The notes below the pieces were generated by a model, which was given only the letters and a program-made list of their open reading frames with translations, was not told the origin of the DNA and did not search any database. Source: Owenia fusiformis (Eukaryota > Annelida > Polychaeta > Sabellida > Oweniidae). From it: a stretch of DNA of 64,000 bases. Made by a program: the position numbers and the translations under genes. Shown here in pieces: positions 1 to 64,000 of the stretch; the stretch's first letter is position 1; every line of letters begins with the position of its first letter. The DNA is taken from positions 310,001-374,000 of the forward strand of contig CAIIXF020000009.1 in NCBI GenBank assembly GCA_903813345.2. Direction: 5' to 3'.

Positions 1-97
1 GTTACATATTTCTTGCAAATTTGATGTTTGATGTCATGGAAAAGATTAATAAATAATGAAAACTGATGTGATCATAGAAAGTCTATGACACAGGTCA

Positions 98-758
98 ATG
101 ATGAAAAACAATACCCACAGAAGAGATTTGATGAGAGAAACGAGGAAGAAGCTAAGACCAAGAGGACTTCAAAACGTTTCACATTGCACTGGGATAATGC
201 GCAGTCTCACAATGCTCAGTATTCTCACGGTACAAACCATTGAAGCACCGGGTTTCCCACTGTTAGGTCATGTACTATACTCTCCTGACTTGTCCCCTTA
301 TGATTTTACCGTCATGGTGAGCTGAAGAGGGAGTTGAGAGAGTTTCTCATGGGATGACTTGAAGCCAGCTGTCTTGAAAATTTGCAGGCTATGGGAAAAT
401 GGGTTTAAAAAGTGTTCAAAGACTGGAGTAGAAGACATGAACTATATGTGAAAAACATAGGACATTAAGTAGCAGTTATGAAGTATGAAATAAGAATATG
501 ATATGCAAATTTAATTGTGATTTGAAATATATTATCAAAAGTGTTTCGACTGAAAATTTAGTTTTTTGATAGTTGCCCCGGGTCTTCATGCTTTCTGTTG
601 CTATGGCAACGATAACTTCAACCAATCACATCACTTTAATCTGTAACCTAATATATCAATTCAATAATGTTTGAACATTATTCTGTGCAAATTTTATGTG
701 GATTGGGTAAAATCTGAAGAAATGCCAGATACTTTTACCTTATTTATTGATCACCCTG
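98..758 (+). pseudogene. mariner transposase 3' remnant with right terminal repeat
   Basis: The 3' half of a Tc1/mariner-type transposase, the nuclear cut-and-paste enzyme. The reading at 98-325 contains HVLYSPDLSPYDF, the conserved mariner block just before the last catalytic Asp. About 80 bases on, in another frame, VFKDWSRRHELYVKNIGH matches the usual mariner C-terminus, a Trp-Arg pair then a Gly before the stop. At least one frameshift and a stop separate the two. The element ends at 758 in CACCCTG followed by TA, the usual mariner end and TA target. The 5' half is not visible, so it is truncated or runs off the window. The next base begins the 61-bp satellite. Family call is firm; exact 5' limit is not. 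Confidence 0.75.
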
Positions 759-760
759 TA

Positions 761-1716
761 TAACCAACAATATACTGTAATGGAAAATGTGTTTTACTAC
801 ATCCCATAAAGTTAATGCATGTAATACCAACCATATATTGTAATGGAAATATGTATTATAACATCCCTAAAATTAATGCATGTAATACCAACCATATATT
901 GTAATGGAAATATGTATTATAACATCCCTAGATTAATGCATGTAATACCAACAATATATTGTAATGGAAAATGTGTATTACAACATCCCATAAAATTAAT
1001 GCATGTAATACCAACCATATATTGTAATGGAAAATGTGTATTACAACATCCCTAAAATTAATGCATGAAATACAAACTGTATATTGTAATGGAAAATGTG
1101 TATTACAACATCCCATAAAATTAATGCATGTAATACCAACCATATATTGTAATGGAAATATGTATTATAACATCCCTAAAATTAATGCATGCAATACCAA
1201 CCATATATTGTAATGGAAATATGTATTATAACATCCCTAAAATTAATGCATGCAATACCAACAATATATTGTAATGGAAAATGTGTATTACAACATCCCA
1301 TAAAATTAATGCATGTAATACCAACCATATATTGTAATGGAAAATGTGTATAACAACATCCCTAAAATTAATGCATGAAATACAAACTGTATATTGTAAT
1401 GGAAAATGTGTATTACAACATCCCATGAAATTAATGCATGTAATACCAACCATATATTGTAATGGAAATATGTATTATAACATCCCTAAAATTAATGCAT
1501 GTAATACAAACCATATATTGTAATGTAAATGTGTATTACAACTTCCCTAATATTAATGCATGTAATACCAAACATATATTGTAATGGAAAATGTGTATTA
1601 CAAAATCCCATAAAATTAATGCATGTAATAACAACCATATATTGTAATGGTAAAATGTTTATTACAAAATCCCATAAAATTAATGGATGTAATAACAACC
1701 ATATATTGTAATGGTA
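761..1716. repeat. 61-bp tandem satellite with 5-mer higher-order structure
   Basis: About 15 tandem copies of a 60-63 bp A+T-rich unit built on the phrase CCATATATTGTAATGGAAA followed by CATCCC and AAAATTAATGCATG. Monomers differ by small changes (CCATATATTG versus CAATATATTG; ATGTGTATTACAAC versus ATATGTATTATAAC), and the same series of variants recurs about 310 bp apart, that is, five monomers. Copies decay toward 1550-1716. Open frames on both strands here are a by-product of a repeat lacking stops in some phases, not genes. Confidence 0.9.
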
Positions 1717-2506
1717 AATATCATTATGTGGATTAAAAAGATAAAATTTTATTTTTCAATAAATTTCCTCTTATGTACAAGTATTTTCAGATTTTTGTGT
1801 TTTTGATGTTACAATAATTTATAAACTATATGTAGGTGTAAAAAATGTGCTTTTACAGTTTTGTTATTTGTTTTGCGTATTATGCAATGATGTGATCAGT
1901 CATTTCACTAAGTTTATTGTCATTCAAAGGTCAGGTAACAACACACATATAGTTTAGAAGTAATATTCTGGAATAGGTAAAAATGGCATCAAAATTACAC
2001 ACATCACAATTGACATGCTTTACACATGCACTTAAAAAACTAGATACTGCAACAGCTACCCAAAGACGTAACAAATCCTATCAAACAGCCATAAAAATTG
2101 CCACTAGTTTTCAAAATGGATCCCTTTTAGCTAAATTTTCAGCCATTTTATATGTGTTACATTACATTTTTGCTTTAACTTGAAAAGAAGTTGAGTAATT
2201 TTTAATGTGAATGCTAAGAATCATTTAAAAACTGTCTAAAGACAATTTGGTTATTGATGGCCATTTTCAGAAATGGTAGTGATTTTCATGGCAGTTTGAT
2301 AGGATTTGCCTTTTCTTGGTTTTGCTGTTATCTTGCATTTCTTGAATAACATTTCTTGAATACAAAATTATACATTCAAGAAATCATAGTATGATGATTC
2401 ATTTCTAGTTGAGAATAATGTTCCCCATTCATGTCTATTGTAGGATAATACCATATATGGTACATAGATGTGAGATATATCAACTCTAATCAAAACACCA
2501 AACATT
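1717..2506. other. no supported gene; short ORF and small shared repeat
   Basis: Mostly A+T-rich sequence. A 66-codon frame at 1983-2183 starts with ATG but has no recognisable motif. At about 2265-2330 the sequence reads NGSD, then GFA, then WFCCYL in one frame; the same string pattern occurs at 58437-58490, so a small dispersed repeat sits here. Nothing else is supported. Confidence 0.4.
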
Positions 2507-2560
2507 CATACTGGGTGTCCCAAAATAATGTGAACCCAAATCGAACAGAAATAACTCTTT
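2507..2560 (+). repeat. isolated mariner-like 5' terminus
   Basis: The string ACTGGGTGTCCCAAAATAAT resembles the outer end of mariner elements (GGGTGTCCCAAAA). No matching right end or transposase follows before the next repeat, so this is a solo end or a chance match. Confidence 0.3.
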
Positions 2561-2624
2561 TTTTCCTAATGAAAATAGCTGATGGCTATAGCTATATATG
2601 ATACAGATAATTTATTTTCTAACT

Positions 2625-3902
2625 TGAAAAACAGCAACTCCACGGAGCAGCAACTCCACGGAGCAGCAAATCCCACCGAACAAAAAAACATATTATGTTT
2701 ATTATAGCTAGTGTAAATGTTGAAATGTTTGTGCACTTTGAGATAGAAGCATGAAATTTGGCACAAAGTTAGTTTATACCATTGTGAACTAGGCATCATC
2801 ATATAAAATTTGAACCAAATCTGTTCACTGGTATATGAGTTATCAAAGATTACGTTTTTTACAAATATGGGCCGCCATCTTGAAATTCAGCCGCCATCTT
2901 GAAAATTATTTCTTGAACAATGCTACTGTGTCCCCAGGCATAATCATATAAAATTTCAATCAAATCTGTTCACCAGTATTTGAGTTATCAAAGATTATGT
3001 TTTTTACGAAAAATTGCCGCCATTTTGAAATTAAGTGGCCATCTTGAAAATATTTTATCGAACATAGCTACTGTGTCCCTAATAATCATAATATAAAATT
3101 TGAACCAAATCCCTTCACTGGTATTTGAGTTATCAAAGATTACATATTTTCTACGAAAAATGGCCGCAACTTTGAAATTAAGCAGCCATCTTGAAAATCT
3201 CTTTTTGTGCAATACTCCTTTGTCCCTAGGCATCAGCGTATAAAATTTGAACCAAATCTGTTCACTGGTATATGAGTTATCAAAGATTACGTTTTTTAAG
3301 GAATTTGGGCCGCCATCTTGAAATTCAGCTGCCATCTTGAAAAGTATTTCTTGAATAGAGCTACTGTGTCCCTAGGCATAATCATATAAAATTTCAACCA
3401 AATCTGTTCACTGGTATTTGAGTTATCAAAGATTACGTTTTTTACGAAAAATTGCCGCCATTTTGAAATTAAGTGGTTTTTAAGTGTTTTGTTGAACATA
3501 GCAACTGTGTCCCTAAGCATCATCATATAAAATTTGAACCAAATCCGTTCACTGGTATTTGAGTTATCAAAGATTACATATTTTTACAAAAATTTTAGAA
3601 TAAAGCGGCCATCTTGAAAATCTCTTTTTGTGCGAAACTCCTTTGTCCCTAGGCATCAGCATATAAAATTTGAACCAAATCCGCAAACTTGTATTTGAGT
3701 TATTAAAGATTACATTTTTTACAAAAATGGCGGCCATTTTGAATTCAGTGGCCATATTGAAAATTCCTTCTCGAGCAGAGGTCCTGCACCCATAAGCATA
3801 AGCTTATAAAATTTGAGTAATCGCCCGGACAAACAGACGGACGGACAGACGGACGGACGGATGGCTTTCCTACATCCCTCTCGAACTTCGTTCGCTGGGA
3901 TA
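2625..3902 (+). mobile_element. non-coding dispersed element with seven 145-bp tandem units
   Basis: The element opens with CAGCAACTCCACGGAGCAGC (partly doubled) and AATCCCACCGAAC. It then carries about seven tandem units of 136-148 bp, recognisable by GAGTTATCAAAGATTAC, CTACTGTGTCCCTAGGCAT and paired GCCGCCAT/GCCATCTTGAAAA phrases. It ends in a CGGACGGACGG run, then CTACATCCCTCTCGAACTTC and GTTCGCTGGGATAAT. The end ATTATCCCAGCGAAC (reverse complement) resembles the start AATCCCACCGAAC, so short inverted termini are likely. Two further copies lie at 5110-5290 and 6800-7445. The minus strand is open over much of the array because the unit is near a multiple of three; I do not call a gene. Confidence 0.7.
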
Positions 3903-3945
3903 ATTAGCATTAACATTTCTTATTACTGAGAATTTGACACTTCAT

Positions 3946-4727
3946 GATATGCTTTAAATAACATTCATCACAATAAATGATAAGTTGACTGCAATTCTTG
4001 GTGCTAAAACAAGCTTTTCTCTAAAACTAAATAGAATTACACAATGAAACATTTGGATGTTAACCCCCCTATCACACCAAGCTAGTTCTTACCCGTTCTT
4101 GCCAGTCCTACGAAAACGTTGTAAAAGGAGCTCAATCTGGCTGTGGTCGGGAAATATGTCTAAAATAATTAGCTACGTCGTTCATAAACAGTCTTCAATA
4201 CGTCCATCTCATTCGCAGTTCTCGAATGAGCACCACGACGGTGTGCAACGTCGTATAACAATTTTTGCAATTAGTTCTACCTCGTTCTCAATACGTCCTC
4301 GGACAGTTCAACTTGTTGTAAAAATGTCCCTAGTATGATATGCTTTAAATAACATTCATCAAAATAAATGATAAGTTGACTGCAATTCTTGGTGCTAAAA
4401 CAAGCTTTTCTCTAAAACTAAATAGAATTACACAATGAAACATTTGGATGTTAACCCCCCTATCACACCAAGCTAGTTCTTACCCGTTCTTGCCAGTCCT
4501 ACGAAAACGTCGTAAAAGGAGCTCAATCTGGCTGTGGTCGGGAAATATGTCTAAAATAATTAGCTACGTCGTTCATAAACAGTCTTCAATACGTCCATCT
4601 CATTCGCAGTTCTCGAATGAGCACCACGACGGTGTGCAACGTCGTATAACAATTTTTGCAATTAGTTCTACCTCGTTCTCAATACGTCCTCGGACAGTTC
4701 AACTTGTTGTAAAAATGTCTTTAGTTG
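3946..4727. repeat. 391-bp direct tandem duplication
   Basis: Bases 3946-4336 and 4337-4727 are near-identical, both beginning GATATGCTTTAAATAACATT and including the left end of a MITE. Differences are a handful of bases (for example TGTAAAAGG versus CGTAAAAGG), so the duplication is recent. It copied 110 bp of flank plus the first 280 bp of the MITE, leaving one truncated and one full MITE. Confidence 0.9.
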
Positions 4728-4980
4728 GATTAAAGTATGACGTTTCCGTTCGTAGTATGTCCAGCTCGCCGTTAGTACGTTGTCACTCGTTCAGTAGAAA
4801 TTGACGACCACGAGAGAATTTTGAGCATGTTCTAAGTTCTAGAGGACCTACCCGTTCAAGTACGTTTGATGAAGTTTGTAAATACACCCCAAACGGTTCT
4901 TAGTATGTCCAGTCCGTTCGTACACAGTTGAAGCCCATTTTCGAGAACGTAGTGAGAACTAGTTTGGTGTGATAGTAGGC
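4454..4980. mobile_element. 527-bp MITE, PIF/Harbinger-like, TTA target duplication
   Basis: The left end has CCCCCTATCACACCAAGCTA then GTTCT. The right end, in reverse complement, reads CCTACTATCACACCAAACTA then GTTCT. The element is flanked on both sides by TTA (4451-4453 and 4981-4983). A 3-bp TTA duplication and terminal inverted repeats of this size fit the PIF/Harbinger superfamily. The interior is rich in CGTTCGTA-type phrases and has no transposase. Its termini differ from the two GAGAGG-ended Harbinger elements further right, so it belongs to another subfamily. A truncated copy of the left end lies at 4063-4336. Confidence 0.7.
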
Positions 4981-5109
4981 TTATGAGAGGTAAATACATT
5001 ACAAGAACAAAAAATATTACTTACACTTTACTCCCATCACCACAGACATGGTTTTGGGAGTATTCCTCCACTCTTCCTTTAAGTTTGGTATATCCCCTGT
5101 AAAAACTAG

Positions 5110-5290
5110 AAAATGGCAACTCCACCGAGTAACAAATCCCAATGAATACCATATAAATCATCAATCTGTACCCCAAATATGAAGAAAATTGTCGACTAGT
5201 ATACGAGTTATCCTCCGGACAGCTTGGCGGACTGACTGACTGACGGACGGCTTCACTATATCCCTACTGAACTACGTTCGTTGGGATAAT
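5110..5290 (+). repeat. short copy of the 2.6-3.9 kb dispersed element
   Basis: Begins GGCAACTCCACCGAGTAACA then AATCCCAATGAA, and ends with GACTGACGGACGGCTT, CTATATCCCTACTGAACTAC and GTTCGTTGGGATAAT. Only one internal unit lies between the two ends, so this is a minimal, internally reduced member of the family. The ends conform to the imperfect inverted pattern ATCCCAACGAAC. Confidence 0.65.
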
Positions 5291-5292
5291 AA

Positions 5293-5953
5293 AGTGTACT
5301 AGTAATTGTCATAAATTGATATCATGTAATCCTCTTTGCAGTTATTAAATGTATATCTCTACAAAGAAGTGTAAAAATATTGTTGTTTTTCTGCCTGGCA
5401 TTCAGTCCTTTTGGCAAATCCACTTGATTTTATAATTGTATATTTTACTGACTATTTGTATGTTTTCCGTAAGTGCAATGAATTGTTTACTGTCACAATA
5501 GGTAACAGTATTATTATTTTATCGGGTTGATACTTACAGTAAGGTTACAGGTTTTCTAATTTTTCTAGGAACAAGTAAATCCATTTTGTGAAAAAATCCA
5601 TGAGAAAAAGGTAGAGGCACAAACAGGTATTATGACCCCAAGAAATTCTTGAGTCTTTCGCATGATGAAAAGGAAGATGAGCTAAAAATTGTTCAAGAAG
5701 GATTTTGATGTCATTCTAAATAAAAACAAAGATTGAGCAAAGATCATTTTGAATGAACATAAAATTATGAAATTTATTACATGGCTCCGACTTGCAAGTG
5801 ATCCCCTTTTATGTGACCCATCCCCTCCCACTTGCATGAAAACACTCATCTGAACTAAAACTGTGAATGATGTTATTATTACACAATAAACCAGTGATAT
5901 GCAGCACAACAATTGGGATTATGAGTGTGAGCACAATTTTCGATGAAATGAAA
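5293..5953. other. no supported gene
   Basis: A+T-rich sequence with many stops in all frames; the only longer frame (5682-5912, minus) has no recognisable motif. I see no repeat shared with the rest of the window. Confidence 0.5.
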
Positions 5954-6442
5954 ACTGTACGCCCGGTTTTTTTCGCATGCGATTTGTAGTTTTGTAAAAT
6001 CGCAAAAATTTATAGTTGCAAAATTGCAGATTGAATCCCCAGGAATTTGTTATTACCCCGGGCCTTGATGCATTTCGTTTTGTGTTCATTTTGAACCAAT
6101 TAAATTGGTTGATTTAATGTGCAAAGATTGAACCTCAAAATCGAACCTCGCGTAGATTGGCCCTAGTGTACAATTTCTTGGCTTTAATACCAAAAATGAC
6201 GATGCAGAAGAGGTTGATATGCAGCTAGTCGACGACAATAAAGTTTCAAAAATTGTAAATCTCATCTAAATATGACATCAGGTAAGTGCAATTACTGTAC
6301 ATCTTACTTTGTTTACATAGCTCATGAATTCCGAGAATAATGAATTTAAAACTTGTGAAATTCGCGAAATTTAATAGACGCGAAATTGTGTTTTCAACGA
6401 ATTTGCACAATTATAACACATGAAATTAACCGAGTGTACAGT
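5954..6442. mobile_element. 489-bp MITE with CTGTACRCYCGGTT ends
   Basis: The left end is ACTGTACGCCCGGTTTTTTT. The right end in reverse complement is ACTGTACACTCGGTTAATTT. Interior contains GCGAAATT/AATTTCGC phrases (TTCGCGAAATTTAATAGACG near 6361), a style of non-autonomous repeat seen in several invertebrate genomes. No coding potential. A clear target-site duplication is not visible, so the superfamily is unassigned. Confidence 0.6.
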
Positions 6443-6567
6443 ATGTTTGTTGTCCGGTGGTTTATTTCGAGGCTCAAAGATATCAAGAAACAATTATTTA
6501 CTTCTTACCTGCGATTCAAGCATCATTAGAGCCCTATTTAAGCACCACTTGGGGCTTCATTCAAGGA

Positions 6568-6723
6568 GAGATTTTACATTTTGGCATGTCATCTCCTGAT
6601 GCCATATGATCATTTATATCCAATCAGAATGCATTTCTGCTACATAGTAACAGCATAGTGATCCAAAGCTAAACCAAGCTGTAGGAAGGGGTTATTTTAT
6701 CAAATGCCAAAATGTAAAACCTC
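6568..6723. mobile_element. 156-bp inverted-repeat element (small MITE)
   Basis: The ends are GAGATTTTACATTTTGGCAT and, in reverse complement, GAGGTTTTACATTTTGGCAT: a 20-bp terminal inverted repeat with one mismatch. The 116-bp interior is non-coding. The size and symmetry suit a MITE, though a simple hairpin is possible because no clear target duplication is seen. Confidence 0.55.
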
Positions 6724-6799
6724 TAGTTACACTGGACTTTATTACGTTGATAAAACTATGTACATGTATACCCTATTTTACATCCAAAAATAGACAGCA

Positions 6800-7445
6800 T
6801 TAACGCCAAAGCAAAGCAAATTCCATCGAACATCCATGGCTGGCATTTTTACAAATGAAGTATATAAAAACCATAAAATAACACACAAAAATGGCCACCA
6901 TCAGGCCCGTAGCCAGGGGGGGGGGGGGTTCGGGCGAAATTTGTCAAAGTGAACCCCCCCCTTGGAAAATTCTGGCTACGGGCCTGACCATTATAGCCAA
7001 ATTGTCATCAGAAAGTGTAATATGTAATAACAGAAAGTGTAATATGTAATAACAGAAAGTGTATATGTAATATTTAAGTAAATCCCGCACACATACATGT
7101 CAATATCACTCTCTTTTTGAGTTATAGAAAAAACATGTAAAAATGGCAAAATGGACGCCCCTTACCAAAAGTGTCATTACATAGTGTTCCATGCTTAAAG
7201 TATTAACATACCAAATATGAACAAAATCGCTCCACTACTTTTCAAGTTACAGCAAAATTCATAAAATAGCAAGTAAAGGCCACCATTCTTCAAGATGGCA
7301 GCCATGTGCTTCTTTGATATCTACATTGCTAGTTTTATTAATGTCCTATACAATTTTTTACATTTAAAACAAAAAAGAGCCAATGGTATTTGAGTTATTG
7401 CCAAGACAGAAGAACGGACGGAGGCATTCCCTATATCCCTCCTAA
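6800..7445 (+). repeat. degenerate third copy of the CGGACGG-ended element
   Basis: Starts near AGCAAATTCCATCGAACATC and ends ACGGACGGAGGCATTCCCTA then TATCCCTCCTAACTTAG. The unit phrase recurs as TGAGTTATAG and TTTGAGTTATTGCC. It is more decayed than the first copy, lacks the final GTTCGTTGGGATAAT, is interrupted by a short hAT-like MITE, and holds three copies of a 23-bp phrase (AACAGAAAGTGTAATATGTA) at about 7008-7075. Confidence 0.5.
6902..6986. mobile_element. 85-bp hAT-like MITE
   Basis: Near-perfect inverted ends CAGGCCCGTAGCCAGG and CTGGCTACGGGCCTG. CAG...GTAGCCAG termini are typical of hAT elements. The centre is a G-run followed later by a C-run (GGGGGGGGGG ... CCCCCCC), so the whole element can fold. 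A clean 8-bp duplication is not visible; the flanks share only ACCAT. Confidence 0.6.
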
Positions 7446-7481
7446 CTTAGAAAAAGTGAATGTGAATACAAAGTGTATATA

Positions 7482-7547
7482 AAGTTGTTTGGGAATCGAA
7501 CCCAGGCCAAGGAATGATTAGTTCCATGGTGTAAGCCTACGCAACTT
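7482..7547 (-). pseudogene. tRNA-like 66-nt structure (degenerate tRNA or SINE head)
   Basis: Read on the minus strand, the ends AAGTTG and CAACTT pair as an acceptor stem. GGAA-CTAATCA-TTCC forms a four-pair stem with a 7-base loop, and TGGG-TTCGATT-CCCA forms a T-arm with the canonical TTCGATT loop (B box GGTTCGATTCC). The D-arm is poor. The loop would give anticodon AAT if real. It may be an inactive tRNA copy or a tRNA-derived SINE head; a covariance-model scan would decide. Confidence 0.35.
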
Positions 7548-7559
7548 GCAAGATATTTG

Positions 7560-8769
7560 TATGATCACATCACATATTTTGACTTTCTATAATATTGGAA
7601 ATATCAAGAATCATATGCATGAACCATCATAAACAATCATTCTTCATATTCTAAAGTTATGTGGGATCACCAAAAATAACATATTTTGATTTGGCGCCCC
7701 TTGAGTGCAAATATAAAACAAATATATTGCAAGTAGTTCAGTGAATGCATAATTATCTGAGATGTTGGAAATTGACAGGTTTGTTTTAGTTTTAGATAAA
7801 TAGATCTAGCTATGTTTTTATGCAACATAAAATGTTTGTGGGACGACCGTATTGTTGTCCTATAACATTATTAATATTAAATATGTAAAGGGTTGGTCAT
7901 GTGGTTGTCTGACCATGTGGACATCGGTAGCGCAGATGAGGTTCAGTTCAACGTCAATCCAGTGTGTTGCAGGTCACTTTTATTAGAAGTGATCATCAAA
8001 TATTATTTGTATTATTATCATTATACTATTATATTATAGGTTATATAATGGTTGAATGACTGAAAATGAATGCCCATGGGCCTTTATAAAGAGTGAAAAA
8101 ACTTCTGCACCCACACTCCTCTTTCTAATAAATGCCCATGTTTCTATTTGTGAGAAACTCTGGTGCTAGTGCCTAAAAACTTGACTAAAAAATTACTGAA
8201 AAATAAGTAATAGCCTATAACATTTCTTTCTGGCATAAGGTCCCTTGGTTACTTGTAAAACACAGGTAACCAAGTTAATTGTACTATATTTCAGACATTA
8301 CAAATGTATATTTAAGAATGATTGTTTTTGAAATATTGACCTTTTCTAATTAAACGGACTTTTGTATTTGCATAATTCTCTCTGGAATCTGCAACATCAT
8401 CAAAAAGCATTTTTATCGATATGAAACAATATTGCAAGTTCAAACTAATAAGTAAGATTGAAGTTACAGTGACTGCCTTTTAACATAAGATTATTTTACA
8501 GGAGATGAAAGATGACACTGCCAGATCCTTACATCAACAAAGGTACATTTTGATTATCCAAATATCACTTCTATTCTATGTTGGCTCATTTTGGACTTCT
8601 GCTTTCTGGAATGATGTTTTAAATTGAAACCAAGCAAGCAACAGCAACATGCTAAAATTGTAGCCCAACATGTAAACATGTCCTCCATTGACAACATTAA
8701 CGTCATTTCATTTTCCCCTCTCACTGAGCAAAGATAAAACTAAAACCATCATGAATGTTTAAAGCCAAA
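7560..8769. other. no supported gene
   Basis: A+T-rich, stop-rich sequence without long frames, tandem repeats or inverted ends that I can recognise. Confidence 0.5.
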
Positions 8770-9430
8770 CATTGCAAAATATACTGCTTGATATATGAAC
8801 ATTTATCCTATACTGAGAACGTATAAATTGTTCAAAAAAGATTTTAGAATTGAATTATATTTGAAATTAGATAATAAAAAATATAGATTGGCGATAAGTA
8901 GATTTCGAATGAGTTCTCATCGATTGGCGATTGAGACTGGAAGACATGCAAAGCCAAAACCAAAACCTAGAGAGGAAAGATTATGCAATACCTGTAAACA
9001 AATAGAGGATGAATGTCATTTCCTTTTAACTTGTACAAAGAATGATGAGCATAGACAATTATTGTACACTAAGGCTCGTGAAATTCTAAGTAACTTTGAC
9101 CTCAATAGTGAAAATTTATTTGTCAATCTCATTTCAAGTAAAAACTTAACATTACAAAGACACATTGGAAAATTCATTTATCATTCATTTAAGAATTTGT
9201 AGTCAGAATGCAGGGTATGTGCACCACACTTTAAATGTAACCTTGTCCTTTCATCATGATGTATACTACCTTTATTTATTTTTTTTTTTTTTGTATATCT
9301 CGTATATATTTTTGTACTTTTGCCTTAGTTAGTATCTGTAGTTTAGATATTTAGTTTTTTCATAGTTATGACTAATGTAATCATGTTATGATACAAGATG
9401 TCAATAAAAGTTATATAGTTATATATATAT
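8770..9430 (+). pseudogene. non-LTR retrotransposon ORF2 C-terminal fragment and 3' tail
   Basis: The C-terminal end of a LINE reverse-transcriptase polyprotein, which copies element RNA into DNA at its target. The frame 8795-9202 reads LRTYKLFKKDFRIELYL, then RFRMSSHRLAIETGRH, then the zinc knuckle CNTCKQIEDECHFLLTC (C-x2-C-x7-H-x4-C), followed by HRQLL. This order is the usual C-terminus of such proteins in animals. After the stop come an AATAAAAG signal (9401) and a short TA-rich tail. All upstream domains are missing: a typical 5'-truncated insertion. The first Met is not a real start. Confidence 0.75.
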
Positions 9431-9813
9431 AATTACATGTATATTAGTTATTATAGCTTAGCCTGTAATGGCCAAATTGGCGATTGGCAAGAACTGGCGA
9501 TTGGCAAGAACTTGTACTATTAATAATAAATTAATAATAAAAAATAAAATGAAATGATAATGTACAAGTGCATTTAACAATTTTATTTCAACTATTTTAT
9601 AGTTTCAACTCCACCCACAATGGCTGATTATGTGCAGCATGATCACTAGTATACTGGAAAGGATGTACAACCTGCTGTGACTCCTTGAGTGATCAAAATA
9701 ATAAAAATTCCGGTGTAACAGAAATAATGGTCCCCTAGGAATGAATATCCCCCCGGACCTATATCCCTAGGAACCCAGGTTCCTAGGGATTTAGGTCCAA
9801 GGGGACCATTATT

Positions 9814-10527
9814 AGAGAGGTTAAGCAAGACGATTTTTTATGACGTGAACCGCAAACGTAAACCTTTACATTCCCGTATACGTACTATGAACAAACGTGC
9901 TTTAAGCTGAGCACTTTAGACGTAACGCAAACGCAAACCTCAAAATGATTTAATTCTTTTTCTTAGCGGCATTTCGTTTTATTTTCTACTTTAAAAGTAT
10001 AAAAAGATTACTTTATTGACAAAGGAGATGTTTCACACCCTGGTAGTGTTCTATGACATCTTGAATCTTACAAAATACAAGTGGACGCAATAATATCTTT
10101 TAAGCAAGTCTTCAAGGCATTCATAGTTTTATTACTATGGTGTCACAATATGTATAAAGAATTAAGATGAGTTGACATGTGGGTAATTGCAATTGCATGT
10201 AATCTCATCAAATTTTACATATGGAATGGGTGCCTCAATATTCAAGTTATATTTGATTAGATTGGACACAAATGATCTCGATATATACACAGATTTGTGT
10301 CAAACATATTTATGTATTCGACCTATATCATATTTATCTCAATCGAACTTGTTAAAGTATGAAAAATCCTTTACGGAACGACCTACCTAGACTTTGATTT
10401 TTCACGTTTGGATGTACGTAAACCGGGAAATAAGTAGAACAATATGACGTCACATCCTGAGAAAAACCTGCGCGCGCCTTCCCGTTCGCGGTTTACGTTG
10501 TAAAAAGTGGTGTTGCTTAACCTCTCT
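9814..10527. mobile_element. 714-bp PIF/Harbinger-like MITE nested in the Ginger element
   Basis: Terminal inverted repeats AGAGAGGTTAAGCAA at both ends, flanked by ATT on each side (9811-9813, 10528-10530), a 3-bp duplication typical of PIF/Harbinger. The first eight terminal bases (AGAGAGGT) match those of the large Harbinger element at 13067-17436, and both interiors near the ends hold GTAAAC/CGTTTACG-like phrases, so this is probably a relative mobilised in trans. No transposase frame is present. It splits the left terminal region of the Ginger element and is therefore younger than it. Confidence 0.75.
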
Positions 10528-10726
10528 ATTGAAATGCAGTACAAGGACCTTTATCCCTAGTATTCATTGTCATATGTTATATATAGTGTTCCTAGGACAA
10601 TTCGCACTGAGGGGACAACCATTTCTGTCACATCAGAAGCAGGGTTAATTGTCCTCTACATTATAAAACTATATAGTATATATATTATAATATATAGCAA
10701 TATCTGCAGCTTTCTGCATCCCAGCT

Positions 10727-10830
10727 GCTGTGGCTGAATGGATACAGGCGCTGGTAGGTACTGTATATAATTATTTGTTAGATAATATCTCCCATCATTC
10801 TAGGTTCGAAACCATCAAAGCGCTTACGAA
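10727..10830 (+). pseudogene. tRNA-like SINE head, Ser/Leu type
   Basis: GTGGCTGAATGGATACAGGC resembles the D-arm/A box of class II (Ser/Leu) tRNAs. About 55 bases later TAGGTTCGAAACC matches the T-loop B box. The acceptor and T stems do not pair well, so this is a degraded tRNA copy or a SINE promoter region rather than a working tRNA. Confidence 0.35.
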
Positions 10831-11145
10831 TTTTTTATTATTGTGTGTCTCTTTATTCTTTTGTATATCTAAGGGAGACTTTATTTTTTATAATCAATCT
10901 TCTTTAATGTTTCGAATCATGCAGAGCTGGACCCTTTGCTATGCTTAAGGTGAACGCACATATTGGACATTTCGAGGTAACTGCGTTTACAGTCTTCCCT
11001 GTTTTTATCACCACGCTTGACTACATTGCCTGTTTATGTTTATATAATAGTCCTAACTCCATGAGGGGTCCTAATAGTAAAGTGTAAAAATGCCACCTTG
11101 TCATATGCCCGAATGTTCCACCTGATATTCAGTGAGTGAGTGCAC

Positions 11146-11153
11146 TATATAAG
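11146..11153 (+). promoter_or_regulatory. possible TATA box of the Ginger gene
   Basis: TATATAAG lies 66 bases before the ATG at 11212, a plausible core-promoter spacing. In A+T-rich DNA such a match is common, so support is positional only. Confidence 0.25.
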
Positions 11154-11211
11154 TTTTGCCTATGCGAGAACTATTGAATCCGAATGAACCATTTGATTTG
11201 AGTTGATCACC

Positions 11212-11400
11212 ATGTCGGACGACGAGCATGTGAAGAGAAGGAAAGAATCCCTCTCTTTAGATAAACTTTGTGCCATCCAGAATTACATCAATAAGGGTTC
11301 GGACCCAGATGGCTACACAAAAAAACAGAGGAGTTTGCGGAGAATGGCTCAAGAAAATTTCAAACATATCTTGTGTTAAAAACCGCTATTACGAGGGTTG
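11212..11400 (+). pseudogene. Ginger integrase-like N-terminal fragment
   Basis: An ATG frame of 55 codons begins MSDDEHVKRRKESLSLDKL and continues to YTKKQRSLRRMAQENFKHIL. The basic stretch resembles the KRxLRRxA-x-F segment that precedes the zinc-binding H2C2 domain of gypsy-type integrases, which usually continues with a basic-plus-YY motif. After the stop at 11377 a one-base shift gives VKNRYYEG, matching that expectation. The catalytic core is then missing. It precedes the GPY/F relic by about 80 bp, so a large internal deletion has joined the two ends. The family call is inference from order and flanking transposon ends. Confidence 0.45.
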
Positions 11401-11482
11401 TCCCAAAATTTTTAAATTCGAATAAATGTCATATTGTAAATGCAACATCCATATTATAGCTGTTACAAATTGGTACTATGGT

Positions 11483-11733
11483 ATTGAAGAAAAATATGCG
11501 CAGGGGCGACCGCAAGGTAGGAAAAAAGAAATTCCTTGGATAGGCCCTTATGAAGTTGTGGAACACGTAGTTACGAGTGGTAATTGACTGAGAAACAAGA
11601 CTGGCAAACTCTTAAAACAGACAGTGAATGGAAAAGGTTGAAAGTTTTCAAATCTAGCACTGTGAGTTGCAGTACTGATACTACTGCTAGTGAGGAATAT
11701 CATAAGAGTATTTATTGCTGGACGTGTAAATGA
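11483..11733 (+). pseudogene. integrase C-terminal GPY/F-domain relic
   Basis: The frame reads EIPWIGPYEVVEHVVTSGN, a stop (TGA at 11585), then LRNKTGKLLKQTVNGK, and after a one-base deletion RLKVFKSS. This is the GPY/F module found at the C-terminus of Ty3/gypsy and Ginger integrases, which helps bind DNA. The order GPY, then Y/L-x-L-R, then a G-K turn, then VNGKRLKVF is diagnostic. Its place inside a TGTA-ended element with 4-bp duplication favours Ginger over an LTR retrotransposon: no LTRs, protease or reverse transcriptase are seen nearby. Confidence 0.6.
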
Positions 11734-12189
11734 AATAGAGATAATGCGACTGAAATATAATGTGACGTAAATGTATTGTTCAAGATTTATGGATAAGAAC
11801 TAAAAATTATTTAACTTCGATCTATTGCAATCTATTGTGTATATTATGTGCTTTAAAAATGCTAGTCCTAAGATAATTTGTAATTACTCAATAAATATAT
11901 TGTGCCTTAAATCGATTGTTTGTATAGTTGTTTATGTAAGATCTTATTATGGCTAACATATTCTACTCTATCTGTTGATTATAATTATTGATACACATTT
12001 GGGAGACCTTTTTTCTTAGTGAAAATGGTCCAATCTGGACCATCCATATTCCAATATTGTCCTAGCTAAAGGACAATATTTCCTAGGTATTAGATGTCTG
12101 GCGGCCAATTTCCCTAGGGTAAATAAATCCCTTGGTGAAAATGGTCCGGGGACATTATTTTGGGGGACCTACATTACTTCTACACCGGC

Positions 12190-13060
12190 ATTGGTTCCAA
12201 ACACCGTATGTGAAATGAAAAATAATTTGCATGAAGTGACAAAAAAGCATTTCTTACCTAATGTTTTCTACCAATATCAAGTAAATATTTAAAACTGTTA
12301 TGATTTCTTTTATTTAAAAAGGCAAGGTCAACTTATATTCACCTCAGCTGAGTATAGAAAGAAATATTTGTATAAGCTATGTTTCATCATAACTGTCCAG
12401 TATTACATGAATATATTTCCTTGTGTTTATTCATTTAAGAGAACGTCAGAAAATCATATTACACTGAATGACTCCAAACACCAACCAACAAAGTCTCAAA
12501 TACATAAAAACTCAAAATACATGTAAACCAGATGTTTGTACCCACCAGAGTAAGTAAGCAAGTAGTACAAAATACTGTTTTTGAGAGTCAGCTACACTGC
12601 GAGCTAGAGATGAACTAAACTGAATACTAATCTAGGTTGAATAAAATCAAACTACACAATCAATGGTTACTGGTATACATTTCATGTTCAAACTCCAATT
12701 AAAGGCCATAACAAATTCTTCAGGGTTATAATATCTAGAATAAAAACAGTTGATTTATTTCACCTTCTAAGAGCATAAGTCATTGACTGGCTAGTTTAAC
12801 TAACATTTCTGAATATTAACTTTTTCAACCCTCCACTAATGTGACCAAGTCTGATGGTTTCTATAAAGTTGTGAGTGTCAGGGGTATAGCCACCTTTCAG
12901 TGAAGGGGGTGTGATCGCCTAAATAATTTTGATTTTCAGTCAGGGGGTGCAATTGTGGCATAAACAAGCCAAAAGATAAGATTTTTTTTCTTCTTTCTCG
13001 CACCCATCAACCCCACTGGCTATGCCTACGAGTCTGGTCCATATAAGTTAAGGAATATTA
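12190..13060. other. no supported gene
   Basis: A+T-rich spacer between the Ginger and Harbinger elements. No long frames, no recognisable repeats. Confidence 0.5.
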
Positions 13061-13462
13061 CTTATTAGAGAGGTTTCGCACAACGGGTTTGCTAAAACGT
13101 ATCCGCATTCGTATCTCGTTACGTTTACGGATACGTTATTCGAAAATTTTCGTTTCGCAGTACGGTTTTTTAGCACGTAATCCACAAAACGTATCTCAAG
13201 CCGTGACCTTGACAATAACATTCATTTCCTGTGGAAGTAACACAACAGTTATATCTTCTCAAAAAGGTAAGATTTTGTTCACTCAAGTCGTGTAATTTGG
13301 CAATATCGATTTATGTTATTTTGCCCCTCATATCATTTCGTGAACATAGAATAATAGTACATTCTGTCTCTAAACATGGGATAACATTGGAAGAAAAAAC
13401 GCTGGATCATTTCTGGTGTCAAGAGTGAATATACTATAATCTCCCTGAATATATAGTCCCGG

Positions 13463-13646
13463 TGTGAAAGAAATTATGGTCCCCTGGGGATTATGGTCCC
13501 CTTTCCAAACGGCCCTTACTGGCCCTGATTGTGTATAAAATAATAATAAGGGAAAGAGTTGTGATTAGGTCACTATATAAATCAATGGAGAGTAGGACCA
13601 TAATTTGATAGGACCATAATTTGATAGGACCTCCTACCCTTTTACA
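13463..13646. mobile_element. 184-bp Ginger-type MITE inside the Harbinger element
   Basis: Ends TGTGAAAGAAATTATGGTCC and, in reverse complement, TGTAAAAGGGTAGGAGGTCC, flanked by CCGG on each side (13459-13462, 13647-13650). Both the termini and the CCGG target match the larger element at 9714-12184. No coding potential. It lies upstream of the transposase start, in the probable 5' non-coding region. Confidence 0.75.
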
Positions 13647-13995
13647 CCGGGATATATAGTCCAAGGATGCATGTTACCAGACTATATTTTCTAGGATATA
13701 CAATATAACTTCGAGGTTTTTATACTGACGAACTATAGATACGTTGACAGCAGTCCCATCCCCATTCAGTACCAATCCTAAATAGCATACCCCATTCAAC
13801 CAGCTTTGCCTCTTTTTAAGGAGTGATATTCGATTGTTTGGGAATTCTTTGCTAAAATATGATATCCTGATCCAAATATCAATTATATTTTCAAGTAATA
13901 TTCGATCTATATCATTGTAACCATGGGGTAATAGTAGTTAGCCTAATTCACTATTTTATTTCATTCTAGTAGTGTGATCTTCGACAACTGTACAT

Positions 13996-15054
13996 ATGGC
14001 AGGCATTGAGCCAGTCACCGTGGCCGCTATTATTGATGACAAGGATGACGAGGAAACACTCCTCCTATATCACTTATTTGAGGAAGATAGGCGTGATGGT
14101 ATTAACGCATTCAGAATAAATCTGGAAAGTCTATCAAATGAAGAGTGCAGTCTCTTGTTTCGATTTGAAAAAGATGATCTATTCAGGATATCTCAGGTCA
14201 TGGAGTTACCAAACGTATTCACTGGTTATAACCGATGTTCGTGTAGTGGCATCGAGGGCTTGTGCCTTTTACTTCGCCGTCTTGTGTACCCAAATCGACT
14301 GTGGGACATCAATGGGATGTTTGGTATGGATCTGTCGACAACTTCGATTTTGATAAACACAGTGAACAACTACGTGTATGAACATTTTGGACCTCTTTTA
14401 ACAGAGTTTAACCAGCCATGGATGACCATTCCAGATTTACAACGATATGCTCGCGCGATTCAGGCTAAAGATGCCCCTCTTATAAACTGTTACAGTTTTA
14501 TTGATGGGACTCCAAGACCATGTGCTCGTCCACAGGAAGGGCAGCGTCATTTCTACAGTGGGCATAAAAGGGAACACTGTCTTAAATTTCAGTCTATCAT
14601 ATTACCCAATGGCATTATTACAAATTTGTATGGGCCTGTTGAGGGGTCCCGGCACGATGCCTCAATGCTGCGTCGCAGTAATATCCTGGATGCACTTGAA
14701 ACAAAAAGCCTGCCTAACGGGGAACCCATGTCGATTTATGGAGACCCCGCGTACCCCCGAACTCCCCATCTTATTACCCCATTTAGAGGACCCGATGTGA
14801 CCCCTCAACAGGCCCAATTCAATAGAAGTATGAGTTCTGTGAGGGAAAGCGTTGAATGGGGTTTCGGAAAAATCATCAGGGAATTTGCTTTTTTTGGACT
14901 TTAAAAAGAATCTCAAAATACTTTTATCTCCAATAGCTAAGTATTACAAAAATGGAGCTTTTTTAACCAATGTGCATACATGCCTTTATGGTAGTCAAGT
15001 GAATACTTACTTTAACACTGAACCTCTGTTACTTGAATACTACATTCATAGATG
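13996..15054 (+). CDS. PIF/Harbinger DDE transposase, one frameshift
   Basis: Nuclease-transposase of the HARBI1-like family, which cuts and rejoins its element's ends. The first frame (13996-14904, 302 residues) carries the catalytic triad in the usual contexts: D170 in SFIDGTPRPC, D221 in GSRHDASML and E287 in RESVEWGFGKI; YGDPAYP lies at 248-254. The C-terminus continues in the next frame from about 14880 (FLDFKKNLKILLSP, then KYYKNGAFLTNVHTCLYG, ending EYYIHR at 15054), exactly as in family members. Removing one T from the T7 run at 14887-14893 would join the frames, so a single-base insertion or a sequencing error separates them. The start ATG at 13996 follows an AG at 13994 region with stops upstream, but an upstream exon is not excluded. 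Confidence 0.85.
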
Positions 15055-15542
15055 AACATGATTGTGTAACAAACCAAACATTTTGAGACTAAACATGAAC
15101 AATCATAGAAAACTGTCAACTGTTAAAACAATTGATAATTAAACAACTTTATTATTGCAAAAACACCATATCGCTGATTGGAATCGAAAAATCTGTCCGC
15201 TGTGGTGGAGCATGCTATTTTTCTAAAACACACCAAGAAAACTTCACAATTTATATTTAACTCACATGTTTCATTATACCAAAGAAATTCACCTACTCCG
15301 TGCAATGAGATTAATCAGTAGCGGGTAACCTTAACTTCTGTTTGACGTCCAATGACGCTAGTAAAAGCTATTGGAAACGACAAAATCAAACTCTAAATGT
15401 ATCATTTCTTATTAATGGCACGATATAGTGACACGATAATATTTCCATATCTTCAGCATAACCCTGAAGGTATTAATGAGATCTGGATGTAATGGGTCGT
15501 TTTTATTTATTTTAATAAAAAATAATGTTAAATTATTGACCG

Positions 15543-15723
15543 CTATGGAAGAACAGTTTCAAATGTGAAGTACATTAAGATTCATAATATATCTTTTGAA
15601 CTACACTTTAGAGAAAACGTATCAAACCTCCCTCCCAAAATCAAATCGTTCCTAAAGTGTAGCTGTAAAAGTAATATATTGGGAACTTTGATGCATCTCA
15701 CATTTGCAACTAGTCCTCCATAG
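15543..15723. repeat. imperfect hairpin, arms of about 72 bp
   Basis: CTATGGAAGAACAGTTTCAA with ACTACACTTTAG is mirrored by CTAAAGTGTAG with TTGCAACTAGTCCTCCATAG. The arms pair imperfectly around a 40-bp centre. It lies between the two convergent Harbinger genes and may be a small MITE or a structured 3' region. Confidence 0.5.
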
Positions 15724-16510
15724 AGGACAAAAATCTAGACATCATTTTTCAATAGAACAAATTAAAAATACTAAAATTCATCTATACTAGATCTCTTAAT
15801 ACCCCCATAGTTAAGTTAAAACATATGCGATATTATCATGTCACTGTGTTCAGTGCAATTGAAAATTTAGAAAATAATTGGTACATTTTAGAGTAGGATA
15901 CTCTAGAGCTGTTTTCAATAGATTTTGCTCCTAGCGTTATTGTAGTTCAAACAAAAGTAAAGGTTACTTGCAAATGGTGTACCAATTGCACAGGGTAAGT
16001 TGAGGTTCTTTGGTATAACGAAGCATATGACTCAAAAAATTGTGACGTTTTCTTAGTGTTTTTATGAAAAATAACATGACACAACATAGCGGACAAATCT
16101 TTCGATCACAACCCGTGCTACATGTATAATGTATATGTATAATTAAAATAAATGTTATATGCAAGTAAACAGCATTTTTATACGTAACAAAATTTAGAAC
16201 AAGAGGAGCATTAGCAGTTAGCTAATTTAAATGATTGAGATGATTGGTGATCAGTGCGTTTAAAGGAATGAGTCTTTTTAAAAGTAACATTTTGTACCTT
16301 CATCTTTTTGCGTTCATAATAATGAAATATGAATTTAACTTGCCATGAGGACAAATAAAACAAATAAAAAGAAGTAACTAAAACAGTACACATCAAACTG
16401 ATGTTAAAGTCTCCATCTATGAGTATGTACGTCTAATCCTAATTTTCCATTCCAGAATATTTTAACTTTAAAGATTAAATCCGGGAGATAAGATCATAAA
16501 ACGTTTCGTC
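15724..16510. other. Harbinger internal non-coding region
   Basis: A+T-rich sequence between the transposase and the Myb-like gene. Frames at 15964-16164 and 16211-16396 (minus) have no family features. It may supply 3' ends for both convergent transcripts. Confidence 0.45.
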
Positions 16511-16828
16511 TTACTTGGATTTCCGCAATCTGTCCTCCCTCTTGAACGATTTGATGAGGAGTTCCATCCTCTCACGAATAGTTCGTAAACTATCAACGTG
16601 GAGACTTTTACACACGTCGAGGCGAACAGCCTCCCAATTGGGAGGATTCTCCCATGGATTTCTTGTCAGGGAAGAACGCACTAAGACTAAGTCGTCTTTG
16701 AGTCTAAAGTAAACACGTTTTTTGGCGCTTTCTTGATCTTGAGACATGATGTTCAGCAGTCCACGCGCTATGGATGAATATTGAAGGCTCATTGTGCTGT
16801 TTATAAGTACGATTTGCAGGCCACTCAC
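16511..16828 (-). CDS. Harbinger Myb/SANT-like DNA-binding accessory protein
   Basis: In animal Harbinger elements a second protein with a Myb-like (trihelix/SANT) domain carries the transposase to the nucleus and binds the element ends. This 105-residue frame has the expected pattern: FRLKDDLVLVRSSLTRNPW, then NWEAVRLDVCK, then LRTIRERMELLIKSFKREDR. The aromatic spacing (W at NPW, W at NWE) and the basic end LRKSK fit the known domain; zebrafish and amphibian partners are of the same type. An internal Met at 16747 (MSQDQESAKK) is a likely alternative start because the first 27 residues do not resemble the family. Full-length partners are often 200-300 residues, so a downstream exon may exist or the gene may be short. 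It converges on the transposase. Confidence 0.65.
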   Translation of the reverse strand: MSGLQIVLINSTMSLQYSSIARGLLNIMSQDQESAKKRVYFRLKDDLVLVRSSLTRNPWENPPNWEAVRLDVCKSLHVDSLRTIRERMELLIKSFKREDRLRKSK

Positions 16829-17436
16829 TCATAATCAAATTAGTTGACTAATTAGCCTGGTTCCTTTCATCAAAATTAGCACGATATACACTAAACATTA
16901 TGTAGGTTACTTAAATTTAACATTTAGGGGAAATTGATATACATTTGAAGGACAAAAATAGATGCGGAAACAACTACGCACAAAAGTGTCAACTTTACGT
17001 ACTTTCGGTATTGCAGTCGATAACACAAACGTATTTGCTCCATCGATGCGTTACGGATTTTGATACGGGCAGCTGAAACGTTGTGCGAAGCAACTACACT
17101 GTGATTATTGTAATACCATTCCACACAGTGTAAAATGAATTGAACATACCATTTGGAAAACTCGATTTATGTCAAACAATAAACAAATCCATTCACCAAA
17201 TCTAAGTCATATATTGAACAACACAATGTGTTTGTTCATACAGTGATACTTTTAGAACTAAAATCAATGTCATTGTATGATAAAATGAGATGCGTAAATG
17301 ACCAACGTACAAAAGCCTCATTTTTCGTGTTTTCCGTATTGCTGCACGTATAAATTGGACGGACTGCGCATAAATCTGGTAAATACGTTACGGATACGGA
17401 TACGTTGAGCTAAAAAACGTTGTGCGAAACCTCTCT

Positions 17437-18003
17437 ATTGTTTACTTTATTACAAGAGCATTGAATAAATCTCAAAAGCGACTGACAGATAATGGATTGC
17501 TTAATCCAATAACCTTTGCTGGTTTAACAGCACAATACAAGTTTTGAAACATTTAACAGGTAAAAATTCTGAATTATAAACTCTCAAACACTACAACAGT
17601 ACAATATTGTCTTTCAGTTTACCTCTTAATCAAAGAAGATCATGGATTTTGTTTTGGCAGATATGAACAGGAATAATCAATGCAACTTGGATAACCTATC
17701 CAGGAAGGCCATAGACCAATTAAGTAGCCTGAAGTAGCCACTGCCTGTATGATCAGCAACAAGTGCTATATATAGTGTTTGTATGTATGCATGTATGTGG
17801 CCTCAGAAAATCAATCCAAACGGGATCAAAAAATGAGTCTTACATTATCCAAATTTTTCCCCAATTTTGGTTTTATGGGTCCATTTTCCTGACTCAAAAT
17901 TCGGGCCCACCTTATTAGTTTCTAGATCCAGCAGTGTGAAGTATTAATTAATGAAAGTTGGTTGATTAATTTAAACAACCAAACCATTGTTTTCTAATTG
18001 CAG
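17437..18003. other. mostly non-coding; one 31-codon frame
   Basis: A short ATG frame at 17642-17737 (MDFVLADMNRNNQCNLDNLS, then RKAIDQ) might be an upstream exon of the USP gene that follows, but it lacks recognisable catalytic boxes and ends in a stop. Otherwise nothing. Confidence 0.25.
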
Positions 18004-18629
18004 ATCAAGAATATGCACAGGTATGAACGAGAACTGATACTCTCCCTTTCGATTAAAGGTAGCAGTAGCATCAAGCAATGCATGGATTTCTTTTTTCAAG
18101 AGGAATTGCTAGAAGAAGAGAACTATGTGTGAGTAATCATTCATAAAAATGACAGTTTATAACAGCATGTCTAAAATGTGTAGAATCTTTTCATCTTCTG
18201 CATCAATTATATTGCATTTAGTAATGTAATAGTAGGTTACTTGTACAGTAGCACTTGATAATGAACTTTTTGTTCTTTTAAAAGAAATACATATTTAATA
18301 TTGATTTCATATAGTTATACATGTTGATACAATGGACCTTATTTTGGAGCAGATATAGATGCTCATGTACATGTATTTCAATTCATGTCATGTGTCTTTT
18401 TTTAACTTATCACTGAATGAGAAACATGAGTAAAAAGTATTTATTATCCTTACACATTGACTAAGCAAATTAAACCTTTTGTTGCAGTAAATGCTCTTGC
18501 AGTGCTGGAAAACAGGTATTACACAGCGGAGGAACCTATCTGGTTGAGACACCTGACTATTTGATGGTTCACTTGAAGAGAAATGCAGGTGGCCGAAAAG
18601 AAAAAGAAACAAATGATATATGTTATATA
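18004..18629 (+). CDS. ubiquitin-specific protease (USP/UCH) fragment, two exons
   Basis: Middle part of a USP catalytic domain; these enzymes remove ubiquitin from proteins. Exon 1 (18004-18128) follows TTGCAG and reads ELILSLSIKGSSSIKQCMDF then FFQEELLEEENYV. A GTGAGT donor ends it in phase 2. Exon 2 (18488 on) follows TTGCAG and continues in frame: KCSCSAGKQVLHSGGTYLVE, then TPDYLMVHLKRN. The order S-x2-CLxxFxxEE, YxCxxC-like zinc-finger half and LxxHLKR is diagnostic of USPs. The Cys box and the His box are not seen nearby. A foldback mariner starts at 18630, right where exon 2 should continue, so the gene is probably broken. This is the best candidate for a host-derived gene here, though captured copies are possible. 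Confidence 0.6.
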
Positions 18630-19618
18630 CAGGGTGTCTCAAAAAATGTACCCAAAAGTATATCAAGAGCACAGATAAACCAATCAATATTTTCAGACAT
18701 TTTTTGCATAGTCATGTTGCCAAAACTTGAAAGTTTTCTCCCCAATACACCATTTTTATTTCAGTCTTGTCTTCTTGATGCTTTAACCCTTTACCTTTTA
18801 CACCACATAATCGATGTAACCTCATATTTCGATGACAGCCTTTATCTTTACTGCTACATTGTTCATCATATTTGATAATAATTCCGGTGGAATGTTTTGG
18901 ATTTCTCTTTGGATGTTGCCCTTAATTTGTTCTTAGTCTTTTTGCTTGGAATGAGCATTAAAACACTCCCTCAAGTAGCCACAGAGAATGATGTTCGAGG
19001 ATGACGATGGCAGAACAAACACAGATAATCAGGTTAATTATCGGCAAATGATCCAGGAGTTACCTTCCAGAGTTAGGCAGGCTAGCCTGGAGACCAAATG
19101 ATATCCAAATGAAAACACAGTGGTCTCAAATTGATACACACGACAAAAGCTACTCTAGAATCCCAACCAATGCAGTTTCTTGAACCTCTGACCTCTCTGT
19201 ATAAGGGGGCTATAAAACATTGTGAGGGCTTTCCTATGTACCATATTTGACGGCTCATACTTTTTTCTCTGAGGCTATTTGAACGACCATTTTTATGCAA
19301 AACACAAGCTAAGAGACCTAGAACAACTTAAGACCAGCATCCGAACAGAAATTAAAACATTCCACCAGAAATATCAAATGTGATGAACAATGTAGTAGTA
19401 AGGATGCAGACTGTCATCGAAATATGAGGTTACATTGAATATGTGGTGCAAAAGGTAACAGGTTAAAGTATCAAAAAGGCAAAACTGAATTAAAAACTGT
19501 GTATAGGGGAAAAAACTTTCATCTTTTATCTACAAGACCATGCAAAAAATATCTGAAAATATTGATTGGTTTCTCTATGGTGTTGATATACTTTTGGGTA
19601 CATTTTTTGAGACACCCT
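18630..19618. mobile_element. foldback mariner with inverted 290-bp arms
   Basis: Both ends carry the same long sequence in opposite orientation: AGGGTGTCTCAAAAAATGTA then CCCAAAAGTATATCAA. The arms extend about 290 bp (18630-18905 and 19330-19618) with minor differences, and TA lies at both edges. In each arm, read outward, a short stretch ending in VVKKVK-like residues resembles a mariner transposase C-terminus (GTCATCGAAATATGAGGTTA in both). So each arm is a 3' end, not a 5' plus 3' pair. The centre is unrelated non-coding DNA. It abuts the USP exon. Confidence 0.7.
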
Positions 19619-19623
19619 ATATA

Positions 19624-20425
19624 TGAGCCCCATGTTAAGTTATCAATCTTCAAATGACCGGCTGCAGAGCAGTTCTAGAGTAATAAAACCCATATTGCTG
19701 GTTTATTACAATAACATGATTATTTCCAAAACAAGAAGGGTTACATTTTTACTTTTGCCCAGTTTCCAAAGATATCGGCTTCTGAATTTTGGAAAACCCC
19801 TATTGACTGCCATTATATACCATTATCAAAATGGCTTTACTAAAATGTCATTTTCTCAAAGGATTCAAAGGATAATATTGCAGATTTCTATAGTTAATTT
19901 ATTGACTTAAAAGAATCAAACATGCACATTTCTGGAAATTTCTTTATTAAGCTGTTAAGTTGCACACAAAACAATAAAAAAAATTAATTGAGCCCAATGT
20001 TAATTTAGCGATCTTCAAAGGACCCCCTTCAGAACAGTCCTAGAACAATGAAGCCCATATCACTAGTATGTTACAATAACATAATTATCTTCAAAATAAG
20101 AAGGTTTACATTTTTTCTTTTAGGCTAGTTCCAAAGATATTGACGTTTGAATTTTGGAAAATCTCACTTGGCTGCCATTATAAACCACTATAAATATGGC
20201 TTTACTAAAGTGTCAATTTCTCAAAAAGTATACTATGAAATTTTCTAATATTTTTCTATCGTTAATATGCTGAATTTAAAAAAATCAAACAGACACAATT
20301 CTAAAACTTGTTTACTTTTGAAATATTTAGCCGTTAAGTTGCACACAAAACCATAGAAAACATTTCATAATAAATAATTTTGATCAATCTTCAAAAGACC
20401 CCCTTCAGAACAGTTCTAGAGTAAT
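19624..20425 (+). repeat. tandem 370-bp repeat, copies 1 to 3 (start)
   Basis: Units begin GAGCCCCATGTTAAGTTATC / GAGCCCAATGTTAATTTAGC and share CAATCTTCAAA, CAGTTCTAGAGTAAT, GTTACAATAACATGATTATC, CCAAAGATAT and AAATGGCTTTACTAAA. Starts are near 19624, 19990 and 20362. The third copy is cut by a hAT-like insertion at 20426 and resumes at 21653. Non-coding. Confidence 0.8.
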
Positions 20426-21652
20426 CATACCTGCCAACCTCTCAGAGAAAAAAACAGGAGTTTTTTTTAAAAAAACAGGAGAATCCAGGAGATATTTAGC
20501 AAAAAACAGGAGACTTTTACTGAAAAAAAACAGGAGAAAACAGGAGACTTCTTTTAAAAAACAGGAGAAAAAGGAGGTTTCTTTTAGAAAACAAGTTACC
20601 ATCTAAAAAACAGGAGAAAACAAGAGATTTTCAGTCTAAACAGGAGATTTTCTTTAAAAAACAGGAGAAACAGGAGATTTTCTTTAAAAAACAGGAGAAA
20701 ACAGGAGACTTCTTTTAAAAAACAGGAGAAAACAAGAGGTTTCTTTTAGAAAACAAGTTACCATCTAAAACACAGGAGAAAACAGGAGATTTTCAGTCTA
20801 AACAGATTTTCTTTAAAAACAGGAGAAAGCAATTTATTTTAAAAGCATGAGAAAACAGATTATCTTTAAAAACAGGAGAATACAGGGTATTTTCTTTTAA
20901 AACAGGATATTTTCCTTAAAAACAAGAGAAAACGGGATATTTTCTTTAAAAACAGGAGAAAACAGGAGACATCTTTAAAAAACAGTTTAAAACATAGGGA
21001 GTATCGGTATCGATGTTGCATCCTGGGAGCCAATCCTCCTTGGTCCAGGATGGAAAAACCAAAAGCTTACCGTAAATGTGACTGATAAATCTCAATCTTT
21101 GACAAACTTCAATGGTAAAATCATTCAAACTTATTTAACATGATTTCTCTTAATGTATATACATGCTTAATCTTGGTAGGCTTACGCAATCGTGCATAAA
21201 TAGACAAAATTATTCTTACCCCGTTTCACGGACATACTTGCGCAGATTCTTATCGCCTCCACTCAGGAGATTATCTACGTAATACGCATGCGCTAGGATC
21301 GTAATAAAGGATGGATTCGCTCTTACTGATTTAAATTGTTGCGCGTGCGCTAATTTCCTTGTTGTTGATTGGACATTTATATTAGATTAACTTTGTTTAA
21401 TTGACTTATATGTAAGATACTGGAGACGATCGATGAGTACTCGGATTCAAGTTAAAAATCGGGAGGTAGGAGGAAAAAACGGGAGGACACAGACAAAATC
21501 TGGGGATTTTTACCTAAAACATGCGAAGTTTTTTTGTAGAAATCGGGAGATGATATAAAATTACAAAATTAGAAAATCGGGAGATGGCAAAACTGCGCAG
21601 GAGATTAAAAAAAACAGGAATCTCCCGATTTAAATAGGGAGTTGGCAACTGT
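20426..21652. mobile_element. hAT-like non-autonomous element carrying a tandem array
   Basis: The left end CATACCTGCCAACCTCTCAG and the right end, reversed, CACAGTTGCCAACTCCCTA share CA-N4/5-TGCCAAC. GAGTAAT is repeated at both borders (7-8 bp duplication), and removal restores a 370-bp repeat unit. TGCCAACTC ends with an 8-bp duplication fit hAT elements. The interior has the CAGGAGA array (20441-20990), a 550-bp unique part, and CGGGAG phrases near the right end. No transposase frame. Confidence 0.7.
20441..20995 (+). repeat. AAACAGGAGA-rich tandem array
   Basis: More than 20 loosely spaced copies of AAAACAGGAGA with TTTTCTTTAAA spacers, including a longer higher-order unit (ACTTCTTTTAAAAAACAGGA then GAAAACAAGAGGTTTC, repeated near 20545 and 20707). 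Strong strand asymmetry: purines on plus. Confidence 0.75.
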
Positions 21653-21835
21653 GGAGTAATAAACCCCATATTGCCATTGTGTTACAATAGCATGATTATC
21701 TTTAATATAAGAAGGGTCAAAACATTTTTCCTTGTCTAGTTCCAAAGATATTGGCGTTTGAATTTTGAACAATTTCTATTGGCTGTCATCATAAACTGCT
21801 ATAAATATGCCTTTGATAAAAGTGTAAATCCTGTT
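21653..21835 (+). repeat. remainder of the interrupted third 370-bp copy
   Basis: Continues from 20425 with GAGTAATAAACCCCATATTG, GTTACAATAGCATGATTATC and AGTTCCAAAGATATTGGCGT. Confidence 0.7.
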
Positions 21836-22299
21836 TCTTTCAACTTTTTACAGTCTTTCCTTTACATGTTCTTCAAGATTACATACATTTTTTAATACAA
21901 TGAATTACTAAAATGTAATAATAAGTCTTGATTAGTCCTTGATAACTAAACTCATGTTATCATCACATCATAAATGCTCAGAAAATGATTTAAATCATAT
22001 ATTTTGAAAATAAATATACGATACAATGTTTAAGACTTAATATCAGAAATTTACGCCTACAGCATCCCCTTTTAAGTAAAATAGATATATTGATGTCTTT
22101 CAAGTTTGTAAATTTAATGTTGTTTTATTCATACTTAATTGTTTCAAAAGACAAAATAAATCCCTGTCAACATGTACAATGATTATTTCATTACAAATGG
22201 CAAAAATCTTGCATCTTATAATTTTATTTATTTATGGAATGAACTCCTTCAAAGAAATCCATAGGCGAAATAAATTGAAGTCGGATTATAAAAAAAAAA
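21836..22299. other. no supported gene
   Basis: A+T-rich; no frame or repeat of note. Confidence 0.5.
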
Positions 22300-22735
22300 A
22301 ATCCAAAATAGCGGAAAATAGCAGACATTTTCAATTGAACGGCCATATTGGAAATTCTCTCTCTAGCAGAGGTCTTATGGCTATTAGTGCTATAATGGCA
22401 TAAGCCTAAAACATTTTGCCAGTAGTAGTAGTTATCGCTTAATTCAATATATTTACCATAGAAATTTGCAATTTTAGAAAATTCCATAGTAAACTTTTTG
22501 AGAAATTGACACTTTAGTAAAGCCATATTTATAGTAGTTTATAATGGAAGCCAATGGAGACTTTCCAAAATATCTTTGGAACTAGGCAAAAGAAAAAATT
22601 TAACCTTTCTCATTTTGAAGATAATCATATAATTGTAACATACTGGGAATATGGGCTTTATTACTCTAGAACTGTTCTGCAGGTTGTCTTTAGAAGATTG
22701 ATCAATTAACATGGGGCCCAATGTAAATGTGCAAA
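22300..22735 (-). repeat. inverted fourth copy of the 370-bp repeat
   Basis: From 22475 the sequence is the reverse complement of the 19.6-20.4 kb unit (TTTAGTAAAGCCATATTTAT, ATCTTTGGAACTAGGC, TTACTCTAGAACTGTTCTG, GATTGATCAATTAACATGGG). Just left of it, 22325-22400 resembles one unit of the 2.6-3.9 kb array (GGCCATATTGGAAATTCTCT then CTAGCAGAGGTC), so the two repeat families appear to be parts of one larger dispersed element. Confidence 0.65.
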
Positions 22736-22862
22736 ATCTTTGAGGGCTGCTATTATCAACTGGGGCCACTTTTCAATACCACTTCGTTAGATATCAAATA
22801 TATATGTATCAATGATACTTCTGTCAAAAAATTGTGCTTTATATATAGCAAGTGCAATTCTA

Positions 22863-23114
22863 GGGTTTTATTGTCATAACTGATCCCACTATCTGGAATA
22901 AATCTGTTAAAACCAAGCTCCTCCGACCAAGTGGTATCATTAGAAGAGGAAGCATATATCTATTAGTATACACCACTAATAAGATATCGCTGATACAGAA
23001 CATCTCAAGACTTGTCGTGGAGGAGGAAATGCTCTCTATTAAAAATAAAAAAAACACATTTGAGTCTGAAAGAGTAGTTCTGAGTGCCCCAAGCACATTT
23101 TATGAATGGTGACA
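22863..23114 (+). CDS. possible exon, unrecognised
   Basis: After TTCTAG an open frame reads GFIVITDPTIWNKSVKTKLL, continues through RRGSIYLLVYTTNKISLIQN and LVVEEEMLSIKNKKN, and stops at 23111. It has 83 codons without an ATG start, an acceptor-like left border and a composition more protein-like than its surroundings. I recognise no domain. It could be a transposon relic or chance. Confidence 0.25.
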
Positions 23115-25265
23115 AGAGTGACAATATACTGTATAACCTTCAAAGGTACATGTAAATGAAGGGAACATATTTTCTATGTACGATTCTAATATGATATGTG
23201 ACGTCACAATAGCTGGAACAATTGGTCTATATTGGAGTATGAATGACTGCTTAAACTCATAAATGCAAATAGTTGTGTTTCTTGTCTGTTTATCATATTA
23301 GAATCGTGTTGAAGACCTCAATTTTATGATTTATATCAAATATATGACCTCAAATTTTATTCTAGCCATTGCCAAAGACCTCAATTGCTACACTATTTCG
23401 GTTTTTTATCAATAAACAGAACAAATTCGATCATATTGTGGGAAAATTAAATGTATCCCATGTTATAGTTTTGACTGGCCGAGTAGTGCATGCCAAGTCA
23501 ACAATGCAATTTTATGTAAGGGCGCTGTATTGCATAGCAACCCATCAGGCACAAAATAGATGCAAATTATACTTGCGTTGTCTGGAATTTATTGAAAGCG
23601 TAATTTTCATCAATTTCTAACTGGATTTACTACCAAATTACATGTTTTGTTTATCACTGTATCAATTATTATAACTCAGAAAAATGCATTTATAATTTAA
23701 AGGTAGAGTGTAGATTTTGTATATTTCTGACACATCTTTTGAAAACATTTTCTACTTACGAGAGCCATATTTGATTTCACGAATAGTAAAACCTAGGTCA
23801 TGTTAATTACTATTTTATGTTTTAATCTAAAATTTACTAAAAGTAGTTTTTTATATAAATTTAGTGTGTCTATTATGCATTAGTCTGGGTTTCCAATTCC
23901 GTTTCAAGAAAAAGGGGCAATATAACTTGTGATCAAATTCATGTTCTTGGAGGGAGTTTAGGGTAAAATTTTTGATTTACAATTTGTTAACCCCTAGACG
24001 CCATGTTTTCCAATGTTCATCAATGGTGGGGCTGTGTTGAATTTTGTCCGGAAGAAATTTAACTTTAATGACCGTTTTTGTAGACATAATGAAGACATCA
24101 AAGATAGTTTAATTGCAACATAACATTGAAGAAACTTCAATGTGAATTTAAATTACATGCGTAAGACGTACGTGAAAAAAACGTAAGTGAAACAGTTCCA
24201 CTGAAATTTCATGAATTTATTGTCAATTTAAACATCACCAATGAGGTTGAGTTAGCTCTTGATCCTGAATAAGGGTCATTTGGAGGGACTAAATTTATGT
24301 AGGTAGCAGATATTATGAGGAAGTGAACTGTATTACAAATTGTAAGCTCGTGATTCTGAAGAAGAATCATTTGGAGGTACTAACGACGTTATAGTAGAGA
24401 TTAGATATTTTAAAGAGGTAACTGATAAGTTAATATGGAATTAAGTCTTTGATTCCCAAGATCATTTGAGATTAGAAGACCATTTGATCAGACTTTGATA
24501 GACTTTTTGAATTCTGTGATTTTGTGCCTGGTTTAAGTCCTGAAGAAGGATCAAGATCAGTATTTTCGATACTTGAGTTTAGTTGACATTGAGACAATTG
24601 TATTCAGTTTGGATTATAAGCATCTCCTTTGATCTTTAAGACACATGATCTCAGATCACTGAGACTTTTTGGGACTAATTTGTAATTATTTGATTCTTTG
24701 AGACTTGAATGAAAATCACGCTCATTCAGTGGAATTGTAGAGCTTTATGATTGATTTGTGAGAATAAATAGAATAGACACACTACCAAAATCTTTAGTTT
24801 ATGTTATGTGGAGGAGTTGAAGGGACATATCTTGTGATTGACACAGCGATGTATACCAGTCATACGTCACGCACAATATATTACGTCATAAATCATAAAA
24901 TCTCAGTTTTTATTCCTTAAGTATATGCCATTTGAAAGATTAAAAAATTGTTAATTTTATAAAGGTGAATATTTTTTAAAAATGCAAGTAGTTTTTGAAA
25001 CTTTGGAACTTGTCATCACAAAACATGTTATGGGACCTTTTGGGACTTGATTTTGCTCTAAAGGTGGAGATTATTGTTCTGGGTGATGTTAGCAAGTGTA
25101 ACCAAGGAGGAATAAATTCAAGAACAGTAAAACACAAAAATGCCCAAAAAACATTCGAGCCAAACTGCCATACATGCCATAAGATAGTGTAACATGTTCC
25201 TAATTATTCAAAAATAAAATTTCAACAAAATAGCTGCCAGAATCTGATTCAACAGGGTTTTTAAG
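23115..25265. other. no supported gene; weak 95-bp direct repeats
   Basis: An 83-codon ATG frame at 23369-23620 has no motif. Near 24253, 24346 and 24443 the phrases GATCCTGAATAAGGGTCATT, GATTCTGAAGAAGAATCATT and GATTCCCAAGATCATTTGAG recur about 95 bp apart: a decayed tandem repeat. Otherwise A+T-rich. Confidence 0.4.
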
Positions 25266-25420
25266 TATGTCCTGCTTACAGATGAGAGCAGATTCTCCCT
25301 CAATCACAATGATGCATGTGTGAGGGTCTGGGGAAGTAAGGGATTTCTGAGCCCTCTTTCGCAAAACATATCCATTATGGGGAAGATAGATACAGGAATG
25401 AAGTCTATCATGGAACCTTT
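25266..25420 (+). pseudogene. Tc1/mariner transposase fragment with first-Asp motif
   Basis: YVLLTDESRFSLNHNDACVR then VWGS is the Tc1-family block around an early catalytic Asp (F/LxDESRF...D...VWR). A shifted frame just after gives GEDRYRNEVYHG, matching the GERYR segment that normally follows. No ends or other domains are seen. A decayed fragment. Confidence 0.65.
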
Positions 25421-25741
25421 AACAGAAAATTATGTGGACATTTTCATTCACATGCTCACTACATTGACTAAGCATATTTCAATATTACTCAATGTGGCTT
25501 CGATTTTATATTACTTCTGCTCAAAACAAGTCAGTGTTATAATCTCATTGATTAATAATAAATAAGTGAAATATACAGAAGTGGACAGTCAACTCAATCA
25601 AAATTACATGAAAAAGGGAAAATGAGAACTCAAATTTCAGTGACAGAATATATGTATCAAATGAATCAAAAAACAATGAACAGAATTTCATTGAATCGGA
25701 GACCAACACAAGTAGGGTCAAACACCAGACCAAATGGCTAA

Positions 25742-26068
25742 TTGCCAAATCCTAGACTCAAAAATCAAGCAAAAACAACAGAAACTATGAAAATGCCAGG
25801 GCACTTTAGAACAAGTGTTAGCGCTGAAAACAATATTTCTAATAAATGTTGCGTCAATTTTGCTCAAAACTTTGGAGTGAAGCAAAGTACTAATATCAAG
25901 TGGGTCGTGCAAAAGAAAGAAATCTTGAAAGATGACCACAGTGCCTGGATGTACATAGACAGAAAGACTCGAAAAGATGCTATTGATGAAAGTACTAAAA
26001 GTATGATGCACAATTTCAGGTTATTCATTTTTATGGGAACCTGTGTATTTAAACCCCGTACACTTTAA
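25742..26068 (+). CDS. unrecognised ORF, 108 residues
   Basis: A hydrophilic ATG frame with NKCCVNFAQNFGVKQSTNIK, then WVVQKKEILKDDHSAWMYID and RKTRKDAIDESTKSMMHNFR. Lys/Asp-rich composition and spacing (basic helix, then DRKTRKD) recall the N-terminal part of some transposon proteins, but I cannot name a family. The last 15 codons look non-coding; a donor-like site could end the exon after HNFR. Confidence 0.35.
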   Translation: MPNPRLKNQAKTTETMKMPGHFRTSVSAENNISNKCCVNFAQNFGVKQSTNIKWVVQKKEILKDDHSAWMYIDRKTRKDAIDESTKSMMHNFRLFIFMGTCVFKPRTL

Positions 26069-27483
26069 AGCACAAGTTCTGGGAGTGAAGGCAGTTTCAT
26101 TTAAAGGGGATTTTTTCTGGAAAATCTTGATTTTGGTACTCATGGTATGGTCTTTGGAAGGTCTGTGAACAAAAAAACACATTGCTCAATAAAATTACTT
26201 TAGCAATCAAATACTATATTTATGTAAAAAGGATTGAATGAGGTGAACCACATCTTGGACCAGGTTCAATTTGAAACATCCATGATTTTTTATGTACCAA
26301 AGCTTTTGGGTATGACAGTTGCGAATGTCTGAATGATTGGAGGTGATGTTAACGTGGTTTAAAATATCATTTTGTCTTGCAAAAGGTATTTCATCATGTT
26401 TGATTCAAAATTAAATAATAATAAAAAAATGAAGATCAATCCCAAACAAGTTTGTCTGGTAAACTTTGACTTATATTTGTCCATAAAAATACAAGGTGCT
26501 GGATTTTGTGGCAAATGGCCTTGCATCATCCAAAACATGGTCATGCTTACCAATGAGCCATAGCTGTTGGAATGTAAAGGTGAAAAATCAATCAAAGTGG
26601 TGGGATGTGTAAAACGTATCATTAATCTAAAATCAAAATAAGGTACTGCTATTATAGCTGACCCACCTCTTCTCATACTTGAGGGATGATTAATATGAAA
26701 CACCATAAACTATAAACAGATGAAAAAAACTTTTGTTAGGTCCACAAACATAGGACAATTACAACACACCTTTATTATTAATAAGTATAAAATACATGAA
26801 GATAACAAACCTCAAACATTAGTTTGACATGGTCCTGATTCCAATTTCTGATTAAACCACTTTGATTTTAAAATTCGAATGATTTATGAATCTCAGATTA
26901 AATAGCACTTATATCCTTCTATTAGCTTCACTCTAGAATCAACATATTTAAAGTTGAAGACAGAAAAAGACAATGTGGGGAAGGAGACATACTGTGATCC
27001 ATAGTGTGAAAAATAACATGTAAGGATTGCATAAAGTTCTATGTACTGTGGACCCCAGGATTGATTGTTGAATAGAGGAATATAGGTTCTCATTCTTTTA
27101 GCATTTCGTTCAGATCAAAATTTCCCGCATTGAACATTCTTTAAAGTTTAGAATGATCTCACAGATTTAATATTTTGTATTTGTCTTTTTGTTTTGTTCA
27201 ATTATATAAGTCAAACTTTATGAAATAATCAGTGATCTTTAAAAGTTCTATAACTTTTCATGTGTCATTTTTGGAATGTGTATTCGCATGTGTTTAGCTG
27301 CTAGCTCTGTAGATATCAACTGGTCCACATGGTCAACATGGAACCCATCATTTTATCTACACTGAACCAACCAGTCCTTGATTAAAAGTACTTTAATTGC
27401 GATGCAATTCTACAGGATGGAAGCAGAGTAGTCATGGCATTGGCCTAGGATAATAATGTCCTCTTGTAGAAGAAAAGAAGTTT
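26069..27483. other. no supported gene
   Basis: A+T-rich; frames at 26359-26706 and 26893-27093 (minus) carry no recognisable motif. No clear repeats. Confidence 0.45.
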
Positions 27484-27997
27484 TACGCAATTACCAGGCC
27501 GGGTGACTCCATGTGCGGCAAGATTATTATACATTCTAATGGCAAAGTAATCAACTTGTTTAATCTTCATCCACATTCACATGCAGGCTACACCTGGGGA
27601 ATGGTCGCATTGTGAAAAAGCCAAATATATTTGGTGAATGGACATATTAACAATACATTACTGTAAAGTGTTACATACATGATTATTTGAAAATAAATTT
27701 CTGAATAATATGTATATTTTGAAATCTTTCTGTTGTTATTTACGCAATTTCCAGGCCGGTTGACTCCATGTGCGGCAAGATTATTATACATTCTAATGGC
27801 AAAGTAATCAACTTGTTTAATCTTCATCCACATTCACATGCAGGCTACACCTGGGGAATGGTCGCATTGTGAAAAAGCCAAATATATTTGGTGAATGGAC
27901 ATATTAACAATACATTACTGTAAAGTGTTACATACATGATTATTTGAAAATAAATTTCTGAATAATATGTATATTTTGAAATCTTTCTGTTGTTATT
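27484..27997. repeat. recent 257-bp tandem duplication
   Basis: Two head-to-tail units, both starting TTACGCAATT and containing AGGCCGG, TGACTCCATGTGCGGCAAGA, CACATGCAGGCTACACCTGG and GGAATGGTCGCATTGTG. I see only about two differences (TTACCAGGCCGGG versus TTTCCAGGCCGGT), so identity is about 99 percent. Non-coding. Confidence 0.9.
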
Positions 27998-28149
27998 TAC
28001 TGATGCACTGCTTTACTGGGAAATGTGGGAATAGGAGACCAACGGATGAATGCAGATTCCATATGTGGTGTGAGTAGTGAAATGATTAATGATTTAATGA
28101 ATCGATTTCATTCAGATTGACAAGTGAACAACCCGTTAATCACCATTCC

Positions 28150-28320
28150 CGTTCAGATGTATACGTGTCATGTTTGTACTAAAGTATTCAGCCTTTTGGC
28201 AAAATTTGAACAGCCATGTGAATAGCCACGCGCCAATGAAGAAGATGTATGGGTGTCCATGATGTTTCTTCAAGAGCCAAAGAAAGAATAATGTGAAAGG
28301 ACACATAAAAAGAAACCCAA
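28150..28320 (+). pseudogene. two C2H2 zinc fingers, frameshifted
   Basis: YTCHVCTKVFSLLAK in one frame and NLNSHVNSHAPMKKMYG in the next make a complete C2H2 finger (C-x2-C ... H-x3-H). A second follows as GCP-stop-CFFKSQRKNNVKGHIKRN, with a stop between the cysteines and the last His lost. Such fingers bind DNA in transcription factors. One frameshift, one stop and a lost His show a decayed gene. An acidic frame follows 70 bp on. Confidence 0.6.
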
Positions 28321-28387
28321 GAGAATTGGATGGGGAACAGATCTATGAGGAAAAAGAACAATGCTGATTTGCAACACCGGTGCTGTG

Positions 28388-28759
28388 ATGAAAATGAAGA
28401 AAGAAGAGGATGAGGACATGGAAGTCGAAGTTGTTGATCTGAAAGAGGAGGTGGAGAATATTGAAGTCGAAGAGGTCAGATTTGTTTATAAAATTACAAT
28501 TTTGTAAACATTGACTTTCTTAATTCCAATCACTGGTGAAATTATAAAATATAACAAAAAGAATATGGTTGGGGACAGATACTTAATACTCTGAAAATAA
28601 GTATATTTTTTTCGATTACAGGAGGGATACAATTGGGTGAATGAGGAGAAGGAGAAAGGGATAGGAGAGAGTGCAAGCAAGGAAGAAGGAAGAGGAGTTG
28701 ACAAGAAGGCGAGCGGAAGCCATGAAGAGGCTACTGGAAAAGTGGCAGGAGGCGAGTAG
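28388..28759 (+). CDS. acidic two-exon ORF following the zinc fingers, unrecognised
   Basis: Exon 1 (28388-28474) encodes MKMKKEEDEDMEVEVVDLKE then EVENIEVEE and ends at a GTCAGA donor. After TTACAG, exon 2 (28622-28759) continues in frame as EGYNWVNEEKEKGIGESASK and stops at 28757. The spliced product would be a 74-residue, Glu-rich tail. Acidic stretches of this kind occur beside zinc fingers in TE-derived and host factors. The splice is inferred, and exon 2 lies in the purine-rich tract where open frames are easy to get. Confidence 0.35.
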
Positions 28760-29690
28760 AAGGAAAGATGAACAGGAGGAGGAGACGAAAGATGGGATTG
28801 AGGAGAAGAGGAAGGAGAAGAAGAATAAAGAAAGAGAAAGAATAAAGAAAGAGGAAGATGAAAGGAAAGATCGAGAAAGGAGGGAAGAGGAGGAAGAACT
28901 TAGAAAGAAGGAGGCAAGGAGGACGGAAGAGATTTTGAAGAAGGAAAGAGATGACAAGAAAGAGAAAGCGAAAAAGAAGAAGGATGAAGAGAGTAGGATG
29001 AAGAGAGAAAGATAAAGAGGGAGAATTTTGTAAAGGGGAAGGACTTTAGGAAAACTTAAAGGGGTGGTTAAAGTGGGTGGGGACTAAGAATATGTAGGCA
29101 AATAGGGAGAGGGTGATTGCAGGGAGACAGAAGTAGGAAGACAAGGGAAAGGGACGAAAGACACAGGGAGGCAGAGCAGGCAAGGATGGAGAAAGTAGAG
29201 CAAAAGTGGGAAAGGCGGGAGGAAGAGTTGAGATAAGATTTTATAAGCAAAGAAAGGGTTATGAGGGAGGGACTGAACAGGAAAGAGAGGGCGGAGATAT
29301 GTAGGCAGGAAAGGGAACTACGGGAGATTTTGGCAAGTTGGAGGGAATATTTGAAGAGAAACTGGAGGCTGGTATTAGGAAAAGGAGGGATGAAATGGAG
29401 GGAAAATGGTTGGAGTTGAGAAGGGAGAAAGAGATTATGTGGGCGGAGCAGGAAAAAGGGAAAGGTACCTGGGGGGAAAAGAAAAGGTGAGAGAAGTTCA
29501 TGAGGGATTTACAGGAGAAAATGGGGGGAGGGGATAATGTTTATATTGGGAAGAGGTATGGGAAGATGCGGTAGATTACATTGAGGGGGAGGAGGGACAA
29601 GAGAGAAGCTGAACCAAAACTAGACCAACAAAAGGAAAATGAAAAGCAATGGACACAAGAGGAGGAGGACAGAGTTAATGAAAATAGCTG
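28620..29690 (+). repeat. 1-kb polypurine-biased tract with coiled-coil frame
   Basis: The plus strand is almost all A and G over about 1.07 kb (AAGGAGAAGAAGAATAAAGA-type sequence), with few C or T. A frame at 28671-29015 encodes 114 residues of Lys/Glu/Arg heptads (KKEEELTRRRAEAMKRLLEK, EERKDRERREEEEEL), which would form a charged coiled coil. Any purine-only DNA encodes only K, E, R and G, so this need not be a gene; the early part (MKRLLEKWQEASRR) is the most natural-looking. Minus-strand Ser/Leu/Phe-rich frames are its shadow. Confidence 0.6.
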
Positions 29691-30200
29691 TCACATTATG
29701 TAACCATTAACTGAAGGAATTGGACAATTTAAATTAAGTTGTATTGAAATCCAGATAAAGAATATATCATGGAGTGTGTGGTGCCTTATTTATCTATTTG
29801 TTGCAATCATATCATTCTATTCTAACCTCATTTGAAAGATGAGATATCGATTGTATTTCACTGAAGATTTGTGATCTTGAATATATAGGATTGTTCTGTA
29901 ATCTTATACACCCCATAAATACCAGTTTTTTTTTTCCATGCCTTCTGTATCTTCAAGATTCACATTGTTTTCACAAGTATTCTACAGTTTGTGCAAACTG
30001 ACTGGAGATTGTACATGAACACAAATGACTCACCTTTGATGGTGACAGACCAACCTTCTTCCGAGAAACAACTTGCTCAGAGTAGTGTTGCTCAAAGTCT
30101 GCCTTGAGACCATCCCTAAAATCTAGGTTGTCAGAAACAGTCAAGATTCCATTGATCACTTCAATCACTCATGGAAGATAAGCTATCTGGAGTGAACTGA
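29691..30200. other. no supported gene
   Basis: A+T-rich spacer; a minus-strand frame at 29971-30168 has no motif. Confidence 0.45.
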
Positions 30201-30384
30201 ATTATTGCTTAATGTAATTGCTTATTGTTATTACTTATTGTTATTACTTATTATTAAGTCTGTTTCCTCTACTCCATTCTAATCTCTTATTTAAAGTATC
30301 ATTATTAGTATACCAATCAACTAGATGATTATTAAGTATGGTATAAAAAATATATGATCATATTAAACTCCCAGGGGGTTCACT

Positions 30385-31100
30385 ATACGAGGGTTGTCCC
30401 AGAAGTAATGCACTTTATGCTTTAACTTTATCAATAATTCATATTTTTCCATGAAATTTTCAGTGAATGTTCCCTGGAGATATTTTGATTATTCTACAGA
30501 TTTTCATCTTGACTGATAATACTATGTTGATGCTATAATAAAATCAAGTTGGTGAGTTTGGGTAGGGCGGGCAGGTTTTTTGTCACATCAAAAGGAATAA
30601 CAAAATTGAAAATATGAAATGATTAATCAACAAATACCATTTTGTGTAGCTATAAGAAGTATGCTCAAAAATACATTTTAAGATACTAAATTACCAGGAG
30701 CTCATCCTAGATTTAATGGATGTATATTGCACAGTGTCCCATTTCACATTTTCGCAAAATATTGGCCTTTGCATGTTATGTACTTTTTATGCCTGTCAGG
30801 TTGAACACTCTTAGCAATTTCTTCAACCATGACTTGTGGAGTTTTTGCCTCCCATGTTTGGAGTTGTCATCCAGGGTCCAGTCATCACTTTTAAATCTCT
30901 TCTGCCACCCCATAATTGTAGTTCTATCTGGTGTATACTCCTTCTATACTTTCTTCATGGTATCATAAGGTTGTGGTGCTGTGAGTCCAAGTGAAGTATG
31001 AACTTGGGCAACCAAACACAAGGCCTTCTGTTATCAGTTGAGAATTGCAGCCATTTTTGCAATTTTTTGACTGTGACTGAATTTGAAATTGTGACTATTA
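30385..31100 (-). pseudogene. mariner 5' end and N-terminal transposase relic
   Basis: TACGAGGGTTGTCCCAGAAG at the left matches mariner outer ends. On the minus strand at about 30760-31030 the reading gives LGLTAPQPYDTMKKV and, after a stop, EYTPDRTTIMGWQKRFKSDD then WTLDDNSKHGR. This is the mariner N-terminal pattern (W-x-K-R-F-x-S/G ... DD-x2-R/K-x-GR) after a helix-turn-helix. Several stops. The opposite terminal repeat is not visible. Confidence 0.5.
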
Positions 31101-31744
31101 GACTGTGGTAATTATGACATCACAGTGCTTAATGTCATTATTTGTACTTGATGAACATTATGCTCAATAAATTTAACAATTTCCCAAACATTTTGATCAT
31201 TTAAAAGAAAGAAATATTAATAAAGTAACACTTTGGAGCTTTTCATGATTAGAAAAATTGGTACCTGCCCCGCCTACCCCTACCCTCGTGTTGCTATAGC
31301 AACCATTTCAATGCTTAATATTAATGTGTTGATTTCCAACGATTTGAAGCTTATGGTAGCGATATTTAAAGGTTAGTGCCGGTTCATTATATCGACTGAT
31401 ATACTGTGATTCCAATATACAGTTTTGAAGGCAGTAGACCTCGATTATTTTCCGTTATCCCTGATTTTCTCAACGGGTTTGTGGATTTTTCTTAGAAATT
31501 TTTTTTATAAAGTTAAAAATCAGTAGTACAGTAAGTCTAGTCAACTATCTAAGGTTGAATCTCATTTTTATTATCTAGTATCATGCATTCTAAGACTGAT
31601 GTATTGACTAGAAATTGGGCCAAAGATAAGAAGAGTAAGATGTTAAAAATAAAATATATTTAACTGAATCCGATCATTTTATGTGATTTATCGCTATGAG
31701 TAAAAGTGTGAGTCATGTTATTTTGGTCATTTATAACCCAAACT

Positions 31745-32060
31745 ACAGTATGGCATTTGTCCTTGATTTGAGGTATGGCGATTGGTCCTGTATTTGCACA
31801 TTTGTATGACATTGATCCTATATTTCATTTACTTTGAATTAAGGTATGGCATTGGTCCCATATTTGGACATTTGGTATGGCATTGGTCCTACATTTTGAC
31901 ATTTGGTATGGCATTGGTCCCATAATTGGACATTTGGTATGGCATTGGTCCTATACTTGGACATTTGGTATGGCATTGGTCCTATACTTGGACATTTGGT
32001 ATGGCATTGGTCCTATATTTGGACATTTGGTATTGCCTTTGGGCGTTATTTTGGTTGGTA
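31745..32060 (+). repeat. 31-bp minisatellite
   Basis: About eight copies of GGTATGGCATTGGTCCTATA followed by CTTGGACATTT, with degenerate copies at both edges and a truncated GGTATGGGAACATATTGA pair at the right. It lies within the 8-bp-duplication transposon. Open frames over it are artefacts of the repeat. Confidence 0.85.
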
Positions 32061-33674
32061 TGGGAACATATTGAAATTTGACAGATTGGTATGGGAACAT
32101 ATTGATATTTGAGGCTTCAGTCTAGGACCCCCGTCAAGTTTTATATACAGTGAACCCCCCGGGATTAAACTCATCTGTTCCAGAGATATCAATGACTGGA
32201 GAAAGATACAGGGTTTAAGTTATTTATTTTTATTGTCCAAAAGCATGATAGCCAGAAATAAAGTTTTGAAGAAACCAGGTGGATGAGTATTGTGGGAATA
32301 AAAACAACAAAGGAAGTCAAGCACCCCAAATGTTGGATGCCTCCAGAATCAGCCCTTTGTCGGCTTTGCTCTTTAATGAATCTACAAATTGAATACCTAT
32401 TAATAGTATGAATACATAGTGCAGAAATGCCCATGTCCATCAATAGGCGATATTGAGTATGATCTTGGTCCTGATGTCTCTATAGAGGATGTCGCACTCT
32501 GCATCTGATTATGCTCAAAATATTAAACATATGAAATTCATTAACCCTATCCAAAAACAAAACCAAAAAACCTAATACCCCTAGATCAGGATGGGGGAGA
32601 AGTAAAAGTTTGTAGTTCAGTAATAAAAGAAAAAGGTAGCAATATGCATTTATTGGTCAACGAAACATAGAAAAGCATATGTGGTTTTGGACTCATATTA
32701 TACACGGATCAAAAGAGGCAAGCTAAACACAGACTGAATACATTTAGTTTCCTTTGTGTTTCTAATAGTTTTTGATTCATAGCGACTCATAAGCCAATGC
32801 TGGCTCAGGGCTTTATGAATAATTGTATAATATATATGAATAATAATATGTCTTTGACACTTAAATAAAAAACAATACAATACATAAAACTTACCACATA
32901 AAAGTCGGATCAAACTAATATGAGAAGGTACCTTACCAAATGGGACAGGTAAGTCACCAAGTTTTGAACATAGAGTTCATATAAATCAGGTGTAACATAT
33001 CAATAGGATACAAACTATAAGGGATTGTCACAAACTGGCACCACTTCCAACTGAAAACCTGAATACAAGAAATGTACATGAAATGAAAATATATTTGAAA
33101 ACAAAAAATAATACCAAAATGTATTTTATCCAAGAAAATATGGTAAAGCATCAATCAATCAATAAATTTATGAACCTACACACATAAGGCTTCAGCAGGG
33201 AATTCAGTGAGCACCAAGGAATATCATAAAGAGATGGATTCAGAGAGGTAGGAAAGAACATATCTTAAAATTTAAGACTGTAATATACCATATGTGTTGA
33301 CTGAATATACCATCCATATGTAGGCAACATCGCTTTTTCAATCAATGGGCACCAAAGAGTATCACGAGGAAATGGATTCTGAGAGCTAGGAAAAATGCTT
33401 ATCATAATTAAATAATATTACAAGTGTAGACTGAATATACCTTTTGTATGTGGGCAACTTTGTTTTTTCAATCAGTGAGCAACAGAGTACCACAAAGAGA
33501 TGGATTTTGAGAGATGTGGTCATTTTAAAATCTAGTACATCAAAATATAAATCTTTATTGTTTATGAAAATATTCTTATAAAGGATGCAATGTATACAAT
33601 ACTGATTGAAATGATGAGGAATACTGTGCTCTGTATGCTCTGTTTGCAGGTTTGAGAAATGGCTTGGAGAATAG

Positions 33675-33803
33675 CTGATCCCTAATATCCAGGGTAATTC
33701 TGCCATCAAAATGGACAACGCACCATACCACAGCTGCATGACAGAAGACAGTAAGTGCCCCACAACAAGTTGGAGGAAAGGAGCCATACAAGAATGGTTA
33801 ACA
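33675..33803 (+). pseudogene. DDE transposase fragment (DNAPYHS type)
   Basis: The frame LIPNIQGNSAIKMDNAPYHS, then PTTSWRKGAIQEWL, is a well-known block around the second catalytic Asp of a Tc1/mariner-related DDE family (xxMDNAPYHS...PTxxxxKxxIxxWL). A stop precedes it and a stop follows, so only about 43 residues survive. Longer minus-strand frames over the same bases are shadows. Confidence 0.65.
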
Positions 33804-33976
33804 TGAAAAGGAACAATTAGATACTACACACATTATAATAAAAACAAAGCATTTATAATGAAATGTAACTTAAGCTATACCATATTTTTCACATTAATCA
33901 AGCATTTATTATTATTACTTAAAAGATAAACATGAACAAATAAAGAACCCATCTATCATGTCTATAGACCTTTAAG

Positions 33977-34700
33977 AATAACACTAACACATATGCCTGG
34001 TTGAACATATTAGACAAACCAACTTATGGAAATGTCCAAGGAGGGTGGACTGATGTAACAATACAGGAACTGAAAGCATTTATTGGATCCAGATACTGGT
34101 CAACTCAAACCCTCTATAATGGCCTTTGGGCTGGCCGCTTCTTAGCTAGAGACCTTTTCATGTCAATTCTCACATTTCTGCATGTTACTGACCCTCTGAG
34201 TGAAATTCCACATGAACAGGATAAGCTACGTAAAGTTAGAAATCTTATTGATCATATCAAAAACATCAGTGTTGAACTATAAAAAGCCAGCCAGCAGGTG
34301 TCAGTAGATGAGAGAATGGTGCGATCGAAGCACAGATCCGGATTCCGTTAGTTCAACAAGGATAAGTCATGTAGGTTTGACCTCAAATTATTTGTATTAG
34401 CAGAAAGTACAACAAGATACACACTGAAGTTTAAAGTGTATACAGGAAAAAACAATGAGCCTATTGGTCCCAATGGTTTGGCTTATGATAGGGTTGATGG
34501 AATGCCTGTTAAATCAAGGTTATCAGGAGTTTATTATCAATTATCACAATAATTGGTATAGCAGTGTTCCATTGGCAGATGATCTTTTTGCCTGCTGTAC
34601 TAATTCTTGTGGGACAATTAGGGATAACCGGAAGGGCTCCCCACAAGAACTGAAAAACAAGTGGCATGGTGTAAAGAGAGGTACAACCTCGTTAAATGAA
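33977..34700 (+). pseudogene. piggyBac transposase fragment, several breaks
   Basis: PiggyBac-type (PGBD) DDE transposase, which inserts at TTAA. The reading starts NTYAWLNILDKPTYG, then GGWTDVTIQELKAFIG, YWSTQTLYNGLW, and FLHVTDPLSEIP. After a frame change comes VSVDERMVRSKHRSGFR with the first catalytic Asp, then LKLFVLAESTTRYTLKFKVY and TGKNN. After another shift: NNWYSSVPLADDLFACCTN then CGTIRDNRKGSP. The order matches the family. The normal D-N-F/W-Y motif reads NYHNNWY here, so a catalytic Asp is lost as well. The N-terminus, the Cys-rich end and the terminal repeats are not seen. Confidence 0.8.
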
Positions 34701-35107
34701 AATGTTGGTCCTGTTGGTGTAATTTTTCAATTTGTATTTTGTAAATCTTTATTACAGTTTTTATTTATTTTTTGATGTTGCTTCCATTTTAGGGAATTGT
34801 TTGGCTGGCCTTACAGCCTTAGAATATACTGTAACCCCTCTTTTGATAGGTACACAAACACGAGAGTTAAGACACATCTTTCAGCTCAATTAGTAATCTT
34901 TGAGGACACTCATAGGAGGTAAATGCAGTATATGAGGCTTGCAAAGAGAAAACCTGCTGAATATGGCTAGTGACTCTTGTAACTTTATTCAGCGTAATAT
35001 GTGTCTTTTCAAAAAGTACTGCTTGCACAAGGACAACTTTTTTCATTCAGTATAATAAATCTGTTTATACCTTGCTCAGTTGTAAAAGACAGTGTTTTGG
35101 GATTTGT
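34701..35107. other. no supported gene
   Basis: No clear piggyBac C-terminus; stop-rich and A+T-rich. Confidence 0.4.
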
Positions 35108-36668
35108 CACTGAATTATTGCTTAATGTAATTGCTTATTGTTATTACTTACTATTAAGTCTGTTTCCTCTACTCCATTCTAATCTCTTATTTAAAGTATC
35201 ATTATTAGTATACCAATCAACTAGATGATTATTAAGTGTGGTATAAAAAATTTATGATCATATTAAACTCATCTGTTCCAGGGATATCAATGACTGGAGT
35301 AAGATACAGGGTGTAATTTATTTCTCTTTATTGTCCAAAGCATGATAGTCAGAAATTAAAGTTTAAAAGAAGTCAGGTGGCTGAGTATTGTGGGAATAAA
35401 AACAACAAAGGAAGCCAAGGACCCCCAATTTTAGGTGTCTCCAGAATCAGCACTTTGTCGGCTTTGTTCTTTAATGAATCTTCAAATTGAATTCCTATTA
35501 ACAGTAGGAATACATAATGCGGAAATGCCCAGGTTTCTGCAGCATGATTCACTTAAAAAACATCAACAGGAGAGATTGAGTATGATCTTGGTCCTGATGT
35601 CTCTACCGACGATGTTGCACTCTGCATCTGATTATGCTCAGAAGAATAAAAATGCGAAATTCATTAACCCAATCCAAAAACAAGATTGGTTAAAATCCCT
35701 AGATCAGAGTGGGGGAGAAAGAAAAATGTGCAGTTCAGTTATAAAAGAAATAAGGTTGCAATATGCATTAATATTTTAATAAGTATATTTAATAAGTATC
35801 AACAAAACATAGAAAAGCATATGTGGTTTTGAACCCTTATTATGCATATCATTTGTTTTACGCATCAACAAAGGCAAGTTAAACACAGATGTTTCTAATA
35901 GTTTTTGGCTCACACAGTGAGCCTATGGTTGATTAATAGTGTCTCATGACCCAATGCTGGCCAAGGGCTTTATGAATAATTGTATAATATGTATGAATAA
36001 TAATATATCTGTGACATTTGTGAAATAAAAAACAATACAATACATACAACTTACCAAATCGGAGTATGATCTAACTTATACCAGAAGGGACCTTACCAAA
36101 TGGGGAAGGTAAGTCACCAAGTGTTGAACCTAGGGTTCATACAGATCAGGTGTAACATACCAGTAGGATACAAACTATATAAGACTGTCACCACATCCAA
36201 CTGAAAACCCCATTTAGGCCCAACTTCAATGCAATAGAAATACAAGAAGTGTACATGAAGAAATGTATTGTAGAACTGAATTTGATGATAAATAAATGGT
36301 AAAGCATCAATCAATCAATAAATTTATGAACCACACAATTAGGTTTCAACAAAGTTCTGTGAGCACCAAGGAATACCACGAAGAGATGGATTTAGAGAGG
36401 TAGGAAGGAACTTATCTTAAAATTTAAGACTGTATTATACCATATGTGTAGACTGAATATATCATTCATATGTAGGCAAAATCGCTTTTCGATCAATGAG
36501 CACCAAAGCGTATCATGAAGAAATGGATTCTGAGAGCTAGGAAAAATGTGTATCAAAATTAAATAAAGTTAAAAGTGTAGACTGAATATACCGTTTGTAT
36601 GTGGGCAACATTTCTTTTTCAATCAGTGAACAACAAAGTATCACAAAGAGATGGATTTTGAGAGGTAG
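35108..36668 (+). repeat. 1.5-kb dispersed repeat, copy 2 (uninterrupted)
   Basis: Matches copy 1 throughout and preserves the empty insertion site around ATTAAACT (35262). A 114-codon frame at 35435-35779 (for example MPRFLQHDSLKKHQQERLS) is open in this copy but broken in copy 1 by a 45-base loss; no domain recognised. It ends with three 125-bp subrepeats and runs straight into the zinc-finger-linker array. Confidence 0.8.
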
Positions 36669-36689
36669 GAAAAATTAATATTTAAATTA

Positions 36690-37300
36690 TCAACAAATTC
36701 ACACTTGAATGGCCTTTCTCCAGAGTGACAAAATATAAAATGATCTACATATTCACATTTGAATGGCCTTTCTCCAGTGTGACAAAATATAAAATGATCA
36801 GCACATTCACATTTAAATGGATTTTCTCCAGTATGACAATATATGAAAATAAAAATAATAAAAATGATGGACAAATTCACATTTGAATGGCTTTTCTCCA
36901 GTGTGAAAAATATAAAGTGATCAGCAAATTCACATTTGAATGGCTTTTCTCCAGTATGACAAAATATAAAAAAATGATCAACATATATTTAAATGGCTTT
37001 CCTCCAGTTGACAAAATATAAAGTGATCTACATATTCACATTTAAATGGATTTTCTCCTGTATGAAAAAAAAACTTAAAATAATCTACATGTTCACATTT
37101 GAATGGATTTTGACCCCGGAGGCCTTTGTCCGCTGTGACAAAATATAAAAAATATAAAATGATCTATACATTCACATTTAAATTGCTTTTCTCCAGTATA
37201 ATGATATATAAAAATATAAACGATCTACATATTCACATTTGCAAGGCCTTTATTGTGACAAAATATAAAGTGATCTGCATATCCACATTTAAATGGCTTA
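36690..37300 (-). repeat. 18-residue zinc-finger-linker array 1
   Basis: About ten copies of a unit near 54 bp which, on the minus strand, reads VDHFIFCHTGERPFKCEY. HTGERPFKCE is the hallmark linker and first Cys of C2H2 finger arrays. A normal finger repeat is 28 codons (84 bp). Here ten codons, including one Cys and the first His, are missing from every unit, so no zinc can be held in the normal way. Some units keep frame (36641-36880); others have indels. It probably arose by amplifying a deleted finger. Confidence 0.75.
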
Positions 37301-38399
37301 AATTTCTCACAACGGAAGTTACAAAGGAACACCAGAGGGTGCATGCAGTTTGACTTCCTCTTTCGCAGCCCGCCAAAATCAGCAGCTGGAGCAAATACCA
37401 GAGTAAAGATTTGAAGTTGTTTTCATACAAACAACTTGATGGTAAGCAGGTAGTTAGTTTAGGGTCTGATGGACCTGGAGTTAATTGTTAGTTTGTTTTA
37501 GTGTTGTTATTATAAAAATTAACCCACTACCATCTCCATCAGCCTCCATGGAGTAAAATGTTACATTGGGTGTGTCAATTGCCTCCCACAAATAGAAGTA
37601 CGTTCAAGATAATGGGACTAATACAACATAGGACAGATTAAGGGGAGTATTCAGTTTGGAGTCACAAGGTCATAGGTGAGTTGATGAGGTTATTCAAAGT
37701 TGTTTGGCTCTTTAAGAGTAACAGAAGTGAGTGAGCAACTCCTCAGTCCACAGGATTTTTGAAGATTGGGCAGTATCATGCTGTCAAAAGGTACCATGCC
37801 TTGATGTATCTCCCTTGGTGTTCTGGCCTTAGATTGTGATTTGGTACTTGAATGGTGTGGAGGGGGTATTGGACAACGTTTCCTTGAATTATGTTTCAGT
37901 ATATTTGGGGTTTATTTTCCTTATGACTGGTTTACTCTTAGATGTCTTCTTTTTATTGCTGTATTCTGTAACCATTTTGGTATTTTCCGGTTGGACCTTG
38001 TGCATACATTTGAACCCATTATTCACAATTGAAATTCTTTTCTCCAGTATGACTTAATATAAGTGATCTGCACATAAGAGTCACATATCCATAAAGTTTG
38101 GATAAAATATTCACCATAATAAGGAAATTTGTTGATGGTCTAGTTTGAGGTGAGGGAAAAACTAATTATAGACACTGCATCTTCTTGAAATAAAAAAGTA
38201 TGTCCATTATTTGTGAACCTTCACACCTGAAATTCTTTTCTCCAGTATGATACAATATAAAGTGATCTGCCAACACTATCATAAAAATGCATTTTTAACT
38301 AATAAAATGTTTACTACCATGATAAAAATGCAAACAAATTAAAAAAAACTATCATATTTACTTCATGTAAAATCAATTGGAACCAATTTTAGCATGCAT
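37301..38399. other. no supported gene; solo linker units
   Basis: Single zinc-finger-linker units occur near 38030-38060 and 38226-38262 (AAATTCTTTTCTCCAGTATG). The overlapping frames at 37836-38057 have no motif. Confidence 0.45.
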
Positions 38400-39135
38400 T
38401 TTCCTTCTAAAGGAGGGGGGAAATTAGTGCAAAAGATTTTGGACAGTCATATGTTTGATTTTGGTCATTTCCTGGGGATTTAAACAGGTGCATATGTTAG
38501 GCGAATGCATTACCTCCAGGAAAATCACTTCTCGAGATGATAAAATAATTTTGACTTTGAGACAGGGTAGATGCAAACAACCCACCCAAATGTTTTTTTC
38601 TGAAATGTTTTCCTGATTTTCAACCCCTTCCATCCCTGCTTTTTTAATTTTTCTTGCATCATTTTGTTGCGTTTTGACACACAGTTAATCCCTTAAAGGG
38701 AATAAATGATTCCTTCTAGATAAAGTGGAAAACAATATTTCCCATGTTATTTTCCCCTTGGGAAAAATCATTGCTTTCAGCTAAGTTTGGTCACCCATAA
38801 TGGGTATCTTTAAAACCACTGAAGGAATCACTTATTCCTTTAAAGTGGTTAACTATGTGTCAAAATGCAACATACTGATGCAAGATAAATTAAATAAAAA
38901 AGCAGGGATGGAAGGGGTTGAAAACAAGGAAAACATTTCAGAAAAAATATGTGGGTGGGTTGTTTGCATCTACCCTGTCTCAAAGTCCAAATTATTTTAT
39001 CCTCTCTAAAAGTGACTTTCCTGGGGGTAATGCATTGGCCTAACATATGCAATTGTTTAAATCCATCCTCAGAAAATGACCAAAATCCAACATATGACTG
39101 TCCAAAATCTGTTGCGCTAATTTCCCTCCTCCTTT
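38400..39135. repeat. large imperfect palindrome, arms about 325 bp
   Basis: The left arm (about 38400-38725) and right arm (about 38812-39135) are reverse complements with roughly one change per ten bases. For example GGGGAAATTAGTGCAAAAGA with TTTTGGAC pairs with GTCCAAAATCTG then TTGCGCTAATTTCCC, and CAGGGTAGATGCAAACAACC is mirrored by GGTTGTTTGCATCTACCCTG exactly. An 85-bp centre separates the arms. Could be a foldback transposon; no target duplication is clear. Frames on it are incidental. Confidence 0.85.
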
Positions 39136-39609
39136 ATCTTAGTTGACCATTGGAAATCCAGGTTTGATGGGAAAGTGGAATAAAAACACTATTAAAGAAT
39201 ATCTAACTTTGGTTGGTATTGTTCATAATTAAATTACATTTTCTTTTGACTAGCATAAAGAAGACAACCAAAGGTTGTTGAAACTGTTGCTCAGTAATTT
39301 AGTGAGTATATCTGTGTAGAGTCAAAAAAATAATAAAACATATTTCAGTCTCAGATTGTCTACAGGAAGACTCAGAAACTATTGACATTTTATTACTGGA
39401 ATGGATAGAATAAACACAACAAAGTTTACTAATGAGAGAGGAATCGTTTTAACTCATTGCTGGCCAAAGCTATTTTGGAGATTTTTAGCTGGTGACCAGC
39501 CATTTTGATGAGAAATTGAGCAAAATTGAATGTTTTCATATTAGCATAAAATGGGCTAAAATGTTTATTCCATTGTGAAGCCAATGACAATATATTTCCC
39601 CTGATTGCA
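39136..39609. other. no supported gene
   Basis: A+T-rich spacer between the palindrome and the first fragment of the VDRD/RLDIWHF gene family. Confidence 0.45.
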
Positions 39610-39835
39610 AAAGTTCCCTATCAGGCTATCAAGAGTGCAAGCAATTGATTAAAGAAATGATTAAATTACAAGGTACATCTTCAATAGAGATACAACAGTT
39701 CAAGGCAAAATACTTCTGAGAACTAAGTCTATTCAAGATGCCTTCCACAGGATTGCCCGTATGGTGATGGAGCACCCCAGACTACAACACAATACCAGGA
39801 TGCAGTTGTGACATAAACTCAAAGACTGTCATACA
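39610..39835 (+). pseudogene. C-terminal exon fragment of the VDRD/RLDIWHF family
   Basis: Matches the exon at 42655-42916 base by base in places: GAGTGCAAGCAATTGATTAA versus GAGTGCAATCGATTAATCAA, and ATGGAGCACCCCAGACTACA identical in both. It has frame breaks (stop in RLKAKYF region) and stands alone, so it is the C-terminal remnant of a separate upstream copy. It lies only 100 bp before the core exon of the next copy. Confidence 0.65.
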
Positions 39836-40456
39836 TGTGAGTACTGAGTGTGTAATTATATTATAGGTCTCTGATTCGAGGCAGCTGTCTGATTCAGTTT
39901 TCATTATCTCAAAATTATGGTATATGTGTTTCAGATCAGCAAACTATTCCATAAATTGGGTAAGATGACAGTGCATGTTGACAGTGATGTTTGGCACTTT
40001 ATTTGCAGATTGGGATGTTTGTGCAACAGCGAGACCCATGCATTGTATATCTTCTTCATGTTCTCCCTCTCTATCGCCATCTTTGAGTTTGACAAAGATG
40101 ATCTTGACCAACTGATGTCTGCCAAGCGATCCGAGATGCTACTATCTCAAGCTTATGATGTCCATAACATAACATCGGAAGGTATTATGATGAAGTGTGA
40201 CAGAAAGGAATTAGCCCGCTGCTGTCGAAGGAGAACTCACGGCACAGACATAACCTGAAAGCCTATAGAAGACCTGATTAATGAGCTCTCAGGAAAGGCC
40301 GGACTAGACACCGTAGGAGTTTGACTCCTGAACCCAGTCAGGAAGGTTAATGAATGGCAGAACCAAAAACAGCATGTTGAATGCATTCAAGACCCGTCAT
40401 TTCCCAACTGGTCACTGTACAGGGAGATCAAGACCATCATGAAGTCGAGTTCTGCT

Positions 40457-40602
40457 AAAGGTCTATATATGTACCCATAGCTCGACCAGTGTAGAATCCT
40501 TCCATTTACACATAAACCAATTCATACGAAGGTCTATATATGTACCCATAGCTCGACCAGTGTAGAATCCTTCCATTTACACATAAACCAATTCATACCA
40601 GG
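40457..40602 (+). repeat. 73-bp tandem duplication within copy A
   Basis: AAGGTCTATATATGTACCCA through CCAATTCATAC occurs twice head to tail (40459 and 40532). It covers the STSVESFHLHINQF segment, just next to the segment expanded in copy C. Confidence 0.85.
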
Positions 40603-40989
40603 TAAATTACAATATTTGTTTTATTCGCACTCTATGTTAATGCGCTGATTATGTGTGTACATGTATTTTGTTAGTTCTTATTATGCTTATGTTGACTTTC
40701 AGGAAATTCTGCCAATGCCCTGATCTTCCAAGTCTACCTCCTAGATGGAATGGCGGAACCAGGATAAAGATTTTGCAGCACACAAGTCCAGACCAACAAC
40801 ACGTGGGCTTAGGTGCTATGATCGCAAACTCATGAACACTGTAGCAGATTTGTGTTCGAGGGTTTTTACAGAACCAGTAAAGGGCATTGTGAGGCAAGAA
40901 GCAAGACCATAAACAGGTGAATATGCACTGTATCTGTGTATGCAGATATGCATGAACACTATATTTTATATATTATAATTTGATATTCT

Positions 40990-41610
40990 TCAGTGTTGAG
41001 ACTAATAAATCTCTGGAACAAACTTAGAGAAGAGGAGAGGGTAATACAGAGAATTTCAATATTTAAAACCACGATAAGGAAGAAAACAGAAGACATTTCA
41101 GAAGTTCAACACCACATCCAAACTGAACCTCGTAAACAGGAAATCTTTTTAAACCGAATAAGATGTGGTCTATACTTCAAATCTCAAAAATGTGTACGTA
41201 ATTTTACTGGCATCTCTGATAACCTTTGTATATTTCATCCTAAGATGTTTGCGCCTTTCTACAAGACGACGCGAGTTTATCGAGTCCCTTGTACAGCATA
41301 GCCTTGAGAAGCTGTTTCACCGGAGACAAGAGGATAGAATTAAGGCATTAGTGTTTGAAAATAATATGTCATTTGAAAAAGATTGTATCTTAAAAGAAAA
41401 ATTCATCAGTTTTATAATACATCAAGAAACTTAAGTGCTTCTGTTTGAAGTAGAATGTGGCTTCGTGATAAATAATGCAATTAAGCACATACATCTATGA
41501 TTTTTTATTAATGATATTATACTTAGGATGTAATTATAAATGCTAGATATTAATGTCATTGGCGCTTGGCAGCTAACTTCTTGTAAAATTGTATATAAAA
41601 TTGTTAAATA
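40990..41610 (+). other. intervening segment with two overlapping unrecognised frames
   Basis: Between two exons of copy A, frames at 40993-41301 and 41165-41434 (RRREFIESLVQHSLEKLFHR, then QEDRIKALVFENN) look protein-like and are followed by an AATAAA at about 41608. It may be a truncated retroelement tail inserted in an intron. No motif allows a name. Confidence 0.3.
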
Positions 41611-42916
41611 AAGACTAATTACAGGGGAGTTGATTGGTGTACAGTACCTCTATAGCCAGAATGGATTGGAGGTGCCTAAAGTTAAGGCAGATCTGAATGT
41701 GGATGAGGTAGATGATGTAATCATTGATGATGGCTTTGACGAACCGATGGCACAGGGTGAACTAGATGATCCAACTATCTTTGGAGTCACTGCTAACTGA
41801 CAGCCAAATGCAAAATGTAGATCACCATCTAGATCTCACGTCCACTGACACCACTGGTAGCGATTGAGCTCATTACAACATCCAAAGAGTCTGCATCATC
41901 AGCAACATCTGCACTTAGAGATACTCCACCATCATCGCTACAACTACTCCTCTAGACACCATGCCTGTCAACCACATCTTCAGAGCCTACCACGCCAACT
42001 ATGTCATCAGTAGGTTTGAATTTTATATATATTCATTTACAGGTGGAAGCCTCAAAGAGTTTGACACCCCTGATGGGAATTCCCTGGAAAACACACGAGC
42101 TCAATGAGTGCATTTCATGATATTTTTATCTACATATAAATACTGTGAATTAATTATTGTACAATCTTGTACAGCCGCTAGTTGATGCTTTTGTAGACTT
42201 GAGAGAAGTTCATGTACTATCTGATGCCAAGGTTGATGAGCTGATTGGTTTGTGGCAGAAACCACCAGCTTATGACAAGAAAAGGATTGCTGCCCCCTTG
42301 CGAACAAACATCAGGTGCCTACAATAAAGCTAAGAGAACCTTGAACCCCGGTGTGGAGACTATGGCAAGGTAACTTCATTTTCATATTATTCAGCTCCAG
42401 AGATGAAAGGGTTATTTCAATTTATTCATTTATTTTTCAGATTTGCCAGCTTAATTTTTATATTCTTGTACCATGTGCAATATATTCAATAAAATTCAAT
42501 GATAGCTATGTACTTAATCAGTGGTTATAAATGAATGCACTTTCCATTTTTTAGATGAAAAGGAGTTAAAGGGTTAATTTCATAAACATGTACATATGTG
42601 TTTTTCCCTTATAAAGTCAAACTACATTGTAAAGATGAATTTTCTTTATTTCAGACTACACAGAGGCCAGGTACTCCCGCAGACTATCCAGACTGCAGGT
42701 TATCCAGAGTGCAATCGATTAATCAAGGGAATGATTAAAAAAAGACTCATGGACATCTTCCCTAGAGATACAAGAGTTCATGGCAAAATACGACAGAGAT
42801 TTAAGCTAATTCTGGATGCTAACCACAGAGTCACCCACATGCTGATGGAGCACCCCAGACTACAACACAATGCCAAGATGCTGTTATATGACATGAGATG
42901 CACATCCAAGAAAAAA

Positions 42917-43525
42917 TAACAAGATATGCTTCAGACCTAAATTTGAAAGGATTTGTCGATTGTGGGCAAGAAAGCAAAAACATAGACAAGATAAAAAATA
43001 AAAAAGGACAAACCTATCCTTGCAAAATACATATTGCAACTAATGTATCTTGGGTTTCGATTTGCTTTCTTTCCTGTATTCAGGTAATCTTTTGGACTGC
43101 TGTTTAAAACTTACAGTAACTTCACACTGGCCTAGATTGTGAAGTCTTTTAGTGTGAACTTTGATTTTGTGCCACCTATAATGTTGACGCCATATTGGAT
43201 TAAAACAGAAGTAAAACCTATCATCAAACTCCAATTAATTCACATTGAATTCATCCAGCTACGCATTTGAAAATGTTACCAGTCATGCAAAACATTTATT
43301 TATTTATATATATATATTTCATAGTCCTCCCTCATGTAGTTTTGAAGTTCTTAAAGAATTAGTTTGAGCTGTTAACTGTCAACATTTCTACTGCAAAAAA
43401 TTTTAAATTTTAAAACAGGTCTAACGGCTCTAAAAAGGCGATGGCAAGAAGGCAGTGGCCTCTCATAGCCTGGAAAGAGGTACTGATTATTGATTGTACG
43501 CCATTTGGCATTCTAAACTGTTGAG
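42917..43525. other. no supported gene
   Basis: A+T-rich. A 43010-43080 stretch after the last copy A exon shows no matching continuation. Confidence 0.4.
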
Positions 43526-44374
43526 ATGGCTACTGTAGGAACTATCAGTCAGTTAATACAATCCCCGAGCTCCTGTTCTGAAAGTGGACAGTCAGAAAAT
43601 GATTCCATCTTAGGGGACCTGTCAATCCAAACTGACTCAACCATAAGGGACTTGTCAACATGGAGTCAAACACCAACAACCCCAAGGAATTGTGAAGTTT
43701 CAGTTAGCTCTGACCAAAGTCCCACAGCAAAATTTCTCTTTCAGTTTTATAGCAACAATCACACAAGCGACAATGGCTAATGCAACAAACAATGCTGACG
43801 GTTTCAATGCAACAAACGACATTGATGGTTTTTGGGCTGTAGGCCTGTTATCCATGCTTACTGGAAATGTCAATTTACTAACATCTTATCGACGTGCTAC
43901 GCCACTCGGCAATCTCTCGCAACTACCCTTCTATGGACCAGGTTATGGGCTTCAAACCTCTGTATACTTTCACCATCGGCTATACGGGGATGTGGACTGT
44001 GAGTCTTATTACTAACACCTTGAGACTTCAACATGAACAGTTTTTGGGACGAATTATAATTGCCATCAATCATATCCAAGAAAACAACACCAATGATCCC
44101 ACTGTTCCCTTCTACTACTCTATCCTAATGGGCCTCCCGGCGAAGTCACGGAGCCAGGTAATAATAATAGCATATCACTTACCGAATATAGCGAAAACGT
44201 TAATGCCTTATGATTAATAAATAGACAAGTCTTAATTTATGCTTTCCATTTCAGGTCAAACTTTTTGAATCCAGTTCTGATGCTCTATCAGCCTCCTTGC
44301 AAGTTCAGAATGCCAATTCAGAGGACAAGATCTACTTCTTAGTTCGAGAAATGGGGGGCAAGGCACAGACCTAA
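43526..44374 (+). CDS. unrecognised spliced gene, two to three frames
   Basis: The clearest part is 43894-44157, reading MGFKPLYTFTIGYTGMWTVS, then LITNTLRLQHEQFLGRIIIA, NHIQENNTNDPTVPFYYSIL and MGLPAKSRSQ, with a GTAATA donor. After TTTCAG at 44254 the frame continues without a break: VKLFESSSDALSASLQVQNA, then NSEDKIYFLVREMGGKAQT and a stop at 44372. Upstream, a Ser/Thr-rich ATG frame (43526-43780, MATVGTISQLIQSPSSCSES) and a frame at 43780-44015 overlap it in other phases, which suggests either a frameshifted first exon or unrelated frames. Composition is unusually protein-like and G+C-richer than its surroundings. I recognise no domain and give no function. Confidence 0.45.
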
Positions 44375-44375
44375 T

Positions 44376-44425
44376 GTTCACACTTGAATTTTTTTCTCAA
44401 GTATGACATAATATAATGTGATCTA
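44376..44425 (-). repeat. solo zinc-finger-linker unit
   Basis: TTCACACTTGAATTTTTTTC then TCAAGTATGAC ATAATATAATGTGATCTACA is one decayed copy of the 54-bp unit, right after the stop of the preceding gene. Confidence 0.5.
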
Positions 44426-44579
44426 CACATAGAAAACGTATAATAATTCATTCTACAAACAAAGATCCCTTATTTAAAGAGAGAATCAGATCTAGAGAGC
44501 AGGTCAACAAAATATTGTTTTAATTTTTGGCTCATGTCAATCCTTATCATGTGTTTTTTCCAAGTTCCCACTTTATTTC

Positions 44580-45830
44580 AGGAAAACTAAAGATTTTTAC
44601 AATGCTGTATTATTTTTCTATAAGAATGGTTACAATATATACTTAGGTGTCCTATTTGACAGATCATTACAGACAGACAGATCATTAAAAGATCATTAAA
44701 AGATCATATCCATCTTATGAATTTGATAGTCCCTAAGGGAAAGAAGTTAAAAGGCTATGTGACATCAATTCTGAATAAGCACTTGAATGTTAATAGAATC
44801 ACTTTCGGTGATAGACTTTATAAAACGGTAGTAGTCCCATCACTCTTACACGGGTCTGGAATACTTTTACTAGACAAAAAGTCGCACATTAATAAAATGT
44901 CATCCATACAATATAATGTGGGATGCGCCATAATGGATGTCCATTGCAAACCTGCCAAAGTTGCCCTGTTTGGTGACCTAGGCTGGAAGCCCATAGAAAC
45001 ATTGTTGGAAAAGAGCATGATAAATTACTATATTTACCTGAAGTCCCTTAACAAAGAAAACTTACATGCAAGGTTACTTAACGACATGGAAATAAGAGCC
45101 CAGAAGGGTAAGCAAATGGGTTGGGATTTCATTGGTAGTGTCTATAGAATCCTTAACAAATATGATCTAGATTTTAATACTGATTTTAGTGATCTAAAAC
45201 AGATGTTTGAATGTAATATGTCTGATAAGCTGAAAAGCGATTTTAGTGATAGTGTTAATAATATGACTAGTCTTAAAACCTATGTACATTTAAAGAACAG
45301 ATATGGCAAGGAGGAATACCTTCGAACATTCTCGAATGACTTCCTGGGATGCAAATATAAATTCCTTGCAAGGAGTGGTAGATTCAAATTAAGATCTGAA
45401 ACCTGTAAATGGAGAAATCTGAGTAATGATCCACTGGACAATAAATGCACATATTGTAACTTGAATAGCGTAGAAGATATGACACACAGACTCTTAATAT
45501 GTCCCCATTTTAATGATTACCGTATACTATTTTATAATTCAATCACTAATATCGATCCAAATATATGTACTCTGTTTTTTGCTTTACCAATTGAACAGAA
45601 AATTGTTTGGATTTTGGGAGATGGAGCAATGATTGGAGGACATGACTTTTATTGTAAATTTGATAAAGTGTCAAAGAATTTTTTAAAACAGATTTATAGT
45701 CATAACTTTTAAAGTAAAGATGTAACCATTTTAATGGATATTTTACCTGGATGCACCTAATTTTAGTGTGCCACTGTTGTAAAAGTGTAATTCCAAATAA
45801 ATAAATAAAATAAATAAAATAAAAAAATAT
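44580..45830 (+). pseudogene. non-LTR retrotransposon fragment, RT end to zinc knuckle and A-rich tail
   Basis: Starts within the reverse transcriptase (FRKTKDFYNAVLFFYKNGYN, then YLGVLFDRSL, the Y-L-G block). After a small duplicated stretch (AGATCATTA repeated) it runs open for 331 codons (44717-45712): YKTVVVPSLLHGSGILL, then GDLGWKPIETLLEKSM, then RFKLRSETCKWRNL, and the zinc knuckle CTYCNLNSVEDMTHRLLICP with Y/F-x2-YR after it. It ends with repeated AATAAATAAATAAAAT, the usual simple tail. It is 5' truncated. The long open frame suggests a fairly young insertion. It differs in sequence from the LINE tail at 8.8-9.4 kb. Confidence 0.8.
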
Positions 45831-46574
45831 CTCAACTCAATCTTTCTCGAAAATTATTTTAAATAGAATTAGATAATTAGATGTGGACTCTATTTTGAAT
45901 CACAAAAGTTTGCTCAGATCGAGTGTTTTCTTTTTGTATATTCACTGTTTTGCCAGAGAAATTTAGCACAGCATATTCACTTTTTTCCTGTGACATTGTA
46001 ATAATTCATAGAAGACATGGTACTTTATTCTTGCCAAATGTTTCATACTTTAAAATGCCAATGACACTTTTGGTGTTCAACTGCTCAGATTCTTCTTAGT
46101 TCAACCTTCATACCAAGACATTTGCATGTGCAACCTGAAAAAGATGATGTTGTATTGACTCTTGAGTAAGAAGTTGATTACATAAAAAATAACTTGAAAT
46201 GAATTGAATTGAATAGATTAAAAGGTTATATTTGGTATATAAAAAACTGAATGTAAATGAAGAAAATAGAAATTGGAAGAAAATTACTATATACCTGAAA
46301 AAGATGTTGTTGTATTGAATACTGAGTAAGAAGTGAAAAAGCAGTAAATAATTTGCCGGGAATAAATTTGAAGCGATTTGATTGGTTGAAAAGAAATAAA
46401 AATCAAAATAAGTTAAGGAATAATTATGTACCTTTACTGTAGTAAAGCTATGCATATAATTCACTCGCCTTCACATTGCGCGAGGCAGCGACTTATGTAA
46501 TTATTTTACTGCATAATAATTGAAATAAATGTATAAGGAACTCATGGAGAAGAAGGCCAATAGTCTTGCTACTA
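45831..46574. other. no supported gene; two copies of a 160-bp weak repeat
   Basis: ACCTGAAAAAGATGATGTTG and ACCTGAAAAAGATGTTGTTG, each followed by TATTGA and GAGTAAGAAGT, occur at 46134 and 46293. A minus-strand Phe/Tyr-rich frame (46108-46464) is low complexity. Confidence 0.45.
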
Positions 46575-47194
46575 CAGGGTGGGCCAAAATAAACGCCACT
46601 TTTTTTCAAGCCACTATAACTTTTTTATTTTCCAACCTACATACCCCAAATTTTGCAGTTATATAGTGCCAAGGGTTCTTAGTAATAATATAATGTAACA
46701 AGTCCTTCAACTGGGATTATATTTGATCTAAAAGAGGAGTTCAATTGGTCCGCCACCCCATTTGATGATAGATTTTAGTTTTAGTCGCCTTGCTGATATA
46801 GCAGTACCAATGAAATGTTAGCTATATTTTTTTCAACGTGTCTTAATTGCCAGCTTTAGTTAAGCAATTTTTAGATTGGGTGCCTTCATACCATCTCCTG
46901 GAGACCTCCCCATACAATATACTCACTTGGGTTTGAATTAGGGCTATTAGCTTGTGGTCATCAGGGCGTATCAGTTTAGTAACATTATGCAAATTATGCT
47001 TATTTATAATGGCACACCACATGCTTAAGTGAGAACTGGTGACATATTTTATTCAAGTAAAAGTGTATAATTCATGATCAATGGCTAGATAACAACCTCA
47101 AGTTTCATTTGGTATGTAAATTATGATTTTGTATCAAAAATTAAAAAGTTATAGCATTTTGAAAAAAAAGTGGCGTTTTTTTTGGCCCACCCTG
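46575..47194. mobile_element. 620-bp Tc1/mariner-like MITE
   Basis: Ends CAGGGTGGGCCAAAATAAAC then GCCACTTTTTTTC, and in reverse complement CAGGGTGGGCCAAAAAAAAC then GCCACTTTTTTTTC, with TA on both sides (46573-46574, 47195-47196). The interior has no transposase. TA target and CAGGGTG start place it with mariner-like elements. Confidence 0.85.
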
Positions 47195-47619
47195 TAGATA
47201 TAAAGGGGACCAGGCAGTTGGCTTTGGGTGTGGCATATCAGCATAAAAGCAAGATCTAAAAACATTTTACTTCCTTCACAAAGAACTATTCAAAATGCTA
47301 CGCCTCTAGATGATATTGTGCAATTGAATATGTCAAAAGTCACATATCTGCAGTAAACACCAATCTGCTGATACCATTGATAGTTTGATTGAAAAACTAG
47401 GGACAAAAATAATCACATAGAATTCCATATCCCAACAGCTTCCCAACTAATAAATTCCTATTGAAATCAGTTAGGCTTGGGCTTAGGCAGTCATTGCCAG
47501 CAACAGTGCCAAAAAGCAAAAACAGTTCATTAAGTTGAATAAAGAAATGAACCATTATAGTCATGTCAAATCCGAAACAACATCATCAGCAAATAACTAA
47601 CAAGTATGATTTTAATAGC

Positions 47620-48090
47620 TTTTCTCCTGTGTAAAAAAGGGGAACTGATGTACACTTTCACATTTAAAAGGTTTTCTCCTGTGTGACAAAATATAAAATG
47701 TTCTACAAATTCACATTTAAATGGCTTTTCTCCTTTATGAAAAAATATAAAATGATCTACATATTCACATTTGAATGGTCTTTGTCCATTGTGACAAAAT
47801 ATAAAAAAATGATCTACATTTTCATATTTAAATGGCCTTTCTCCATTGTGACAAAATATAAAAGGATCTACATATTCATATTTGAATGGCCTTTCTCCAT
47901 TGTGACAAAATATAAAAGGATCTACATATTCACATTCAAATGGCTTTTCTCCTGTATGAAAATATATAAAATAATGATATTTAAATTTCCTTCTCCAGTG
48001 AGAAATAAATTGAACTACACTTTCACATTCAATTGGTATTTCTCCAGTGTGAAAAAATATGAAATGATCTACACATTCAGATTTAAATGG
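47620..48090 (-). repeat. zinc-finger-linker array 2
   Basis: Eight or so units of the same 54-57 bp repeat as at 36.7-37.3 kb (ATTCACATTTAAATGGCTTT then TCTCCTGTGTGACAAAATAT). On the minus strand HTGE(R/K)PF(K/E)CEY recurs. The plus strand is also open for 137 codons (47683-48096) because the unit is in phase; I treat that frame as a by-product. Confidence 0.75.
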
Positions 48091-48099
48091 ATTTAAAAA

Positions 48100-49298
48100 A
48101 ATGATTAGAATTTGTTACAAATACTCAGTTGATACTACATGGGATATATTTAAAATGGATAACCATGCAGATCATCACAATGTGCAATAGAAACATTAAG
48201 CAGACTTTTTTATATTAAAAACAGGATATTTAATAAGAAAAATATGTACAGTGATTCAAGCTGAGCTTCTACAGTATTGTCCAGATACAACTAGATTTAG
48301 AAAATACAAACATTCACCCTTATAAAGCTGAAAAATGCTATGGAACTTTCAAAGATTCAAAGAAGCAGGAAAGATGCAATTAAAAAAGGAAACCAGAGTG
48401 AAACATTACATAAACATGAACAAGTAGAATGACATATCGGATAGTTGTGAAAACTTGAAATTACTTAGTACTTGGAAAGAAAAATATGCAAGAAAATATG
48501 TAAGGCCCTTAAATATGACACAAAAATTATCAAATGCAGAAAAATAAGAAAGGCTACATGAAAATATTCATATGTTCTTAAAATGATTTGCCATACAAAT
48601 TATTTAGATGGGTCAGAAACAACAAAAATTCAAGATGCCATAGATGCTTGCTTTTCCAAACAAATGATTTGCTTCCAAAAAGCAAGATATCTTGAAACAA
48701 CAATTACCAGAAGACTACATTGTTGACTGGATTATAAAGTATAGAAGTGGTTAGAGAGCAAGGAATATCCATGCTTGGCTCAAGGTCAATGAATTCGCAA
48801 TATCAAGACTGCTCAGTTCAAATAAAATATGACCACACACCTGATGCAACTAATAAACTTTACCTTCAAAGAAAGAACAGAAGAAAGAACAGAAGAAAAC
48901 CAAATAAAAATTTATACCTTAAACCCTTTGAATTCAGAAAGCTTATATGCTTTAACAGAAACAGAAACGAAAAAAGATTAAATGGAATTGGTATAAAGGA
49001 ATAACACCATCACTTAACCATTATGCATATCAAAACCTCCCTTTAGAGCTTGGTCGATCCTAGTAATTGCTACCAAAAATGCACAAAAGAGTTGTGGGAG
49101 CAGAGAGGGTTTTGAAGAAATTACCAAAGCTGATGAAAATAGTGATGTTAAAAAACATATACCACATAAAAACATATATATATTAACAAAGGATGAACTG
49201 TCAAAAGCGAGTACAATATGTTGGATAGTGGGACAAAGTGATTTCACCCTTAAATCCAAGTATATGATCCCAGTCATAGTGTAAGAAATACATTTTCC
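48100..49298. other. no supported gene
   Basis: A+T-rich. An 85-codon frame at 48747-49004 is Lys/Arg/Asn-rich (KNRRKNRRKPNKN) and has no motif. Confidence 0.4.
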
Positions 49299-49632
49299 AG
49301 CTGGCTGAGGATATTACCAGCCTTGCAGCAGACATATTGGCTTTCAATCCCATTGTGGACACTGTCATCATCGGGTCTCTGTTTCCTAGGGGGTGGTCTA
49401 AGTCAGATAAATTTCTCAATAGCTTGCAACATTCCATAGATTTCCAATACCTTGGTTATGTCAATCAATTTCCACCTTATGGCCAAAATACATTCCTTCC
49501 AGTCCCCTAAATTGTTCTTCCACTTTCATCAAAGCGTATTTGATCAACACAATTCCATGAAATACTAAGGGATCCTGTACACCTCAACGATACAGGGGAA
49601 GCTCTCCTCAGAGCTTCATGGGAAAATCTAGC
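49299..49632 (+). pseudogene. SGNH-hydrolase-like domain, C-terminal half
   Basis: SGNH (GDSL) domains are esterase-type folds; in animals they occur in some non-LTR retrotransposon ORF1 proteins. Here the reading VIIGSLFPRGWSKSDKFLNS, then LQHSIDFQYLGYVNQF, and in the next frame DPVHLNDTGEALLRASWENL gives the late part of the domain, including the D-x2-H-x-N block V. The first 84 bases (from AGCTGGCTGAGGATATTACC) are repeated at 50945-51028, where the N-terminal half ends. One frameshift. The carrier element is not identified. Confidence 0.55.
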
Positions 49633-50399
49633 CTGCTCATTCAGGTTAAGACAGTAAGTATTCAGAGCGGCACCTCTGTAAACTGTGCCAGGGAGTCTTT
49701 AGTTAAGGATAGTTAAATTTTCTCTTTTTCCTTTTTAAAATGGGTCTCTCATAGTTTATAGTTATGTTATCGTTTATCGAACATTATATGGCTTTATTTA
49801 CTATGTACATTTAGTACGGCAGTTATTACAGTACTCCTGGGAGTTACCAACCACCTTTGTTATTATTGCTTTGCAGCTACCCCACATTTCACCCCAGAAG
49901 AGCTGAGGGGTTAAAGCTTTGTGGCTATCCTATCAGCACACACTTGCTACTGTGGTAAGTTCTTGGGGTAACATTTTATTGTTTTTGAATCCCCTTTGTT
50001 TTATGGGCCTAGCAGTTATCATATGGCCTTGGCAAGTCGCTAACCCTTGCCAGCAGTTACTTTAAACAGTTTTCAGCAGTTATCTCATCTACAACTCAAT
50101 GCTTTAGTTAACATTAATCCAGGTGGTGTATTCTACCATAGGTAGTTCTGTCTTTATGCTCATACTTTAGACAGTCTTAACATATATTTATTAGTTTGAT
50201 TATACTAATTTTTTGTTTGTCTAGGATGCTTGTTAGGCTGATTCACAGCCAGTTCCCCTCACACCATTATTACCACATCACATCGTGGAGGACATTTTTT
50301 ACGATGTCCCCGCACCATCCTCACCTATCAGGCCCCTCATGGAGAGTAATCCCAGGTCAGGATCTACACTGTCCCGGGTGCCTTCATTAATGGACATGG
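49633..50399. other. spacer between the SGNH halves
   Basis: Relatively G+C-richer than most of the window, with short frames only (50196-50390). It may be a 5' non-coding part of the SGNH-bearing element. Confidence 0.35.
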
Positions 50400-51028
50400 A
50401 GATATAGGTCTCTGATCCTACTCAGGAAATCTACTATGACGCCCCTTGGGCAGCTCACTCTGGGATTACACCCCTCATGAATACCCATCCCACTTAGTCT
50501 ATACAAACCATCGCCCACCCCACCCCACCAATCCCAGCCATCACCCATCACAAACATGGCAGTAGCTCAGATCAGTTGTCAACCCCCTCCCACCCTGTAC
50601 ACATACCCCTTATGAATTTGAGCATCCCATTCCCCATCCTTCCCCCTCATTCATCTGACCCTGCCATTAAAGTGGCCATTCTCGGTCACTCCTTTGTGCA
50701 CCATCTGTCCCATGGTCCACCTGCCCTTCTGGGTTTTGATTTACGTTACACGGTTGGCCAGGTGCTACAGTACCAAGGGTCAGGAACAAGTTGAATCAAT
50801 GGACTGAAAATAGACGCTAGCCTTGTGCTGCTTCAAATAGGGGAAAATGACCTACCCACACCTTCCAGGAACATTCTCACATCCCCTCCCTCCCCTCCCC
50901 TTTCACCCTTTTCCTCCCCTAACCAGCTGGCTGAGGATATAACCAGCTGGCTGAGGATATTACCAGCCTTGCAGCAGACATATTGGCTTTCAATCCCAGT
51001 GTGGACACTGTCATCATTGGGTCTTTGT
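50400..51028 (+). pseudogene. Pro-rich ORF with SGNH-hydrolase N-terminal half
   Basis: A Pro/His/Ser-rich leader (MNLSIPFPILPPHSSDP) precedes IKVAILGHSFVHHLSHGPP, the block I motif with its Ser nucleophile in G-H-S-F. After a stop at about 50792 the next frame has LVLLQIGENDLPTPSRN, block III with G-x-N-D. A later frame holds QLAEDI and the start of the piece that the C-terminal half continues (84-base overlap). A Pro-rich leader plus SGNH domain is the layout of an ORF1-like protein. Two breaks. Confidence 0.5.
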
Positions 51029-51072
51029 TAACATTTGTTAGAATATGCTTATGAAAAGTATAGGAATGTGTG

Positions 51073-51195
51073 GAGTGGGTGGTGAAGGCCAAGGAGGGTG
51101 ATAGGTGGGTTGTAACTAAGCATAAATGCAAACAGTGTAACATACCTGTGCACCAGAAATGTCTCAGTACACATAGCGGAGAAGCAATAAATTGA
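51073..51195 (+). pseudogene. short Cys/His fragment
   Basis: VVTKHKCKQCNIPVHQKCLS then THSGEAIN has C-x2-C-x4-H-x2-C spacing, like the Cys-rich tail of piggyBac transposases, though only about 30 residues are open. A piggyBac-like MITE lies 470 bp downstream. Confidence 0.3.
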
Positions 51196-51661
51196 ACAAT
51201 AACAAAATAACAAAAATATATCATGAAATGAAGTGTGTATGCGAAAATGTCTTTTTCTTAAAATTTTGATATCTTTTGGTAAGGTAGACCTGGAAACTTG
51301 AAATAAAAACAATTTTAAAGCTGTTTTCAGTAGCTAGAGCTACAGTAAAATGTGGACCTTAAAATGAACTTCCACACTTACTTCTTTTCACAGAAGTTCA
51401 GATTTTTTGAAATCTCAGTATATAGGATACTGTAGCACCCCCTATATGTATTGAAAGTGACTAAAATGATGTTATTTTTATAGACCATTAAATTATCAAC
51501 ATTTTGATGTATAGTTTTGCATATCTATGATGTCAACTGAAGTTTTTGTGGTCATTTGAAGTCAATATGATTAAATCGCTCAGATATTCAAACTGGCCTC
51601 AGGAGTGAATATAAAATATCAAAAAATGTTTTGAAAAAAAGATTTCTCTCTCTAGGCGTAA

Positions 51662-51955
51662 CCTCTTGAATACCCAGAATGACAGATATATCTGTCACAA
51701 ATAAAATCCATTTGGGACCCAGAGCGACAGATATATCTGTCACACAATTTTTCACTAAAACTGCTCTAATTTTGGCAATTTTTATCCAATCTTCACAAAT
51801 TATGTTTTAAAATGAATGTAATGGGTCCATGTTTACTATTCTTATGAAATCAAACATCAACTATTGCGTTTTTAGATGTAAATATCCAAAAAACTGGCAA
51901 AAAAATGAAAAATGCTCTGGTTTCAAACCCTTTTTAGAGGCTGGTATTCAAGAGG
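51662..51955. mobile_element. 294-bp piggyBac-like MITE
   Basis: Ends CCTCTTGAATACCCAG and CTGGTATTCAAGAGG, flanked by TTAA on the right (51956-51959) and GTAA on the left (51658-51661, one change). Near the left end the palindrome GACAGATATATCTGTC occurs twice, 45 bp apart. TTAA targets and CC-starting inverted ends are typical of piggyBac. Non-coding. Confidence 0.65.
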
Positions 51956-52075
51956 TTAAGGTGCTTCTGGCATTCCTCTTTCATAATTACACAATTACAA
52001 TTTTAAGGGGTGTGTAACAATTTGAGGCGTATACTCATGAAAAAACTTTTTATTTTTATTTTTTATATTTTCTAG

Positions 52076-52264
52076 GCATTGGATACTTCTGGAATTCCTG
52101 GTTTGGAGAGCATGCAACCAATGGTTGACTATCTTGTTTCTCTTCACAGTTTCACTTAATTAAGCGAGGAGAACATTAATGAGATAGTCTGTCTCTACTC
52201 CAATTTGCTCAAGCTTGACAAACTCAAGGTCCGTATCCCTGACGACACAAGGACACATCTGTAA
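52076..52264 (+). pseudogene. isolated exon resembling copy A C-terminal exon
   Basis: After TTTCTAG the frame reads ALDTSGIPGLESMQPMVDYL, VSLHSFT, a stop, then LSEENINEIVCLYSNLLKLD and KLKVRIPDDTRTHL. It aligns with copy A 42175-42290 (LVDAFVDL...LSDAKVDELIGLW...YDKKRI) in length and key positions, so it looks like another member of that family. It could instead belong to the LDLFHA family that follows 1.2 kb downstream. Confidence 0.45.
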
Positions 52265-53460
52265 CCTTCCTACTCAATTGATGAACCAGGGACTAAGAAA
52301 TTTACTTTTCTAAAGGTAATAAGACTTGTAGAAAGCATGTTTGAAGAAGCATATGGAGAAGAAGTAATGGAACAAGAAATCACCAAGTTATAATAATTCT
52401 ACAGAAAAGAACAGTATGAAGAACTTTGAAAATGAGAGCTGGATGAGCATGGGACAGTTGCAGTATTGAAACAACATCTCAAAGATATTACAAGAAAAAA
52501 AATGAGCACAAAGTAAACAAAAAATGAAAAAATTGAGGTAAATGTTGATACTAATGTGTCACACACATAACAAAAGCAGTTGATGACATGCTTTTCTGTG
52601 CCTCTGAATCACATAAAACTATTTACCAACAATGATGACATTTTGATCATGACACATCCAGATCAACTAAAGCAACAACCTCACAGCCATGTGATTAGAC
52701 TGTCAAGTTATAGTCTGTTCATGTTATCTAAATAACCACAACCAATCATTCTTGAAATTTACGTTTCAAGTTGTAGTATCATTTCCTCATAAAGAGTAAA
52801 TGACAACATTATGACACAAAGGAATTTGAGAATGTTTGTTTTGGATGTTTTGATATTCTTGGGACTCCAGAACATCAGGTTGCTGGGTCAGATGTTGAAG
52901 GTATTATTGAAGGGCAGTACCAAAATACAAGATTTGCACAGCCATTTTGAATATGCACAATAAGACCAATCATCAAATCAGATGTGTCAGGGAATTTTGT
53001 ATCAGTGTTGAAAAAATAATGTATAGCATAATACATATTTGGGCTGTGATAGAATATCATTTAAATCCAAAATCTAACTTTTAAATTTGTATTTCAGAAA
53101 ATATGTCTTCTGATGAAACTTAAAAAAATGGATCTGGTGCTCAAGAAGATGATTTGTCCATCGATGAAGAAGATGGAGAAGTAGTTCTCTCCATAGCCAG
53201 GGAAATATAAATGCAGAAAATGAAGTCAAGATAGTAAAAGGGCTATGTATATAATACTGGCCCACATCTGGTCTTCTTAGCATACAGAAATACACCATTA
53301 GAGTGTGGTCACTCACCAGCAAAATTGTTGATGGGTAGATTATTAAGAACTAGATTACCATGTGCAATATAGGCCAATGATATAGACTGATATAAAGAAA
53401 AGTAAAACCCTCAAGAAAGAGAAACAAAAAATATGTATTATTATATCTATAATAGGTATT
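52265..53460. other. no firmly supported gene
   Basis: A 46-codon open stretch at about 52827-52950 (KEFENVCFGCFDILGTPEHQ) and a fragment at 53150-53210 are protein-like but unrecognised. They may be exons of the transposase-like gene that follows. Confidence 0.3.
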
Positions 53461-54363
53461 CTTCAATTTCCAGCTCCTGATCATCCGTTATAATTTGTAA
53501 AATATGTTCTTCAGTTGGACTTGTTCCATGCAGTGCAACATAGTTTGAAAACAATCAAAAAGGCATCTCCATTCAGAAAAGAGATTGCAAAGGATTTTAG
53601 ACTATTATTCAGAAGTAAAAAAAACGTTGGTAAAAAAGGACAATGCTAACACCGTCGAGGGAACAACTAATGAGACATCTGGATATCTTTTTGAAGAAAT
53701 TAAAGACAATGATTCATTTTCCACCTAAAGTATAATATTCAACAATAAAAATTTGCTGCAATTTCCAGCTCCTGATCGTCCAATATAATTTAATAATAAT
53801 TTAAAAAATATGTTCTTCAGTTGGACTTGTTCCATGCAGTGCAACATAGTTTGAAGAAAATCAAAAAGGCATCTCCATTCAGAAAAGAGATTGTATTAGG
53901 ATTTTAGACTATTATTCAGAAATCCAAAGGACGTTGGTAAAAAATGGACAATGCCAAAGCCGTCGAGGGAACAAATAATGTGACATTTGGATATCTTTTT
54001 GGAGAAATACAAGAGTGAACAATTCCAATAACTGTTCTGTTCTGTAAACCATTCATGCTATCAATCAAGAACTTACAGAAACATATAGTAAAGGGTTACC
54101 TTTCTAATATACCCTTGAAAGGCTCCACGTCAATACATAAAAGGCTACATCGCAGATTACAATACCTTATGAAATCTCATTCCAAAATTGCTTCACACAC
54201 AGCATATGCGATTATGTCAGTGATAATTGACAGCATTAATGGGTTTAACACATATCAATTAAGGGATACGCAAGCATTTTACTTTTGGCAGATGACATCA
54301 TTGAACCTTTCTGGATTTGGAAGATTTAAAATATATAGCGTAACTGATTCAAACTCAATATGA
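53461..54363 (+). pseudogene. LDLFHA-type transposase-like C-terminal fragment with exon duplication
   Basis: After TTCTTCAG the frame reads LDLFHAVQHSLKTIKKASPF. A continuing frame gives DFRLLFRNPKDVGKKWTMPK then PSREQIM and LDIFLEKYK. At 54055-54250 the reading is HIVKGYLSNIPLKGSTSIHK, then RLHRRLQYLMKSHS and TAYAIMSVII. This order (DLFHA; RLxFR-x2-D-x-G; G-x-L-S-x-IP; GT/S-x-R/K-x-LHR-x-L) matches, from memory, a widespread uncharacterised transposon-encoded protein family of invertebrates. The first exon is duplicated (53461-53750, 53755-54016; 306-bp offset), and each copy has different breaks. Confidence 0.55.
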
Positions 54364-54409
54364 AATGTCCAATCATACATATTCAGAATCTTACGGATAT
54401 TCCTTACAG

Positions 54410-54895
54410 GTAATACTTTTACGCACAATAAATGAATGGATAATAAGTAACAGGTTAAATCAATTAACAGCTGAGAACATCTTCCTGATATTCCATTCAT
54501 TGTTAGTGAAACTATTTCTAATAAGATAATGCACATTTTGATATTTATCAATAATGGACACATATGGGAGTATAGTAAAGTATGTGAACACAATACATAC
54601 ATTTTCCTGTATATATTAAGGACAATTAAGAACAATTAGGATATCACAATATAAAATACCTAACATATTATCACCAACAAAATTTCAAATTTCAAATATG
54701 AGGAAAACCACATGTAAACCATGGAACAAGGACTCAAGTAAATTTAGCTCAAAATGAAGAGTTAGTCATCGATCATGAGGACTCTTACGCACAATAAATG
54801 AATGGATAATAAGTAACCGGTTAAATCAATTAACAACTGAGAACATCCTCCTGATATTCCATTTATTGTTAGTGAAACGATTTTTGATTAGATGA
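54410..54895. repeat. 115-bp direct repeat, two copies 369 bp apart
   Basis: CTTTTACGCACAATAAATGA and CTCTTACGCACAATAAATGA each continue through GAACATC and CCTGATATTCCAT to GTTAGTGAAAC. The second copy is open in one frame (LRTINEWIISNRLNQL), so it may derive from a duplicated exon of the preceding gene. Confidence 0.75.
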
Positions 54896-54955
54896 ATCAT
54901 CATGTACTAATGAAACAGTATTAAAAAGAAATCTATCTGGATTCAAAGTGAAAAC

Positions 54956-55234
54956 ATGGAACAAGAGGCAACGGCAATTGTTTATTTGAAGCTTTCAGCA
55001 CATCATATAATTATTCTCATAGCTTCAACAACCAACCAAACCACAATAGAACATTTCCATTCATTAAATATACAGAGGGGAATGTCAATAGAATTATCAC
55101 AATTATTATTAAAAGTTATTGTGATCAAATACATGACTGAAAATAAACATGAGTACATGGAAATGATAGGTGCAAATGAAAATATATTCCAACCAGATGC
55201 TTATACAGTTACAACAAAATTAAGCGTTCAATAA
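54956..55234 (+). CDS. unrecognised ORF, 92 residues
   Basis: ATG frame MEQEATAIVYLKLSAHHIII, then KVIVIKYMTENKHEYMEMIG. No motif. It sits between two transposon-like gene families and may be part of either. Confidence 0.25.
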   Translation: MEQEATAIVYLKLSAHHIIILIASTTNQTTIEHFHSLNIQRGMSIELSQLLLKVIVIKYMTENKHEYMEMIGANENIFQPDAYTVTTKLSVQ

Positions 55235-56089
55235 CAATTTAGCTGATACCATTCCTATAACTGAAGAAAATTTTTTAAATCTACACAGTCATATTAAGTC
55301 TTATTACCATTTTTATTATTATTTGGGAGTATTTTAACACTTCTCCCCCATTTTTGCAATTTGAATCCTCAATATTATAAAATATCTTTTGGTAGGCCAA
55401 TTGAACATGTTGCTTGCAACACAACACAACAGAACTAAAGGTGAAATAAAATAATTTTTGCTGTAGTGGAGCAATTTTGTACATATTTGATATGTAAATT
55501 CTCAAAAGCATGGTTCACTGTTGCTGTTGTTTAGTTAAACCATCATCTAAGAATATTTTAAACTGTTTTTCAGATGCCTCTGTTTACCATGAATATCAGG
55601 ACCAGGAAGTGTGTCCTCAAAGACAGTTTAAAGATGTGGAACTATCCTCCACCAACTCCACTCACTGTGTTGGGGCCACCCAAGACATTTGGTCCATACT
55701 TCCAACTCCCTTTCTTCATGTGGGCGCCCCACAGACTCTGGTCAGGACAACCGCTGGTTTGCCACCTGTGTGAGAAGAGGCTCACCAAGGCAGGAGTATA
55801 CCAGCAGACCTGCCGGCAGGTACTGAGAGAAGAATCCTGGTATTGGATGGGTACAGAGTACCTCGAGTGCAAGGGATGCGGCAAAAAGAGTGCAGCTTGG
55901 TCTGGCCACATCTTAGACCAGTTAGCCTTAGGCCAAAGAAGTCATTTTCCAGCATTCCTTACTTATTGGTAAGTTCATTTCTTTGCTCATCATTTTATTT
56001 TAGAAATGTACTTAATGACCTTAGGGTGATTCCCATGGAATTCCCACCAGGGATGCTAAACTGCTTTTAGCGTACACTTACAACTCAAT

Positions 56090-56962
56090 CAGAGGCGTAG
56101 CTAGCCCATTTTGCGAGTGTACGCCCGTATGATTTCCCGGTTTTATCAAAATTAACAAAACGATGGTTCCATAAAATAGGAAGATCCCGGGTGTTCAGAA
56201 GATAGGGGACACACTAAACACTCTTAATTCAATGAAGGAAATATGTATTGTTTGATCATTTTGACATAGCTTTTTAAAGGGATTGAATTAACTGTATTAA
56301 CAGATAATATTCGGGAAACAAAATAAACAGATTCTATATAATCATGCCATCGGCGATCGAAGCCGTCTATCAAGGCGATTTTATTTTTTAGGCTACCTAA
56401 AACTGAATGTATGAGGCTCATTGTTTTAAGCTTTTGTGGTTATTCTCCATGAAATATTATTATTTTTTCTGTGTTTGTTTTTATATAGCTCACAAGATGA
56501 TTAACAATAAAAGAACAGTTACACGACCGTCTCAACTCCATTTCGGATCTTAACAATCTGTACGTGATTCTATAGAATAAATTCTATCTTTCTGTTTTTG
56601 CATTTGCGAACATGTCAATAACAGTATCACTGTTTATATCCTGTTCCCTATGAATATGTATCATGGCCAAGGAAGAAAGTCTTTCCTCGTTCATTGTGGA
56701 ACGCAAGTATGACTTAATGCGTTTCATACTGCTAAAGCTTCGTTCAGCCACGCAAGTGGATACTGGCAATGTAAGCAGCTGGACCAAACACGTGTAGACA
56801 TCGGGGTAAAGAGGCTGGGGGTCTGTTGAATAGTCTCCTATCGATTTCTATCTCTTGGTAAAATATATATTTTTCATCACAATTAATCAGGTAAATTTTA
56901 TTTTTCCTTAAAATTTGAGAGTACGCCTGGGCGTACTTGGCGTACACGTAGCTACGCCACTG
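56090..56962 (-). mobile_element. hAT element fragment within the copy B intron
   Basis: Ends CAGAGGCGTAGCTA and, in reverse complement, CAGTGGCGTAGCTA: canonical hAT termini, with extra subterminal GTACGCC phrases. It contains the C-terminal transposase piece at 56584-56787. The flanks share CAAT but no clear 8-bp duplication. Internal deletion has left about 870 bp. Confidence 0.75.
56584..56787 (-). pseudogene. hAT transposase C-terminal dimerisation region
   Basis: LLTLPVSTCVAERSFSSMKR, then IKSYLRSTMNEERLSSLAMI. The PVSTxxAERSFS and RSTMxxERLSxLA blocks are the hAT family dimerisation domain, as in ZMYM/TTF-type hAT proteins. It ends FANAKTER before a stop. The N-terminal zinc finger and DDE core are missing. 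Confidence 0.8.
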
Positions 56963-57090
56963 CAATGCCTTTATGATTGTCTATGATTTATTTATTTTAA
57001 TAAGATGTTTCCCTTTACTGTTTTGCAGCTACACATGTGACATATCATTATTAAGGAAGATGCGCCAGCCGAGATTTATTATGATGGCAA

Positions 57091-57741
57091 TACCCTAACG
57101 GTGTGTTTTCCTCATATTCCTTCATTTACGGTTGAGGGAAGCTGCACCATGGTTGCTTACAGAATCTTGATTGGAGCTTACCTTCTGAGCACTGTCTAAG
57201 CGTGCTGGGCTTCTGAATTCTACCCTCATCTTCCGATGGAGAGATGTCAGGAGTGGCTTTCCAATACAAACATTGTGTGATGTGTCTGCCTTACCTGCGG
57301 CATTTTAGCATAACAAATTTGTACGAGGGGATATAAGATGTTGATCATTTCCCGACATTATGAATAATAGTTTTGTAAAATACTTGTAATGTGGCTGAAG
57401 GAGATGCTGTATATTGCTTTTGATTACTGTTTTGCTTGAATTCAACAATATTAAGTAATATAATATGTGGTTTATCAGTCAGAGAATACTTCAAACTTTA
57501 CATTTGTATATGTACGAAAAAATGTTTTGTATAGGAGATCTTAGGTTAAAAATAACATAAATAATAAAATAGTAATGGTTGGTTATTCTTTGTCAACATT
57601 GGTAACATGTTGCTAGAAAGGATGATATGAAAAAAACCTAGATACCAGAGGTAAACAAACTGAGAGGACACTTGGAAGAAAAGTATGAGAAATATGAAGA
57701 GGAAACAGACTGTAATGAACAAAAAGCCAAATATTGAATGA
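57091..57741. other. no supported gene
   Basis: Decayed sequence after copy B exon 2. No family match is seen. Confidence 0.4.
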
Positions 57742-58506
57742 ATGAATTTTATTCACACGCCCTTCATTGATACGGACATTGACCACATTGCCATTCCCTG
57801 GCTTCAAATCAAACACCTTGATCTTAAAAAAGCAGATGAAATTTTGCATACTCTAGAATCTGAACTTGAACAAATAATGCCCAAAGACCAAGGGTCAATA
57901 GCAGAATGCCTTGATGAAACATTACTTCTACATGGTATTGCAAGACGAGCACATTTCAATAAATGTTTCATTGGAAACCGTGCAAATATTTATTGCAAAT
58001 CAGAATGTTATAAGGATATGACTGATGCAGTAGTGCGCAAAACTGAATATTATTTCAAGGAATTGCCTCGGAGGGAAGAAATGCTTAAAAAAGCGAAGAA
58101 AATAGCATCAAAACTTACCCTATTGAACCAGTCATTTGGGAATTTGCATAGAATGGTTGGACACAGCAGGCATATAGAGGAGTGGGAGTTTGACATCATT
58201 GATGAATGTGTTAAAGATTACTGTCAAACATTTAGGAAGCTGTTCCCCTATGAATCAAATCCTCTTAAATTTCACTTTATTGAGGATCATCTTGAACCGT
58301 TTATACGAAAAATGAAATGTGGATTAGGTGTTTTAGGAGAACAAGGCATTGAAGGATTACACAAACAGTTCAACGAACTTGGAGTTCGATTTCGCAGAAC
58401 TAAAAACACATTGAGCCGCCTGTGTAGGAAAAATGGCAGTGATGGCTGTTCGATGGGATTTGCTATGCTTTGGTTTTGCTGTTATCTAGTTAAATCATGG
58501 GTATAG
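57742..58506 (+). CDS. transposase-like protein fragment (GEQGIEGLHKQFN motif)
   Basis: A 254-codon open frame: IPWLQIKHLDLKKADEILHT, LDETLLLHGIARRAHFNKCF then IGNRANIYC, FGNLHRMVGHSRHIEEWEF, LKFHFIEDHLEPFIRKMKCG then LGVLGEQGIEGLHKQFNELG. The last blocks (K-x-H-x2-EDH, then G-EQG-x-E-x-LH-x2-F-N) resemble the C-terminal catalytic part of an uncharacterised transposon-encoded family widespread in invertebrates, where the Glu would be the last DDE residue. Family membership is from memory, the catalytic role is inference. The last 40 codons (NGSDGCSMGFAMLWFCCYL) match the small repeat at 2.27 kb, so the true end was replaced. No intron is needed within it. Upstream part missing. Confidence 0.5.
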   Translation: MNFIHTPFIDTDIDHIAIPWLQIKHLDLKKADEILHTLESELEQIMPKDQGSIAECLDETLLLHGIARRAHFNKCFIGNRANIYCKSECYKDMTDAVVRKTEYYFKELPRREEMLKKAKKIASKLTLLNQSFGNLHRMVGHSRHIEEWEFDIIDECVKDYCQTFRKLFPYESNPLKFHFIEDHLEPFIRKMKCGLGVLGEQGIEGLHKQFNELGVRFRRTKNTLSRLCRKNGSDGCSMGFAMLWFCCYLVKSWV

Positions 58507-58812
58507 AGTATTTGTAGATTTTTTTTTTGAGTATTTGTAGATGGTAAATACTACATTGTGACACATACAGATTCATGAATATAGTTTTGGTTTGGATTTG
58601 CTACTGTGTAGAGTTGCTGTTTTCTAGTTTAAATATATGCACTGTTCTATATTTTTCTTTAAAATTACAGAAAGTTTTAAAAATTGATGTGTATGCTAAT
58701 TAATGTCTACAAATCTATTAGAAGCACACAACCCTAATATTTGAAGATGATAACCAGGATGAGAATGTATAATAATTATGTAATATAAAATAGTGACATA
58801 GTTCATACAAAT
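58507..58812. other. no supported gene
   Basis: A+T-rich; a third weak echo of the GGATTTGCT...TTGCTGTT phrase at 58600. Confidence 0.4.
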
Positions 58813-60390
58813 TGTGATATATGGGTTATACTGCACACATTCTTTATCAACTTTAAAGATTACATACGCAATTCCACTATTCATGGGCAACACATTCCAT
58901 CACAGAACTGTCCTTTGTGCAGACAGATGTATACTTGCTGGTGGATCATTATGAACTTTGACTCTCCATGCTTTGAATTCCCATATTGGTCCTGCAGATT
59001 CAAAATTCCAAAAACGACACCCAGGAAAGTTGGACACATGGTGTCATGTCACTTAGTTCTCAATATAACAATCAAAACAAAGAGTCCCTATGGGGCAAAA
59101 GGTATAGCAGCAATATCAACTGCAACTTCCCAGATAAGACATAAGACAAAAGGCTGAGGCTTCATCTAAGTTTTACAATGAAGCTAGAGAAAATAAAGGC
59201 GATATTAATAAAACAAACAATTGAAGCAGTTTATTGCATTAGTGATTCAATACAAAATTCAACCTGACAAAGGATTCCAATGTCAAATATTGGGACACTT
59301 AGAATTCTATCAAGCAGCCATTGTTTTCTTATCACTTACCTTTCATGCTTCATTTCTACTAATGCTAATGATATGATAGCAATGTGCAATTTTCATCAGG
59401 TCACTCACTTCATCATCATGAAGGACAGTTTGCAAGCTGGTTGGCCAGAGATCTGTTTACCATGAATGTCAGGACTGGGAAATGTGTCCTCAAAGACAGT
59501 TTCAAGATGTGGAACCATCCTACACCAACTCCACTCACTGTGTCAATCCAAGACATTCAGTCCGTACTTCTAGCTGCAATTCTTCATGTGGGCACCACAC
59601 AGACTCTGGCCAGGACAACTGCTGGTTTGTCATCTGTGTAAAAAGAGGCTCACTAAGGCAGGAGTATACCAGCAGACCTGCCAGCAGGTACTGACAGAAG
59701 AATCCTGGTATTGGATGGGTACATTAAATAACAGATAGTGGTTGTCGACTAAAGTTGTTTTACTTTTAGTAAACATCTCAGGGAAGATCTGTCATGATTC
59801 CAAATTCTACAATATCATTGTATTTAATTTAAGCTGGTGTGAAAATCATGAATTCAGGTCAGAGGCCCCTTGCAATTCTTTTTAATAATAATAAGATAAG
59901 TTTGGATTTGAATTCATTGAATTTCATCATATTAGATCGGTATGAGAAAAAGTATATTCTTTCAAAGGTTTCAGTTAATACCTAGGTATAATACAAACTT
60001 ATAGGTGCAGAAAAGATTGTGATGTATGGGTTATACTTCACACATTCTTTATATATATATCAACTTTAAAGATTATGTACTGGATTCAATTATTCATGGG
60101 CATCACATTCTATTTCAGAACTGTCCTCTGTGCCAGATGTATACTTGCTGGTGGATCATTACGAACTTTGTCACTGCCCATATTGGTCCTGCAGATTCAA
60201 AATGCCAAAAACAGTACCATGTCACTTAGTTCCTCAAAATAACAATCAACACAAAGTCCCTTTGGGACAAAAGGTATAGCAGCAATATCAACTGCAACTT
60301 CCCAGATGAGGAAATCATAAAGACTAAGTTTTACAACCAAGTTAGAGAAAATGAAAGCGTATTATTAAAACAAACAAATGTCTCCCTCAT
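58813..60390 (+). repeat. tandem segmental duplication, units about 1.2 kb apart
   Basis: 58813-59225 and 60018-60390 are alike (GGGTTATACTGCACACATTC / GGGTTATACTTCACACATTC; ATGTATACTTGCTGGTGGAT; AAAAGGTATAGCAGCAATAT; CAACTGCAACTTCCCAGAT), about 85-90 percent identical with small deletions in the second. The first unit is followed by a copy of the DUF6729-like exon; the second is not. Confidence 0.8.
59440..59724 (+). pseudogene. VDRD/RLDIWHF family, N-terminal exon copy B'
   Basis: Over 280 bases it is about 93 percent identical to copy B exon 1 (TTTACCATGAATGTCAGGAC versus TTTACCATGAATATCAGGAC; GGCAGGAGTATACCAGCAGA identical), but small deletions break the frame into three pieces. Homology stops abruptly at GGATGGGTACA, mid-exon. 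So it is a recent, truncated duplicate of copy B. Confidence 0.75.
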
Positions 60391-61177
60391 AAAGCCCCTA
60401 AATTATTGTAAATAAATAATAAGATTATTATTATTATCCATTTATAAGAGGTTAAAGAGGCTCAGTTGGAAGAAATTTCTCATGATGACGGTTGAGGTTT
60501 CGGATACTCAGTAAATTGAAATGATGAAAGTAAATTGAAAAAAATCAAAGCTATTATTCTTTTGAAAATCAGCTGATTCATTATAGAATATAATCAAGTT
60601 ATCGAGTTATTTTTAGAAAAAAAACTAAAACTGGCAAATTGTGGTGCCTGAGACTTGACTCATGAAACATTGGTAAAACGTTGTCTTCCCGCCGAATCAT
60701 TCCTGGTGAAGAGGAATATTATTTTTTGTAAATTTGATTATAACAATAGAACTTGAATCAATCTGAGCCAAATGATGACATGCAGTGATGCAGCCGAATC
60801 AAGTCCACCTAGAGAAGGTATTATTTTGAACACATGTCTTGTATTTTTGTGTAATTTTTAAGTTTGAAAATAAATTCACGTGGTATTTTGAGATTGTGTC
60901 TGACCTTGTTTGACATGAACATACTGTGATTGTTATATCTAGTTTCATGCACACGGCCACTAAGCTAATGTGAGATCCCAATTACTTGTAAGACATGTTG
61001 GTACGCTGGCATATGCGCCAAACCATTTTAGAGGAAACTCATGCTGCTCTTGGAGTCCAAAAATAGTTGTATCCCACAAAACTGTAACTATGCAATGTCC
61101 ACTGCTTTGAAAATATTCATTGATAAAGAAAAATAAACTCCAAGAGTTTGTGGAGCAATGCCACTCTTGTGTAAACA
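60391..61177. other. no supported gene
   Basis: A+T-rich; minus-strand frames at 60799-60981 and 60960-61178 lack motifs. Confidence 0.4.
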
Positions 61178-61480
61178 ATGTTGATAGAGCACAGTGAGAT
61201 TTTCAAAAACAAATTAGTACAAACCACCAACCAGATTCTACAGGAAGATGAGAAATATGAAACTCAATGGGAAGAACCTCATAGATATGGCAGGACATGC
61301 TCTAAATATTTAGATTTTAAGTCAAGACACAATACTTTAGTGATCAAACTGTTAGGCCAAGGTGATACTTGTATAAAGCTTAAGAAATACTTTCTGGGCT
61401 TTGCTGAAAAATACAAATCATTAATTTCGAAGTTTCAAGTTTTACCACTTGAGATGCTGAAGGATGTAGGAATTGTTTAA
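61178..61480 (+). CDS. unrecognised ORF, 100 residues
   Basis: Hydrophilic frame with IFKNKLVQTTNQILQEDEKY, then YLDFKSRHNTLVIKLLGQGD and YKSLISKFQVLPLEMLKDVG. Composition is protein-like. It lies 200 bp upstream of copy C on the same strand and could be an upstream exon or an unrelated relic. No domain recognised. Confidence 0.35.
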   Translation: MLIEHSEIFKNKLVQTTNQILQEDEKYETQWEEPHRYGRTCSKYLDFKSRHNTLVIKLLGQGDTCIKLKKYFLGFAEKYKSLISKFQVLPLEMLKDVGIV

Positions 61481-61686
61481 GACATTGGCGCTGAACTCAC
61501 AATATTTTCACTTGGCACCTTTTGAGGTGGATCCCGGCTATGGCATTAATGGTTGAGAAATAGGGATTGAAACCAGCCATAATTTTCCTCTGATGACCAT
61601 TGTGAATTATTGTGTTTTATGGATTATGGCGACGGCTTTTGTGAATGGATGTTGACCCTTTGAAACCCCTATGGACTTGGAGACTG

Positions 61687-63875
61687 GAAGGTGAAAAAGG
61701 CGTGGTTCACTCCCCCCACCGGCTCCCCGCCGCGTGATTGTGCCCCATGTAGACTGCTATTTCACCCACAGGCTGTGTGTGGATGCCCAAACGGCTCTTG
61801 GGTGTCCAGCTCTACTGCCCCCACATTGGACCCATTGCTGGGAAGGATAACCAACCCACCATAAACTGACCCATGCTGGCCATTACTCTACTGTGCACCA
61901 AGTGTTAGATGTAGATGGGTTCTATTACTTGGTTGGCGAGTACTATGAGTGTACGTTCTGCAAGGCAAAGTACATCAGCTGGAGTGGTATTGTGCTGAGA
62001 CAACTTAATGTTGCCCACCGTTGCCAACTTAGTGCCATTCTCACCTACAAGAAGGCAGCAGACTTGAGGGTGGTGCGGCTTTTGAGGGTTTGTGGCCTTG
62101 GGAATAGCTCCACCCAGCTCTACACCAAACTAGAGGAGCAGCATGAAGAGGCATTCTTGGTCCAGGAGGCACTCTACCTTGCAGACTGTTCCAAGTTTGC
62201 AGAGGCAGCCAACCAGAATAGGATCGCCCCAGTCACCTTTGACCCCACCCCCATTCGCGACCCTATCCCCATGCCCAGATGGTTGAACTTTGTCTTCATC
62301 CAGGATGTAGTTTCCAGATTGGAACAAGTGCAGGCGTTCATTACTAGTGTGTTTGGGACAATCCTTAAGATGGATTCAAGATGGAGTAAATACTAAATAT
62401 TATAGAATAAATTATTCTGAAATATGAAATTAAATAAATTGCCTTTAATTTATTACATATTTAAAGCTAAAATATATTACTTATATTAAAAAAATGTCAT
62501 AATAATATTTAAAAATTAAGATATATATAAATATATATGAAAATAATTAGAAATAAATAACATGAATTAAATAAACAATTATTATAAACAATTATTTATA
62601 TTAAGGTGACCAAGATGTTAGCGGGAGAGGCTGATGGGACGGCCAACTGGTGTACTGATGTTGGCAATGAGTACGGCCAGGTCCTCATGTGTGTATTGAC
62701 TGCCACAGAAGGGTACAGAGTCCAGTCGATGATTGAAGGCCTTGTGAAGAGGTATAGCGATGCTGGCGTCGAACCTCCTCTGGCCCTCTACGTTGACCGT
62801 GACTGCTGTGGCAACTCACAGACCCTGAAATTTTTCTTGGCATGGCCAGACATGAAGATCCGCCTGGACATCTGGCACTTCATGCGCCGTATTGCCAAGT
62901 GCTGCACCACTGTCTGCCATGAGCTCGACGGGCTGTTTATGGCAGAACTCAGTCGGTGCGTCTTTGTATGGGATGCAGAAGACCTCAACCTTCTGAAGGA
63001 AGCGAAGCGGCAGGAGATGCTTTCGGAATACCTGGATCCAACTGATGCAGATATCCAGAGGCGCATAGCAAAGAAAGAGCTGGCCCTTCACTGTAGACGG
63101 AGGACTCGGGGTGCCGAGGAAACAGAAAACCTGTTAACCCAGCTCCTCGATACATTTAAAGGTGAAGATGGGCACGATTCATTAGGAACACCACTTCTGG
63201 ATATAGATCGTGTTGCTGATATGTGGGAATCTCAGAAGCGCCACATCGTGTGCATCCAGGACCCCATAGTAGCTGGGAAACCCGTTCCCCTGTACACGGG
63301 GGTTGGGACATTGGTGAAAGGTGGTGTGACACTGCCCATCTACAGATGTGGTGTGACACTGCCCATCTACAGATGTGGTGTGACACTGCCCATCTACAGA
63401 TGTGGTGTGACACTGCCCATCTACAGATGTGCCTGTGGCTCTACATCCCTGGAGTCCTTCCACAACCACCTGGCTAAGTTCATACCTGGTAAGCTTTTGT
63501 TAATGATTTGTTACATTATTATGTAATACCCGAGTGTGATGCACATGGACTTTTTTTATGAATTTTATAAATTAAAAAAAGGGTTTCTCATATCATTAAT
63601 CTATAGTACTTTATATTATAGGCTAATATTTTAGACTATATCTAGTTTGTTTTTAAAAATTATATTTTCAGGAACCAGCGCTAGTGTCATGCACTTCCAG
63701 GCCTTCCTAGTGGAAGGGTAGGTGAGATGGAATGAGAACCGAGCCCTTGAAGCCACTGCATCTAGCCTGCCCAGTTCTTATGACACCTTGCTACAAAGTG
63801 CTGTTAGCCAGTTAAGAAGGCAAGTGTTTGATGATGATGTTGCTCCAAAGTTCACCCCTCTCAAGAAGTACACAG
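61687..63875 (+). CDS. VDRD/RLDIWHF transposase-like gene, copy C, least damaged, runs off window
   Basis: Exon 1 begins near 61687: APRRVIVPHVDCYFTHRLCV, then WMPKRLLGVQLYCPH. After a stop and a one-base shift near 61868 comes THAGHYSTVHQVLDVDGFYY then YYECTFCKAKYISWSG. From 61893 it is open: QLNVAHRCQLSAILTYKKAA, DLRVVRLLRVCGLGNSSTQL, ALYLADCSKF, IQDVVSRLEQVQAFITSVFG. Exon 2 (62606-63488, after TTAAG) reads EADGTANWCTDVGNEYGQVL, then LALYVDRDCCGN (D64, D66), RLDIWHFMRRIAKCC (D88), KKELALHCRRRTRGAEE and SLESFHNHLAKFIP, ending at a GTAAGC donor. Exon 3 (63672-63875) splices in frame: GTSASVMHFQAFLVEG, stop TAG at 63719, then VRWNENRALEATASSLPSSY and a GTATG donor. N-terminal Cys pairs suggest a zinc ribbon (DUF6729-like, from memory); the Asp motifs suggest an RNase-H-fold transposase core. 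The 62397-62605 gap is almost pure A+T and acts as an intron or insertion. Confidence 0.65.
63323..63430 (+). repeat. 27-bp coding minisatellite, four perfect copies
   Basis: GGTGTGACACTGCCCATCTA followed by CAGATGT occurs four times with no change and keeps frame, giving GVTLPIYRC four times. The usual single V-x-LP-x-YRC segment of this family stands just before the STSLESFH motif. Perfect identity means a very recent expansion or an assembly artefact. Confidence 0.95.
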
Positions 63876-64000
63876 GTATGTTAAATAACTAAAAATAACC
63901 AAGTTAAATCTAGTGACCCTATAGTTTGGAACGTTATTAACAATCTAATGATTTTGATATCTCTGAAGTCTGAAGCATTCGATTCTGTGATCAATTGATA
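63876..64000. other. intron of copy C, to window end
   Basis: Starts with a GTATGTTAAAT donor after exon 3; A+T-rich. The next exon is expected beyond the window by comparison with copy A. Confidence 0.5.

Follow-up and report, generated by a model that had tools for sequence, protein, structure and literature searches.

A decayed DUF6729 gene in Owenia fusiformis and its remnants within dispersed elements flanked by 8-bp target-site duplications

Near the right-hand end of the window (the whole 64,000-nucleotide stretch of DNA analysed here, C9:310001-374000 of the 498 Mb genome of Owenia fusiformis), a spliced coding stretch at 61687-63875 raises the question of whether it is a relic of a mobile element or belongs to a gene family with a function of its own, and, in the former case, whether the element falls into a named transposon superfamily. 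A Wnt gene search of this genome gave 42 exon-level matches, which marks it as that of an animal, Wnt genes not being known outside animals. The stretch contains three or more exons belonging to a single gene, and this multi-exon copy has decayed, with an in-frame TAA, a TAG and a 27-bp tandem array, the last of which was absent from the first-pass annotation of the locus. The score of the Pfam domain DUF6729, together with protein matches to other copies, excludes a coding stretch by chance. The following features were located in and around the gene copy.

61600..61688, plus strand, terminus of an unrelated high-copy repeat, adjoining the gene on its 5′ side and stopping just before the DUF6729 exon
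61716..62376, plus strand, DUF6729 exon with a zinc-binding-like domain (Pfam PF20499, 160.5 bits, E 6.5e-47), 3′ limit set at LKMDS
62373..62375, plus strand, Asp of LKMDS, candidate for the first catalytic acid; L008, L009 and L011 likewise have MDS or LDS
62394..62605, plus strand, AT-rich interruption of about 210 bp between the first and second exon, intron or insertion
62606..63490, plus strand, core exon with 294 open codons, from ORF reading and protein matches
62792..62803, plus strand, VDRD, candidate second catalytic acid; VDRD also in L010
62864..62878, plus strand, LDIWH; LDIWH in L011, DVWH at window 39986, LDILH in L009, LNIWY in L010
63279..63349, plus strand, 71 bp common to the gene and the dispersed elements, 87% identity
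63321..63431, plus strand, 27-bp tandem array, 4.1 copies of a perfect unit, in-frame repeat of VTLPIYRCG
63440..63457, plus strand, STSLES, with the candidate catalytic Glu at 63452-63454; Glu also in L011, L012, L013 and at window 40 kb
63672..63877, plus strand, downstream exon GTSASVMHFQAFLVEG...KKYTG in the family register, TAG at 63719-63721

With 160.5 bits against a Pfam gathering cut-off of 27, the first exon is a member of the DUF6729 family. The gene family, at first regarded as uncharacterised, is therefore not wholly so, as its zinc-binding part is a known domain. The core exon gave no convincing match to any Pfam family. The DUF6729 exon (genome match C9:371716-372309) is broken by a single in-frame TAA at 61848-61850. 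Of the paired Cys motifs ascribed to it earlier, the second pair (CTFC) is present, whereas the first has been lost in this copy and is intact, as CHLC...CKGC, in a fragment at 55.6 kb. The repeat terminus on the 5′ side, which has at least 39 other copies at 98-99% identity (40 of 689 candidates scored), may have cut away the 5′ part of the gene. The AT-rich stretch following the first exon is read as an intron or an insertion, since L010 and L011 also have a gap at that point and L008 and L009 next to none.

The reading frame bore out the open core of 294 codons with VDRD, LDIWHFMRR and CRRRTRG blocks: 62606-63488 translates into 294 residues, within a stop-to-stop frame of 312 codons (62588-63526). 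The LDIWH motif resembles the D(2)H motif of several DDE superfamilies. The 27-bp unit, repeated in the window copy, is present once in L011, in L016 and in an element on C10. A short AT-rich intron separates the core exon from the downstream exon, and the gene extends beyond the window end, with exons at about C9:374.1-375.8 kb (L015). At L015:3458-4039, downstream of the gene, a 193-codon ORF without Pfam match may be a further exon or another gene. A coding-like repeat, GFKPLYTFTIGYTGMWTVSLITN..., occurs in at least three copies around the locus (L015:2144-2722, L015:4366-4710 and window 43647-44217), and one Pfam scan of it was negative.

Elsewhere in the window, an open Harbinger-type transposase was found at 13978-14904 (DDE_Tnp_4, 4.5e-24), and apart from this separate gene, Pfam searches of the window exons and downstream ORFs returned no transposase. 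By reading, degenerate tandem C2H2 zinc-finger-like frames (TGE.PFKCE repeats) were recognised on the minus strand at 36641-36988 and 47566-48114, and a 350-codon ORF at 44660-45712 resembles the end of a non-LTR retrotransposon. The gene itself is accompanied in the window by three further pieces of its family.

39986..40600, plus strand, second core copy, broken, 36% identity to the core, 3 stops
55580..55966, plus strand, DUF6729 fragment with both Cys pairs intact, PF20499 at 3.6e-32
59544..59723, plus strand, short DUF6729 fragment with 1 TAG

Between the two DUF6729 fragments, a 254-codon ORF at 57742-58506 has an unconvincing best Pfam match (E 0.05). Protein and family searches of the genome placed other gene copies on C2, C5, C8 (two places) and C9, with at least 16 DUF6729 stretches in five clusters (19 candidates scored) and, additionally, the core copy on C5. 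Relatives in five other clusters have 27-56% protein identity over aligned pieces of at least 30 residues. Every gene copy examined was either partial or broken by stops and frame changes, and no intact gene copy was found in this assembly, in which gaps and withheld stretches read N. In the readable copies, MDS or LDS still precedes the core, and the first Asp of VDRD, the CRRRTRG block and the Glu of STSLES-like motifs are preserved. At the VDRD position, L008 has VDRG and L009 TDSY, so that the first Asp is retained in all four readable copies and the second in two; the DIWH-like motif is mostly kept, L010 having NIWY, and the Glu of STSLES is replaced by Gly in the deleted C10 element.

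A comparison of the window copy with L011 over 187 codons gave 75, 54 and 124 differences at codon positions 1, 2 and 3, and this excess at third positions indicates that the protein was under constraint in the past. The same observation, together with the clustering of the copies (4 pieces within 24 kb of the window, several on C8 and C2), would suit a family of host genes that have a function of their own, decay by tandem duplication and are tied to mobile elements only incidentally. A transposase would be expected to show past constraint just as much, however, the copies examined are without exception broken or partial, and the presence of several exons of the gene, colinear, inside elements flanked by target-site duplications (TSDs) strains this explanation, which we regard as very improbable.

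The link to dispersed elements emerged from the core protein matches, as 6 of the 16 listed comprised one and the same stretch of 24-25 residues at 80-83% identity. The DNA around this stretch (381 bp from C5) gave 22 full matches, i.e. itself and 21 others at 89-98%, as well as one split copy and the window gene at 87% over 71 bp. These matches belong to at least 23 dispersed repeats, all matching the fragment that includes part of the gene, and the 12 copies measured were 6.2-12.6 kb long. The ends of the elements are fixed, starting with GAGAAAGAGTCG and finishing with CGAGTGCTTCTG; on extending the copies, both borders proved sharp, GAGAAAGAGTCGAAGGCATGC on the left and CTTATGGCAACGAGTGCTTCTG on the right. 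Perfect 8-bp TSDs, the sequence of which varies by copy, flanked all 12 large copies in which both ends were read, as well as seven of seven short copies with the same ends (886-977 bp). In a third subfamily of short copies (248-749 bp), four of five had perfect 8-bp TSDs and the fifth matched at 7 of 8 bp, bringing the total to 23 perfect duplications among the 24 copies read at both ends. Copies read at one end only (the left end in L024, in L026 and in a second L019 copy; the right end in L018 and in a second L042 copy) were left out of this count.

The right-end 22-mer occurred 108 times in the genome at up to two mismatches, while its reversed control gave no occurrence. Identity to the query was 79-100% for left ends (40 of 209 candidates scored) and 94-100% for right ends in full-length rows (40 of 211 scored); the high identity among copies suggests recent movement of the elements. 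The family was first described as large, which is true of these deleted derivatives and less so of copies of the gene. Candidate terminal inverted repeats (TIRs) are weak, with 12 of the first 19 positions matching and the first base mismatched (shuffle p 1.1e-4, the length of 19 having been picked post hoc). Among 19 TSDs, a count which the five of the third subfamily lie outside, the pattern A2..T7 was seen in 8 against 2.3 expected (p 0.0006, pattern picked post hoc), and T2..A7 in 2. When the flanks of the C1 insertion were joined, repeat copies matched across the junction at 71-79%, for example at C2:19425353 (query 36-163 of 163, 74%).

The dispersed elements have the fixed ends and the TSDs of constant length expected of cut-and-paste DNA transposons. 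An LTR or LINE identity was rejected on account of the constant 8-bp TSDs and of internally deleted short forms that keep both ends. At C7:1144412-1144999 (in L019), a pair of elements is arranged head to head, left ends facing, with about 130 bp between them.

Four of the at least 23 elements were compared with the gene in detail, and in all four its remnants keep their order and share a single strand. By blastn, L020 matched the window gene at 63279-63349 (87%), 63407-63468 (81%), 63663-63884 (69%) and 65545-65809 (73-83%); L019 matched additionally at 64151-64259 (77%), and L016 at three of these places. L020 and the window also have unrelated short repeats in common. The C10 element matched at 63278-63469, 64792-65092 and 65535-65810 with order and strand kept (linked tblastx E 4.5e-53, a value that reflects DNA as well as protein likeness, since one linked piece lies in another frame). 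The downstream exon at 63672-63877 has 67-69% DNA identity with L016, L019 and L020, and one downstream exon was recovered from eight elements at 98-100%, from the window gene and from one other place (10 matches, 11 candidates scored). The DUF6729 part and the bulk of the core could not be located in the elements, either among the DUF6729 matches listed or in the C10 element, which was checked directly. Upstream, the elements carry further coding-like stretches; these N-terminal stretches, candidate parts of the gene, had no match in the gene clusters.

Around the window gene cluster and eight other loci, the best matches to the element ends were within the range of shuffled patterns, and no element ends with a TSD were found around the window gene copy. 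The suspicion of a mobile element, and the genome-wide search for borders proposed along with it, were consequently rewarded in part: mobility is well supported through relatives, elements with pieces of the gene and short forms alike having the same fixed ends and 8-bp TSDs, whereas the window copy and the other gene copies lack recognisable ends and no full copy was recovered. Within this assembly, where gaps and withheld stretches read N, an intact element was likewise looked for without success.

In the main competing mechanism, the DUF6729 gene would have been a passenger, i.e. a host or relic gene captured and spread by another transposase of the kind that leaves 8-bp TSDs (hAT, MULE, KDZ or P type). 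This genome does contain coding remains of hAT-like and KDZ elements, so such a transposase could have moved a captured gene, and both the gene copies without element ends and the unmatched N-terminal stretches of the elements would be in keeping with this. Against a hAT carrier, the TSD preference of hAT transposons is T2..A7, which is the rarer of the two patterns counted above. PMC12730594 gives 8-bp TSDs for Zisupton, 7-bp TSDs for the two Kyakuja families treated there and usually 8-bp TSDs for hAT, and hence both hAT and Zisupton would produce duplications of the length seen here. In the elements compared in detail, however, several exons of the gene stand in order, and Pfam scans of the element ORFs found no other transposase in the common element, a nested insert apart; for these two reasons, capture is held to be less likely, and we consider it improbable.

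Two candidate drivers of the element family were rejected. A hAT-like ORF in the C11 copy is a nested insertion, not present at the corresponding position of L019 or L020; it has a weak Pfam hAT match (E 0.015, below the cut-off), and its ends differ from those of the element. LINE-like ORFs in the C10 copy, identified by reading, are likewise a nested insertion that L019 and L020 lack there.

The gene at 61687-63875 is, in our judgement, probably what decay has left of a multi-exon gene encoding the transposase of a cut-and-paste DNA transposon, an element whose amplified copies are internally deleted. A transposase is the most likely identity of the gene because pieces of it occur in shrunken elements that moved recently and are flanked by 8-bp duplications. 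In the proposed mechanism, the zinc-binding-like DUF6729 domain would bind DNA or the element ends, and the RNase-H-like core following it would contribute D (LKMDS), D (VDRD), a DxxH motif and E (STSLES), with a C-terminal region encoded across several exons. The order D, D, DxxH, E is, in our reading, the pattern expected of a DDE transposase with a helical insertion; the gene product would have an RNase-H fold and metal-dependent chemistry. The enzyme would excise elements of the form GAGAAAGAGTCG...CGAGTGCTTCTG and join them to the target over a staggered cut, the 8-bp TSDs implying an 8-bp stagger. In Ac/Ds, the full element supplies transposase for internally deleted copies. By the same model, a full element would have encoded the DUF6729 protein, and this protein would have mobilised the internally deleted copies with intact ends; the spread copies would be deletion derivatives, their mover presumably an intact copy since lost or unassembled.

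Comparisons of the core with known folds and transposases provided the following. A PDB sequence search with the gene gave nothing meaningful (best E 0.72), and the viral contigs searched contained no relative of it. Structure models reached a mean pLDDT of 35 from the single sequence and 56 from an 11-row alignment, and with these models Foldseek gave no match at E ≤ 0.001, the matches listed being noise. The weak model with pLDDT 56 suggests, too uncertainly to support a fold, a strand, a helix and a strand in its first part and mostly helices between VDRD and STSLES. The candidate acids D, D and E are retained in most readable copies. A relation of the gene to HMGXB3 was also considered and dropped, as the literature search gave no support for it.

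The superfamily is a separate matter from the identity of the gene. A divergent branch of a named superfamily (KDZ/Zisupton, MULE or hAT) would overlap with the transposase explanation and differ from it in name only. Zisupton and hAT have 8-bp TSDs in common with these elements, according to the source cited above, and such a branch is compatible with short weak TIRs. Eleven core rows, most of them short pieces, were compared with the Pfam transposase families, and none matched KDZ, hAT, MULE or any other; when the core was aligned by hhalign with two KDZ sequences of this genome, the probability was 0.1%, a weak test with thin profiles. Taken with these results, a named superfamily appears somewhat unlikely.

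It is conceivable, and we propose it tentatively, that a separate superfamily of animal cut-and-paste DNA transposons, as yet unnamed, has DUF6729 proteins as its transposases and is marked by 8-bp TSDs, weak ends of GAGAA/TTCTG type and a spliced gene. This status was judged on the Pfam and KDZ comparisons, and an entry in Repbase or Dfam may exist. A full-text literature search for DUF6729 or PF20499 found nothing, and in the literature on KDZ and 8-bp-TSD superfamilies no title or opening of an abstract named the DUF6729 family. According to PMC4455052, a superfamily is delimited by iterated profile convergence with reference transposases. Should the protein converge with no named transposase, a new transposon superfamily would follow, and DUF6729 genes annotated elsewhere would need re-reading as mobile or domesticated DNA; under this proposal, DUF6729 proteins of any species would be transposases or the products of genes domesticated from them. 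A domain without known function gains a concrete, testable role in transposition, and the element ends, the target-site length and more than 100 end copies are now available for seeking an intact element in relatives.

Among known systems, MULE (Mutator) elements are characterised by terminal GAGA, TSDs of 8-9 bp and a C/DxxH motif after the second Asp. The elements described here are alike in their GAGA ends and 8-bp TSDs, as is the gene in its DxxH motif, and differ in the missing Pfam match of the core rows and in having no long TIRs. With hAT they share the usual TSD length, and their candidate TIRs are likewise short and weak, whereas the core rows lack a hAT match and the TSD preference is unlike T2..A7. 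Of the KDZ (Kyakuja-Dileera-Zisupton) group, remnants of which occur in this genome, Zisupton is similar in its 8-bp TSDs (PMC12730594), and the core differs from the group by the Pfam and thin-profile hhalign comparisons. The N-terminal exon is strongly similar to DUF6729 (PF20499, 6.5e-47), a domain that Pfam describes without function; here it precedes a candidate DDE core, and mobile elements contain, in pieces, the later exons of its gene.
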